Positions 1-64,000 of a stretch of DNA of 64,000 nucleotides are shown piece by piece. The stretch is from Macrocystis pyrifera (Eukaryota; Sar; Phaeophyceae; Laminariales; Laminariaceae). The notes under the pieces were generated by a model. The model ran no database searches. It was not told the DNA's origin and was given only the letters and a program-made list of their open reading frames with translations. A program made the translations under genes and the position numbers. How positions within the stretch are numbered: position 1 is the stretch's first letter; each line of letters opens with the position of its first letter. Location of the stretch: contig JASSKH010000010.1 in assembly GCA_031763025.1 (NCBI GenBank), positions 4,149,901-4,213,900 on the forward strand. The letters are read 5' to 3'.

Positions 1-359
1 CTTTTCTGAACGTATAATATGATATACAAGTGTGTTTTTACCCAAGGTGAAGAGTTTGGGCGCGCTTACGTGTGGCGTGCGTTCCCACCTCAACATTTCA
101 CAGCCACTCCCAATAGTTGGGAGTAAAGCAAAGTATGTTCGAGAAAATACTGCTATTATTATCGTAGGTACTTCGTACATTCGCAGTATTTCGGGGGTTT
201 TGTACTCGAGATACTGCGAGTACTCGCAGTATTTTGAGGTTCTGTCGATACTACTTCGTATATACTTTCGGGCTCGCACTAATGCGGGGTTCGCTACTGC
301 TGCTGGCGTGGATACCGCGTGTTGTGCTTCAAGTGTCTCGGGGTTCTGTACCGCGGGTA

Positions 360-473
360 TTACTATTACGGGGGTCCATAGTTAACAGGACCTATGGTGT
401 ACATAAAAAACTACTATATATTTTCCTATTTTTACTAACAAAATTTGGTCCCGTTAACTATGGACCCCTGTAA
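360..473. mobile_element. MITE-A copy 1 (TA-flanked, Stowaway/Tc1-mariner type)
   Basis: A 114-bp element with roughly 26-bp terminal inverted repeats that begin TTACGGGGGTCCATAG and end with its complement. It is flanked by TA on both sides. The matching place in the second segment copy (near 6,512) reads GCGGGTACAAG without the element, so the insertion duplicated just TA. The left edge has an extra TTACTA before the usual terminus, perhaps a scar of an earlier insertion. There is no coding capacity. Confidence 0.85.
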
Positions 474-1091
474 TACAAGTATTCTAGTCTAGCAGTATTT
501 CGTCAGTTGGTAGTGTTCGTACTGCTGCTTCTGCGAGACTCAGTACTCGCAGCAGTAATGAAATACCCTCAATATGCCCAGTATACTTCGAGTACGAGTA
601 TGATGTATACTTCAACCGTCTGTGCACCGCGTCGACAGTTCTCAGGCCCAGCGTTCGGTACTGCTCACACTCTCATTACTCTCAGCATTTGGGCCTTCTC
701 AGTGCTGGCAATATTTTTGCCGCCAGTATACTCCAATACTCTCAGTGCTCGGACTACGATTTGTTCTCGAGCATTTATCTGTGAAACCTTGGTGTTACCC
801 TGAGGACCAAAAAACTATTTTGGGGGAACATGTAATGTATATTGTACCAGTATGTATGTGCTGTACCTTACTCAACCGGTCACAAAGTACTATGGTGCAA
901 CCTCGACCTCGCGCAACTTTTTTGTACTTACGAATTAATCGCCACGAGTCAGCTGGATCAATATATCCACTTACCGCTACCCTATTTTATACCTGGTATT
1001 ATTGTAGTAAAAGATCCCACACTAATTCCGTGAACTGTATACCTGGTAATAGTCTGTCCTCAAAAATAGGTTTGTGTGTGTTCTTCACGTT

Positions 1092-1703
1092 AAAAGGTTA
1101 TGAGGCTTAGACTGGGTAGGCGATTGGTTAACCTTTTACCTTTAGCCCAACGGACTACTCGTAAGACCTTTTAATTAACAAATGGCGACGACGGCAGAAC
1201 ATGGGTAGTTGGTCGTGAGTTCGAATCTCACGTCCATCATGAAATCACTTGGAACAATAAAAGTGAATTTCCTCGTGTCAAGAATCTGGAAAAATACTTC
1301 TGGATCCCCAGAAATTGGAACCGCGTGTTGGTGTCACGCGTCGACCCGTATATCCGGTCCGTTCTAGGGGAGGAGAGTGTTATGAGGCTTAGATTGGGTA
1401 GGCCTTTGGCCCAACGGACCAAGACCTGAACAAATGGCGACGACGGCAGAACATGGGTCGTTGGTTATGAGTTCGAATCTCACGTCCACCATGAAATCGC
1501 TTTTTAAATAAAAGTGAATTTCCTCATGCCAAGAATCTGAAAAAGTACTTCTGGACCCCGAGAAATTGGAACCGCGTGTTGGTGTCACGCGTCGACCCGT
1601 GTATCCGGTCCGTTCCAGGGGGGGAGAACGTTATGAGGCTTAGATTGGGTAGGCGATTGGTTAACCTTTTACCTTTAGCCCAACGGACTAAGACCTTAAC
1701 AGA
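1092..1703 (+). mobile_element. Tandem array of a tRNA-like SINE unit
   Basis: Three tandem units start near 1,096, 1,378 and 1,630 with GTTATGAGGCTTAGA and have periods of about 282 and 252 bp; the third is truncated. Each full unit has a B-box-like GAGTTCGAATCTCAC that folds as a T-arm (5-bp stem, 7-base loop), followed by CGTCCAYCATGA. The whole array is absent from the second copy of the surrounding segment near 7,372. That the unit came from a tRNA is my inference; the distance to a good A box is short, so it is not a working tRNA gene. Confidence 0.55.
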
Positions 1704-1839
1704 AATGATGGGTGGATGCAGGTACTACTTCTTCTACACAAGTGTGCAGGGTTGCATACGAATATTTTTTCGCTCTTGCGCCACTCCCCTATTCATACGG
1801 CACCTCCCGGAGGGGAACCTTGTATATATATATATTTAT

Positions 1840-2153
1840 CCATCACTTCCACTTTCCAGCCCACTCGTAGGAGGTTTTAACCTCGACGATCTTCTTGACA
1901 AGCCGTGGTCACAGGTGTCGTCCCTTCTCCCCCCCGGTACGTGCCTTTATTTTTTGTCGCGCTTAGCACTCAGCATTCCCACTGCTCGTCGATTTTCATC
2001 GAATGTATGTAGCCAACTCACGCTTTCGCGCTTTCCGCTTACCAATTTTTTATGCAAGAAAAAGTCCCTATGAGCATGCACTCGGTGAGACTTGAACCCA
2101 CGAAATTGATCATGACAGGCACGCGGACCACCTACCAAGCCACCGGGGACGCC
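1840..2153 (-). mobile_element. tRNA-derived SINE, copy 1
   Basis: Read on the minus strand, the head GGCGTCCCCGGTGGCTTGG contains an A box (TGGCTTGGTAGG) and, about 35 bases on, a B box (GGTTCAAGTC). This is the spacing of a Pol III internal promoter. The body carries shared blocks, including AAAATCGACGAGCAGTGGG, and ends in a sequence with CTGGAAAGTG. Close relatives lie at 4,452-4,775 and 4,803-5,100. Confidence 0.7.
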
Positions 2154-2692
2154 GGCCTTTATATATAGACACAAAAGACGAGCCCTATAATAATATAATA
2201 ATAGTAGACCAGCAAAAGTGTGGGCGTGATGGGCGTGGTGTGGGCGTGGGATTGAGCGCTTCCTTTCACTATTATTGTTAACATGATAAGATGAAAAATA
2301 ACGACCGGCCCATTTCTGAGGTTGTTGCCTCTGGTCTCTGGTCTCTGACTTGGCAGAAACAAAAAAAAAGGTCGTCAGTGGTTCCTTCCTGTTGTCTGCT
2401 TGCACTGACTGTTTGTAGTGCAGAGAGCAGAAAACAGCAGTAGTGACGAGTATAATGTGTAATAAAACCTTGCTGTTGATAAGATACTGGTATACATTGC
2501 ACACTTAAATTACGAACGATAAACTATTCTGAATGCTGCCTGATAGTCGTATGATATTGAATGAAGCCTGTCCCGTGACCACGGTACATGATTTTTTTCG
2601 AGGAGTTATATCAGTGTGAGAATAGCAATACAGTAATACGTAGCAGGTACATGGTATACAATACCGCCGTGGTACCTGGTACCAGTCTACAC
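2154..2692. other. Non-coding stretch
   Basis: I see no gene here. It contains a TACCTGGTA word at 2,673 and no recognised repeat beyond that. Confidence 0.5.
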
Positions 2693-2694
2693 TA

Positions 2695-2799
2695 TTACGG
2701 GGGACCATAGTTAATAGGACTAAATATTGTTAGTAAGCATAGGGAAATATATAGGGTTTGGTGTGTACCGTAGGTCCTATTTACTATGGTCCTCCGTAA
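2695..2799. mobile_element. MITE-A copy 2
   Basis: Same family as 360-473: TTACGGGGGACCATAG at the left, its inverted copy at the right, TA on both flanks. Its right edge abuts the TIR element at 2,807. The repeat that element made on insertion includes the last bases of the MITE, so the MITE was there first. Confidence 0.8.
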
Positions 2800-2806
2800 T
2801 ACTGTA

Positions 2807-3564
2807 AGGCCGTTTCCTATGCGGTTCGATTTTTGAGCTTCAGATTTTGACCCGATGGCATTTTCAGATATGAGCTTGACAAATCGAAAGGGCCTTCCTA
2901 TGCGGAAAAATCAGATTTATTGTGCATGTAGAGATTCGAGCAAACGCCGAGACCAACTGCTGTTTTCGTGATTTGGCGCCGCGAAGAGACGCGCTGGGTG
3001 CGCTGCCCTGCGCGTAGGACCCAAGCGTCCGAGCCCACGCTGACTGCCTCTAGTCTGGTGGCGAAGAGATGTGGCGAGTGCGCTAGAGTCAACCTGTCTT
3101 GGCATTTGTGTTTGATTTCGTGACTTGACTGCTGCTGCTGTACAGCTGCGGTGTAGTCTACGAGTACGTATCCACGGAGAGGCGCGTGACGAGTGCTCTT
3201 CTCTTGGTCTCTAGGCCCGAGCCCGCGCCAGCCGACTCTAGTGTGGCCACGGAGGGACGCGCCGTCCGCGCGTCGGGCGCGAAGCAACGTCGCTATACAG
3301 CTGTATCACCATCCAACTCATCGATCGTTCTGCTGCTGTTTGCTGTCGTGGATAATATCTTGAATTTAGAGAGCATGCCATTTTTCGATTTGAAAATCTG
3401 ATGACCCAGGTCGTCGGATTTTGGCACTTGGGTCATCGGATTCTCAATTCGAAAAAATTCCGGTCGGATTTTGCATAATCGGACTGCATAAGTAGGGTCA
3501 TTCGATTTTGCGATCGAAAAATACAAATCTGAAGCTCGAAATCGAACCGCATAGGAAACAGCCT
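2807..3564. mobile_element. 758-bp TIR DNA transposon (non-autonomous)
   Basis: The left end begins AGGCCGTTTCCTATGCGG and the right end is its inverted copy with few mismatches over about 45 bp. The flanks AATACTGTA (2,798-2,806) and AATACTGCT (3,565-3,573) look like a 9-bp target duplication with two differences, which suits a Mutator-like element best (hAT, 8 bp, is the alternative). No transposase frame is seen. A worn copy of the right part lies at 3,815-3,928. Confidence 0.7.
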
Positions 3565-3574
3565 AATACTGCTG

Positions 3575-3684
3575 TTACGGAGGACCATAGTAAATAGGAC
3601 CTACGGTACACACCAAAAAAATTGCTTGGATATTTCCCTATTTTTACCAACAATATTTGGTCCTATTTACTATGGTCCTCCGAA
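3575..3684. mobile_element. MITE-A copy 3
   Basis: Third member of the MITE-A family (TTACGGAGGACCATAG and inverted partner). It lies about 10 bp right of the 758-bp TIR element, so that element is bracketed by two MITE-A copies. Confidence 0.75.
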
Positions 3685-3814
3685 ATACGAGCATTGAGCG
3701 CTTAGTGTCGACCACTACCAAGCCCAGCCCCGCTGACACCGGCCGCTGAACGAAAAAAGACAACTACCGAGACAAGAATGGACATAAACCATTGGCTTCT
3801 CAAAATCGTTTTTT

Positions 3815-3928
3815 TTTTTTTTTCCGGTCGGATTCTGCATATTCGGACTGCATAAACATATGTCTCCATGCTTGGGATCGAAAAATACTAAACTGAACCT
3901 CGAAATCGAACACATGAGAAACAGCCTT
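3815..3928. mobile_element. Fragment of the 758-bp TIR element family
   Basis: Matches the right end of the element at 2,807-3,564 (CCGGTCGGATT, GATCGAAAAATACTAAA, GAAACAGCC) with many substitutions. It is an older, partial copy. Confidence 0.6.
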
Positions 3929-4451
3929 AAGGGTGTCCCAAATTCATGAATGCATGTCTAATGGCGATTGTATCAGGTATGGTACGTGCAATAAAATGTT
4001 CAATATACGTATTTATACGTACATCTACGGGCAGAGGCTGGTGCCCCTCGTGCTGCACCATAGCTATTTTCTACTGCTGCTGTATGTTCCACAGCGGTAT
4101 TTTCCACGAGAAAAAACCCCAAACAAGACGGTTCTTACCCCGCCCGAAAGAGAGAGTCCGGATTCTCTTGGTATATTTTTTCATCAGTCACACTAGAATA
4201 GAGTGGGGTTTCAGTTGTGACAGGCGGATGTGCACCGGGACGGGTGGGTGGGTGGGTGGGGGGGACGATTGCGCAAACTAAAGTGGGCGGAGGTTTTCTT
4301 TCTGGCTGGCCTCATACAGCAGCAGTGCTGCTTTCGTTTCGCATAATACATACCCGTCGTACCAAGTTACCTGGTATGGATATACGACTATAATTTGTAC
4401 GTAGGGGGTGTGAGTTATATTTTTATTCATTATTATCATCTTTACTTTCTA
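3929..4451. other. Non-coding stretch
   Basis: No gene is visible. It includes a G-rich run near 4,235-4,265 and a TACCTGGTA word near 4,371. Confidence 0.5.
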
Positions 4452-4775
4452 GGCGTTCCCGGTGGCTTAGTAGGTGGTCCGCGCGCCTACCAACACCAAT
4501 TTCGTGGGTTCGAGTCTCACCGAGTGCGTACTCGCGAGGACTTTTTCTTGCGTTATTAGTTGATTACTAATAGCGGAAAACGCAAAAGCCTGAGTTAGCT
4601 ACTTGGATAAAAATCGACGAGCAGTGCGAATGCTGAACCCTACGTATACGCGACCAAAAATGAAGGCACATACCGGGGAGGAAAAGGAACGACACTTGTG
4701 ACCACGCCTTGTCCAGAAGAAGATCGCGAAGGGTAAAACCTTCTACGAGTCAAGCTGGAAAGTGAAAGTGATGAC
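4452..4775 (+). mobile_element. tRNA-derived SINE, copy 2
   Basis: The head GGCGTTCCCGGTGGCTTAG carries a clean A box (TGGCTTAGTAGG) and a B box (GGGTTCGAGTCTC). The body then runs through the shared GACGAGCAGTG block to the GCTGGAAAGTGAAAGTG tail. It faces copy 3 (4,803-5,100) in inverted orientation, so the two together could fold into a long hairpin. Confidence 0.75.
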
Positions 4776-4802
4776 TACAGTAACAAAATAAATAAAAAAA
4801 GG

Positions 4803-5100
4803 TTAACTCGTAGCAAGTTTCACCCTCAGCGGTCTTCTTCTGGACAAGCCGTGGTCGCAGGTGTCGTCCCTTCCCCCCCCGGCACGTGCCTTTTACTTTT
4901 TGTCGCGCACAGGGTTCAGCATTCCCACTGCTCGTCGATTTTCATCGAATATAGCTAACTCACGTTCTCGCGCTTTCCGCTGATCATGTTTGTATGCAAG
5001 AAAAAGCCCCTGCGAGCATGCACTCGGTAAGACTTGATTCCACAAAATTGACCTTGATATATAGACACGCGGACCACCCACCAAGCCACCGGGGACGCCG
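4803..5100 (-). mobile_element. tRNA-derived SINE, copy 3
   Basis: Near full-length copy on the minus strand, inverted relative to copy 2 only some 30 bp away. The head (near 5,100), the internal block and the tail (GTCCAGAAGAAGACC) all match copies 1 and 2. Confidence 0.75.
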
Positions 5101-6164
5101 GCACCTGTAAAGTCGCCGACTGTTATTAAAAGTACAGCAGTACATTAGTCATTTGGTTGGCTAGGTGTTCGGTTAGGTATTCGGTATCGTAAGTACTTAC
5201 TATTAATAATAGTTACGTCAGGAAGTTTTACTGGATGCTGCGTCTTCGTATACACGCACATATGTATACGTATATTTGTCAATTTTTCGTACTTTGGCCA
5301 ACTTATCTCTTCGTACAAAGCACTTTTCGGCATAGCACCGAATGCTCGGACACAGGAAGCCCGGCCGGATACATTGGTCGAGGTCTCGGAGCGATCCGTG
5401 CACTCTGGAGCACGTGGCGGACGCCCAAAGTTTTTTTTCCGGCGGGAGTGGATAAGACGATTTCCCTGGTTTCATTACGAGAGGCCTTATTTTGTACGTA
5501 CGTATTGGTACAATGTACATGCTCTCTGTTTTCTCCCCCTGGCTCTCAAGAGCTGTGAGCACACAACAGCTCAGGCATATACCAAGTACACAACAGACAA
5601 CACGCACAGATTCCATCGTTCCAACGCTGCCGCCCACACGCCGTGCGTGTTCGACACACCCATATGCGCAGTGCTGCTGTGGTTTGTTGTGTTTGTCGGA
5701 GCCTGCCGTCCGCATTCCACGGTCTGCCATATATTTTTTTATCCGCATGTACCCAGGATGACGTACAATATCCCTGTACATTTTTTTTGGATTGTTGCAC
5801 GGAGCACGGACCACCGCCTAGAGAACAATACCCACAGCAGTGCACAGAGCGTGCTAACCTCCAGCTTCCTACAGCACCACAACCCTGCTGCCCAGCAGCA
5901 GCAGTGGGCACACCTTGCGCGTATGATGGATGATCGTACTGCGGCTCATTCGTACAGCAGCGTTCGTACAAAACATACTTTTACATACAGCAGTAGTACA
6001 GCAGTGGTAGTAGTTCTGATTGCAGTGTGTCCTAGAGGCAGCTGAAAGGGGATCAGTACTGCTGTATATGCAGTCGTACCTGTACAAGCCACTCTACTGC
6101 TGTACTCGTAGGAGATCGTGCGAAGTGTTATAGATTGCGTAAAAAACACAACGTGCCAAGAAAA
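5101..6164. other. Non-coding stretch
   Basis: No gene is supported. Open frames on both strands overlap each other over 5,200-6,100 and are rich in Cys, His and Thr, which fits CAG/TAC-rich repeat DNA and not protein. TACAGCAGTA-type words occur near 5,128 and 5,990-6,010. Confidence 0.5.
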
Positions 6165-7500
6165 GCATGTTCGAGAACATACTGCTATTTACCGTAGGTA
6201 CTTTTCGTACACTCGCAGTATTTCGGGGTTTTTGTACTCACTCAAGATACTGCGAGCACTTGTTGGGAGTAAAGCAAAGAAAAGTATGTTCGAGAAAATA
6301 CTATTACCGTAGGTACTTTTCGTACACTCGCAGTATTTCGGGGGTTTTGTACTCACTCAAGATACTGCGAGTGCTCGCAGTATTTTGAGGTTCTTCTGTA
6401 GATACTACTACTGCATATACTTTCGGGCTCGCACTAATGCGGGGCTCGCTGCTGCTGCTGGCATGGATACCGCCTGTTGTGCTTGAAGTATCTCGGGGTT
6501 CTGTACCGCGGGTACAAGTATACTAGTCTAGCAGTATTTCGTCCGTTGGTAGTGTTCGTACTGCTGCTTCTGCGAGACTCAGTAGTCGCAGTGGTAATGA
6601 AATACCCTCAATATGCCCAGTATACTTCGAGCATGAAGTATACTTCAACCGTCCGTGCACCGTGTCGACAGGCTCAGCGTTCGGCACAAAACACACCCAG
6701 ATAGTCCCACACGACTGGGAGTTGGAGCAAATTACTTTCGCTGGAGACCACTTGAGCACTTAAAGCAGTCTGGCAGTATTTCGATATATGCATTTGCGAG
6801 GAATATATATGCATGTATGTACTGCGAATACTCTCAGTATCTCGAGGTTCTGTGCTGCGCATATTGCCTTTACCCCAAGTGTTTCGCGTTTCGATACTAC
6901 TGCGGGTACATACTTACCTGTATTCTCGGGGTTCGGTACTGCTCACACTCTCATTACTCTCAGTATTTGGGCCTTCTCAGTACTCGCAATATTTTTGCCG
7001 CCAGTACTCCAATACTCTCAGTACTCGGGCTACGATTTGTTCTCGAGCTTTATTTATCTGTGAAACCTTGACATTACCCTGAGCGCCAAGAAACTTTTAT
7101 TTTGGGGGAACATATATATTGTACAGTAGTACCTGTATTTATGTATGTGTTGTACCTTACTCAGCCGGTCACAAAGTATTATGGCGCAACCTCGACCTCG
7201 CGCAACTTTTTTGTACTTAAGAATTAATCGCCGCGACTCAGCTGGATCAATATATTATCCACTCACCGATTTCCTATTATATACGGGGTATTATTGTAGT
7301 AATGATCCCACACTAATTCCGCGAATAGTATAATAGGCTGTCCTCAAACATATGTCGTGTGTGTTCACGTTAAAATGATGGGTGGATGCAGGTGCTACTT
7401 CTAAACATGTGTGCAGGGTTTCATACGAATATTATTTCGCTCTTGCGCCACTCCCCTTATAGGGCTATTAATACGGCACCTCTTGCAGGGGAACCTTGTA
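6165..7500. repeat. Duplicated word-rich segment, copy 2
   Basis: Direct relative of 120-1,830. It holds an internal duplication (6,167-6,285 against 6,286-6,400) and lacks the MITE and the SINE array found in copy 1. This makes it the informative empty site. The same TACTCGCAGTATTT-type words recur throughout. Confidence 0.7.
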
Positions 7501-7812
7501 CATCGTATGACCAGCGCGTTTCGTGACCTGACGTGTTTTGTATTGATAAAACTACAGCATCGAAGATAGTTGATGTCGAGAACATCATCATCATCGTCAT
7601 CATCATAGTTGGCGTATACTCCAGGCCCACGTAGGAAGTAAGGGCTGATCCTAACTCTGAGAGGCTTGAATTCGAATGCAACTGCCATGCGGTATGACAC
7701 GGCGGTGTACCAGGTACCATATAACATGTATTTTTATATATACAGCAGTAGTAGATGCAAGCAGGAAAAGTCAGCTGGAAACGGCCCACGATTTTTTTTT
7801 TTTTTTTAAGTC

Positions 7813-7918
7813 AATCACTTTTACTTTCCAGCCTAACTCGTCGTAGGAGGTTTTACCCTCTCAGCGATCTTCTGGACAAGACGTGGTCACAGGCGTCGTC
7901 CCATCCCCCCCCCGGTAC
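7813..7918 (-). mobile_element. tRNA-derived SINE fragment
   Basis: Matches the tail half of the SINE family (CTTTTACTTTCCAGCC, CTTCTGGACAAGACGTGG, ending in a C-run). The head is missing. Confidence 0.6.
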
Positions 7919-7929
7919 AACGTACACGC

Positions 7930-8095
7930 AAAGATGTCAGGAGACAAGTCAAGTCACGCAAAATGTGTACTGTCAAGGGGATGTAGGGCCGAGTGTTACA
8001 CACTAAAACCTAGTGCTTTGATGTCAGTCAAGTTGCTGTCTGTCCAAGGAAGGGTGAAAGTAAGTGCTGTCGCCTAACATCCTTGGGTCTATGTG
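7930..8095. repeat. Dispersed repeat E, copy 1
   Basis: Resembles 15,930-16,080: shared blocks are ATGTCAGGAG, CACACTAAAAC, TTTGATGTCAG and CTGTCCA. The pair is useful because copy 2 contains a small TA-CCGCAG-TA insertion that copy 1 lacks (TA at 8,011-8,012). Confidence 0.65.
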
Positions 8096-10413
8096 ATATC
8101 GTGCCGGTTCAGCAGCAGGGTCATACGAGTACCCATTCGTGCATACCAACTACCAACGAACTAGCTGTTAGATATGACAAGATGAAAAGATCTTGTGGAT
8201 AAAGATCGAGCAATTTTTAAAGGTGCAACTGCATCTGATTATTCTGCCAGCGAGTTCTTGTTTTGACCCCGGAGTCCCCCTTAGTCAGTCCCCATCTGGG
8301 CTGCTGACAGCGAGCAGCACTCGAGTCGCTTGCCCTCAGCTGGTGGAATCGATCAGCGACTCCGCGCTTGGGGGCGAAGGCGCTTGAGGTTGCTACATAG
8401 AGTACCAGGTATCAGCAACATCAGCAACAGTAGCAGCACGTATATTGCGCGCAGGAATGGACTCGCAAAAAATATGTGACTCATGATGACTCATGATACA
8501 AGTCCCGGGGAGATTTCGTGCACTCGAGCAGCTGGGCATCGTGGCTGCTACGAGGCTTCAATAATGTCCGGTCTTTTTTTTGCGACGAAGTCGTCGCTGG
8601 CCTGTGCAGCAGGGATGCGCATGCTGCAGCTTTCGTGCTCATTGGTGTCTGCTGTCGACCCTTCTGCGTCCCAAGCCGGTTCTGTTTGTATAGCTTTCGA
8701 GCAGAAAAAAGGGGCGAGGAATCTGCATCAACCCAGAACAATGTCCCAGTTCAACCACGGTGCACCAACAAGGCACACCGCACGCCGACTTCCACGGCTG
8801 CCGGGGACAGACAATGCTGCAGCGAAACAAAGCTTGCTGTAGTCTCGTTCGGCTAGCCCTACACATCAGTCGTAGCTCAACATTCAAGCCAATGAGAGAG
8901 AGCGATCAGTGCATCTTGCAAAGCAAAGCACGCCAGCAAGGGAGAGCATCTGCCCTCCCAGCTAACCTCAAAAGCTCGGCGAGCCCGATCGAACGCAGGC
9001 GAGTTGGTTCAAAAATGTTCACGTGGCGTGAGTCATAAAAAAACAAGAGAAAAAAGTTACGCTTTAGTTGGAGCTCTGACCTTCCGTCACCCTGCTTTGC
9101 GGCTGTTGGCTTCCACTCCCCAAGGGAGACCTTGATTCGTCGTCCATCTTTTCTCAGGCGAGTTGCTGGCCGTGGTGTGCGTGTGTTAAGCAGAGGTGTT
9201 GCAAACCAACCTATATCTTGTACGAAAACCCAACACAAAACACACAACAAAGAAAAGGAAAACCACAAGTCCCTACAAAATAACGCCTGCGAAGTCTATA
9301 AAGCCACTTTTTTTATTGTGATCGAGTAGTATGTACGAAAATGTAAGTAGCGTTTAATTTTAATATAATAATTTAAACGTTATTTAAATTTACGGACAGA
9401 GTGGTATATATGATACCTGTGGTGCAGGTTGGATACAGGATGAGGATACCCTGCATATTCGGCTTCCCAGACTGCCCCTGCCGATGCTCTTTCTTCTCCC
9501 CTTCTTGCCTAAAGCGGACACCATTCCATGTTCTCGATCGTGGCCAGGCATTTGGCAACCCACATTACCGCTGCAGAGGAGCGATGCCGCTCTCTCGAGC
9601 AGGTAACGTTGTCGATGAAAAAGGCAATCGTGGTCAGCAGCCAGGCCGACAGCACCACTGCCGCTCGATGGTGGTGGCAAGAGGTGCGTACGTAACATGC
9701 GTAAGAGCATGCAGCAGGGGAGGCGCACCTCTCTTCACCACGACCCCTTTCCTTACTCGCTCTCGCTCGCTCCTGTGAGCTGTGCTTTTGTGTACTGTAT
9801 TCGGTACGTGTCTTCTCCTAGGTACACCTCTGAAGCTCAAATTCTTGAATTCTTCGACTGCCTATCCTATGATAAGATTGCTCCATCGATATTTTGATTT
9901 TTTGAATTTTGAACTTACAGCAGTAGCTGTGCCACGCCCACATGTACGGCGGCACGAGTACAGCGGTACTCACTTTTACGTAACAGGTACGGCTGGGTAC
10001 CAGTATGATACCTGGTACCTGGTATGCATTTCGAGAAGTCAGAACTCGTCGCATCTATGATACGCTCTTCAATAATACTATTAATAGTACAGCAGTACAG
10101 GACACCTGCAGTCTGCAGTACGTATTATAATAAGCAAGAAACACAGTACGTACCAGGTACCTGGCACAGAGTACTATTAATAGTACTTGGTAATGAGGCG
10201 CGACCTCAGTAATTCGAGCAGTAATGTCTGCGATGCATCATGCATCATGCTGGGCGAATACGGATTATAATAATTTTCTGTTTTGTGCTGAATCAACACG
10301 AACGAACATGTACTATTGATACCTACTACCTATATTATACGCCGTCGTTGGTGAATCTCAATATCGTAAATGTTATTGTTCTCAAGAACCAGGGTTCTGA
10401 CACTATTTGACCT
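8096..10413. other. Non-coding stretch, partly low-repeat
   Basis: 8.2-9.3 kb is less repetitive than its surroundings, but the frames there (up to about 120 aa, both strands) show no domain or clear codon pattern. From 9.9 kb the TACCWGGTA and TATTAATA words become dense (10,009, 10,016, 10,078, 10,151, 10,172). Confidence 0.45.
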
Positions 10414-10768
10414 TGTCGTGAGCATGCCGTGGCGTTGCCATGGTACCGCCCATGGCATACCATGGCATCACCACGGCATCCCATGGTGTGGCATAAGATT
10501 CCATGGCACGCCGTGCGTGGGGGTGCCATGACATGCCATGGGTAGTACCATGGCAACCCCTGCGGCTACCGCCACGGCACTCCATGGAAACCCCACGGCA
10601 TGTCATGGCAACCCCCACGGCATCCCAATGTCCACGGCACCTGGGTTAGGGTTGGGGTTGGGGTTAGGGTTAGGGTTAGGGCTAGGGTTAGGGTTAGGGT
10701 CCCATGGTATGCCGTGGAAGATGCCGTGGAAGGTTTTGCCGCAGGTGGTGCCACGGCATGCCACGACA
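10414..10768. mobile_element. 355-bp TIR element packed with CCAYGGCA words and a telomere-repeat core
   Basis: The left end TGTCGTGAGCATGCCGTGGC and the right end GCCACGGCATGCCACGACA are inverted copies with one small gap. Between them the words CCATGGCA and CCACGGCA, in both orientations, recur more than a dozen times. The core at 10,643-10,700 is a run of TTAGGG-type units. There is no coding potential and no clear target duplication. Confidence 0.55.
10643..10700 (+). repeat. Interstitial telomere-type repeat (TTAGGG orientation)
   Basis: About nine units, six exact TTAGGG and the rest TTGGGG or CTAGGG, inside the CCAYGGCA element. TTAGGG is consistent with a brown-algal telomere. Confidence 0.85.
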
Positions 10769-10884
10769 TGTCGCGAAAAAAGACAGCAGTAATGTACGTA
10801 GAACCTCTTCTGCTCTTGATATATGAAAAACACAGCATCAGTACGCGCACACCCACCTGTAACAAATATTTTGTCGTGTGTATC

Positions 10885-11210
10885 CTTGTTTCCACCCCGA
10901 AATTCGGCATAGCAATTTGAAGACCAAAAATATGCACTGTTGTGACCACTGAATTTGTATTCGTATCGGATCTCTCGGGGATTCAATAATCGGCACGGAC
11001 ACTGGTTGCGCTGGATGTCGACGGACACAGAAAGAACAAGAACAAACACACACCTGACATGTTTTTTCCAGACAGTGTTTTCTGGTTGATACTTCATCAT
11101 CATTTGAAGACGAAAAATCTGGATGAAATGCCTTGTCCAACAGAAGGAGCTTTCTAGTAGCAGGTGCCACCACTACTTGCTTGTGCTGATGATGCACGGA
11201 GGGGTGGACA
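10885..11210. repeat. Unit 0 of a ~270-bp tandem family, with insertion
   Basis: Contains GAAATTCGGCATAGCAATTTGAAGAC near 10,899-10,925 (written here as one block of the family) and, further on, the AGACGAAAAATCTGGATG and GTAGCAGGTGCCACC blocks of the array at 11.5-14.2 kb. The two parts are separated by dispersed repeat D (GGCACGGACACTGGTTG near 10,991). Confidence 0.5.
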
Positions 11211-11270
11211 GACCTTGATAGTAGATCTTTATGGGGGTTTTGTGTTGGACGCCTGAAGCTGACCCTCCGA

Positions 11271-11304
11271 CCCGAACCCTAACCCTAACCCTAACCCGAA
11301 CCCT
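11271..11304 (-). repeat. Interstitial telomere-type repeat (CCCTAA orientation)
   Basis: Five to six CCCTAA or CCCGAA units. The orientation is opposite to the tract at 10,643, giving the head-to-head order TTAGGG then CCCTAA with about 570 bp between. Confidence 0.75.
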
Positions 11305-11514
11305 ATGCCAGTGGTCAGTGCTGGGATGCTGTGCTTGTTAAGACTCTAGGTTGGCTCGGCCGGCGTGGATGCTGAGCTTGGGAAGACTCTAGGTTGATTC
11401 GGGAGGACTCGGGATGCTATGGCTGGGAAAGACTCGAAAGTTGATTATGCCGCGTAAAACATACCCCTAGCCAATCAGAGTGCCTAATTAGCTACCTCAG
11501 GAAGATCTACTATT

Positions 11515-11723
11515 ATCCTTTGTCCACTACTGGATGTACGACATCTACAGCAGCAGTGTTTCTCCAGCAACAAAACAGCAGCAGCAGTGTAGCAGTTGGC
11601 CGCACGAGGCCAGGGTCAGCATCGCTGTACGCTCGGCTTGTCAATCTAACCCTTGAACCCTGTGCACACGTACATACTCGATTTTGTCCTGTGTTGGTTC
11701 CGAACTCGAAATTCGGCATAATG
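11515..11723. repeat. Tandem family unit 1, left part
   Basis: Shares TGTACGACATCTACAGCAG, CGAGGCCAGGGTCAGC and CGAAATTCGGCAT with the units at 13.6-14.2 kb. It is split from its continuation by the 1.9-kb element that begins at 11,724. Confidence 0.7.
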
Positions 11724-13607
11724 TTCACACCTCGGATAACGTAACACTCGGATAACACCTATCTACGTTATGGGGCCTACATAACACAGGAACGTGGTGA
11801 CGTACTACAGTAACATAGTGTTAGCACTGGAGGAGCGATCACGGTAACGCGGTAACACATTGTTAACTGGAAACCCACGAACGTGCACGAGCCTTAACGT
11901 TATGTTGCTGCTCGGTCTCGTCCAGCTCTGGTACAGTAACATTATGTTATGCCGTGATCAGTCCTTGAACTAACACCATAACACAGTGTTAGGCTTCGAT
12001 CAAACACGTACGTTATCACTCTAACATGCCCAGATCGATATCCGCATATTTACAAACACGATAACATAATGTTATTGTCGACGCAGCGTTAGACGTAACA
12101 CAATAACATTATGTTACCCTTAGGAGGAGTGTTATACATAACACCCTAACATAGCATTATCATGTTCGCCGGCACTACTGCAGTGACACATAACGTTGTG
12201 TTACAGATAACGCACTAACGTAACATAACGCAATGGCCAGCACTACTAACATCACGTTATCTGGATCCCCCATCTGATTGCCTTAGGGTCGGATAACGTA
12301 ACACTTAACGTACGTTAGATACGTTACAGTCTTAGCCCGCCCATACGTAACATTATATGTTAGGATGTTAGCCTAAATGCGGAAGTCTCTGTAACATTAT
12401 GTTACGATGTTACCGTCAGTAAAGATCTGACGGTAACATTCCGTTACCGTGTTATTAATACGTTAAAAACCAATCCGGGTCTAACTTTATGTTACTGAGT
12501 TACCGTTGGGGCCGAAGTCGTTCTAACGTAATGTTACTACGTTACCCTTTGGATCTTCCCGAGATCTAACATGCGTTACCTGTGTTAGTGGTAAAGCGGG
12601 CGTGCGGGAGTAACATAGCGTAGCCGTGTTATCCAATTTCGCCGACATCCCAGCAGGGGATAGCTACAAAAATATCCCGTAGGGGAGGATAGCATGGCAT
12701 CCCCGGTAAAAAAAACGCCTCCATATTTTAAAACTCCAAAGGATATTTAGGAGGGACCCCCGCAAAGGAACGCCTCATTTTTTGTGGAAACCCCGCCAGT
12801 ACGTTATCCATCTATAACGCAATCTGCACACTCGCGCGTACGAGTTAACACGGCAGTAACATATTGTTGACTTTAGATTGGGGGTGTACGTTATCTACTA
12901 ACTTGTGTCACTACATACATTGCATACGAGTTAACAACATTAACATAATGCTATTAATAGTGTTTTATCGATCATATACGTTATCCGTTTGACGTATGCT
13001 ATGTTGTTATGGTAGCAAGACTTCCGTAATACCATCACATAACCTCGCTCGAAACGGACTGCTGTTGCGGCTCATACGGTAACATAATGTTAACGTTGTA
13101 TTGACCATATACGTCATCCCTCTAACGTGTGTTACAAAACATAGTGTTATGTACGCGTTTACTTGGCCGTGTACGTTATCCGTCGAAAGGGTGTTACGGT
13201 AGCACGAAGAATCCCGCTGACACACTAACATTACGTTACTCGCTACGGGCTGATGCCGCTAACACGGTAACAACATAATGCTAACGTTTGATTGACCATG
13301 TACGTTATCCCTTCAACGTGTGTTACGATAGCCACCAGGAATCCCGCTAACACGCTAATTTAGTGTTACTCGCTATGGGCTGCATACCCTAACACCGTAA
13401 CACATATACTGCGGTCAGTACGAGATCAAGGTAACACACTAACATAATGTTACTCGATCGCCCGCCGATATCATAACACACTAACACTATGTTATCACAA
13501 AATCCAGAAAGTAGTTAACGTACAGTAGTAACGTAATGTTACGGGTTTTTTCGCTGACGCCTAACATCAACATAAATCGTTAAGTGTTACGTTATCCGAG
13601 GTGTGAA
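11724..13607. mobile_element. 1.9-kb TIR element packed with TAACATAATGTTA words
   Basis: The two ends (11,724-11,748 and 13,583-13,607) are a perfect 25-bp inverted repeat starting TTCACACCTCGG. Between them some 30 words of the type TAACATAATGTTA, GTAACATTATGTTAC or halves of it recur every 40-70 bp. The middle (about 12,640-12,840) is free of the word. On the right side a 130-200-bp module (GTACGTTATCC, GAATCCCGCTAACAC, ACTCGCTA) recurs. No protein frame is present. Target duplications are unclear. It sits within a tandem repeat unit, so it is inserted. I infer a non-autonomous DNA transposon whose word may be a protein binding site. Confidence 0.65.
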
Positions 13608-14220
13608 TAGTTTGAAGACGAAAAATCTGCACCCGACATGCTCTGTCCAAGAGAGAGAACTTCTCGTAGCAGGTAGCAGGTGCCACCACTACTACTTGCT
13701 TGTAGTGATGTACGACATCTACAGCAGCAGTGTTTCTCCAGCAACAAAACAGCAGCAGCAGTAGCAGTAGGACGCACGAGGCCAGGGTCAGCGTCGCAGT
13801 ACGCTCGGCTTGTCAATCTAACCCTCGAACCCTTTTGCACGTACTCGATTTAGTCCTGTGTTGGTTTGGAACAAGAAATTCGGCATGATTAATTTGAAGA
13901 CGAAAAATCTGCACCCGACATGCTCGGTCAAGAGAAAGAACTTCCCGTAGCAGGTAGCAGGTGTGTCACCGCTACTACTGATGTACGACATCTACAGCAT
14001 AGCTTCTCCAGCAGCTAAACAGCGGCAGCAGTAGCAGTAGGACACGAGGCCAGGGTCAGCGTCGCAGTACGCTCGGCGTGTGTGTGAACCCTTCGTACAT
14101 GTGTTTCCTGGTTCCAAACTCAAAATTTCAAGACGAAAAATCTACAACCTGGCGTGGGTCCAACAGAGCTTCTAGCAGTGCCACCACTACTACTGCTGTA
14201 CAACCACTACAGCACACCTT
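13608..14220. repeat. Tandem family, units 1 (right part), 2 and 3
   Basis: Three successive, increasingly diverged units starting at AAGACGAAAAATCTGCAC (about 13,615, 13,895) and AAGACGAAAAATCTACAA (14,130). Each has the GTAGCAGGTG and ACGACATCTACAGCA blocks. The period is about 270 bp, shrinking in the last unit. Confidence 0.7.
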
Positions 14221-14620
14221 CTCCTGCTTCTTCTCCGTCCCCTCATCAGTAGGAGAGTGGGCCTGATAAAACCACCTGCAGCATGTCTCGGGGTTTCGTT
14301 AGGTAGAACTCAAAAAGCAAAATATTGGTGTTTGGTTGGTTCTGTGTTTTTTCAACATGGCCCAGCACAAACATGTGCGTACACACGTTGCCGCACCTAG
14401 CTCGACCAGCTGTGAACGACTTACCACCGCACCAGCACGAGAAGGTTTTGTTTGTGTGTGCGCGTGCACAGAGCCCGCCGGGACTGGAATTGGTGCTGTG
14501 TGCGTTGAGCGCGGTGGTCAAACGTGGCCCAAAAAAATGTTGAATCACACCCACACCCACACACACATACAGAAAAACTCAAAACAAGGCACCCCACCAC
14601 CCTCGTATCCGAGCCGCTAT

Positions 14621-14697
14621 GAAGAGGCTTTTTTTTTTCTTGGAAAAATCCAAGAAAAAAAAGGCTCGCGCGCTCTGCGCGCGAAGCGCGCCTCACT
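14621..14697. repeat. Hairpin followed by GC palindrome
   Basis: A near-perfect A/T-rich inverted repeat (TTTTTTTCTTGGA and its complement around 14,630-14,661) is followed at once by CGCGCGCTCTGCGCGCGAAG. Strong cruciform potential; no function is assigned. Confidence 0.6.
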
Positions 14698-16619
14698 ATT
14701 ATAGTAAGAAAGCCAACTTGAGATTGAGAGTAAAACAAGAAATTCGAGATTCGTTACATTGAAATCGGTTCAGCCCGTGGGCCAGCTTTCCTTTTTCTTA
14801 TTAGGTACCTGTTATTATACCAGGCAGGTATCCTGTACTGGTGTACCGTCAAGAGTTCTCTACATACGTGTTCCCTATTGAGACGCACACCCGTTTATTT
14901 TGCAGGCGGGTTGACAGCCAGCATCGCTCGTCTTTCGTTGGTGGGCATCTTCCTGGCGCTTCCCAAATGCCGGTAATAGGGGTTGGCCCTGGTAGCTCCA
15001 GCCACAATTCAGCAGTGTGCACTGGCTGCGTCGTATGTCAATATACTGGACCCGAACAGCAGTGCACTGGTCGCGGCTAACCCGCGAACTCGCGACCCCC
15101 GCCCCCCCTCGGCTGGTAAGGGGGGGCCGTCGGAGGCGCCTCCGCTGGAGGCGCCCTGTCGGAGGGGTGTTTTTACGTGTTTTGTTCTCACTAGAGCAAA
15201 AAAATACGTTGATTGCGGGCCATGTTTCAAAGGGAATTTGGCCGTAGACTGACCAAGGAACAGTGAGGAAACGCGGACGAAGTACGTGTGGTGGTACAGG
15301 AGTGTGCAGACTAACTATGATACTGCACATTATGAAGCACGCTGCCTGGGTAATGCGAGGCTGGAACAAAGTAGGTGTTCTCGTACTCTAGAATCAGGTT
15401 CGGAAGTGCGTGATACCGAATCGCGGCCCCAGAGTGATACATTTTTTGTTCGAAAATGAACATTTTACACAGATTTCCAAAAAAGAAAAAAAGGGCTCGA
15501 AGTTATCGTTCGAGATTCCTTGAGCTGAATACTACAATGTCGTCCCCTTTTAGAACTGCAGTCCCGTTTTGGGGACAAATCAGTCAAAATCAAGGCCCCA
15601 GGGGCGCCGTCAGGATTCACATAGCCCACGCCATCTGTGGTCGCGGCGGCTTGGTCCATCGCGTTCAGCGTCTCCTCCGTCTTTTCGTCTCTGCCCCTCT
15701 CGCTGTTGTGCGTGCCCTACTGGCTCTTCGCCATACATTTCGATGGGTTTCAGCCAGGTCATTCGGCTTTAGATGGTAAATAGTCAAAATACTGGCAACC
15801 CTGGCACCTTCCTCAGCCAGTGCAGTGATACTGGCGGTACATGCTTGACCAGGGCCCAGCCCTAACGAATACTGTATTACGTACGTAGTACGTAGGTAGC
15901 CCATTCCGTCCTTGATCCCATACAATCAAATATGTCAGGAGGCATGTCAAGCACGGGAAAACGTGCGCTGTCAAGGGTCCAGAGCTGAATGTTTCACACT
16001 AAAACTTACCGCAGTAGTTTGATGTCAGCCAGGGAAGATGAAGGCAGACTGTCCAGGGAGTGTGCTGTCTCCTGACGGCTTTGCCTACCGGTACAGCGGT
16101 TAGTGCAGTGGTGGAAATGCGCAGAGCGCCTGCATGTTGGTCCGAATATATGTCCCATACGTATCCCTTCTCGGTTCCAATTGATTGGCCGCGCTTTTGC
16201 ACTTCTTCCATTGTTGTGGTTTCTACGAAGAGTTTGCACACGACGGACTGATCACGAGCGAGATAACCTGAATCCTAGCTTACGTGCCTGCCGCTTTGAG
16301 ATGCCTTTCAGGACTTGTTTTTCCGTGACGTGTGCTACGACAAAATTAGCAGCTTGTGGCCAGTTTTTTATATTGTGCTTTTTTTTACTGGCTGGACCCC
16401 TTAACCCAATATTGGTGGTAACCAATTTTGTTGGAATACCATCGGCTTTTGACATTATTCTTCGTGATGCATGCCCATGCACGGGTTGTATGCTTTTTCG
16501 TCGGGCTGAACTTTTCATCTTTTTCTCTGATTCAATGTCAGGGTGGGGTGTAGGGCTCGGAGCCTCCTGAAGTTGTAGGGTGCAACCCTATCGTGGCTTG
16601 CGTCTTTAAGTTCAGATCC
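14698..16619. other. Non-coding stretch with repeats
   Basis: No gene is supported. It includes a GC palindrome (GGAGGCGCCTCC near 15,134), half of MITE-B (about 15,547-15,600) and dispersed repeat E copy 2 (15,930-16,080) with its TACCGCAGTA word at 16,007-16,016. Confidence 0.5.
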
Positions 16620-16800
16620 AACCCAGCAGGGAACAGGTCCTAGATCGTGGGGATTTTTTCGACTCCCACTCGGCAACATGAGCTAGATCATACAGATCAT
16701 ACAGATCAGTAATGTGTCAATCTATCTGCCCTGAAATATCCAGATCATGAAGGGGGGTTCGGTGATCTTCCCTATGTGTGGAAGGATGTATATTTTGTAG
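16620..16800. repeat. Dispersed repeat F, copy 1
   Basis: Shares GAGCTAGATCAT, TATCTGCC, TGAAATATC and GATCATGA blocks with 18,410-18,560. A shorter match lies near 57,945. Confidence 0.55.
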
Positions 16801-17227
16801 TCTTGGGGCAAAAGACGGGGCGGGGGGTGCATGAAAACGGCTATTCCCAACCCTATACCTGGTAGTCTTTCACTGCTACCAGGTACTGTACTGATGCACG
16901 TACAATAGTACCGGTGTTATCATAGGCTAATTATTGCGCAGGTAGACCCCCGGCAAAAGACTGACAACCTGTCAGTGTTTTTGTTGCCCTCGCACAGCAG
17001 TACCTGCCCTATCTGCCCGACTTGTTCGGTTTGTCTCAGTTCTGTTACGCTGCTCGTGTGCCTAACAAAGAAATGCCGACCCGAACCGCCCTTCCCCCCC
17101 CCCCCTCCTCGTCTCGCCCCGCCCCCCTCTCAACGACGCCCACCATGGCACGACAACAACAACAACAACGACGATGCCGGCGACGACGATGCCGGCGACG
17201 CCAACAACAACAACAACAACGAAAACA

Positions 17228-17421
17228 TGAATAACGAATATCACCAACAACAATACCAATACCGACACCAACATCTGCACCACCACCAAATACAACGACA
17301 ACCCCACCACCACCTCCACCACACCATTAATACCAAACACCAACACCAGTACACGTCATTGAGGGACGCCACCATCAGCCTGATCGACGGCAAGGTCAGG
17401 CACGACTACGACCGCCCCAAG
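17228..17421 (+). CDS. Possible upstream exon, His/Gln/Asn-rich (same gene as 22.5-29.9 kb?)
   Basis: Frame from an ATG at 17,228 to a donor GTGAGC at 17,422, phase 0; the open frame extends further upstream through an Asn/Asp-rich low-complexity stretch. The end reads TSLRDATISLIDGKVRHDYD and looks like real protein. I do not recognise it. It could be the first coding exon of the TPR-LRR gene or of a separate gene; the true start may lie in an earlier exon. Confidence 0.4.
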
Positions 17422-18409
17422 GTGAGCCTTCTGCATCGCCATGTCGTCCTCTGTTGTGCTCGCACCGCCATTTGGCACGCTCGATCTGCAATTTCTCGAT
17501 GATCGATTGCTCCATAAGCGTAGCCCACCAGAGGTTGTACGAGCACGCAACGATGTGGAGACCTTTGAAACATGCCATTCTCTCTCTGACTGACAACAAA
17601 CCCTTTTTTTTTTTTTTTTTCTCGTACACTTTGTACAATCTCTCGTTTTGGGACTTGGGAGGGAAAAAGCGACTTTTGGACTTGAGAGGAAACGAGTGAT
17701 GACGGAAACACATGACTGAAGACAGCGTCGGCCATGGTTGGTTGGTAGATGACGCGTTCGGTGTCCGGACTATATGTTACTAACGAAATGCATGGAGAGT
17801 CGCGCGTACGCACGACGCGGGCGCAGTTTGGTCCTATTTGATACTCTTGCTGCCGCCACTGCTGCTGTTGCTGCTGTTGCTGCTGCTGCTGCTGCGCGCC
17901 CGCGTTTCAGTCGCAAGTGAACGGTTGATTGGACCACACTCGGTAAGTTTTGGTGGTGGCTATCTCCGTGTCCCATAAGAGTCAACACGTCGTTGGTGCT
18001 GCTGCTGTATGTTTTGTTGGTTTTATCGAATGGCGAAAGCCTCCATGATTACGTTAAGGTTCACGCGTCGAACATATCGTAATCTCGGTGAGAGGCGTTC
18101 TACGGTAGAGGTCCACCCTAATTTTTCTGAGGCTCCTCACTTGACCTTAAGGAGCTCCATACCTCACCCGAAAACTGACTCCAGCTAAAATTAGATCGCA
18201 TCCCGCGATGAATAATCCCATGACCCAGGTATAAAAAAACGTCATTTTTCGAAACAAGACTGGCATTCCGACGATTTTGGGTTAAGGGACCCCGTCATTC
18301 AGAAAAAGTTTTGGCGGAAGTGTGCTACCTCTACCTTGAGCGCGCCGTAATCTAGTTCCTCACTTGCCGTTGTGAGAGTTTGTGCAGGATCTGCACAGTA
18401 CAGACACGA

Positions 18410-18560
18410 TCCTGAAAACGTGTGCTAGACCATGCAGATTGTACGGATCCCGCCTGGCAATATGGTGAGCTAGATCATGCAAGTCTGGGAACATATCTGC
18501 CTTGAAATATCTGGATCATGAGGTGAGAATCGATGATTCGTCCGATGTGTTCAAGGTTGG
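18410..18560. repeat. Dispersed repeat F, copy 2
   Basis: Relative of 16,620-16,800, lying in the presumed intron between 17,422 and 18,891. Confidence 0.5.
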
Positions 18561-18891
18561 CTGATTTTCGACCACAGGAGGGGGGGGGGAAGGGACGGGA
18601 ATGCGCGGAGGGCGAGAAAATACTTTGGCCAAACGATGTCTCGAAAGCGCTCACAGCTCACAGCCAAGGTCGACGATGCGTTCCTCCCGGTGAAGAAAGT
18701 CTACCAGGTATAACCGAAAGTGCCGCGAATTTTCTGACGTTCGGTTCTGGCGCGCTCTTCCAAAGCTGCCGGGTTTCCTCTTTACGCGTACGATGGCGTG
18801 TTTCGACGGTGTGCGCGCCCCTCACTTCCCCGCCGCCGTATTTCCCCCAGGCCCTGCGCGCACGCCGAATGCGGAGGGGATGCACTGGCAG

Positions 18892-18960
18892 AAGGCGAGC
18901 CTGCGGACTGGGGAGTCTCTCGACAACCTCCGCGAGCTGCTGAAGAAAGCGGGAGGCAAG
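18892..18960 (+). CDS. Possible exon, coiled-coil start
   Basis: Reads ASLRTGESLDNLRELLKKAG and ends at a GTAAGG donor, phase 0. The acceptor could be the CTGGCAG at 18,885-18,891, which keeps phase 0 with 17,421. The better pyrimidine tract at 18,850 would need a different upstream phase. The leucine spacing suggests a helix. Not recognised. Confidence 0.45.
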
Positions 18961-19688
18961 GTAAGGTTAAGGTTAACCCCACTAGTGCAGCCGCACCCAC
19001 GTTTTTGAAGACATACAGCTTGAAATGAGGCTGACTGTTTCGTATATTTCACCCGATTTTGGACAAAGGAATTTGGGCCAGTTTGCCATCCGTTAGAAAT
19101 CGAGCCTGCAAAATCGGCCAACCCCACTATAGTATATATCTCTCGAAGGTCGATAAAAACAGCTCATTGAGAGAGCAGGGGGTGGTTTTTAACATCTCCG
19201 GGAGAAAAAGCCTGCGAGGTGTTCAACATTCCTGTTTCGGTTTCGTCTGCCATGAAAAGCCTGCGAGGTATTGAACATTCCTGTTTCGATTTCGTCTGCC
19301 ATGAGAGTTAGCCTCAGTGTGGGATGCGTAAAAGGTTAGTCATTTAGAACTCACCCGGGATGAAAACAAAAAGTCCTTCTTCCGCCCGACTCGCCTTCCT
19401 TTCTCGACCGTCTCGAGGTTGTTGTCGACGCCATATGTATTGTATTTCCGTCCCTCTCGTCTACAATAACCTGGCTGTGGTTACTTTTCCCCCCTCCTCC
19501 CTGGCCTGCAAACCAGCACGCCGCACACGAGCGGCTGCTATATAAACGTGAGTAGCGCCGTCAATTTTGCGGCTTCAAGAGGAAGCGATGGCCTCTTAAG
19601 TATGTAAAAATTGAGATTCAGAGTAGGTTCTCCTGGGCCCATCCTGTTCCTGACGCTCATTTGTTTTTTGTTTGTTTCGACCCCGCAG

Positions 19689-19860
19689 CGCGCCGCCGAC
19701 TACGACGGGCTCAACCGCAGGATAGAGGACCTGCAGGACAGCCTTAAGGGAGTCCGAACCTCCCTCGTGCTGGCGGTGCGGACCGTGCGCGTCACGGGCT
19801 ACGGAGAGGAGATGCAGGAGTTCCGGCTTCTGCCGCGCAGCCGGGCTGGAGAGTGGGAGG
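19689..19860 (+). CDS. Possible exon, coiled-coil continuation
   Basis: A strong acceptor (TTTGTTTCGACCCCGCAG) opens a phase-0 frame that joins the exon ending at 18,960. It reads YDGLNRRIEDLQDSLKGVR and continues with a hydrophobic LVLAVRTVRV stretch. The frame stays open to 19,991 but becomes low complexity after about 19,850. The donor is not resolved, so the end is approximate. Confidence 0.45.
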
Positions 19861-20306
19861 GGGGGGGGCAGGGGACGGACGATGTTTTTTCGGGGCTACG
19901 TCTCCGGTCCCCCTGCGGGGAAAGCCTCGAGGAATGCACCTGCGGAGCCTCGGCGCCCCCCCTCCGCAACCCATCCAGAAGAGTAGCCTAACCGCGGCAA
20001 TTGAGCTGGGTAGAAAAGAAGCTGCTGCTGCTGCTTCCGCGGCGGCGGTGGTGGGAGGGGCTGGGAGGGGTGTCGACGGCGCGGAGAAGCTGGTGGCACG
20101 GCATCGACATGATGGACGCGGGTGCGAGGAAGTGGACACGATTACCGGTAGGACGGTGCGGGCAGGGATGGGGGGGGGTGAGAACAAGGCTAAAAAGCGG
20201 CGCGTCGTCCTCCGTGGCGGCGACGGAAAAAGTGAACGGGGAGGGGGGGATCGCGGCCAGCACAACGATACGATGCTTTGTTCTTCTTCCCCTTCCTCTC
20301 CAACAG

Positions 20307-20789
20307 CAGCAGCAGCAAGGACAGCAACGGCAGCATCGAGGGAGGTTAGAGGCGACAAGGGCTGGGGCCGACAGACGCACCGAGTTGATATCGGTGAAGC
20401 AAACGGGAGAGGTGACAGTACTGGCGGCAGCGGCGGCTGCGGCGACGACGGCGACGGCTTCAACAGTAGCCTGGACGAAATCAAGCGCCAGATGGGCAAG
20501 AACCCGGCCACGCTCGACCGCAGCCGAGACGCGCTCGAAGAGGAGATCAAGGCCGCCGAAGGGCGGGAGTGGGGAGCCGGCCGCGGCGGGGGAGGAAGAA
20601 GGAGTTCCGGCGTCACCCGCGGCGGTACCTCGACAACGGAAGCATTGTTTTCCATATCGGTGACCGAGAAGAAGTCGGAGGAGGGGAGGTGCAAAAGGAC
20701 GAGGACGGAGGAAGGCCGTAATGGTGCGGGGGAGGGGGGCGCAGGCAGGCAGCGGCGGTGGGGACGCCTATAGAGATGACTCGTCAACG
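20307..20789 (+). CDS. Possible exon(s), charged helix region
   Basis: An acceptor after CTTCCTCTCCAACAG opens a frame containing SSLDEIKRQMGKNPATLDRS then DALEEEIKAAEGREW, plausibly a charged helix. The segment ends at a strong GTAAGC donor at 20,790, where the frame DAYRDDSST is phase 0 and fits the acceptor at 22,549. The helix and DAYRDDSST are in different frames, so a short intron inside (for example near 20,684-20,750) or a sequence error is needed. Product unknown. Confidence 0.4.
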
Positions 20790-21277
20790 GTAAGCGCTTT
20801 CCGTGTTTTGTTCTCGTCGTTGTCGCTGTGTGCTTTTTTCGTTCTTTGTATTATTTTCGCGCACCTGTGCCTTGCTGTTTTTTTTGTACATCCTTGCGGA
20901 TCGGCTTAAGGAATCGGGCCGACAGAAAGAGGAGGCCACACGCGAGCGGTTGGGGGTCTCAGCGGAACCCGCTACTGATACAAGCAGTCGGTTGTCTTGG
21001 TAATTTTTGGCAGCTTATCTTGTTGTTTTTTCGGTTTTTGGGTGTCTTTTGATTGCTCACTCGTATATTGTGCTGGCGCGGTGTAGACAGAGGTCAGCAA
21101 ACAAGAGGCGTAGCTAAGGAACTACACACACAAGGGGCAGGAGAAGTAGATGCGGGCCAGGCCTGCTAGTGATGGGCGTGCGCATTGCTGCTCTGAGCCG
21201 CTGCGTCTTCGGTCTCCCGTTGCTCGCGTCCGGCGTCATCGTACTGCGACCTGGGCACCGAGTGTCAACCTTGACCA

Positions 21278-21480
21278 TTTACCAGTCAATGAATCAACCA
21301 ATGAATCAATCTATGGATCGATCAGTGAAGCAATCAATGAATCCGTCAATCAACCAAACAATAATTCAGTCAGCCAATCTGTCAGTCAGTCAATCAATAA
21401 ACCAATCAACCACTCAACCAACCAATTATCAAGTGATCAGCCAAACGGTCAGGCGACCGACTACTGCAGCCAACCAAACA
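21278..21480. repeat. Degenerate tetranucleotide array (CAAT/CAGT type)
   Basis: Runs of CAATCAAT, CAGTCAGT and CAACCAAC units over 200 bp, lying in the intron. Confidence 0.8.
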
Positions 21481-22009
21481 TTTGAAGTCAAGTATAGTTA
21501 AGCGATATTGTCGAAATGAAGCCAAGGTTTTAAACAGCCCTGTAACGTACGGAAACGTACTTAGCGCCCAAAATGTTGGAGGTGTCCCTGCTAAGAATAG
21601 GAACGATGCTGCCCCTTCTCGAAAGGGCGTGGTCAATTGTCAAATGACTAAAGCAAGCGACTAATGAGTACCCCCCCCCCCCCCCCCCCCCCCTATTATA
21701 TATAGGTTGGGTTGGCGTCGGTTGGCAACGACACTGTAAAACATGCCGCTCACTACGTGAGCTAGACAACCAGGGTACCGTTTTTTTTTTTTTTTTTTTT
21801 TTTTTTGGCAGTCGCCCACAGCTGGTCGTCGAGTTAGATCAATTGTGCGAGGTAAAAGAACCTTTACTTTGCAGAAGAGAATTGATCGTATCACGTAGTG
21901 TTCAAGGTAAGGCACCCAAGAGGCAGTTACATAGTACTCCCATTGCTGTCTCTGGAAGTGGCTACACCGGAAATTTAACTAACTCATTGAAGCTGTCATC
22001 CATATGCAA

Positions 22010-22220
22010 GTCCGCCTCACAAGCGGTTCTTAGTAGGATGCCGCTCACCCTTCGTGCGACTCGCCGGACACCTCACGGCGCTTCGCGCTTGGTGCAAGCA
22101 ATGTCTGCCTGGTCGGTGAAAACCCGACATGCTCCGTCCCGGCATTGTAGGGATGCGAGGACCTATGGTCATACGACTACGGCCATGCATGAGATCGAGT
22201 ACATCTCTCCTGTCGAGTAC

Positions 22221-22292
<72 letters not shown>

Positions 22293-22505
22293 TCATTCGA
22301 TGCTGTCATCCATGTGCAAGTCCGGTTCTTAGTAGGATGCAGTTCACCCTTCATGCGACTCGCCGAACACCTTACATATGTTCGCGCTTGGTGCAAGCGA
22401 TGTCTGCTTGGTCGGTGAAAACCCGACATGCTCCGTCCCATAATTGCAGGAATGCGAGGACCTAGTTGGTCATACGACTACGGCCATGCATGACATGAAT
22501 ACCCC
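22010..22505. repeat. Poly-C-associated repeat, two direct copies
   Basis: Each copy has CACCCTTCRTGCGACTCGCC, TCGGTGAAAACCCGACATG, GGTCATACGACTACGGCCATG and then a long C run. The first C run is 68 C (22,222-22,289). Relatives: 30,520-30,690 (minus), 30,900-30,970 and 58,060-58,210. Confidence 0.75.
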
Positions 22506-22549
22506 CCCGCCCCCCCCTCTCTCCCCCCCGGCCTTGATCGCTCGACCAG

Positions 22550-22819
22550 GGCGACGAGTACGAGGACGGGTGGGGGCGACACGGGCCCTTGGGCAAGGCG
22601 CACGAGAGAGCGGAGAGGTACGAACATCGTGGCATGTTCAAGGAAGCGTTACGGTGGCACCGGGAGGACCTCGCGGCTGCGCGGAGGCGTGCGCAGGATG
22701 GCGACGGGGACGAGGGGGAGAACGAGGAAGACGAGCGAGCCTTGAGTCTTGATCTCGCTCGGGCGCTCCGGAACACCGGGTGCTGCCTCGGAAGACTCGG
22801 CAGGAGCGGGTTTATCGAG
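22550..22819 (+). CDS. TONSL-like exon, first TPR
   Basis: Acceptor CTCGACCAG, donor GTATGG, both phase 0. Starts GDEYEDGWGRHGPLGKAHER. The first TPR helix pair (residues about 13-40 of the exon) is followed by an acidic insert and LARALRNTGCCLGRLGR, the next helix. Confidence 0.65.
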
Positions 22820-25800
22820 GTATGGTGGCAGTCCCAACGGTATTCCGATGACCGGGGTGGGGCGGGGTGGGATGAAGGGGGGTGGGGTGGAGGGTTCGAT
22901 TGCCCTACGTAGTTTTCGCGTGTACCGGGAAGGAATGTGCCGTCCAAACATACCTGCGCTTAGCAGACTTGAACATATTCGTACTCGTACCCCCTCCCCC
23001 GTCCCACCTTTCCCCCTACGTGGTTTTCGCTCACGGTTTCATCACCTCCGCCGCGGTACCGTATAGAGATGCAAGGCGATTCCGCCTAGGGCTATCGTTT
23101 ATCCTGTGTTCTCGGCATACTTGTGTCTGATTTGGCCATCCTCTTTTCCTTATGCCGCCCATGATGTTGGCGTAAAGGTATCTCCGCAAGGGACAGGCGA
23201 ACCCAAGCGTAAACCCCCACCCCCCCCCGGGCCGTTTCCCTCCCCCCCCCTCTCCAATGCCACCTATTCGTCCCCCAATAAAGTCGAGGGTGCACCTGAT
23301 GGAGGCGCGTGAGCTCGTGGGTCCTGTGGGACCTTCCCCTTGTCCAGTTGAAGAGCAGGACGTGGTCCTGGAACTAGGAAACCTATGGTACAACCGTTAC
23401 ATTCTCTGCGACGAACAGGTAAGTACGTAGGTGCAGCGATCGACAGACCGGGGGCGGTGGGATTTCCACCCAAGTTAGCGGGCGGACGGTTCCTTGTCGT
23501 GTATTTTTTTCATATTTTGTTTGTTTTGTTTTGGCCGTTAGCCACCGGCACCCCTTTCGAGTTTCGAGTGACCACGAGTTTCCGAGGGGACAATTTGTGA
23601 GAGAGTAGAAAATTGGCCAAGGCCAGCAACAGAAGGCGGTCTAGGCTTGATGCTTGTCTATCCCGTCGGCAGCGCTTACTTCTCACCCCCCCCCCCTCCC
23701 CCCCCCCCCCGCCTTCAGCGAGGATCGAAGGAGATGCGCGTCGCAATCCAGGGTCGCGCGAGCAACGTTTCAGCGGATGCAAACGATGACGCCGTCGTTG
23801 AAATATTCTGGGCCGTTTACTTGTCTGCCAGAGCGAGCAAGCGAGTAAACGAACTACCATGGTAGTGATGTTTCACATGTTTTCCTCTTCCCTTCTCTGT
23901 CCTTGTATGGTGTGCCGGACACGCATGCCGCGCGTTCACCTATTTAGAAGTACAAACACGTGTTGAAGACAAAAAAAATGAAATTAGGCTAAGATACGTT
24001 TTCGCAGTGGTTTTGGGTTATGTTTAGAGTCCTGCTTCCCGGCTCGCGCTCCCTCTTTCCCACCTTCCCCCGTTCCTACCGCGTAGGGGGTCGGCTTCTT
24101 GGCAGACGAAGCTCTGGAGACGGCCCTGTGCTACTATCGAGAGTCCCGAGAGCTGTGCATCGACCTCGCAGCAGACAGCAACTGTGAGGGCGACGACGAC
24201 GAACGCCTGCGCGGGTTTCCAGGGGTCTCCATCGAAACGGCGACCATTTTGTCCCCGCCGGGGACAGAAGCGTCGCGGGCGTCAGCAGCTGCGACCTGTG
24301 GCGCCCTCTTGAGGGCGGAGTTCAACGTCGGAATGGCCTTGGTCGAGAGGGAGGAGCACGGCGACGCCGTTCGGCATCTGTCGGCCGTCGGCGAGAGGTT
24401 TTGGGAGATTTTCCAGAAGCTGATCCCGGAGAAGGAGCCGTCCGGAGACCGCGGTGCCGCCCGTCGAGAGCCGCTTACGGCGGCGGCGCTGTCACGCCCA
24501 GAAGCAGGAGGAGATGCAGGAACAGTGCGACGAAATGGATCGTCGATGGAGGGCGCGGGGAAGGCGTCATGGAGTACGGCGGTGCTAGACAGGGAAGGGT
24601 TTTCGGACTTGGGAGGGCTTTACGCTTCCTCCCTTTTCCTTCTCGGCGAGTGTCTGGCGTTGTGCTCCGCCCCCTCCTCTTGCTCCTCGCCTCCTGCCCT
24701 CCTGGCGGATGCGCGGCACCGGGGCGTGCTTCGCTCGACACCGACTTGCGGTGCCACCCTCTCTGCGCCGCGTGCAGTAACCAGTGGTCCACAGGACGCG
24801 GCGGACGCGGTGGCGGCGGTGGCGGAGCAACCGCGCGCCCGTCTTGACGCCGCAGCGGAAACCCTTGAAGCCTCAACGGAGGCGTTTCTCAACATAGATG
24901 ACCCTGCGGGCGCCGTAGGCCCTCTCGCGAAGCTCCTCGAAATCCTGGAACTGATCGGCGACGAAGGCGAAGGACGCGAGTGTGTCGTTTCCAGGGCGGA
25001 GACGCTGTGCAACCGGGCTTCGACTTGTCTGTCAAGCGACCAGGGAAGCTTCGATCTCGAGACAGAGAGCCTCGACCGCGCTCGAGAGGGCATCAAGCGC
25101 CTCCGCGCGCGCTGGGGACAAGATGCCTACCACGAGCGTGACCCGGAGGCTGGGCAAGGTGATCGAGCGCCAGGTGAAGTAACCCGTGGGAAAGAACTCC
25201 ATCACCCCTCGGAGGGCGTCAACGTCCCGCGGCAGCAGCAGTCGCAGGAGAAAAATGAACCGGGTAACTTCGCGAACGCAAGTACTCCGTTGCGCCCGGG
25301 CGGCGACGCCGCAGGGGTGTCCACCGCCGAGGAGGTTTGTGTCCGAGTCGGCCCCCTACCCACGGCCGGGTTTGTACAGCGGCGGAGGCGGCAGAGAGCT
25401 TTGTCGCTCGCGCCCGCATTGGTTGGCGGTCGTGGCTGCAGCAAGGCTTTCGCCACGGGCCAGACGAGCGGCGGTTCGCGCTTGGATGCAACGGCCGCTT
25501 CGAGAAGGCAACGGGAAACACCTGAAACTCATCCCGGAACCCGCAAAGGGGCGTCTGGAGTCTCCGATGTAACTGCGTCTGGTCTTGTGGCGAGGGCAGG
25601 AGAACGGCTGCCACAGGGCGTGGGGGGCTCGTTTGCGGCGATGAGAGCAGTGGTGGCTGCGGCGGGGGGGGCTGCGGCGACTTCGTCGTCGGCGACGACG
25701 GCGGTTTTGGCAGAAGAAACCGTTGTGATCAACGGTGATCGTCCCTGTGGCGACCCGAGAGCTGTCGGGGAGGGGCGAGAGGATGGCCGAACTGCGCTGT

Positions 25801-28800
25801 TGGCCTTGTACAAGCACACGGTGAGAAGGGAACGCGATCGTTGGCGCAGAAAGTACTGCGCGCTGAAAGTAAAAGGCGTCCGGTGCACACTGAGCGGGCG
25901 TCGCCTGTCTGTTACAACGAGCAGGGCCTTTTCTTTTTCCCCCGATTTTTCTTTTTTCACACGCCCCGGCACGCTACATCGAGATATCGCAGAATGGAAA
26001 AGGTGTGGTCTCCTCCCCTCTCTTACACTGGCCATGCTTGCCCCTTCCTCGCTTTTCCTGAACGCGGGACTTCGTTGGCGAAAGGGGGGGCGCAACCAGG
26101 TACCCAGTCGACTCGACTATTTGTAGTTTATTTTCTGAAGGTGGTGACTTGGTATAGAGGGTAAAAAGCAAGAATCTGGTACGAAGAATATGTACGTGCA
26201 ACCACCTACTCCGTAAAAAAGACTCTTTATTTATTTATTTATTTGTTTGTTTTTGCGTCGTTTTTGGCCATTTTTTTTTTACATGCCCTGGGACTTTTCT
26301 CGCGCGCCCCCTCAATGTCACGCACGCCTGCTCCGTTGCTCGCTCGGTCGCCTGCGTCTCGTATATTTTGTTTTTCACGGCAGTGCTCCACCTTACAGGA
26401 GAAGCCCAACCCTCTGGCGTGCACCCGCCTTCTCCTGACCGACCGCGGGTCCGACATCGCCGTGAACAACGCCACCACCGCCGTCGTTGATAGATCGTCA
26501 GTTTCTGAGAACGCCGTCGAGCGTGGAACCAAGGGCGATGGCAGCGACGATGACCGCCACGGCTCTTCTTCTACCGCTGCCCACTGCCATCGAGAACGAC
26601 GCATGCTTGACTTGGGCGCTTGCCGTCTCACCGACCGGGAGTTTCGAGTCCTTCTTCACGCTGTCTCGCAAGGGCGCGCCGGCCGCGACCCCGCTGCTAG
26701 GCCGTCTCCGATGAATTTTGGCACGATGGTACTCAGTGGAAACCCGGGGATCGGGACAGGTGCGATCGAGGCGCTTTGCGGCAGCAGCGGTAGCGGCAGT
26801 GGCAACAACCCGAAAGGCTTGTTTCCGTTCCTTTTACGTCTGGATTTGTCGAGATGCGGCCTAACCGCTGCCAATTTGGCCGGGTTTTCGGCAGTTTCTC
26901 ACGACCACTCGTCAGCGGGTGGTCACCTCGGATACGAGGGCGTTGGTGCTGATTCCGGAGGTGGTAGCATCTCGTTTGCGCCTCCTTTGTCACGAGCCGC
27001 TGAGTCGCTGTGCCTACGAGAGCTGGTGCTGAGGGGCAACCCTTTGACGCGCGTAGGAGTAGTTGGCGAAGGGCAAGGGTGTGATAACTGGATGGAAGCA
27101 GCGCAGGGGGGCACAGCCGCCCTGCGAGAAACGATCGCTCGGGCTCCGGCGCTCGAATTGCTCGACGTTTCAGGTGGGTCGGCTCTCGTTTGATAGGTTA
27201 CAGCAGTGACGGCGTGGCGTGTGACTACGTAAAGACGGAGCATTGCTGATTAGTCGATTGCGCCAACGCAAGCGTACCACTCGTAGATTTTGTATGTCTG
27301 GTGCTCCTCGTGTCGATTTACCTGGTAGCGGAGTAGCTCGGCAGACAGCTTGTTCGCTCTGGCTGTCGGCTTGTTGAAGAATAGCCACGGAGACACGATC
27401 ACAGCAGTTTTGATATTTTTGTTTCTCCCGCTTCTGGTTCTGTTGTTGAGATGCCGTGGTGGCTCTGTCGCCACGCGCGGCAGGTCCGCGTGAAAAGCTT
27501 GGCGGTAGGCATGATAGTTAAATATTCGACTTTCCGAGAAGCCCGCGGAGCGAACCAAAGAGCTGACCCAAGGAACCTTCCACACAGCTTAGCTTCCACG
27601 TACATAGTTGGCCTTTTCACTGAGAGCAGGAAGAGGGCCACAGGTGCTTCAAACCGGGACAGCTAGAATGATACGAAGTATTGCACTATAAATAGTCGAC
27701 CTTACGAATACATTACCTTTCGTCCCCGATCGGTTGATGTTCGATTTTTTGCTACGCGGCGAGATGCCTACCCACTCGCACACAACAGCAACCGTGGGAA
27801 CGGTTTTTGTTTAGCACCAACTCACGTTTTGTTTTATGTGCCCGAATCTCTGCTCCCCTCGCGATAAACCGACTGACCGACTATCCGACCGACCCAAGCG
27901 CGCGATCAGGTTGCAGCCAGCTTCCAGATGGGCCGTCAGGTCGCCTGTACAGGGCGCACGTGTCCGATCTCCTCGCGTCCGCGATTAGTGCGGGGCTCGG
28001 CGCTAGAGTAGCCCGTAAGACGACTGGGGATAGCTACAGAGGCTCCAGCTACGGCCGCGGCAATGCCTACGGCGATGGGCGCCAGCAAATCGCGACGCTC
28101 CTCGCCGGAAATAACCGCTTTTTCCGTTCGTCGTGGCGGCGACTGTTGGAGCCGCTCTCATCTGACCCGCCGCGGGAGCTCGACCTGTCTTTCTCCTCGG
28201 TGTTGCCACCCAGCTACGGCAACCACTCCGCCCTTGCCGCCGGCCTCGCAGCTGAGGCAACCACCGCCGGAAATTATGTTTGTTTGTCGTCAGCCGTAGC
28301 TGTGGGGGTGGGGACTAGGGCGGGGCTGGGCGGGGCAGAGACTACGGACGGCTTATCCGAGTCGCCGCATCGATCGCCCACTCCTAACGAATCTCAGGTT
28401 GCGTCCCAAACGCCGCCGCGGACGCCGCCGCCCCCGCTGTCAACGCCACTTCCGCTGTACGAGCTCCTCGCAGCGGCAGTCCTACCTGCCGACGCCCCAG
28501 GCGTGAAATCTCTAAATCTAACCGGCTCGATAGGCTTCTTGTTGCTCAGCCACTGCTGTCAGCGTCGCGCGATCGGGGGAGGCGGCGGGCCGGAACGAGA
28601 AGCGGAGGTGGGTATGGCGTCCGCGGCGTATTCCCGTCAGTCGATGGAGGCATTCTTGTTGCTCCTGAGGGACGGTCTTATGTCCCCCCTGTGCAAGACC
28701 ACGCACCTCCTGCTCTCGGGCCTCCGGAGCCCGCTTCGCCCGGCAGACGTTTCTCCCTCCCGCTCTGCCTGTGGCGGCGGTGGCGGTGGCAGTGTCGTGG

Positions 28801-29920
28801 GCGGTGGTAGCGGCAGTAGCGGCGGCAGGGTCAACGGTCGGCGCTTCCGAATGCTGGGCCCGCGAGACGCTGAGAGCTTGTGTGAGGCGGCGTCGGCATG
28901 CGCGTCCTTGCAGTACCTTGATCTCGCCGGCTGCGACCTGTCCGGGGCAGACGGTGCTGCCGCGGCCGCCGCTGCCGTGACGTGCCTTATCCGCAACAAC
29001 GACGTCGATGCTGTAGACGACGACTACAACGGTGATGATTGGCGCTGCCCCTCAACCGAAGGCATCATCGTCCAGAAGAGAAGGAGGGAAGTGGCTGGTG
29101 GAGAAGCAGAAGAGGGGACCGCGGGCGGGAGTGCTCCCCGTAGCGGCGGTGTTGGCGGTGGTAGCCGCGGCGGCGGCGATGCTCTTGCTGCGGGGGGTGC
29201 AGCTCGTTCGGCTTGCGCAGGCTGAGCCTGCGGGCGTGCGGTCTGGGGGCCGCAGGGCTGTCGGCCGTCGTGGGCGCGCTAATCGCATCCTTCTCTTCGG
29301 ATAGCGGGTGCGTCGGCGTCAACGAAAGCGGCCGTCACGCAGACGGGCCGCCGGTCGTGGCAGCGGCGGCAGTGAGAGAAGCAGCGATCGGACGGGGCGT
29401 CACCGCCGCGGAAGGAGGCGGGCGCAAGTCGGGTAGGCGAAGAGAGCGTCTCCGCCCGAGATTACCCCGCTTATTAGACCTTTCCGACAATCGATTGCCA
29501 ATGCCCAACGTTGGAAGGGTCTGGCAAGGCCGAGTCGCGAGAGAGGAAGCGGAGGGTCCAGCGGCGGCAGCGGCGGCAGCAGCGGCAGCGGCGGCAGCGG
29601 CGGCAGCAGCGGCAGCGGCGGCAGCGAACGGGCAGGAAGAGGAGGCCGCCAGCTTGAGGGAGCTAGCAGCGTCGCTACATGTACTGGAACAGCAAGATTT
29701 GGCGTTCGCGATCGTCGAAGGCAGCCGAGGGCGAACGTCGGCAAGGTGCACTTGGCAATGGTTTTCGGTGCGGTCTCGTGTCTTTTCTATCTACGATGAA
29801 GCGGCTTTTTTGCTGTTGCCACTCTCACTACTTACGTATGCCGCTGCGCTGATTTTGTCTGCCGGGGCTCTTGCATCCTGGGTCGTCGGTGTTTCATTCA
29901 GCATTGCACAACACTACTAA
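22550..29920 (+). CDS. TONSL: TPR-LRR protein, TONSL/TONSOKU-like
   Basis: Exons by in-frame GT-AG joints: 22,550-22,819, 23,284-23,419, 24,087-25,820, 26,399-27,173, 27,910-about 29,030, about 29,203-29,920. The first three give TPR helices (ERAERYEHRGMFKEALRWH; HLMEARELVGP; LELGNLWYNR; ALCYYRESREL; AEFNVGMALVEREEHGDAV). The last three give leucine-rich repeats (MLDLGACRLTDREFRVLL; LLRLDLSRCGLTAANL; LQYLDLAGCDLSGADG; RLSLRACGLGAAGLSAVV; LLDLSDNRLP). The order TPR, long acidic/low-complexity middle, LLALYK...EKPNPL link, LRR fits plant TSK and animal TONSL, which repair stalled replication forks by reading new histone. I see no ankyrin block. The family call is inference from remembered sequence; a generic TPR-LRR protein is the alternative. 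The start and N-terminus are uncertain (see 17.2-20.8 kb). Confidence 0.6.
23284..23419 (+). CDS. TONSL-like exon, second TPR
   Basis: The acceptor CCCCAATAAAG is followed in phase 0 by SRVHLMEAREL; the donor is GTAAGT. The helix pair HLMEARELV...DVVLELGNLWYNRYI matches the second TPR step of the family. Confidence 0.65.
24087..25820 (+). CDS. TONSL-like large exon, TPRs then disordered linker
   Basis: Acceptor TTCCTACCGCGTAG; start GVGFLADEALETALCYYRES; donor GTGAGA after LLALYKHT, phase 0 at both ends (578 codons). The first 400 codons hold TPR-like helices (LRAEFNVGMALVEREEHGDA, ARLDAAAETLEASTEAFLN, AVGPLAKLLEILELIGDE). The rest is Ala/Gly/Arg-rich and probably unstructured. A shorter version using donors near 25,156-25,172 cannot be excluded, but the link LYKHT to EKPNPL resembles plant TSK. 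Confidence 0.6.
26399..27173 (+). CDS. TONSL-like exon, LRRs 1-4
   Basis: Acceptor CCACCTTACAG at phase 0, donor GTGGGT at phase 1. Ribonuclease-inhibitor-type LRRs: MLDLGACRLTDREFRVLL, MVLSGNPGIGTGAIEALC, RLDLSRCGLTAANLAGF, LRELVLRGNPLTRVGVV, ALELLDVSG. Acidic, Ser/Gly-rich inserts sit between repeats. Confidence 0.7.
27910..29030 (+). CDS. TONSL-like exon, LRRs 5-8
   Basis: The acceptor GCGCGATCAG completes the split Gly codon of LLDVSG and reads on as CSQLPDGPSGRLYRAHVSDL. LRR cores: RELDLSFSSVLPP, VKSLNLTGSIGFLL, THLLLSGLRSPL, LQYLDLAGCDLSG, separated by long low-complexity inserts (PPRTPPPP, Gly runs). The frame stays open to 29,225 but the 3' end is not resolved; a donor near 29,030 is a guess. 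Confidence 0.55.
29203..29920 (+). CDS. TONSL-like last exon, final LRRs and poly-Ala
   Basis: Acceptor candidates GGGGTGCAG (29,202) or CTTGCGCAG (29,220) open a new frame, FGLRRLSLRACGLGAAGLSA, then LLDLSDNRLPMPNV, a run of about 25 Ala, and LRELAASLHVLEQQDLAFAI. The stop is at 29,918-29,920. The last 60 residues are hydrophobic and unlike the family, so the true end may use a donor (GTGCAC after GGCAAG near 29,745) into an unseen exon. Confidence 0.5.
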
Positions 29921-31234
29921 ATAAGTACCAGGCACAACAAACAGTGCTGCTGTTGGTTGTGTCACTTCTACTGCATGCTGTACGTAGCACGATGTTTTTT
30001 TTTTTTTAACGCGGAGGAAGTGGTGCTTCATATTTCTACTCCAAGCGTCCCAAGACCGCTCTCTGCCCTCTGTCTGCAATCTCGACTTTTGCTCCAGTTT
30101 GTAGCTCGATGCTTCCGCCTGCGGTATTCGCCCGCTTGTGTCGCCGTCCCCCGCCCCCGCTTCTATGTCAGTCCACTATGCATGCCATCAGCCCTAATTT
30201 TGGTCATTATTCTTACAGTGTTACACCCGATTCCCCCCACTGCTTCGCCTGACGATTTTGTGGCCGTCCGTGCCATTCCGTGTTTATTTGTTGTCGCTAC
30301 TCGCGCGCATCCATGTCGTGACGCTTGGTGCCCACAGGCAGCGCGCTCCTCCACACCGTGGGCAGCCGTTGATCGACATGTCTGGGAACCAGCTTGGTTG
30401 TTGTTTACCCTGACAGCATGCCTGCTCGCATCGCGCGTTCGATGGGGGGAGGGTTACTCATTGGTCGCTTTTCTTGGTTACTTGAGCGTGCGAGGCGAGG
30501 GTGGGGGTGTTCAAGTATCTTGTATGGTCATAGTCGTATGACCATAGACCCTCGCATCCCTACAATGCCGGGACGGAGCACGTCAGGTTTTCACCGACCA
30601 GGCAGGCATTGGTTGCGCCAAGCGCGAAGCACCGTGAGGTGGTGGGCGAGTCGCATGAAGGGTGAGCTGCATCCTACTAAGAACCGCTTGTGAGGCGGGT
30701 TTTCTTGGACATGGGTGACAGCGTCAATTAATTAATTTATTTTCTGGTTTGGCCACTTCCAGAGACAGCAATGGGTTCACTATGCAACTTCCTCGTGGGT
30801 ACCTTACCTTATCCACACTACGTGATACGATCATCCCCCTTGTGCGGAGTAAAGGTTCTTCACTTCGCACCAAAATGATCTAACTCGACCGCCAGCCATG
30901 GTGGGGGTGTGTGCTCGATATCATGCATGGCCGTAGTCGTCAGACCATCGGGGGGGGGGGGGAGGGGGACGTACTCATTTGTTGCTTGTCTCAAGTCATT
31001 GGGCCATTGGCCACGTGTCCTTTTCGAGATAAAGCATCGTTCCTACTCCTAATCGAGACGCCTCCTACAGTTGGGCGCTCATTTCCATCGAAGTATATCG
31101 CATAGAAAAAATTGCTAATCTTATCCCTTCCTGTTTCGCCACCTGTGGCCACCATCTGCCTCCAAGGATAGCAATCGTTTTCTCGCTGCTATCTAGTGTA
31201 CCAAACTCCTCTATGTCACATTAGTCTGTGTCCC
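29921..31234. other. Non-coding stretch after the TONSL-like gene
   Basis: No gene is supported. It contains a minus-strand copy of the poly-C-associated repeat (30,520-30,690) and another piece with a G run (30,900-30,975). Confidence 0.5.
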
Positions 31235-32640
31235 TTATCTTCTTATCTTCTCTTCTAACACATCCCGTTCCTCCTTGTATATTTCACGTTCTCCTACTAT
31301 GTGAGTTGTACTCTCTGTCGATTTGCCACACGGGCGCATCTGTGCATCTACTACGTCCTTCTCCCGGCTTCTGGTATACCTCTTTCTTCGTTCTGGCAGG
31401 TCTAGGTCTCCTACACGAAATCGCAGTTTCAGCGTTTTCGCGAAGTCTGTCGGGCCGTGCCGATACGTTTTCATTGCTATCCCTTCGCTCAACCCCCTGT
31501 ATATACGTCTAAGTAGGTGTTTCTCCGATTTCACCTGATTTCTTAGCGCTAGTCTTTCCTTTCTTTGTATCCTTTCTTCCACTTTTGTCTTGTACCTCCC
31601 AAACTTCTCTACGGACATAATCTCCTCTTGGTTTCCTCCTATATTCTTTCATACTTTCTCGACAACGCTATCCTACCTTATTCCAGCTCGTCCTGTTACT
31701 TTCTCTCATACAGCTCTATCAACTATGGCTGGCAATCTCTTTTTTGGCATGTTCCTTGCTTTATATTGCCATTTCAACTTTCTCATGTCTCTATTTGTTT
31801 TAAGTGGGTACATTCTTAGTTCTGCTCTTCATACTGTATTACTCGTCGTACTTGAGCATCTTGGTATTTTTTTTAGCTGCTGTCCTCTGTACTGTTTCCA
31901 GCTGTTGTGCGACTTGCACGCTCCCTTTCAATACTTCTCCTGCATTTTCTAGCTTTGGTACATACTATCACATTCATCAGGATACATCTCTTAATTCTAC
32001 TGTAGTGTCAAGGTGCAAGTCTGTTAAGATCGCATCCACCTTGCCTACGTGTGCTTTACCCCTTCCTATTACGTTTGCTATGTGTGTATCCCAAGATCAG
32101 TCTTTTGACATCTCTACGCCAAAATACGTACCAAGTATACTGGTCTACGATCGGTAACACCGCTTCTTCCTACTTCCAACCGAAAGTTATCGGGTTCGCC
32201 TTATCTTCTTTACATACAACTATTAACAGTGCGCACTTATATACGTTCGCCGTCAACCTCCATTTCCTATGAATGGTGTATTTCAGTGCCTTCTGTTTTT
32301 GTTTCTACCATCCTTCGGGTGTGCTTCTGATATCCCCACGAAGTCATCAGCAATCATCAATCCCGACACCGTATTATCCCCTACCGCGACTCCCTACTTT
32401 GCTGCTTCGACTGCTACTGTCAAGTCGTTAATATATGCCTTGAATAGACTAGGTGATAACGTAGATCCATGTGCAACCTCGTACAATATTAACATATTGC
32501 GATATTTCCCCGTCCAGCATCACAGCACTTCTCGCGAGTCCCGTAATATTTTTCATCATTCTCCACACCTTTCCTCTGTTGCGATCCCTAGTTCCCACAG
32601 CTTTTTCCACAATCCACGTCTCTATACTGTGTCGTAGGTC
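31235..32640 (-). mobile_element. Decayed non-LTR retrotransposon (LINE), 3' part
   Basis: The minus-strand frame 31,618-31,235 reads FGRYKTKVEERIQRKERLAL, LKLRFRVGDLDLPERRKRYT and ends with CGKSTESTTHIVGEREIYKE. The last is the CCHC-like C-terminal motif common behind LINE reverse transcriptases; its last Cys is lost. Upstream on the same strand (31,650-32,640) broken frames resemble the reverse transcriptase core and the region after it, with several stops and frame changes. No poly-A tail or target duplication is clear. Confidence 0.65.
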
Positions 32641-33198
32641 TCCTGTACATCCAGAAAAAAACAGTGTGTGGTTAGGAGAGAGAGGGGGAGCGCACTCATT
32701 TGTTGCTTGCGTTGATCATCTGAGCATTAGCTACGAGCTGGTTCCAGCGACACACACCAAATTTCAGCTTCGGGCAATAAAAACCGGAATATGCCGATTT
32801 TTTCAACGCTAAAGATATTCACGTGCCCGCATGAACAAGGGGGACACATCGCTGAAGAGATTTTTGGCGTGCGAGTTGCAGTTCGTGATATATGGACATT
32901 ATTCGTAGTACTTGCGGAGGCGTTGTTGCACAGGGATTTAAACTACCTATGGTAAAGTCATATAAATTCGTATTTAGACCATAAATCGGCCAGTGCGTCG
33001 AATCATTGGACACTGGAAGTGTTTACGTGATCGTATCAACAAGGAGAAGACGTCTGCGACTTTCGTTTCTTTCTGCGGAACATGCAAGGCTGTTGCATTG
33101 AACGCCCGCCAAAGTTCTAGAACAATGTGTTGAGGTTTTCGAGCTTTTTTTTACAACCCTAGGGATAAATTTCCTCTTCACTCTTCACGGGAATAACT
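32641..33198. other. Non-coding stretch
   Basis: No gene is seen. It includes a fragment near 32,690 (GCACTCATTTGTTGCTTG) shared with 30,970, part of a poly-C-linked repeat. Confidence 0.45.
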
Positions 33199-33486
33199 AT
33201 TGCACTTCGGTTTTGGAGAGTTGGGAAATGAAATTGCGCATGGTTGTGCATCATGACGGCACGAAACAACAGAGCGGCGATCTGATCTTTCGTTTTTTTT
33301 TTTTCTTTTTTCTTCATGAATGAGAGAGGGGAGTTGCCGAAAAATTCAGAAAAAACAGAAAAATGTATCTCAAGAACCAAAAATAAAATAAAATAAAAAA
33401 GGCCAGCGACCAGTTTTTTTCATCTTGTTATGACGCACAACCATGCCAAATTTTGTTCTCCAACTCTCAAAAACCAAAGTGCAAAA
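33199..33486. mobile_element. Inverted-repeat element (~290 bp)
   Basis: The left arm 33,199-33,256 and right arm 33,428-33,486 are inverted copies at about 80 percent (shared GCATGGTTGTGC, GAGAGTTGG, TTTGCACTT). An A/T-rich spacer lies between. It could be a MITE of a family not seen elsewhere in the window. Confidence 0.55.
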
Positions 33487-33825
33487 GTGCGAAGCTGTCG
33501 AGCCTCGGCTATCGCTGGAATCAGCTCCCAAGCATCCCTTTCGAGGCGGAGCGTCGTTCCTACTCCGAGTCGGGGGGGGGGGGGGGATCTAAAACGGCGG
33601 CTGCATACGTTCTTCTTTGTCTGCATTTACTCTGCGCCCTTACGTCCACCGTTCAGCACATGTGTTGGGTTAGTGACAGCACAGGACATGTAGAGTCGCA
33701 CTAAAAAAGACAGGGTGAGTTCGACCGGAAAAAAAACAAATTTGGCAGCCGCTACGCTGAAATTGGTGTAGGAAGCATATTTTTCCATAAATATTTAATC
33801 CGACCCGAGCCTGCAGTTTTGTGTC
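33487..33825. other. Non-coding stretch before the LTR element
   Basis: It contains a G run (33,573-33,586) and nothing recognisable. Confidence 0.4.
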
Positions 33826-34057
33826 TGTAGCCAAAAGATACCAAGCCGTGGAGGTTTCAGTGTAATCGCATGTGTGAGTGGAGCAGTGGCCGGGGATCCT
33901 GTGTGATGTCCCCTAGCCACCTGGCTCGTGGTCCGATGAGGATCACTCCGTGATAATACAAGCTCTAAGAACAAGACTTACTGAGTGCGAGGCCAGCGAG
34001 ACTGGTGGAGTCCCTCGCTGGAAGCCCTCTTGCTGATATCATCTGGCAGAGGCCATA
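33826..34057 (+). repeat. 5' LTR
   Basis: Starts TGTAGCCAAAAGATACCAAG and ends GGCAGAGGCCATA. Identical to the 3' LTR at 39,353-39,584. The exact edges are ambiguous by one or two bases because flanking bases coincide. Confidence 0.88.
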
Positions 34058-34264
34058 ATATCTAGATATTCGCGGAACTTCTGTTGGAGGAGTTTTCGGC
34101 TGCGGAGTATTGGGTCACAGCTGGGAAGGCAGTTGGCCCGTTGGACGGATCGAAACGGCTTGAAGCGCACAGCAGGGGAGGACGCTCCGGGAGCTGGAGG
34201 ACGCACAGGTCAGGCGGCAGTTTCTCCGTTATTACAGTAGAGTCCAGGTGGACTGCTGTGGATT

Positions 34265-37200
34265 ATGGCGCACACGGCAAGCACGCCGCTGGTGGTAGGG
34301 GAGTCTCTGACTCCACCGAAATACGGAGAGGTGTGGACCGAGCAGGCCTCTCGTGTTTTTTACGCAGCGTACCTCGATTATGAGGAACGGCTGCAGCTCG
34401 CCAACGCTCAGGGGGTGGTTCAGCACTCCAAAGTGAGCATGGGCCAGCTTATCCCCAATTACATTCATCGGTGTTTTGAGGGATTTTACAAGCATCAGAC
34501 TACGATGACCGCCTCGGAGTTGTTGGACGCTGTTAGGCAGCACGCTGGTTACACAACCACCAGCAACAGATTTGACACCTCGCGGGCGGCAGCGGACTTG
34601 CGTCGCGTTCTCTCAATGAGGCGCGATGAAAAGCAGGGCGGTGAAACATCCGTCAAAGACCGCGCGATGATGGTAAACTCCGCTATGGAAAAGTATTTTG
34701 CGGAGAATCACGCGGTGCATGCCATGTACCGCGCGCAGGACCGTTCGTGGTTGCCCGGACCGGCGGAATTTGTGAGCATGGCGTTGGTGGATGGCTTATG
34801 GCCGTCCGAGTTCAAAAAGTACGTAAAAGGTCAGCTAACGTACGCTGCAGGGTGGAAGAAGGACCCGGCATTGGTCATGGACCAAATTTTTTCTGCTGCA
34901 GAACAGTGGAAATTCATCGAGGCGTATGGTCGGAAAGATGCTGCAGGGGCAGCTGAACCGCGACGCCAACAGCAGCAGAAACCGAAACAGCAGCAGTCCG
35001 CGAAAAAGTCGTTTGTTCGCGTCTGTTTCGAGTGTGGTGATCCCAACCATTATGTTTCTGATTGCCCAAAAGCTCGCGGTGGCGGCACAGCTCCCAGCAG
35101 TGGTGGGCGCGGGTCGTCAGGGTATCGCGGGGGCCGCAATGGCGGCCGGGGCAGATTCAACCATGGACGCGGGCGCGGTGGCCGTGGTGGCAATCAATTG
35201 ACAGCGGGCGGTGGAACTTCTGCTGTTGCTTCTTCAACTTCTGGTGCGCCAGCGGCAGGAGCCGCTGGGTCGGGATCTGGTTCGTCTGTTGCCGGCCGAG
35301 CTGTATACGTTGGAGGAGCTGGAACATCGGTGGGTGCTGCTGGAGCGAGAACTTCGCCATCCACCGAGCGGGCGGAGTCAGTGTCTGGTGCTGCTGCAGG
35401 GGCGGTAGCGCCGGAACCGTCTGTATATTCGACGTCTTGGTCGGGGTGGACCGCCGATTCTATTTCTTCGGCGCCGGCTGTAGGAGGGCAGCCATGGCGT
35501 CAGGTGACTCTTGGTACCGACCAGAGTTCAACGGCAGGTGAAGTGCCTGTCGATCGCAGCGCTGAGTGTTTACGCGCTGATCTCTCTTTGCCAGGGTCGG
35601 TTGGTTCGCTGATGGCGCGTGTGATCCTTGATTCGGGGTCGGCGCTCACGTCCATCGGTGTCGGCTTACTTCAGCAGCTGTCTTCGCATTTCGGCGGCGC
35701 CGATCTGCAAATTCCGTTCGAAAATGGCCCGCAGCAGGCGAAAACCGCTACGGGTGTTTCAGTGATGGTCACGCACAAAACGGTGCCGATTGCCGTGAGT
35801 GTACGGACGCCGTGGGGAGCGGTGAAATTGGAGCCCATCACTTTCGCGGTCATGCCTGGTACAGATAACGTCGTTCTGTTTGGCATGGCTACCATGAAAG
35901 CTCTTGGCATCGACGTCTACCGTGAAGCTCTGGAGAAGCTTCGCCCTCGCGCAGTGCCGGTATCGACCGGTGTGGAGACTCCGAGTTACCTTGCGGCGCG
36001 CAGAGTGACGGTTTCCGTGCGTGCTTTTCAGACCGAGGCTACGGTGGATGCTCCGGAGGACAAGGCGGTGGAACATTTGGTCGACCGGGGGCCAGACATG
36101 TTCATGGATCCGGAGGAGGAGCGGACGGCCCGAGAACGGGCGTTGGAGGACAGCGTGCAGCAGGCAGAGCAGAGTGGATTAAGCGTCGGCGGAGCAACCC
36201 GTTTGCGCGAAATTTTGGCTCGTCGCGTGGGTGCTTTTCGCCGTGCGCTGTGTGGTGATCCGCCAGCGCAAGTGGAGCCGATGCGAGTGCAGCTGAAGCA
36301 ACAGGCGAAGCCTGTCAAGGCAACGCCACGTCGGTACGAACCGACGAAAAGGGACTGGCTCTCGAAGTGCATTGCTGCTTTGGTGTTTTTTGGCTTTGTC
36401 TACCACAACATCCAGGCGGTGTGGGCGAGTCCGGCGATGGCGGTGCCCAAGAAGGACTCTTTCCGTTTGGTGAGCGACTACTCGGCGGTGAACGCACAGG
36501 TGGAGAAGTCCCCGGGCGTCATGCCCAACCATGAAGACATGGGAGATCTGCTGGGGGCGCGTTTCTTCGGCAAGCTGGACCTACTTCAAGGGTACTGGCA
36601 GATGCCTTTGGCTCCGGAGGCGCAAGACGTCTTCACCATGGCGACAAGCGACGGTTTGTTCACGCCTACCCGTGTTCCCCAAGGTGTTTTGAATGCGACT
36701 TCTTATTTCCAAGGTGTCATGACTGAAGTGTTGCGTGGTTTGGATTGCAAAGTTTGGGTCGATGACGTTTTCTTTTTCGCAGACACCGAAGAAGCTCTTC
36801 TGCAGCTGCTTGATGACATTCTTGAACGCCTGGAGAATGTTGGACTGTTTGTCGCCGCCCACAAGTGTACCTTCTTCTCTCGTGAACTGGTCTGGTGTGG
36901 TAAGGTGTATTCCAATGGTGTCGTGTCCCATGACCCCGCTCGAGTGCAAGGTTTAAGTGAAATGCGTCGTCCCGAAAACGCTGGAGAACTAATGCAATTC
37001 TTGCAGGCTGTCAACTGGTTGCGTACATCGTTACCACGTTTAGCGGAAACGGTAGCACCGTTACGTGATTTTTTGGAGGAGCTCCTTGTTGGGGCTACAC
37101 GTCGGACTAAGCGAGTGGCGCGCAATCGTGTCATCAAGGATACCGCGTGGACGGAGGATCGGGTGCGGGCGTGGAATGCCGCACGGGGTTTGGTGGCGCA

Positions 37201-39274
37201 AGCAGTGCCGCTTCATCATCCTCGTCCCGGGTGCGTTGTTTTGATGTTTCCTGACGCTTCTGATTTCCATTGGGGTAGTTTTCTCACCCAAGTGCCTGAA
37301 CACGAATTTCGCAGTGGATTGGCGTTGGAAAGCATGTCTCACGAGCCTCTCGGATTTCTGAGTGGTTCGTTCACAGGTTCGCAGTTGCGCTGGGCGACTG
37401 TCGACAAAGAAGGTTTTGCGATCGTTAATACGTTCCGGAGGCTCGAATACCTGCTTTGGGGTGGTGTTCATATCTTTACTGATCATCGAAACTTGCAGTA
37501 CATTTTCAATCCGGAGAAGTGTGTCACGACGGTCACAAAGACCATGGCACAACGCCTAGAGAATTGGAAGGGTGTTTTAGGACAATACCGCTATGCAATC
37601 GAACACATCCCTGGCGATCGAAACTGTTGGGGGGATCTGTTGTCTCGTTGGGTCAAAGTTCCTACGGTGCCTGTTCGTTCGGTTGCCGTGCACAGCCCAT
37701 GTAATGCTGACGATTCGCTTCCCGCATTGGATGTGATTCGTGCCTCGCAACAAAGGTCTGTCGCTCGTATCGGCGTTGGTGTTCATGAATTTTCGACAAC
37801 CTTCGGTCAAGCTACCTTGGCCGATGATGGTTTGTTTCGTGTGCGTGTTGGGGTGCGTGACGTCTTGTGGATTCCGCCGGATGATCTTGCTCTTCAAACT
37901 CGTTTGATGGTGTGCGCGCACATGCGCTCGGCTGGTCACCGTGGTGTGGCGCCGACTTTGTTTCGCCTGAAGGAATATTGTGTTTGGCCTCACATGGATT
38001 CTCAGGTTCGCGAATTCGTTCGCCAGTGTTTGCACTGTGTAGACACGCGTGCAGGTGCACTCATTCCTCGTCCCTACGGAGACACGGTGCATGGTACCGC
38101 TCCGGGAGAAGTGGTGCACTTTGATTTTTTGTATGTTGGCCACAGCGGGCCCGAAGGTAGCGATGGCCTGCCTGATGAGGATGGTTTCCGATATGTTTTG
38201 GTCATCATGGATGATTTGTCCAACTACGTGGCGTTGGAACCGGCCGAGGCTTGTACAGCCGAGGTCACAGCGAAGCATTTGCTAGCCTGGTGTAAGACTT
38301 TGGGGGTGCCGCGTGTGTGGGTGAGTGATACCGCCACGCATTTCAAGAACAGGGTGCTTGCTTTGTTGAGCGACGCGTTGCACATCGAACATCGTTTTGC
38401 TGTCGCTTACACGCCGTGGTCGAACGGTACGTGTGAACGCATGGTAAAAGAGGTGGTACGTGCTCTGCGTTCCATTCTGTCAGAACAGCGTCGTCAGGTT
38501 TCGGAGTGGGTTGATGTTTTGCCGGCCGCTCAGTGGGCCTTGAACACTTCGTTTCGTGAACGTTACCGAAGCACTCCGTACAGCGTGATGTTTGGGCGTG
38601 CTCCGCGTACCGATTTCTCGGCGCTCGTTTCTGAGTCTGATGGCAGGTGGAATGTTGACGTGATGAATGCTGACTTGTTGCGTGCGAACGTCCGTGAAGT
38701 CGTTGCAGAGCAGGAGAGATTTTGCGCCGATATTCGCGCAGCTGTTGCCGTGTCTCGCGACAACAAACGTAAACAGGCTCAGGGCCAGGTGGTGTTGCCA
38801 AAATTTGCGGTTGGTGATTTCGTGTTGTATGCTCGTGTTCGTCGGCAGGGTGTCACACCGAAATTGTTGTCCACATGGACTGGTCCGTGGCGTGTGGTAG
38901 CAGCTGATCATGATCATGTGTACTCAGTTCAGAACATCGTTTCTGGGAAGGTGCATCAAGCTCACGTGGCTCGTTTACGATTTTATGCGGATGCGACGTT
39001 GAACGTCACCGCTGATCTGAAGGATGTTTTCCAACATTCCTTTGCGCAGGGTGAATGCCGCATGAATGCTTTGGTGCATGTGGCCGAAGATGATGCCAAC
39101 GAGGTGATTGTCTTGGTCGATTGGGATGGTTTCGAAGCAGAGGAGCGCACGTGGGAGTCTTTGCGGTCGATTTATTCTGCTGCGCCTGAATTCGTCGTGA
39201 AGGAATTGCGCAAATTACGGATGACCCGTGCGCTCAAGATTAAAATTGCTTCAGAGTTCAGCATTGATTTGTGA
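34265..39274 (+). CDS. Gag-Pol polyprotein of the LTR element
   Basis: A single 1,669-residue frame from an ATG 208 bp after the 5' LTR. Parts in order: Gag-like N-terminus (to about residue 245); a zinc knuckle of CX2CX4HX4C type (about 253-268); a Gly/Ser/Ala-rich linker; an aspartic protease region with DSG (about 455); reverse transcriptase (about 690-900); RNase H (about 985-1,085); integrase with zinc-binding head (about 1,218-1,265) and core (about 1,280-1,445); and a chromodomain near the end (about 1,598-1,650). Gag and Pol share one frame, as in several chromoviruses. Confidence 0.9.
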   Translation: MAHTASTPLVVGESLTPPKYGEVWTEQASRVFYAAYLDYEERLQLANAQGVVQHSKVSMGQLIPNYIHRCFEGFYKHQTTMTASELLDAVRQHAGYTTTSNRFDTSRAAADLRRVLSMRRDEKQGGETSVKDRAMMVNSAMEKYFAENHAVHAMYRAQDRSWLPGPAEFVSMALVDGLWPSEFKKYVKGQLTYAAGWKKDPALVMDQIFSAAEQWKFIEAYGRKDAAGAAEPRRQQQQKPKQQQSAKKSFVRVCFECGDPNHYVSDCPKARGGGTAPSSGGRGSSGYRGGRNGGRGRFNHGRGRGGRGGNQLTAGGGTSAVASSTSGAPAAGAAGSGSGSSVAGRAVYVGGAGTSVGAAGARTSPSTERAESVSGAAAGAVAPEPSVYSTSWSGWTADSISSAPAVGGQPWRQVTLGTDQSSTAGEVPVDRSAECLRADLSLPGSVGSLMARVILDSGSALTSIGVGLLQQLSSHFGGADLQIPFENGPQQAKTATGVSVMVTHKTVPIAVSVRTPWGAVKLEPITFAVMPGTDNVVLFGMATMKALGIDVYREALEKLRPRAVPVSTGVETPSYLAARRVTVSVRAFQTEATVDAPEDKAVEHLVDRGPDMFMDPEEERTARERALEDSVQQAEQSGLSVGGATRLREILARRVGAFRRALCGDPPAQVEPMRVQLKQQAKPVKATPRRYEPTKRDWLSKCIAALVFFGFVYHNIQAVWASPAMAVPKKDSFRLVSDYSAVNAQVEKSPGVMPNHEDMGDLLGARFFGKLDLLQGYWQMPLAPEAQDVFTMATSDGLFTPTRVPQGVLNATSYFQGVMTEVLRGLDCKVWVDDVFFFADTEEALLQLLDDILERLENVGLFVAAHKCTFFSRELVWCGKVYSNGVVSHDPARVQGLSEMRRPENAGELMQFLQAVNWLRTSLPRLAETVAPLRDFLEELLVGATRRTKRVARNRVIKDTAWTEDRVRAWNAARGLVAQAVPLHHPRPGCVVLMFPDASDFHWGSFLTQVPEHEFRSGLALESMSHEPLGFLSGSFTGSQLRWATVDKEGFAIVNTFRRLEYLLWGGVHIFTDHRNLQYIFNPEKCVTTVTKTMAQRLENWKGVLGQYRYAIEHIPGDRNCWGDLLSRWVKVPTVPVRSVAVHSPCNADDSLPALDVIRASQQRSVARIGVGVHEFSTTFGQATLADDGLFRVRVGVRDVLWIPPDDLALQTRLMVCAHMRSAGHRGVAPTLFRLKEYCVWPHMDSQVREFVRQCLHCVDTRAGALIPRPYGDTVHGTAPGEVVHFDFLYVGHSGPEGSDGLPDEDGFRYVLVIMDDLSNYVALEPAEACTAEVTAKHLLAWCKTLGVPRVWVSDTATHFKNRVLALLSDALHIEHRFAVAYTPWSNGTCERMVKEVVRALRSILSEQRRQVSEWVDVLPAAQWALNTSFRERYRSTPYSVMFGRAPRTDFSALVSESDGRWNVDVMNADLLRANVREVVAEQERFCADIRAAVAVSRDNKRKQAQGQVVLPKFAVGDFVLYARVRRQGVTPKLLSTWTGPWRVVAADHDHVYSVQNIVSGKVHQAHVARLRFYADATLNVTADLKDVFQHSFAQGECRMNALVHVAEDDANEVIVLVDWDGFEAEERTWESLRSIYSAAPEFVVKELRKLRMTRALKIKIASEFSIDL

Positions 39275-39352
39275 TTTGCCGCATGCGATTTCGTCTTGGT
39301 TTTTTGGTTTTGTCAAGCTCGTTCGTGTCGAGTGAACTCGCTTTGGGGGTGC

Positions 39353-39584
39353 TGTAGCCAAAAGATACCAAGCCGTGGAGGTTTCAGTGTAATCGCATGT
39401 GTGAGTGGAGCAGTGGCCGGGGATCCTGTGTGATGTCCCCTAGCCACCTGGCTCGTGGTCCGATGAGGATCACTCCGTGATAATACAAGCTCTAAGAACA
39501 AGACTTACTGAGTGCGAGGCCAGCGAGACTGGTGGAGTCCCTCGCTGGAAGCCCTCTTGCTGATATCATCTGGCAGAGGCCATA
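39353..39584 (+). repeat. 3' LTR
   Basis: Identical to 33,826-34,057. Preceded by a short G-rich stretch (TTTGGGGGTGC), a possible polypurine tract, and followed by TGTCT, which matches the 5' flank. Confidence 0.88.
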
Positions 39585-40349
39585 TGTCTTAGTGTTCAGA
39601 TCTTTTCATATTTAGTAAGAAGTATTATAGTTGCCCTGTACAACCGCATACTTTTACTTGCTGTTGATTCTATACATAGGTACGGATGTATTTTCTTTAT
39701 CTTTTCTGCGCGCGGTGACTGGCTGCTGGTTTTTCAAGAACATAAGATGAGTGACTACTCTGCCTTGGTCTATCACAGCGATAAACGGTCACCCTACTAC
39801 TGATCGTGGTTGCGATGCGGTTCGAACCTCTGTTGGTGTATTTCGTGCACATGTTTTTTTTTGTTTTGTTTAGTTTTCCCCAGTCTGCTCCGTTGTCGCC
39901 GAAAGTGCAAGAGCGCGCGAGTTGGGGAAACTCCGATTATAATCGACAATTACTTAGTAGTAGTGGGAATTCTACACTCTTATCGGGAAAAAGACGAATG
40001 CCATCAATACCGGGGTGCAGAAGGGAAGGCACCTGTGACCACGGCTTGTCTAGAAGACCGGTGTGATGGTAAAACCTCCTTCGAGATGAGCTGGAAAGTA
40101 ATAAGGGGTATCACTCGGGGGGTGGCCATTTCGAGAGAAAAGTACGTACGAGCATATAGTAGTGCACTCATGTTTCATACCTGATGCGTGTTTTCGGGAA
40201 GCTCCGAGCGTACCTTTTATTGGTCACCGCTGTAAGCAACTGCATCGACGTTTCGGGCACAGCTTGTACGCGGAAATTGAGTTGGAATTTTGGCACATTT
40301 TTGCAGTTCTTAAAAAGTATTTATCGCATAACAAGTAGTGCTACGGTAC
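39585..40349. other. Spacer between the two LTR elements
   Basis: No gene is visible. It holds a SINE tail fragment at 40,005-40,112. Confidence 0.5.
40005..40112 (+). mobile_element. tRNA-derived SINE fragment
   Basis: Matches the tail half of the SINE at 4,452-4,775 (GGCACCTGTGACCACGGCTTG, CTGGAAAGTAA), with substitutions; the head is missing. Confidence 0.55.
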
Positions 40350-40616
40350 TGCTTTGAATGAGGCTGAAAGCCCGGTAATTACCAGGGTTCAGGCACTGGG
40401 ATCGTATTTGTAGTACTTGGGAGGCGTATGGAGGCGTATCTTAGATGGAACCAGGGGTTTTCCCAGCGAGGCACGAGCTTGACTCTCAGTCCCCGCGTGT
40501 ACAAAAGGAAAACATGCTGCTCTTCTTCTATCTCTAAGGGAACAACACGCGTGAGTACCAACGAGTGCCGGCTTTATAGGCAAACCTGCCCAGGGATACA
40601 AAGTGTACCCTCAGGG
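40350..40616 (+). repeat. Diverged LTR, left
   Basis: Begins TGCTTTGAATGAGGCTGAAAG and ends near GGGATACAAAGTGTAC. Pairs with 43,895-44,147; the outer edges are approximate. Confidence 0.65.
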
Positions 40617-43259
40617 GGCGACTAGGGCTCTGGAGAAGCCCCCGCTGCGGCGACGTTGGTCGCCCAGCGCACTCCTTTCCCAACGAGCACTCTACAGGGA
40701 GAAGATTCCGCCGTGATTTCTGATCCGGCCGCGTCTGCCCCTCCGCCGCTTGGCAACCCGGCGCCTCTGAATGCCTTGTCGCCTTCTGGCCGCATTTCCA
40801 CTCGGACGCGCCGACGAACAGCCGCTGCCGCTGGCACCGTGCCACCTGCTGTTGATTATGGCTTCGGGCCCGGCCCCTAGACCATCCGTCCGGCGTGCTA
40901 CTGCCCCACCGCGAGCTCCACGGCCGCGGCCGCCCGCACCCGTCTTTATGACCCCGACTCCTGCCGCTTCGTCGGTCCCGACGGTACTCATCCCGTCCAA
41001 CCGCGACCGCACCGAGCCCGTGGGAACTCCTCTTTTACGGCTTTCGCCGCCAACTGACGCACCGCCCGTCACCCCGACCGACTTGGACGCCGTCAGGGCA
41101 GCTACGGAATTTCAGTTCGGTGATTCCGTAGCGAGCTATTCGCACGCCGACTGGGCTCGGGAACAACAGGCCCAGCCCGTGTGAAATTCCGCCATGCGCT
41201 ACATAGCCCTTCGCCGGCCGGAAGGTTTGCCCGTCGACTTTTTGTCGTGTTTCCCTTTCCACCAGCGCCCTCCCTTTTCGGAGGTTCAGGAGCTGGCTAA
41301 CAAAGGCTACTTGCACACCACCGACGCGGGCATCGTTCTACTCGTCCGACAGCCGTCCCCCCCCCCTGCGTCGGATACGCAACGTCCGGTGGGTCGTACG
41401 GCCTGTTTATTGAACGACGAGCCTATTCGCATGTATGAGCCGCTACTCACGCGCCCCTGGGTTATGCAGGCTTGCCATTCCACAGCTTTTTGCAACGAAG
41501 GAACCGCGCGCACCTTACGTATGCTCGGACGTTTCTACTGGTGGATCGGTATGAGCATCTGCACCCGGTGGAGGTTACGCAACTGCTTGAAGTGCCAAGC
41601 ACGGGAAACGTCGCGGCCGACGGTCCGGTCGTTCCTCAATCACGTTGTCACTGCCAGAAGGACCCGGCATAGCCGTCAGCGTAGACTACTTCGCCCCTCT
41701 GCCGGTGACGCCTCGAGAAAATACCTACATCTTGCTTTTCACGGATTGTTTCAGCCGCCGAGCCGATATGTATGACGTCACAGCGGCAGAATTCACCGCC
41801 GAGGGCACGGCTGACATTCTCATCAAGTAACCGGTATATTTCCCTCTGGGGATGCCCGCGCAGCATCTTCCCGGACAACGGCCTCCAGTTCTGCTCCAAA
41901 CTTTCGCACGCCGTTTATCAGCTTCTCGGAATTCGGAAATTTTCCACCAGCTCGTACCACCCAAACGGCAACGATGGGGTGGAACGTGGAAACCACACGA
42001 TGGCCCAGATGCTGGCAATGGTCGTCAACGAGCTCCAAAACAACTGGGATGAACAGCTCCCTCACGTCGAATTCACGCACAACAGTTCTGTCAGCGCCGC
42101 CACGGGTTTGGCCCCCAACGAAGTCCATATGGGTCGGCTGCCACGCATCCCCCTCACGATTTTCGAGCGTGCTGGAGTCGTCGGCCACCAGAGTTTGGCC
42201 CGCGACCACCTCGCTTACTGCGATTTGGCCACGGACCGCCAGCAGCGCGCGTTCGATATCGTTCGCGAACACCATATCCTCCCTGTTGCTCGCGTGAACG
42301 GCCGCAACTCCGCCCTTTCCGACGAAGTGCGTCCAGTCCCCAAATATGTGGGTGTACAATACGGCGGCTACCATTCGCCAGGGCGCGAAGCCGGACACGG
42401 ACGCCAAGGTCCTCAAGACCAAACTCTCATTCAAGTGGACAGGCCCCTACAAAGTCCTCGCAGTTGGCCCCTGCTCCTCAACGGACACTCCGGATCGATA
42501 CCCTCTCGGAGCAAAGTTCCTGTATTTGGATCTCCCTTCCGATATGCCGGGCGCTGATGCCCGCCGGCGCGTATCGGTTCAATGCTGCAAGCCCTGTGCC
42601 CACCCCACGACCGTGGCGACATCCCGAAGTATTTTCCAGCGGGGTTGAAGCAATACGTGCTCTACAACTTCTTCAAGAAATCCCCCCCGTGCCACGTCAC
42701 CCAGGACGACGTTTCGACCCCTCTTCAACGACTTGAAGCGGAAAAGATTACCGGACACCAATCGGTTAGAGGCCGACGGCGTCATCACGGTGATGTACGA
42801 GGCGCACTGGACCGGACTATCCCGTCCATCCTGGGAACGGGAAATGGACCTTCAGCTTTCCGGCCACAAAGTTTGCGCTACTGGGCCAGCACCCTGAAGC
42901 AGCACCGCCAAACCACCAACCGCCTGTACCGCCGGATGAGAAATCGGCGCGGCACAACGGGAGCTTTCTTGGTGTAACGGCGAGCGGTTTCTGGCATCTG
43001 GCTGTGGCTGCGTATCGCACGCCGATTGGCTTCGCCGATACTGCAGCACCGTGCTTCCCAACGGGGTCCACTATTGGTGCAAGGGCGACGACGGTCTGTG
43101 GTGGCTCGGGAAAATCGGCGCGACTGCGCCAACTGATGGGGTATATTTGTTTCGGGTCTTAGACGACCCGGGACCGGTCAAGTGTCTTCTTTCTCCGGCG
43201 CTCTACACGACCTCGACAAGAGCTGTACGAGGTTCTTGGTGTCTGCAAATAAACTTGGC

Positions 43260-43894
43260 TAGCGCGTTCGTACGGGGGGGGTCCAGCGTAACGTAGATGA
43301 ATCTCGAGGCGCCGCAGTGGATAGCTGATTTTCGCTTCTCGGCTGCACTCGATATTTTTTCCTGCTCGGTGTGTTCCTGGTTTATTTTTCATGGGCTGGG
43401 TTGGGGATTTTTTTTTTTTTTTTCACGTATTTTTTCCTGCCTACCCCCCCGCTCAGTCTGGGTAGTCGGGCCGCTCATTTGCGGCACAGGACACGTCTCC
43501 AGAGTTGTGGGCTGGGTTGAAGGGGTTCTTGGGGTATTCCGTGTTATTTTTCTTCTCGTCCTACCGATCCTCCCCCGCTCGGGAGCTAGGGGCGATCTGG
43601 ATAACATTGATAACACCTACTGGGGAACAGGACCGTTTTGTGTTTTGTGTTCACATTTCGCTTTTCCGTAGACACTTTCTCGCCCCATCCACGTTGCGGG
43701 TGGTATGGCGATGGCTTTCGTTGACGATTTGTCCTGCCCCTCAAGGCTAGGCCTTCCTTTCTTTCTCTTTTTTGACGTACCTTGCCGGCTTCGTTACCTT
43801 GCCGTTCAGAAGTGTGGGATCGGGTATTGAGGAGCCGCATCTTCGACTCACGTTTTAGCTTGTGGAATCGGAGTGGCCTGGTGTGTTATGGTAT
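43260..43894. other. Stretch between integrase tail and right LTR
   Basis: No recognisable gene. It is T- and C-rich and probably the 3' non-coding part of the older LTR element. Confidence 0.4.
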
Positions 43895-44147
43895 TGCTTT
43901 GAATGAGGCTGAAAGTCCGGCAATTATTCAGGCACTGGGATCGTATTTATAGTACTTAGGAGACGTATCTTAGATGGAAAACCAGGGGTTTTACCAGCGA
44001 GGCACGAGCTTGCGTCTCAGTCTCCGCGTGCACGAAAGGACTAAATAAAAGCTGCTCTTCTTCTATCTTTAAGCAAACAACACACGTGAGTACCAACGAG
44101 TACCAGCTTAATAGGCAAACCTGTCCAGGGATACAAAGCGTCCCAAC
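43895..44147 (+). repeat. Diverged LTR, right
   Basis: Begins TGCTTTGAATGAGGCTGAAAG. The shared blocks GCGAGGCACGAGCTTG and AACCTGTCCAGGGATACAAAG confirm the pair. Confidence 0.65.
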
Positions 44148-44261
44148 CCCTGATCTTATCAGTAATCATTGGGATGTTCGGTAAGGCGAATTTCGAATCC
44201 CGAGGAAACCATCGTCTCGTTCGTCGGTGGCTCAAAGAGTGATATCGTTAGTTAAGTCCGC

Positions 44262-44305
44262 TTAAATTAGAGGAAAATCGACGAGCAGTGGGAATGCTGA
44301 ATTCA
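44262..44305 (+). mobile_element. SINE body fragment
   Basis: AAAATCGACGAGCAGTGGG followed by AATGCTGAA, the internal block of the tRNA-derived SINE family. Confidence 0.5.
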
Positions 44306-44491
44306 CTCTTTCCGCGATAAAATCCAAGGTGTGTGTCATATGTATGAGTATGTAATCGGTGTATGTATGTACATATATTACACCTGGTATATGTCGTACC
44401 GGGGGGGTAGAGAAGATGCCTATAATTATTTGTATATACACCGGGCACTACCTGGTATGGTCTGATATGCAGGTACTTCACTGACTGCCTG

Positions 44492-44597
44492 TTACGGGGG
44501 ACCATTTCAAACAGGACCAAATATTGTTAGTAAAAATAGGAAAGTGCATAGGTTTTTGTTTGTACCGTAGGTCCTATTTGCTATGGTCCCCCCGAAA
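44492..44597. mobile_element. MITE-A copy 4
   Basis: TTACGGGGGACCATTTC at the left and its inverted partner ending CCCCCCGAAATA at the right; slightly diverged from the other copies. Confidence 0.7.
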
Positions 44598-46063
44598 TAG
44601 CTGTGGCCACAACGTTTTCTTGTTGCACAGAAGGTCTTCGAGAGTGTCAGAATTCACGCGAGATGAGCTGGCAAGAAACAGGGATAAACAAAACTCGAAC
44701 GAACTTAAATAATGTGGCTCTTCACCACTCTCACTCGCCTGCCCCCCCCCCCCCTCCCCCCCCCCCCGCCCGCCCCGCCCGCCGCCTTTCCCACTATATA
44801 TGCGCGGGGCCTCTTACTTCATTTGGCCGCTTGGGACAATCACAGTCTCTCTGATATACCCGCTGCAACTTACCAAGGCCCCATGCAGAATTCACGGCGG
44901 GTGCTCGCACTCCGACTGCTGGAAGTCAGGGCATGCCTGCCACCTCTCTCTGCGGATTGCATTAATACTCTCTCGTATTGTCATCTCCATCCATATTCTC
45001 GCTCTTATGTGTTGAGCGCTGCAACGTCAGTCAGAAAAACCTTGAACCTGGTGTGATAATTTGAACTTATCCATAAAACGGTATACCGAGAGTGTCTTTT
45101 GCGAAAACTCGATACAGAAAGAAAGCACTACGATACAGAAGTCAGTATCTAGTCGCAAGGCACCACCACTGCTGCTGCTGTTGTGGTCGCGATTTGGCCA
45201 CAACCTCTACAGCAGTACGTACTCAGGATTCTTTACAGCTGCAGCAGCAAGCAGATGTCTACAAATACACTTGTGGTGGGGATGCGGTTACACGTGTACG
45301 CTCTCGTGTCTAAAACCGCCGGAACGGCCGGAAGCAGATTTCGATTTTGATTTTCATTCAATTATTTTTCGATTTTCGATTTCTATTCTTCGTGATCTGT
45401 GCTATCCCGCACAAGGTACATGCCATCATCAGGACGGGGGCGCAATACAGCATCATTAAGACGTCATGCTTTACATAAGCGTCTCGTCGCGCGCCAAAAC
45501 TGGTTGACATCTGTTATAATAGCATAGAACGAGAGCCGCGGCCGAAGCACCACTGAAACCTGGGAACCAATTATGATGATGGATGTCTTTGCCGTTCGAC
45601 GTTTTCCACAGCAAACGTCTCGAGATGCGAAAAAAAAAATGGCTGCCACGTTTTGGTCGAAGCACCGGAAATCGGCGAAAACCGAAACATAGGACCGAAA
45701 AATACAAAAATACCTGAAAAATACACATTTTTGATCAATTAACATAAGGTGAGGTATCTTTTTCTTCACTGACCAATAGGAGCCCTTCATTTTGACGGTT
45801 GCGGACCCATCCCAATCACGACATGTCGACCAGGAAGCGAAATTTGCAGGGCCGGGACAGAAAACCAAAGCCACAACCCGCGCGCGAAGGCAACAAGGCA
45901 AGGCGTTCCCCTTGCAAGCCAACGGATTGGCGAGCACTGCGCGGCGAGCTGGCAACTCGCGGAGCGCTGGGGGCCAGACGGATAAGGCCGAGGAAACGCT
46001 TGGATCGGTTTCAACCCTTGGCGTGTTTGTTTGAGCTCACAAGGAAAAGCAATCTCAGTCGAA
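44598..46063. other. Upstream region of the ARC5/DRP5B-like gene
   Basis: No separate gene is supported. It includes a C-rich tract (44,743-44,790), CTG-type repeats (45,170-45,250) and the presumed promoter and 5' leader of the gene starting at 46,064. I see no convincing TATA box. Confidence 0.4.
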
Positions 46064-46384
46064 ATGATGGAGGGTGGCAGCCGGCCGCGCGGCTCCGCCT
46101 CTGCCTCGGGCGCCCTGCTCTCCAGCAAGCGCAGACCGCGATGCAGAATCGGACTGCGGGCGTTGGTGGCGATGGCGCTCTCGCTGGTGACTTGCAAGGC
46201 ATCTCTGGCACCCGTCTCGGCATCGGCCGGACGGCTCGGGAAGCTGCCGTTAGCAGCGAAGGGGTTTTCTGCAGCGGCTGAGCTCCGGGGAGGCGATGTG
46301 GGCGGAGGAGGCAGCAGCATGGACAAGCACGCCCAGCGGGAGACCCTCTACGAGGCATACAACATGCTCCACACGCTTGCCCAG
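46064..46384 (+). CDS. ARC5-like exon 1: targeting signal and N-terminal helix
   Basis: 107 codons from the first of two adjacent ATGs to donor GTACGA, phase 0. Residues about 31-44 are hydrophobic behind a basic stretch; CKASLAPVSA resembles the ASAFAP-type cleavage motif of stramenopile plastid signals, with Leu where Phe is usual. The end, RETLYEAYNMLHTLAQ, is the conserved helix before the GTPase domain. Confidence 0.8.
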
Positions 46385-49300
46385 GTACGAGAACCACGCA
46401 CGGGGGCAGACAGGTGTTCCTGTGCCGGGGATTCTTGAGTTTGGATGCTTTTTTGTGTGCACAAAGAACGGGGGAGGAAGGGGCTGCTTCTGGGATTCGA
46501 ATGATCCCCCCACTGAACGCCAAAGCCTTTTTTTTTTTCGATTCATCTGAAAAATCAGGGCCGACCTAACGGCAATGCCTTGTGCACAATGCCCTAGAGT
46601 AGAGCGGCGCCCCCCTTCCCCCCCCTCGTCTGCCCCCGTCCGCAATCTCGGTGAAACGCATGGGCTACCTGCGGCAAACCTCCAGTGCAAAGCAAGAGAA
46701 CGCGATACTTGTCTTCTCTCGCCAGCGCGGGCCTTTTCTACCTCACTCTCTGATCCGTTTCTCTTGTGCAGTGTCCACGAGAGTGGATTTCAAATTATTT
46801 TATTTTTTCTAACGTATTTTTGGCGCGATTTTGCGTTATTTCCGAGTGATAGTTGTCACATCGGCGTTATTTTATGGCTTTTTATGTACACCACGATAGA
46901 CGGTCGACCGATTGGCGTCCTTGTGGATTGGAAGTCGATGTTGTGATCCAGAGGTGTCGTGTTGTTGTGCGTGTGGTTCGTGAGGATCGACAGCAGTCGT
47001 TGCACGTTGGTGTCTTTTAGCCCTACGGTCCTCCGCAGACTCAGGTCATGAAAACAACTGCAGCAAGCAGCAGCAGGTGTACTGCTAGTTGTCTGCATCT
47101 CCGATCTAACCCAAAGGGCGAGGGGGAAGGAGGGCTGCAGGGCGGCGGGGCGTTGGTTTTTACCTGGTATAAAATTGTGCAGACAGCCTATTTATATTAT
47201 TTTGAGAAGTAGCAGGAAATGCGAGGAGTCGCCTCGAGTACTCGTGGCGAGTATCGAGTACGGGTGTGCACGATACAGGACGAGTACGGCACGCAGTCAT
47301 ACGTCTGTGGTGCTACGTGCTGCGCTGCTGCTGATGTGTTGCTGCTTTGCGGCGGCATGTTGTTCATGCAAAACTAGTGAAACATCTGTTATCACGCATC
47401 ATTATACGCTATTTTATACCAGCACAGCAGTAGTCAGTCTACAGCAGCAGTAGACAACAAATGTCCGGAAAAAAAGCTTTTTTGACCCGGTGTGCCGCAT
47501 GTAGACAGATAGCAGCAGCAGCAGCAGCAGCAGCAGGAGCATCAACAGCAGCACCAGCACGATTGTTCGTGATGGTATATGTGGGTTGCCCGTGCTACAC
47601 CAAAGAATATCGTACGAGTATCCAGACCTTTCTTTCGTTTACGAGTAGAGCAGTAGAGCAGGCACCCTGTGGGCTTGTCCTTCGATTCCGCCGCAACTCG
47701 AGGTAGTAGTCATGCGATAAAACAAAATAGTTTTCGGTTTTTGTTCATGTTCTTCATGAGACGAGACAAGTGTTGACCGAGCCAGAACAATCTGACAATC
47801 TGAACATCCTCTGCTGACATCCTGACATCATCTGATGATTGTCTGGGGGGACGAAACACGAAAACTGGGGGGGCGAAACACGAAAAACTCGGGGAAAACG
47901 ATAAGGAGTTTATGTGCTACGAGTGCAAGCAGCCAGATTTATACAATTTTGTACCTCCAGTGTCCCACGCAAGATAACATACCTACCCCCCTCGCATGAA
48001 TGTCCGCGCCGAGTTTCTCCGAAACAAAGGGGCGCACACGTGAGCACACGCAACAGAAATGCGCTGGAAGCATCTTGTCAATACGTAGTCAACATTTTAA
48101 TCTTGACCCTTTTAGCACTGCAGTCCTGTTTTGGGGACAATGACTCAAATCCCAAGTAGTTTGCCCCCCAAACGGGACTGCAGTCCTACACGGGTTGAAT
48201 CTCTCCATGAACACATCGCTCGGCGCTTGCACTCTCTCCCCGTTGTCGCGAAAGTCGTCTCGTATAACTCGTAACTCTCACCGAAGGGGACAAACTCTTG
48301 ACAACAGCAGTGTTCAGGTACTTGACGAACTCGCAAGCTATCGGTATTGTTTGTACCTGGATGCCGTACGTCAGCAATGCATATTAACACCGGTAGTGCA
48401 CGACATACCAGGCGCAGACTATTCCAAGTCTCAGGGCTGGTGCTCGGGTTCATGCTTCCCAAGCCTTATCGTTGCTTGCGTTTGGTGATCCTTTTATATG
48501 GGTGGATCTCGCATGATCTCGTACATGAAAATAGTAAGATCAAAGTAGCACGATAGCAGCAACACCGCGTCATCAGTACGTAATCTTGTACAGCAGTAGT
48601 ACTTCAGCAGCGCTGCAACTATGAAACGCGTACGACTTTCGACCTACTTCTCGTTCACGTACGTACACGAATACCGAAAGGATTACTGCTGTCGGTGTAT
48701 CGCCTACTGCTGTTGTATCATACCCCGCCCCACCCACGATGCGTGTAGCATGGCCACAAGCAAGCTTCGGACGCAGGGCTTCGCGCGCGCGAGGTGTGTG
48801 GGGGGTGTACTCACGTCATGCGTGGCCGTATGCAGTCGTATGAAGTTGGCGGAGGGGGGGAATGGGGAGCCATTGGGTTTGTCCGCAGTCCGCAGCATGC
48901 ATGCAATGCGACATGTTTCGGGCGCGTATGACTCCCTCCACACAGCGTAGTAGCAGACAGTATTACAGCAGTACAGCAATAGCAGTTGTATTGAGGTGTA
49001 TACTGGCGTGCAAGGTATGAACACTATATTAATATTATAATACATTTGTAGGGGTCACGGTTTTTACGAGAGGGTTCGTTGGGTGTTTCTCCATAACATT
49101 GACCCCCCCCCCGCCCACCCCTGCTCCGTCGCGAAAGGGATGCGTAGTCAATGGTCAAATGACTGAGGCAGGCAGCTAATGGGTGCGCCTTCCCCCCCCC
49201 CCCCCCCGACTATGCTGGGAGATGAGAACCTGGCAGCTTTTTGCTTCCTTCTTCACTCCTGAGGACAATTGACCATACTCGGAACCGAACCCACGCACAC

Positions 49301-50840
49301 CATATGCTCACAATTGGACGATCTACCCACGCACACCATTTTGCTCAGGCGCGTACAATCTAATTTTCTAAAGGGGCTGGAATCTACTGCACCGTATAAC
49401 CGACACCACGGTCGGTGGTGGCCGAGCAGAAACCGATAGCTACAATATCAGTAGTATTCATAAACAATGGAAAGAGGGCGGTCTGATCGACTCGGTTAGC
49501 CTGTCGTTGATAGTGGAGGCGCGCACCTGTACATCGTATATTGCTGTCTTACAAGCCGAGTAAATATAAATAGTCGGCACTTTAGCGCAGAAGGGTATAA
49601 TATCAAGCTGCGCTTATCCCTCGTCATTGTTGCAGTTCGGACCCTGTCCTCTAAGTTTTCGCACCCTAACCCCAGCAGCGTTGGCTGAATCGTTTGGCCG
49701 ATATGCTCGGTGTGATGGTCGGCTTGTTTTTTTTTTTGTCACTTTCACCCTTCTTGGCGGCGGGAATAACCATAAAGGAGTAAGTTTTGACGTGCACGTA
49801 CGCGAGTTTAAAAAGAGTATTACGACGGACCATAGTAAATAGGACCAAATACTGTTGGTAAAAATAAGTAAATGTATAGGTTTTTGTGTCTACCGTAGGT
49901 CCTATTAACTATGGTCCCCCGCAATAGAAAACACCAATTTGAAGTGTATTACCTTGGAAAACAACTAAAAAGGTGGGCACTAAACCCAACTCTATTTCCC
50001 CATGGTTTGGTGGGCATCAAAGCAAACTACCGCTGCTGCTGCTGTGTATTACGTGAATTATTTTCTAAAGACGCGGCCTGCGGCATAGCGTAGACCTATT
50101 ACGAGGGGCCATATTAATAGTAAATAGGACCAAGTATTGTTGGTAAAAATAGAGAAATATATAGGTTTTTGCGTGTACCGTAGGTCCTACCAGGTATTCA
50201 CTATGGTCCCCCGTAATCATATGTTCGTAGCTCATGTTCAAATTATCCTTGCCGTGCCGACATGGTTGGTGGCATAAGATCCACCTTCAAACTCTACAAC
50301 GCGAGTACTTGCATTTCGGACGAACTGCTGTAACCTTGATATTTGGCGAGGTATGCTCCACCATTAAATACCTGGTAATGTAAAACCGGTACAAGGTAAC
50401 AGGTGATCAGTTTATTGGTTGTTTGTGTTGTTTTTTCATGTGCTTTTCACGTTGTTGTTTTGTGTGTTCTTCATAATTAAGTGTTCTGTTATTTTTTCAT
50501 ATTCTTGACAATAAACCGTTTTTTTTTTTTTTCGTTTTTTCTACATGTCGACATCCAGCACACCCAGTGTCCGTGCCGATTCTCGATCCCGTAGAGATTC
50601 AAGCTCTGTGGTCACAAAACTACGACACAGAGGTACTATTAATACGTTGTATTTTTTGCAGTGAGCAGGTAGCCATCGTACTCGATACGACAGGAACGAT
50701 ATACAACATGCTACTAATAGCAGTCCAGCTGCGTTGAACGAGACAAAAAACAAAGCAACAAAGAAAAAGTACGCAAGAAATAACTATAAAATAACACTAA
50801 AAATCAGACCTAAAAGGACTTTGTTGTTGTTGCTGTTTTT

Positions 50841-50886
<46 letters not shown>

Positions 50887-53800
50887 CGGTCATCCCTTTT
50901 GGTCATGCCTTTTATTTTCCAGTTCCAGGTTGAACGCTTCCGTGTATTCGAAAGCATTCAAGTGTATGGCTGGTGTCTATGAAATATTACAGATTACCAA
51001 CTTATCCTGGTTTGCCCGCATGGTCGGTGGTGTACGTTCGACCTTCAAGCACTGCTCGTAGAGCAGCAGTACGAGTACCTGTCATTTATGGGTAGGTCTT
51101 CCTTTGTATTCCTGTTGGTTTTGTTTATTTTTATTTCATTTTATTGTCTTCTTTGCGGTGACCCTATGTGATTTTCATTTCTTCCTTTCTCCGATTGATA
51201 AGCCTTATTGAAGGAGTCGTGTGGCGTGGGTGGATGACGAGCCTGCTCTGCTTGTTTCGTACTGTCTGACGCCGAGGGGCCGGGCATAGTTGACGAACGC
51301 TGGACGATGGTGGCAGACAGGGTAGCAAGGTACCAGGCGGGCCAGCAGGGATACCCTGGCTGTGCTACTCGTACCATAAACTGCTGCCGCTACCTGGAGC
51401 ATGCCTTGTGCTTTGTTTGGTTTGACTGTTATTTTACCTTGGTTCTTAGTCTTACTCTGTTGACGACTAGTGGTGTTTTCTTCTTTTTCTTTTTCTTTTT
51501 CCAGCTCGTTCTTTTCAAGTGTCTGCCACGTCCCCTACGTGGGGGTACGATGGTTTGTTGCTATACTGAAGTATATACATATACCAGGTATATTTTAGTT
51601 TCTTTTTTTTTTTTTGCTTCTTTTCTCTTTCGAATTGTCTTTGTTTTTGTTTTTGTTTTTTTCTCTTTGTTTCGTTTTTGTTTTTCTAGGTCATGGAATG
51701 TGTATGTCGTGCCTGTCGTACGCAGTATGATGACATGGCATTGCATTACATACGTGGCAACGTAGTATCTCTGTGGCGTAGCTTTGTGACCACAGAACTT
51801 GTATCTCTCTAGGTTTGAAGAATCGGCACGGACACTGGTTGTGCTGGATGTCGACGCGTAGAAAGAACGTTTAATGTGAAGAAAACAACAACAACAACAA
51901 CTTCTGAAAGTACCATGTGATATTTCTAAAAGTAGGTTGAGGTGTCAGTCAGGTGGATCACCCCTTTTACTTTGCTGTTCAACGCTTGGGTCCTCAGCGA
52001 CCATCTGGACCTCAAGCCATGGGTGGGTTCACAGGCGGTAGAGCCTATGACGTGGACGAGCGTCGATGAAATGGTTGACAGCCCACACTACTTACACACA
52101 CTACTATAGCTCTCCAGGCGCCGTCCCTTCTCCCTCCTCGTGTATGTAGATTGATAATGCCATGAGTATTCCGGCGAGTGAATACTGCTGCTGTACCCTG
52201 GGTATATATTCATAGGTTGGGCTCAGCTTTCCCCTCCTCCCCCACTGCTCATCGATTCTCATGTTGAGTTTTGCCGAACTCGCGCTTGCAGCGACAGAAG
52301 GCTCCGAAAAGTGCTGCCTTGTGTAATATTTCGGAGGGAACACGGCACTCAGAACCAAATGTGGCGCGTAAGCTATAGGGAATACCTTTTTTATGGTTCA
52401 AACGTGGATTCTGATTACTACAGTACATACGCCCCCCCGTATTGGCCGAAATAGTGGCATTACGTATAACTGCTGTTATGGTATCCCCTCTACCCTGTTG
52501 CGGCGTTATCAACGAGGGTAGGACGACGGGATGACTGCATGCGAACCAGTTTTCACCGTTATCACTAAGTCGGCCTAGCTCGGGGTCATGACACCAGCCA
52601 GTATTCGAAAGCTCGGGGTTAGAACAACAGCCGATATTCGAAACCCAGCGCAATCGTCAGCAGGTGACAGCGGGTGCTCGCCGTGCGTGTCCCATTCTCC
52701 TCACTGGAAGGAGCGTCGTTTCAGGCGATACGCTGTGTAGATGTCCATTTCGTTGTACGTCTCCGCCACCGTGGCCGCGGAGTTGCTAGAGACGAGCAGT
52801 AGAGAGTGTGATATTTCGCCCCCGCCGTAGTGGGGAAGGAAAGCTTATACTCCGCACTTGGAGCCACACGGGTGATAAGATACCAACACAAGGTGATGAG
52901 ACAACACACGGGGTGATGAGATAACACACGGGTGATAAGATAACACACGGGTGATGAGATAACACACGGGTGATGAGATAACACACGGGTGATAAGATAA
53001 CACACGGGGTGGTAAGATAACACACGGGTGACAAAAAACACACGGGTGGTAAGATAACACACGGGTGGTAAGATAGCACACGGGTGTGATAAGATAACAC
53101 AAAGGTGATGAGATAACAAACGGATCATCAGATGACCCAAGGGTGATGAGATAACACACGGGTGATAATATAACACACGGGGTGGTAAGATAACACACGG
53201 GTGTGATAAGATACCACAAGGGTGATGAGATAACACACGGGTGATAAGATGACCCAGGGTTGATGAGATAACACACGGGTGATGACATAGCACACCCTCT
53301 TGAGACGAATTTCCTAATCTACAGGTTCGGCACACACAACGACAACGGCGGCGTTGGGAAGATGTCGTGGAGAGCTTTCTATAGGGCGCATCGCTTTGCG
53401 TTCTCACGTTTCCCGTTGTCGAGAGCATATCAGCGTGGATGTTTGCTCCACGGAGGCGTGCAATCACGCGTGTTCTGCGGTACCTCAGGTCATCCTTTAG
53501 TTGTGCTGTTCATGACGGTAATACGCGCCAAGTCTCGACAGGAGGAGGAGAGAGGGCCCTCAATCCTTTTTAGGACTACAGCAGTCCCGTGTTTGGGAAC
53601 AAATTGTTTGGAATTTGACTGGTTTATCCCCGAAACAGGACTGCGGCCCTAAAAGAGTCGATGAAAACAGCAAAACCCACGGTTTTTGAAGACAATCTGC
53701 TTGGACATGTTACACGTCGTGGTGTGGGATGTGTTTTGCAGTAGCTCTAGGGTTAACCTTGTATAGTACCTGGTACAATGCAAGAACGACCCGGCTCTAT

Positions 53801-56800
53801 TTTCAAGTGGTCTGTCCCCAACGCGTGGAGGCAGTTCGGAAAGGGTTCAACCCTCGGGCCACGTGCGTTAGGTCGGTTTCATCGTGTTGCTTTGGTCGGG
53901 TCGTTTCGGTTTGGTTATTTTTTGTGTTGACTATTTTATACACGGGCGTTTCCAAGCTTGAAGCCAAGCTCAAGTTCAAGCTCAAGCAAGTTGGCAAGGT
54001 ATGATGCCGTGTATTTTGGCTACTTGGCTCCTCGTGTATACTCTTGTTCGTTATTACTTGGGCAGTCGTAAGCGCGTGGGCCTATGCTCCATTATAGAAG
54101 TTTGTAAATGTTACGATACTTGTTCTAAAGGCAAATGCCAACCATGATATAGAACTACTTACTTATATAGATATCACTATCTGATCGTGCTCGGTTGGTA
54201 CATCCCTGGCCTCTCAGAGCTCCCACTTGGAAATTGCCTCATTTTATTACTTGCCGGACCTTTCCAGCGGGTCTTTGTTTTCTCCATTTCTCTTCGCTCT
54301 TTCAGTCCTTCTTTCCTTTTTTCTTCTTTCGTTTCGTGTGCGTGCGTGTACTCCGCGCACGGTTTCGCGGGCGAACCCGGCACCGTCGCGGGTGTCAGCG
54401 GGTGCTGGCGGGTAGAGGGGGAGCTGCAAGGAGAGCGGTCGCCGCTTGCGTGCCTAGGCGTCGCGTGTGCCTCGAGACAGGAGGGATGCATCAATAGGCT
54501 CTGTCTGGCCTTCATTTGTGATTTTTGATAGAGTACGTACGACTTTTTAAGGCTCGTTCGGGATCGTAAGATAATATAGCTACTTATAGATACTGTATCT
54601 CGATCTCTGAGCGTGCTCGGTTGGTGCATCCCTGGCCTCTAAGAGCTCCCACTTAGGAATCGCCTCCTTTTATTACTTGCCGGACCTTTCCAGCGGGTCT
54701 TTTGTGTTCTCCATTTATCTTGGCACTTTCAGTCCTTCTTTCCTTTTTTTCTTGTTTCGTTTCGTGTGCGTGCGTGTACTACGAGCACGGCATCGCGGGC
54801 GAACCCGGCGCCGTCGCGGGTGTCGGCGGATGGTGGCCGGTAGAGAGGGGATTGCAAGGAGCGTGGTCGCCGGTTCCGTGGCTAAGCGTCGCGTGTGCCT
54901 CGAGACACGAGGGAAGCATAACTGGGCTCTGTCTGGCCTCCACTTGTGGTTTCTGATAGAGTATCTACGAGTTTACAAGGGTCGTTCGTGATTGCAAGAT
55001 AACGTTCAATCGGTGCTTATTTTCGCGACCGGGCTTGGAGCCCAAAGAGAGAGGTACGGATGCTGAGCACCAACAGTGTCGAGCTGGCGAACCACAGCCA
55101 CGGTGAGCACCGGGCCTCACGCGAGGCGGGCGACGGGGCTCACTGTGGCGGAGAGTGAGGGAAGCTTTGCCCGGACCGAATCGGTGGCGAGATCGTTGCG
55201 AGAGGGGCGGGCGGCGTACGAGGCTGAGAGAGAAGCTCTGCTTCTCGATTTTTTTTTTTCTTCTTCTTGACCGGTGTAGGTGTTCCAATCAGGCAGTAAA
55301 TTATTAAACGAAAGGGGCCAGAGTTTTTTTTTTTCCTTCAGATTTTTTCGGTTTCATTTTCATTGTTTTTGCTGTGCTGCTGTTCCGTGCTGTTCATCTT
55401 TCTTTTCGTACATACGAGTACAGACAGAGCATATCTAAACAAGAAAATAAATACCCTACCTAGGGTATGTACGTACGTACGACATGCGAGCGAGCGTAGC
55501 GGAAAACCGCCCGCGACGCGAAGCGTATGTGGCGTCCGAGCTGTTTTCTCCTGAATGAATGAATGAAGCAAGCATGGCGGCGGGACTCTTGGCATCATCA
55601 AGTCGCCAGTTTGCAACTACAGCAGTCATGAAAAGAACAATAATAATATTCAATCATGGACCTCCGTCCGCTTCGCATAATTTGATGTACTTTTCCTCCC
55701 TGAGCGAACGTAGCGGGCGGCGCAGGCCGCCCGCGGAGCGAAGCGCCTCGTATGATGTACCAGTACGTAGTACTGTACGTAACCATAGTCTGAGCACAAT
55801 AAACACTATCAATATCAATATTAATACCAGCACGCACGTAGCTCGTACGTCACCTACTACAGCATGCAATAGTTTTATAAGTAACTGCTGTACTCTAGTA
55901 GTATAGCGGTATTCCAGGTACCATTTGCATACTCTATAATACACGATGGTTAGCAGTTTATCAATCTGTCCCTTAATATAAAGACATTTTATCCATTACT
56001 AAAACGAAATGGTGTTTATGGTTCGGTACGTATGGGTATATGTATTACCGGTATATCATACTTTTGTGAGCACTCGAGTTGAGCCGCGATCTTTTTGGAG
56101 GTTGAAGCAAGTGTGATGACAGCAGTATGTATGATACCTTGGACCTGGATACATGTTCGTGTCTCACGTCATGATGTTACTCCAAGTGGCCTACGTAACT
56201 TGCAACCTTCGCTGTCATGGTGCTGTCACTGCTCACTGCTGCCTTTTCACACCAGGTGCTGTTTTACCGTACCCGTGATGCCTCTGTGAACGGACAGTAT
56301 ACCGATTTACCCTTCGTAAGGTTACAAATATTCCTCTACACAACAGGTACCAGGTATTATTCAAGAATGGTACTCGCGTTAGAAGTATCGCACACAGCTT
56401 CCGAATATTATCATTAAGAATAGTTGGACGAAATCCTCGATCCCACAGGCAGCTCACGCTTACGTTCGCGCCCCGAACTGTACCAGTCAGTACCTGGTAT
56501 GTTTTTGCTACTGGTCTTGACATAGATGCCTTGAAAAACGGTACAGAAGCACAATTCGACACGTACCAGGTATGTGCCAGTATGATATAACACTCGAAGT
56601 TTAGTTTTTTTGAACTATTATTTTAACTTTTAAAATCTTTGTCTACTCTGCTTACTGCGTAACAAGGTGGTATGTCTGTGGAGTAGTTTTACACATGACG
56701 TGTATCTTCTTATTTGTAGGTTCGAAGAATTGGCACGGACACTGGTTGTGCTGCATGTCGACGGACAGCAAGAACGGTTAAATGTGAAGAACACACACAC

Positions 56801-59800
56801 AAACCGTTTATTCTTGGCTTGCGGGTTCTTTGTGTGACCTCCTTTTTAGATGGCACTTTTGCACTTTTGGGTCCCCTTTTAGACGGCGCTTTTGCACTCG
56901 CACTTCGCAAAGCTTGGACAGCAGGGTTGAAGTTGTTATGTATCGCCACGAGTGCTACGTGGTCAAAATCAGCCAGTACACTGGATTGGATTGCAGCAGT
57001 ATAATGTGACGAGCTTGCTCTTTCCCGCCGAAACGCATTTGGTGGGTTTCCGCACTCAGTTACGGCGTGTTTCTTGGACGTTCGTGCTATGAAAACGACT
57101 GGCGAGTATACTAGCCAACTCAATCCGTATTACTACCGCCAGTAGATTACTACTACCAGTACATACTGCCTGTACATACTACCAGTACATACTGTGCCAC
57201 TTTCCGCCCCACGAATACCTGTCCAGTTGGGGGATTCGGTTGGTGGATCTGCACCTGCGCGCCCGTTATCACGTCATTTGGTGTCAGGTGGATGCATCGA
57301 TGGCAATGGTACGTACTCCACCTGTGAAAAACCTACCAGGTACGGAGTATGTATATATATTTTTACCTCTTCAACAGGGCCAATAAATTGAACGCGAGAG
57401 TTCGCGCTCACGGTAAACAGTGATTTTATCACCTCTGGTGTTCTATACCAGGTAATATATGTTTACGACGTACATTTTTGTTTACATGGTAGCCTACTTT
57501 TCATAGAACCCGGGACACTTCCGATGTCTACGTACTGCAGCCCCGAACCAACCCCCAGAGATATCGCGAAACGTTCAACAACCCCTCTGTTGAAGCGGCT
57601 GCTAGCAACGACTATTTTGGGGACAAATTACTTGAAACTTGTGTTTCGGATGTCCTCCGTTGTCTCGATGCAAAAACACCCATAACTCTGTTTCCGGGCA
57701 GCGTGTGGGGTCCCCAAAGGTGGATGATGCAGCCTGTTGAAGGAGGGGCCAAGAACAGCGTTCGCAAACCTGGAATAGGTCATGATCTGCCGGAGATTTG
57801 GCTGCACAACACAGTAGTGCTTCGCCTGCCCTTATCGAAGGTTCAGCAGGATTTTCACAGTACAGATCGGAAGCGGGAAACATGTGCTACATACAGCAGA
57901 GTCGTAGATGGTGCAGATTTTCACGGCGTTCACCCGGCGACATCATGAGCTACAGTAGATCATACAGACTCAGGAGTACGTTTGGCCTGAATTGAGTATG
58001 TCATGGAAGTGGAAGTCGATGATCAGTCCCAGGTGCGCGACGTTTGTTTTCTGTTGCTTGCCTGGCCGGTGAAAACCCGACGTGCCCCGTCCCGGCATTG
58101 TAGGGATACGAGGGTCTATGGTCACACGACTATGGCCATCCATGATATCGAGTACACCCCCCCCCCCCCCATCTCCTGACAATGAGTACCCCCCCCCCCC
58201 CCCCCCCCCCCATTTCCATTTCCTCCCCTTCTTGCTCCACCTCGCACCGATAAACACGACTTAACTTACGTAGTAGCTTTGCCCCGGGACCCCTTCCCCA
58301 TTCCGTGGAACCCCCCCCCTTGCAGGACTTTCACAAGCCGTTCGACTCGCCGGCTGTGCTCGTCGTGGGCCACCAGACCAGCGGCAAGTCGGCCCTCATC
58401 GAGGCACTCATGGGATTCCAGTTCAACCAGGTGCGTGCTTGCGGCATGGGGTTGGTGGGTACACCGTATCATATCGTATGTACGACGCTTGACTTGCCCT
58501 GGCTGCCGTCTGGTGAGCCAAGCAACTGACTGACTTTACTCGAGTAGTCGGCTGGTGCTATTACGGGGGTCCATAGTTAATAGGACCTGTGGTAGACATA
58601 AAAAACCTATATATTTACCTATTTTTACTGGCAAAATTTGGTCCCATTAACTATGGACCCCCGTAATAGTTATATATTTTAGACTTGGTACATGTTTGGC
58701 TTCATTTTATTTCCGAAAAACTCTGAAGATGAAATGCCAACGGCCTTCGGCACGAACACCATCGATGGCGATGGCGATGGGGTTTTTCATGCCCTATGAG
58801 TTGAGGTGGACCTCTCCCTTCCTTTCTGAGCGAGGAATACGCACTCCGTGGTAAATTAGCATTTCCTAAGCTAAGAAACCCACCTAGCTTGTAAATTTGG
58901 TCTTCCAACTACTCACAGCTCTACCTGAACCCTCTTACTACTGCTAAACCGTTTTCCTACGTACTCAAATCCCTTTTGCTGCACTGGAGTTCCTTTTGCT
59001 ACGTATTGTACGTGCAATCCCTATTGCTAGTGGACCCAAAAACCATACCAAACACATCCCTCTCATTCTTCAAAGCTTAACGGTTCTGATTTAGTTCAGG
59101 GTTCTCCGTTGCAAGATCAGTAGAACATGCCGGAAGTTATCACGTTCCTGTAATTTTCAGCCCTCCTCGCTTGTTCCCGTTTCAGTTTTCAGAGCTGTTT
59201 TTTTTTTTTTTTTTTCGCGTGCAGGGTATCCTATACTGCTGTTGTTGTGCATGTAAAATACCAGGGTACACACTTATTCCCTGTAAGAACTGATTAATCT
59301 CTACATGAGGCAAGTCGGGGTCCCAAATATTAATATTAATAGTTTGCCCCCCGTAAGTTGGGGCTGAAAATCGTACTCGTACGGCACAATATCATTTTGT
59401 ACCGTAATTCTGAAAATATTAGTGTTGCCGATAAAGAAACTACTATTAGGGGGGACCATATTAATAGTAAATAGGACCGAATTTTGTTAGTAAAAATAGG
59501 TAAATATGTAGGTTTTTATGTATACCATAGGTCCTGTTAACTATGGACCCCCGTGATAGTAATAGTCGATACTCGTACGATTTCTATACCTGATACATGG
59601 CAGCTTTCGTTTGCGATCGTAGTGCCAGTAAAAACAGCACGTTCGATACCTGGTATGTTGAAAATATATCGAAACGTTCGAGACGATATCCAACGCTGAA
59701 AAACATACCTATATACTGCTGTACCCGATCGTGTACTTGTCCGCATTTTATTTATTGGCGCAGGTTGGCGGTGGTACGAAGACTCGGCGGCCGATTGCCT

Positions 59801-62800
59801 TGCGCATGCAGTACAACCCGGACTGCGACCAGCCTCGATGCTACCTTGCCCTCGAGAACGGAAAGGAGGAAGCGCGCACTCTGCAGGAGATTCAGGTGCG
59901 TCCGCTGTTCTTTTCACCTGTTGGCACGTTTCGTCTCGCGTTTCAGGGTTTCTCGAGTTCTGTCGTGGATATCGAAGGGGGGCGTACTCTTTTTTGTTGC
60001 CTTTGCCTTGACCATTCGGCCTTTGACCACGATTCTCTTTCGAGACGGAGCACCGTTCCCATTATTATTAATAGTAGAGACACGTCTTGATAGAGACACT
60101 CGCAATATGTGGGCCCTCATTACGTTTTCTCCATGTATTGCATTCCGTATGGGGGTTTCCATTATGTTGTACTAGATCTTACTTTTTTCAATGGTGGCGT
60201 GTTTTTTATTCCCTCATGTATTTTTTTTTGGGGGGGCGGGGCAGGAGGGCGCGCAAAGTCAATCAGTTTACGTTTGTACGTGTATACGTAAAGTGGATTT
60301 GTTTTTATTTATTGTTGAGGGTACTTAGCGCTTTTGTCGTGTCGCTTTTACGTTATCAGCGTGTATTTTTTCTTTCATTTTCATATAGTGTGCATTGATA
60401 TTGGCTTGTGTCTGATGTGTTCCGTACTCGCGAGGATTATTTCGCGGCGTCGTCAGGCACCGATAACGTACCACATCGGCAGCGATTTGCGGTGTCCGCT
60501 TTTCTTGTGGCGGCCTAACGCTTACTCTGTGCTGGCGCCGTGTTCGTCCGATTGGCGCTGTTCCCGAGCTTTGTTGTCGCCAACCATCGGTAAAAAGCCA
60601 AGCGAAAGTCAACGCGACAGTTCCCCACTGGTTGTTGTAGGCGGCACAAAATTTAATTTTGCCAGAGCGTCGTGAAATATCAATACCTCGGGAGCGCCGC
60701 CTTTTACTAGGTATATATATTTCGGCATCTCATACTTTAGTTGGTAGGTACCGTATATATGTACGCACTATTAATAGTAATACCTGATATGAAATATGTA
60801 TACGAGGTAATAGACATGAAATGTTTTTTTTTGTGCGTGTGTTTGTGCGTTTCGAGCGCATGTTTTTCTTCCTCGTGTTTTTTTTGTGTTCCGTGTTTTT
60901 GCTCGTGTTGTGTGTGTTTTGGTGCATAACTTCATCGGTGTGTGTTTGTGCGTGTGTGTGTGTTTTTTTCGTGTCGCTACAACAAGCAGTAAGGGGTTTC
61001 TAGTTCATTTTTGTGTGCAGTTCAGTGCAAGGTTCGCCTTTCTCGGACTTGGTCCTTGTTTTCATAACGCGCGAGCATCATGTGACCCCCCCCCCCCCCC
61101 CTCCCCCTCAACCCCCCACCCCCCGTCCCGTCTGCCGGCAAATGCGACGGCAAACCCACGACTACAACAATCTATTTATAGGCTTACATCGAATCGGAGA
61201 ACCGCCGGCTGGAGAAGGACCCCGTACGCTCGTTCGACTCGCGCGAGATCAACATCCGCATGGAGTACCGCTTCTGTCCTAACATGATCCTGATCGACAC
61301 GCCCGGCCTCATCCACGCCCCCTCTGGAAAGAACCTGAACGCGGAACAGCGCGCCCTCTCTGCGGTAAGCATAAGCCGTCGCCCACCGCCGCCACCGTCG
61401 CCAGCAATTGCATTGGGTTGGATTCCTGACCAATAATGTTGTATTCTGTACACCTGATATTTGACCAATTTTTTTTCTGTGTTGTTTTCTTCTGCTCGTA
61501 TTAATACTGATATTCGAGCGTTGGGCTTTTACGTTGTGTTCTTGTGTGAAGTTACGTGTTTGCATGCTTGTAGCTTGTGTGTGTGTTTGAGTCGTGTGTG
61601 TATGATATGTTATGCTTTCTTGAATCTGGAATCAATGATTGAATGCTGGCCCCTTCGCTCTACACCCAACCTCAATATAATACCAGGTGTAAAAATATAT
61701 GTATGAGTAGACACTCAAAACCGAAACAGTTTTTTTTTTTTTCTCGCAGGAAACACTCAACCAGCACCCGCCCGCGGAACGCGCAAGGTGAGCAATGTCC
61801 AAGAGATCGACCTCAACTCAAGTTAGCTCGGTTCCGGCTCGAAACCTGGTACAATATCGACTCCCAAAATGCTGAGAGCTAGCCTGTTGTGTCATGATCT
61901 ATACCTGGTATATATATAACCGCCTCGGCATATACACTCTACAAATATGATATTCCTCTTTCTTACACTTAAATTCGTGTGTTTTGCGTGTGCTTGTGCG
62001 TGTTCTGCGTTTTTTTTTTTTTTATGTGTCTTTGTCGCGAATGTTTTTGTTGTCGTTGCTCTTTTTGGTGTGTTGCAGGCGTCGAAGGAAGCGGAGAACT
62101 TGGTGATCCAGAAGATGCGCTGCCAGGACTACGTCATCCTCTGCGTCGAGGACACTACCGACTGGAAACACGCAACCACGCGGAACGTCGTCACCCAGGT
62201 TCGCACGGCGCTGTCGTTGCCGTGGTCGCGGTTGCTGTTGATGTTGGTGTTGCTGCTGCTGAAAATTTCCTTCTTTTGGGTGGCTGCCCTCATCCTTCCG
62301 CCTACGATAGATGGACCCGGTCCTCGACTTATGTGTTCGCACAGGCTCTGTGTGTATAGTGGTGGGCATCCGCGCCGGCCTTTGGACCTGATACTTCATT
62401 TCGCAACTGCAGTATACGTGCCTGATTGACACAAGCAATGGAAGCATTTTTATACTTGGTAGCCAGGTACCTGGCGTATGGTAAACGACGAATATCCCGT
62501 CATTCAGCTTTTTATACAGCGTTTTTGATGTTGTGTTACGTGCTCTGCATCGTTTTTCTGCTTGTTTTTTTTTTTTCCGTTTTTGTGGTGTTGGTTTTTT
62601 CAAGGTGGACCACGATCTTTCTCGCACTGTGCTGGTCACGACGAAGCTCGACACGAAGCTTCCCCAGTTCGGTTCGGGAGAGGACCTCGAGGACTTTCTC
62701 AGGTGATTTTGATAGCCTCATCTTCGTTAGAATGGCTTTCCAACAACGGTTTTCCAGTCTTGTGCAGGCTGTATATGCTGTTTATGTGAACTTGAAGATG

Positions 62801-64000
62801 TCCTTAGATGATTTCGATCATCCCATCCTGTCGTGAAAGGGTTTGCTGGCCTTGCGTTGGCTGTAGGCTGTTTCGTTGAACCCGAAGAATCCCTCTGATG
62901 GTTTCGATCTCCCCGTCATTGGATCCCGTCATTGGGAGGGGTTTCGAGACCTTGCGTAGGCTGTAGACATTTCGTTGAGGAGAGGAAGGGTATTGCACCG
63001 GGATCGTTGCCCTTTTTTTGTTTCTTGGGGTTTGTACATGATACATGGCAAAGTTTTCAGGATAGAGCAGCAGCTTCTTGCGAATCACCAATTTTTGACG
63101 TTCCTACGAAAACGAAACTCGGCAGAGGGTTGTCCTTCGTGACGCGACAAAAAAACTAATCACAAGTGGCTTTGTATTAAGACATATGTTTTGTGCGCTA
63201 ATCAGGTTCAAAGTGGCCGAATAATCTCCAGAAAACGTTAGTATGCTCCAGAAGTAGAAAAAATGCATTCAAAAAATGGTTATTTTACACAACGGTACAC
63301 GGAAAACTACACACAATCATTTTTTTTTTAGAGTCCCAGACAGGCGGCGGTATGACAAAAATCCCAACCCGCTCGTATTAATAGTTTGTTGCAATTTGGA
63401 CATCGTGGCGAGCGTAGCCCTTTCTTCTCTTTTTTTCGTGCACCCCTGGTGTGTATGTATGTACGTACGTACGTGTGCGTACTGCAATAATGGTTTAATT
63501 GTCATTCCAAGTATTAATAGCTTGCAAGCTGTAAAGGGTTAACGCGTTCACATACCCCGAGGTGCTGCCGCTTTGGTGATGCAAGGGCGGATTCATCGAC
63601 GAAGGCGTGCGTCCCCTTGAATTGACCTTTTATTAACTGTTTTCCCCCGCTATGTTGTTTCGCCGCTGGCCCCCTCTCCTCTCCCGCCGCCCCCCTGCTC
63701 CGTCTCGAAAGGGATTCGAGGTCAAAAGTCAACTACTAAAGCAAGCAACAAATTAATATGCCCCCCCCCCTACCCCCGCCTCCCCGGGTACACCCTCTCG
63801 CTGCCATCACGAGCAATATGAAAACCCAACGTGTGGCGCCATTTTTTTATTTTTTTATTTTTCCTATTTTTTTTTTTTTAGGGCACCTTTGATGCAGCGC
63901 ATGTACCGCTGCATGCTGGGCGGACCGTTCTTCACCACGGTGCCATCTGGACGCGTGGGGCGCAACCGCGACTCTGCTTACTTCTCCAACGAGGCTTTTG
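46064..64000 (+). CDS. ARC5: ARC5/DRP5B-like plastid-division dynamin (5' part; runs off the window)
   Basis: Exons 46,064-46,384, 58,326-58,430, 59,764-59,895, 61,182-61,364, 62,079-62,198, 62,605-62,702 and 63,882 onward join in frame with GT-AG borders (phase 0, last joint phase 2). The GTPase domain shows the P-loop GHQTSGKSALIEALMGFQFN, the GGGTKTRRP switch, DTPGLI and TKLD. The stretches LYEAYNMLHTLAQ, QIQAYIESEN and FFTTVPSGRVG closely match plant ARC5. ARC5 self-assembles as a ring on the outer plastid surface and drives constriction by GTP hydrolysis. Residues 20-50 (charged SSKRRPRCR, hydrophobic IGLRALVAMALSLV, then CKASLAP) look like a signal peptide with a plastid-type cleavage site, absent from plant ARC5. 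It may send the protein into the compartment inside the outer plastid membranes. Middle and effector domains lie beyond 64,000. Confidence 0.88.
48108..48193. mobile_element. MITE-B copy 1
   Basis: About 86 bp with inverted ends CTTTTAGCACTGCAGTCC and its partner GGACTGCAGTCCTACA. Relative at 53,564-53,657; a half copy at 15,547-15,600. Confidence 0.6.
49100..49207. repeat. Poly-C-linked repeat G
   Basis: GCGAAAGGGATGCG, GTCAAATGACTGAGGCAGG and then a C run. Relatives at 21,605-21,693 and 63,690-63,770; a minus-strand piece is near 30,975-31,050. Confidence 0.65.
49820..49924. mobile_element. MITE-A copy 5
   Basis: TTACGACGGACCATAG at the left, inverted partner at the right, TA at both edges. 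Confidence 0.75.
50099..50216. mobile_element. MITE-A copy 6, with two micro-insertions
   Basis: A family member in which two TA positions have become TATTAATA (50,112-50,119) and TACCAGGTA (50,188-50,196). Other copies have plain TA at both places. Confidence 0.8.
50821..50886 (+). repeat. (GTT)n microsatellite
   Basis: Some 20 GTT units with one interruption near the start. Confidence 0.9.
51820..51880. repeat. Dispersed repeat D, copy 2
   Basis: GGCACGGACACTGGTTGTG and ATGTCGACG; relatives near 10,985 and 56,715. Confidence 0.6.
52864..53294. repeat. Minisatellite, 19-bp unit
   Basis: About 22 variant copies of ATAACACACGGGTGATRAG, giving 430 bp. Length variants of 17-21 bp are interspersed. 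Frames through it (Tyr-His-Pro-Cys repeats) follow the unit and are not a gene. Confidence 0.9.
53564..53657. mobile_element. MITE-B copy 2
   Basis: Inverted ends TTTTAGGACTACAGCAGTCC and GGACTGCGGCCCTAAAAG. Relative to copy 1 the left end has three extra bases that create CTACAGCAGT. Confidence 0.6.
54179..55005. repeat. Direct tandem duplication, ~415-bp unit
   Basis: 54,179-54,595 and 54,605-55,005 are clear copies (shared GTGCTCGGTTGGT, ACTTGCCGGACCTTTCCAG, CGGGCGAACCCGGC, CGTCGCGTGTGCCTCGAGAC). Frames in both run through repeat DNA. Confidence 0.8.
55485..55755. repeat. Two GC-rich palindromic modules
   Basis: 55,485-55,540 (GCGAGCGAGCGTAGCGG, GCGACGCGAAGCG) and 55,700-55,755 (GCGGGCGGC, GGCCGCCCGC, GGAGCGAAGCG) share the pattern GCGTAGCGG...CGCGAAGCG and form GC hairpins. 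Confidence 0.6.
56715..56790. repeat. Dispersed repeat D, copy 3
   Basis: GGCACGGACACTGGTTGTG then ATGTCGACGGACAG, followed by GTGAAGAACACACAC as in copy 2. Confidence 0.6.
58060..58210. repeat. Poly-C-associated repeat, intron copy
   Basis: GGTGAAAACCCGACGTG, CCCGGCATTGTAGGGAT, GGTCACACGACTATGGCC and two C runs; same family as 22,010-22,505. Confidence 0.75.
58326..58430 (+). CDS. ARC5-like exon 2: P-loop
   Basis: 35 codons, DFHKPFDSPAVLV then GHQTSGKSALIEALMGFQFN. The G1 GTP-binding motif GxxxxGKS is intact. Acceptor TTGCAG, donor GTGCGT. Confidence 0.92.
58561..58666. mobile_element. MITE-A copy 7 (in ARC5-like intron 2)
   Basis: TTACGGGGGTCCATAG and inverted partner, TA at both flanks, nearly perfect ends; a young-looking copy. 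Confidence 0.85.
59446..59556. mobile_element. MITE-A copy 8 (in ARC5-like intron 2), with one micro-insertion
   Basis: TA-flanked member with TATTAATA at 59,459-59,466 where most copies have TA. Confidence 0.8.
59764..59895 (+). CDS. ARC5-like exon 3: switch 1
   Basis: 44 codons, VGGGTKTRRPIALRMQYNPD and on to LQEIQ. The Thr/Arg-rich switch-1 stretch is conserved. Acceptor TTGGCGCAG, donor GTGCGT. Confidence 0.92.
61182..61364 (+). CDS. ARC5-like exon 4: G3 motif
   Basis: 61 codons, AYIESENRRLEKDPVRSFDS to DTPGLIHAPSGKNLNAEQRA. The DxxG motif (DTPG) is intact. Acceptor TATTTATAG, donor GTAAGC. Confidence 0.92.
62079..62198 (+). CDS. ARC5-like exon 5
   Basis: 40 codons, ASKEAENLVIQKMRCQDYVI then LCVEDTTDWKHATTRNVVTQ. 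Matches the family stretch after G3. Acceptor TGTTGCAG, donor GTTCGC. Confidence 0.92.
62605..62702 (+). CDS. ARC5-like exon 6: G4 motif
   Basis: VDHDLSRTVLVTTKLDTKLP then QFGSGEDLEDFL; TKLD is the G4 guanine-recognition motif. Ends in phase 2 at donor GTGATT; the split Arg codon is completed by exon 7. Confidence 0.92.
62745..62985. repeat. Three tandem units of ~95 bp in ARC5-like intron 6
   Basis: CTTGCGTTGGCTGTAGGCTG-type blocks followed by TTCGTTGAACCCGAAG and GATTTCGATC recur about three times with drift. The first unit begins about 40 bp after exon 6. Confidence 0.65.
63690..63770. repeat. Poly-C-linked repeat G, intron copy
   Basis: CCGTCTCGAAAGGGATTCG, GTCAAAAGTCAACTACTAAAG and then a C run; relative of 49,100-49,207. 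Confidence 0.65.
63882..64000 (+). CDS. ARC5-like exon 7 (cut by window end)
   Basis: The acceptor after a T-rich tract (TTTTTTTTTTAG) completes the split Arg codon; reads APLMQRMYRCMLGGPFFTTV then PSGRVGRNRDSAYFSNEAF. It continues past 64,000. Confidence 0.92.

Follow-up and report, generated by a model that had tools for sequence, protein, structure and literature searches.

The giant kelp genome appears to carry some two hundred thousand near-identical excision scars of two very short transposon families

The short words TA-TTAA-TA and TA-CCWGG-TA in the genome of Macrocystis pyrifera are very probably footprints left by the excision of two non-autonomous transposons that target TA, MITE-A and MITE-B. 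Counted over 537,376,219 bases (223 contigs), the genome appears to carry about two hundred thousand such scars, tiny and near-identical, from these two very short element families. The window analyzed here is a stretch of 64,000 nt (JASSKH010000010.1, positions 4,149,901-4,213,900). A sequence-only reading of it had proposed that a few bases enclosed by two TAs are scars of transposons with TA targets, and this proposal is now supported by matched target-site logos, a narrow word spectrum, and individual TAs that occur empty, filled and scarred. The words that it placed at 50,112 and 59,459 (TATTAATA), 50,188 (TACCAGGTA) and 1,040 (TACCTGGTA) are all present (Table 1). That two of them are insertions into a bare TA was borne out as well: the 7-bp insertion at 50,188 is missing from the MITE-A partner sequence in 79 pairwise alignments, and the insertion at 1,040 is shown by one pairwise alignment with the other segment copy. 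In the all-against-all insertion screen most of the signal came from MITE-A palindromes, and only single examples were taken from it.

Table 1. Scars, source elements and related words in the window (positions in nt)
Feature	Position	Strand	Basis or remark
MITE-A copy	363..475	.	profile match
TACCTGGTA scar, segment copy 1 (copy 2 has TA)	1040..1048	.	single alignment
MITE-A copy	2692..2801	.	profile match
MITE-A copy	3573..3687	.	profile match
MITE-B copy (source family of CCWGG scars)	9332..9406	.	
Double scar TACCTGGTACCTGGTA	10009..10024	.	
TACCGCAGTA, earlier called a scar	16007..16016	.	status as recurrent word unsupported
MITE-A copy	44490..44599	.	profile match
MITE-A copy 5, scar-free	49818..49926	.	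profile match
MITE-A copy 6, one scar of each kind	50096..50217	+	nhmmer match
TATTAATA scar in MITE-A copy 6 (TA to TA-TTAA-TA)	50112..50119	.	MITE-A fills this TA at other loci
TACCAGGTA scar in MITE-A copy 6 (TA to TA-CCAGG-TA)	50188..50196	.	79 insertion-free alignments
MITE-B copy, diverged	55960..56036	.	profile match
MITE-A copy	58558..58669	.	profile match
Double scar TATTAATATTAATA	59328..59341	.	
MITE-A copy 8	59443..59558	.	profile match
TATTAATA scar in MITE-A copy 8 (TA shared with copy 6 scar)	59459..59466	.	word count, insertion list

Both words are far more frequent than base composition predicts. The window contains 26 TACCWGGTA and 18 TATTAATA, for which 0.33 and 0.55 are expected, and none of the 100 dinucleotide-preserving shuffles of the window that provided these expectations reached either count. 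Genome-wide there are 121,279 TACCWGGTA, 50 times the reversed-word control; TACCTGGTA accounts for 60,614 and 60,665 on the two strands, compared to 1,182 and 1,239 for its reversed word. The palindrome TATTAATA is found 94,130 times against 7,522 for its control (12.5-fold). A sample of 281,901 bases holds 88 TACCTGGTA on the two strands, with visibly unrelated flanks. This sample was largely retrieved around MITE-A copies, a bias from which the genome-wide counts are free, although the latter include copies made by duplication. Two sampled loci inside the window (L001, L034) were left out of most counts, and L065, a duplicate of L062, out of the later ones.

One alternative is that most scars were made once and then copied with amplified MITE-A subfamilies or other repeats, so that the counts overstate the number of excisions. 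We consider this unlikely as a general explanation. It is true that a single MITE-A site has TTAA in 252 places, and that scarred MITE-A copies lie slightly closer to one another (0.152) than to unscarred ones (0.181). However, once MITE-A and simple repeats were masked, nearly every occurrence in the remaining 259,614 bases had a context of its own, namely all 84 TACCWGGTA (2.0 expected) and 121 of the 124 TATTAATA (9.1 expected; palindrome sites counted on both strands). Moreover, the nearest neighbor was itself scarred in 7 of 24 scarred MITE-A copies, compared to 5.7 after shuffling (p=0.36), in a test that omits 29 copies retrieved by their likeness to copy 5 as well as matches shorter than 96 bp. 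Some scars may still share descent.

The spectrum of enclosed sequences is narrow. Ranked by likelihood score, CCAGG and CCTGG stand at the top among all TA-N5-TA words (84 each, 2.0 expected) and TTAA among all TA-N4-TA words (122 against 9.1). Minor words derivable from MITE-B ends include CCGG (18 against 5.9), CCAG and CTGG (21 against 9.8), CCACGG and CCGTGG (4 against 0.7), and CCATGG (2 against 0.7), and TTATAA is derivable from MITE-A ends (6 against 0.7). With a central C, TACCCGGTA is found 6,105 and 6,004 times genome-wide, a tenth of TACCTGGTA and yet 6 times its own reversed control (1,018 and 1,006); part of the word excess may therefore have other causes or represent minor repair products. 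Another enriched word, TACAGCAGTA, was discarded as a scar, as it resembles a CAG microsatellite.

Words that are palindromic or nearly so, and this numerous, could in principle be functional or composition-driven motifs, such as protein-binding palindromes or methylation sites, raised by selection or mutation bias rather than inserted. This is highly improbable. The central base of CCNGG is A or T and seldom C or G (84 and 84 versus 3 and 3), the same TA is seen both empty and filled, and the flank preference of the scars equals that of an element family, as described below.

The excision reading, by contrast, identifies a source for each word. MITE-A has the ends TTACGGGGG...CCCCCGTAA and is about 110 bp long; its consensus has 111 bases (TATTACGGGGG...CCCCCGTAATA), and its outer bases within the TAs are TT and AA. 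TA-TT-AA-TA is thus best read as the footprint of MITE-A's own ends. MITE-B, discovered through recurrent sequences beginning with TACC, measures 79 bp between its TAs (83 with them) and is almost wholly an inverted repeat with ends CCACTCTGTCC...GGACAGAGTGG; TA-CCWGG-TA is best read as its footprint. Its ends occur at least 1,193 times genome-wide at up to 2 mismatches, and the reversed pattern never does. TA precedes 58 of the 60 MITE-B ends read, although the retrieval pattern itself favored TA. Both families are short, non-coding, high in copy number and bounded by terminal inverted repeats, as are MITEs of the Tc1/mariner type, and the first two or three bases at the ends of each element make up its scar word. 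For TACWGTA the sampled sequence yielded no source. Two MITE-B copies from unrelated places (L097 and L101) have one difference in 79 bases, a hint of recent movement. A 771-bp TA-flanked element (L062:2003-2773, ends CCTTTATC, also read as CCTTTATCATAGCA) was rejected as the source of CCWGG, since a genome search returned only itself and one copy of 74% identity.

More direct evidence comes from sites seen in several states. The MITE-A consensus has a bare TA at the internal site GACCA-TA-GTAAATAGGACC. With up to 2 mismatches allowed, this site bears TTAA in 252 places, of which 42 are exact, and judged by the left junction it is filled by MITE-A in 140 places (18 exact). The non-exact part of the 252 includes GTAA and CTAA variants, which may reflect tandem duplication or decay. 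Of the two filled loci read, L138 has both junctions intact, and the right end is diverged in L137. The two window TTAA scars inside MITE-A occupy a single, repeatedly used TA. For the other word, the site GGTAAATATA-TA-GGTTTTT carries CCTGG in L035 and L049 and MITE-B with both junctions in L139 and L140; the search for MITE-B at this site gave 72 places, 2 of them exact, and many of those with 3 mismatches need not be MITE-A. For both families an empty TA and a filled TA...TA thus occur at one site, which is TA target-site duplication, and the three states indicate the order TA, then element, then scar. That the scar consists of a few end bases between two TAs is inferred from these states and from the word spectrum. 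The empty site is TA, and TTAA belongs to the scar, unlike in piggyBac, which targets TTAA and leaves no trace on excision.

The same observations make slippage or small tandem duplication at TA-rich sites a hardly credible origin of the words. Some TAGTAATAGTAAATAGG variants at the MITE-A site can indeed be read as a duplication of TAGTAA. Nevertheless, CCWGG is absent beside the empty sites and cannot have been copied from there, which refutes slippage for this word; for TTAA it is refuted by the filled sites at the same TA. No TTAA or CCAGG insertion event in MITE copies is a tandem copy.

Elements and scars also share their target preference, which we compared over the six bases outside TA, using distinct 6-mers except for MITE-B (left flanks from 58 and right flanks from 31 of 60 loci). 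T, A and C adjoin the TA at MITE-A ends with frequencies of.50,.49 and.56 (127 distinct 6-mers), and at TATTAATA scars outside MITE-A with.51,.54 and.56 (n=106). TACCWGGTA scars (n=145) prefer A at -6 (.46), A at -3 (.41), and A (.46) or G (.34) at -1; the corresponding values at MITE-B ends are.44,.42, and.42 or.33 (89 flanks, redundant). The flanks of all 26,914 TAs are almost flat. Log-odds correlations reached 0.93 between MITE-A ends and TTAA scars and 0.80 between MITE-B ends and CCWGG scars, compared to -0.16 to -0.26 for the crossed pairs. A likelihood ratio derived solely from the flanks of elements had mean values of 1.79 (TTAA scars), -1.35 (CCWGG scars) and -0.35 (all TAs), and separated the two scar sets (p=5e-20). 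TACWGTA words correlate with MITE-A flanks (0.80) and with TTAA scars (0.72), and this preference is therefore not unique to one word.

A likely mechanism would account for both main words. A Tc1/mariner-like transposase acting in trans would perform cut-and-paste excision, with one strand cut at the end of the element and the opposite strand some 3 nt within it, and so leave 3' overhangs of TTA or CCA that host end joining would seal without resection. TTA overhangs could pair through the 2-nt TA and be filled in to TTAA. CCA overhangs would meet at one base, an A:A mismatch; fill-in around it and resolution to A or T would yield CCAGG or CCTGG. The CAG overhangs of Sleeping Beauty likewise pair with a mismatched middle base. 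A 5-nt self-complementary CCAGG overhang was abandoned as it no longer fits once the MITE-B ends (CCACT) are known.

The breaks might instead be made by another enzyme, pogo-like or some other TA-target or domesticated transposase, in which case the elements would not be strictly Tc1/mariner. This is possible, if clearly the less favored option. The genome gave no match to the DDE_3 profile and 39 matches to pogo-type DDE_1, several with open frames longer than 330 aa; Transposase_1, searched without a positive control, gave none. Nine DDE_1 loci (L068-L076) on different contigs are 97-99.7% alike over 2.6-3.6 kb, suggesting recent spread of a larger element or duplication, and L067 is 72% alike. 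However, when these ten loci were read with 1.5 kb on each side as candidates for the autonomous partner, none had TA-flanked inverted ends or an exact MITE-A or MITE-B end, the nearest being an unpaired sequence with 1 mismatch in 11 bases. Hence searches with DDE_3, Transposase_1 and DDE_1 found no transposase tied to either MITE, and scans of viral_contigs gave no exact matches to both ends.

Not every part of the sequence-only reading survived. Its expectation that insertions fall only at TA does not strictly hold: among 54 listed insertions of 3-14 nt in MITE copies, 11 are of the form TA-x-TA (9 of 24 among those of 5-7 nt), in counts that omit insertions of copies retrieved with the TTAA pattern. 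These 11 comprise CAG or CTG (4), TTAA (3), CCAGG (1) and others (3); the remaining insertions partly resemble alignment noise in diverged copies and are partly genuine other indels. Of its 'at least three families', two are supported, with TACWGTA as a probable third. TACAGTA and TACTGTA occur 98 times per orientation (41 expected), and MITE-A copies have acquired them at four different positions. The family proposed from CCGCAG is unsupported: at 16,007, TACCGCAGTA is backed by a single imperfect pair, and 248 kb of sequence contain two instances of the word and none of its reverse complement, which does not make it a recurrent scar. In the 282-kb sample, TACGAGTA (55 against 11 expected per orientation, at many loci) and TATCATA/TATGATA (58 against 28.5) are also enriched, and no source elements were found there for these words or for TACWGTA. 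TACGAGTA equals what we take to be the Minos footprint, and TATCATA/TATGATA presumably resembles that of Mos1; no element with the CGAG ends suggested by the Minos comparison was found in the sampled kelp sequence.

Scars are unevenly spread along the window. Positions 20,001-44,000 have 1 CCWGG and no TTAA at 821 TAs, and the rest has 25 and 18 at 2,446 TAs. The scar-poor part is GC-rich and contains the majority of the long open frames; its avoidance could be explained by selection or by insertion bias. It includes what may be a very young LTR retrotransposon, judging by two identical 233-bp direct repeats around a 1,669-aa open frame (33825-39584), without a scar inside. About 68 consecutive C occupy 22222-22289, and further long C runs lie near 21670, 44734, 58190 and 61078. 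Double scars were also observed, TACCTGGTACCTGGTA at five places in addition to TATTAATATTAATA, in the window (Table 1) and at loci L008, L014, L036 and L063. They look as if elements had re-inserted into the TA of an earlier scar.

This type of footprint is already known; what is new is the number, the uniformity, and the apparent excess over the remaining MITE-B copies. The Tc1/mariner element Sleeping Beauty leaves the footprint CAG (PMC8151067), and it resembles the kelp case in duplicating TA and leaving a few element-end bases between two TAs, with kelp TACWGTA being of the same type. Its footprints are known mainly from laboratory vertebrates, whereas the kelp words are TTAA and CCWGG and are very abundant in one wild-type genome. 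Stowaway MITEs of Triticeae also target TA, with putative footprints in which two TAs enclose 1-4 bp from the element ends (PMC1925063), and several different ones were inferred at one gene locus or site, unlike the one dominant, genome-counted word per kelp family. Rice DNA transposons are reported to leave short 3' overhangs from the element ends and to be repaired by end joining, with 8 of 94 excisions 'perfect' and the remainder having deletions and/or filler (PMC4423477); the contrast in cleanness is uneven, as the kelp count covers clean words only and no messy excisions. In the brown alga Ectocarpus, almost 12,000 Mariner-Tc1 copies, mostly MITEs, are reported in a study in which the words 'excision' and 'footprint' are absent from the main text (PMC12477816). 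The best-ranked literature matches, as far as titles and abstract openings go and with few subscription papers among them, include no description of genome-scale footprints in brown algae.

How scars compare in number to surviving elements is a rougher matter. The window together with four 10-kb stretches (L061-L064), 104 kb in all, has 11 MITE-A and 2 MITE-B copies, for which a very rough extrapolation gives 57,000 and 10,000 per genome, in a set whose element density is biased since the window was chosen for its visible MITEs. The four stretches by themselves have 3 MITE-A (all in L062), no MITE-B, 6 CCWGG and 3 TTAA scars. The 282-kb set, enriched for MITE-A surroundings, has 28 MITE-B matches, two of them halves of one copy. 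From these counts, CCWGG scars probably outnumber recognizable MITE-B copies, two- to twelvefold, while TTAA scars and MITE-A copies are, roughly, of the same order of number. The loss of words to single substitutions suggests mean scar ages of about 7% (CCWGG) and 11% (TTAA) divergence. Median divergence from consensus is 18% for recognized MITE-B copies and 8.5% for MITE-A, the latter from a set biased to one copy's relatives; all these counts and ages are rough.

A more far-reaching idea is that in giant kelp the departure of MITEs from the germline nearly keeps pace with their arrival, that the breaks are joined by near-deterministic, non-resecting end joining, and that scars thereby come to exceed elements. 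We offer it as a conjecture with rather low odds of being right in full; the transposase would perhaps be better at excision than at insertion, or a host-adopted enzyme would be purging the elements. Transposon departures are normally invisible, and if the conjecture is true, the genome is a countable record of them. Since a single word dominates in each family, one assembly reveals how many excisions took place, which targets they involved, roughly how old they are and how the breaks were repaired. The empty, filled and scarred states provide markers for dating and for population studies, and indels of 6-7 bp at TA in giant kelp should be treated with caution, as they are often transposon traces. 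Overall, the findings suggest that excision is one of the main fates of giant kelp MITEs, and that end joining often retains the end bases of the element.
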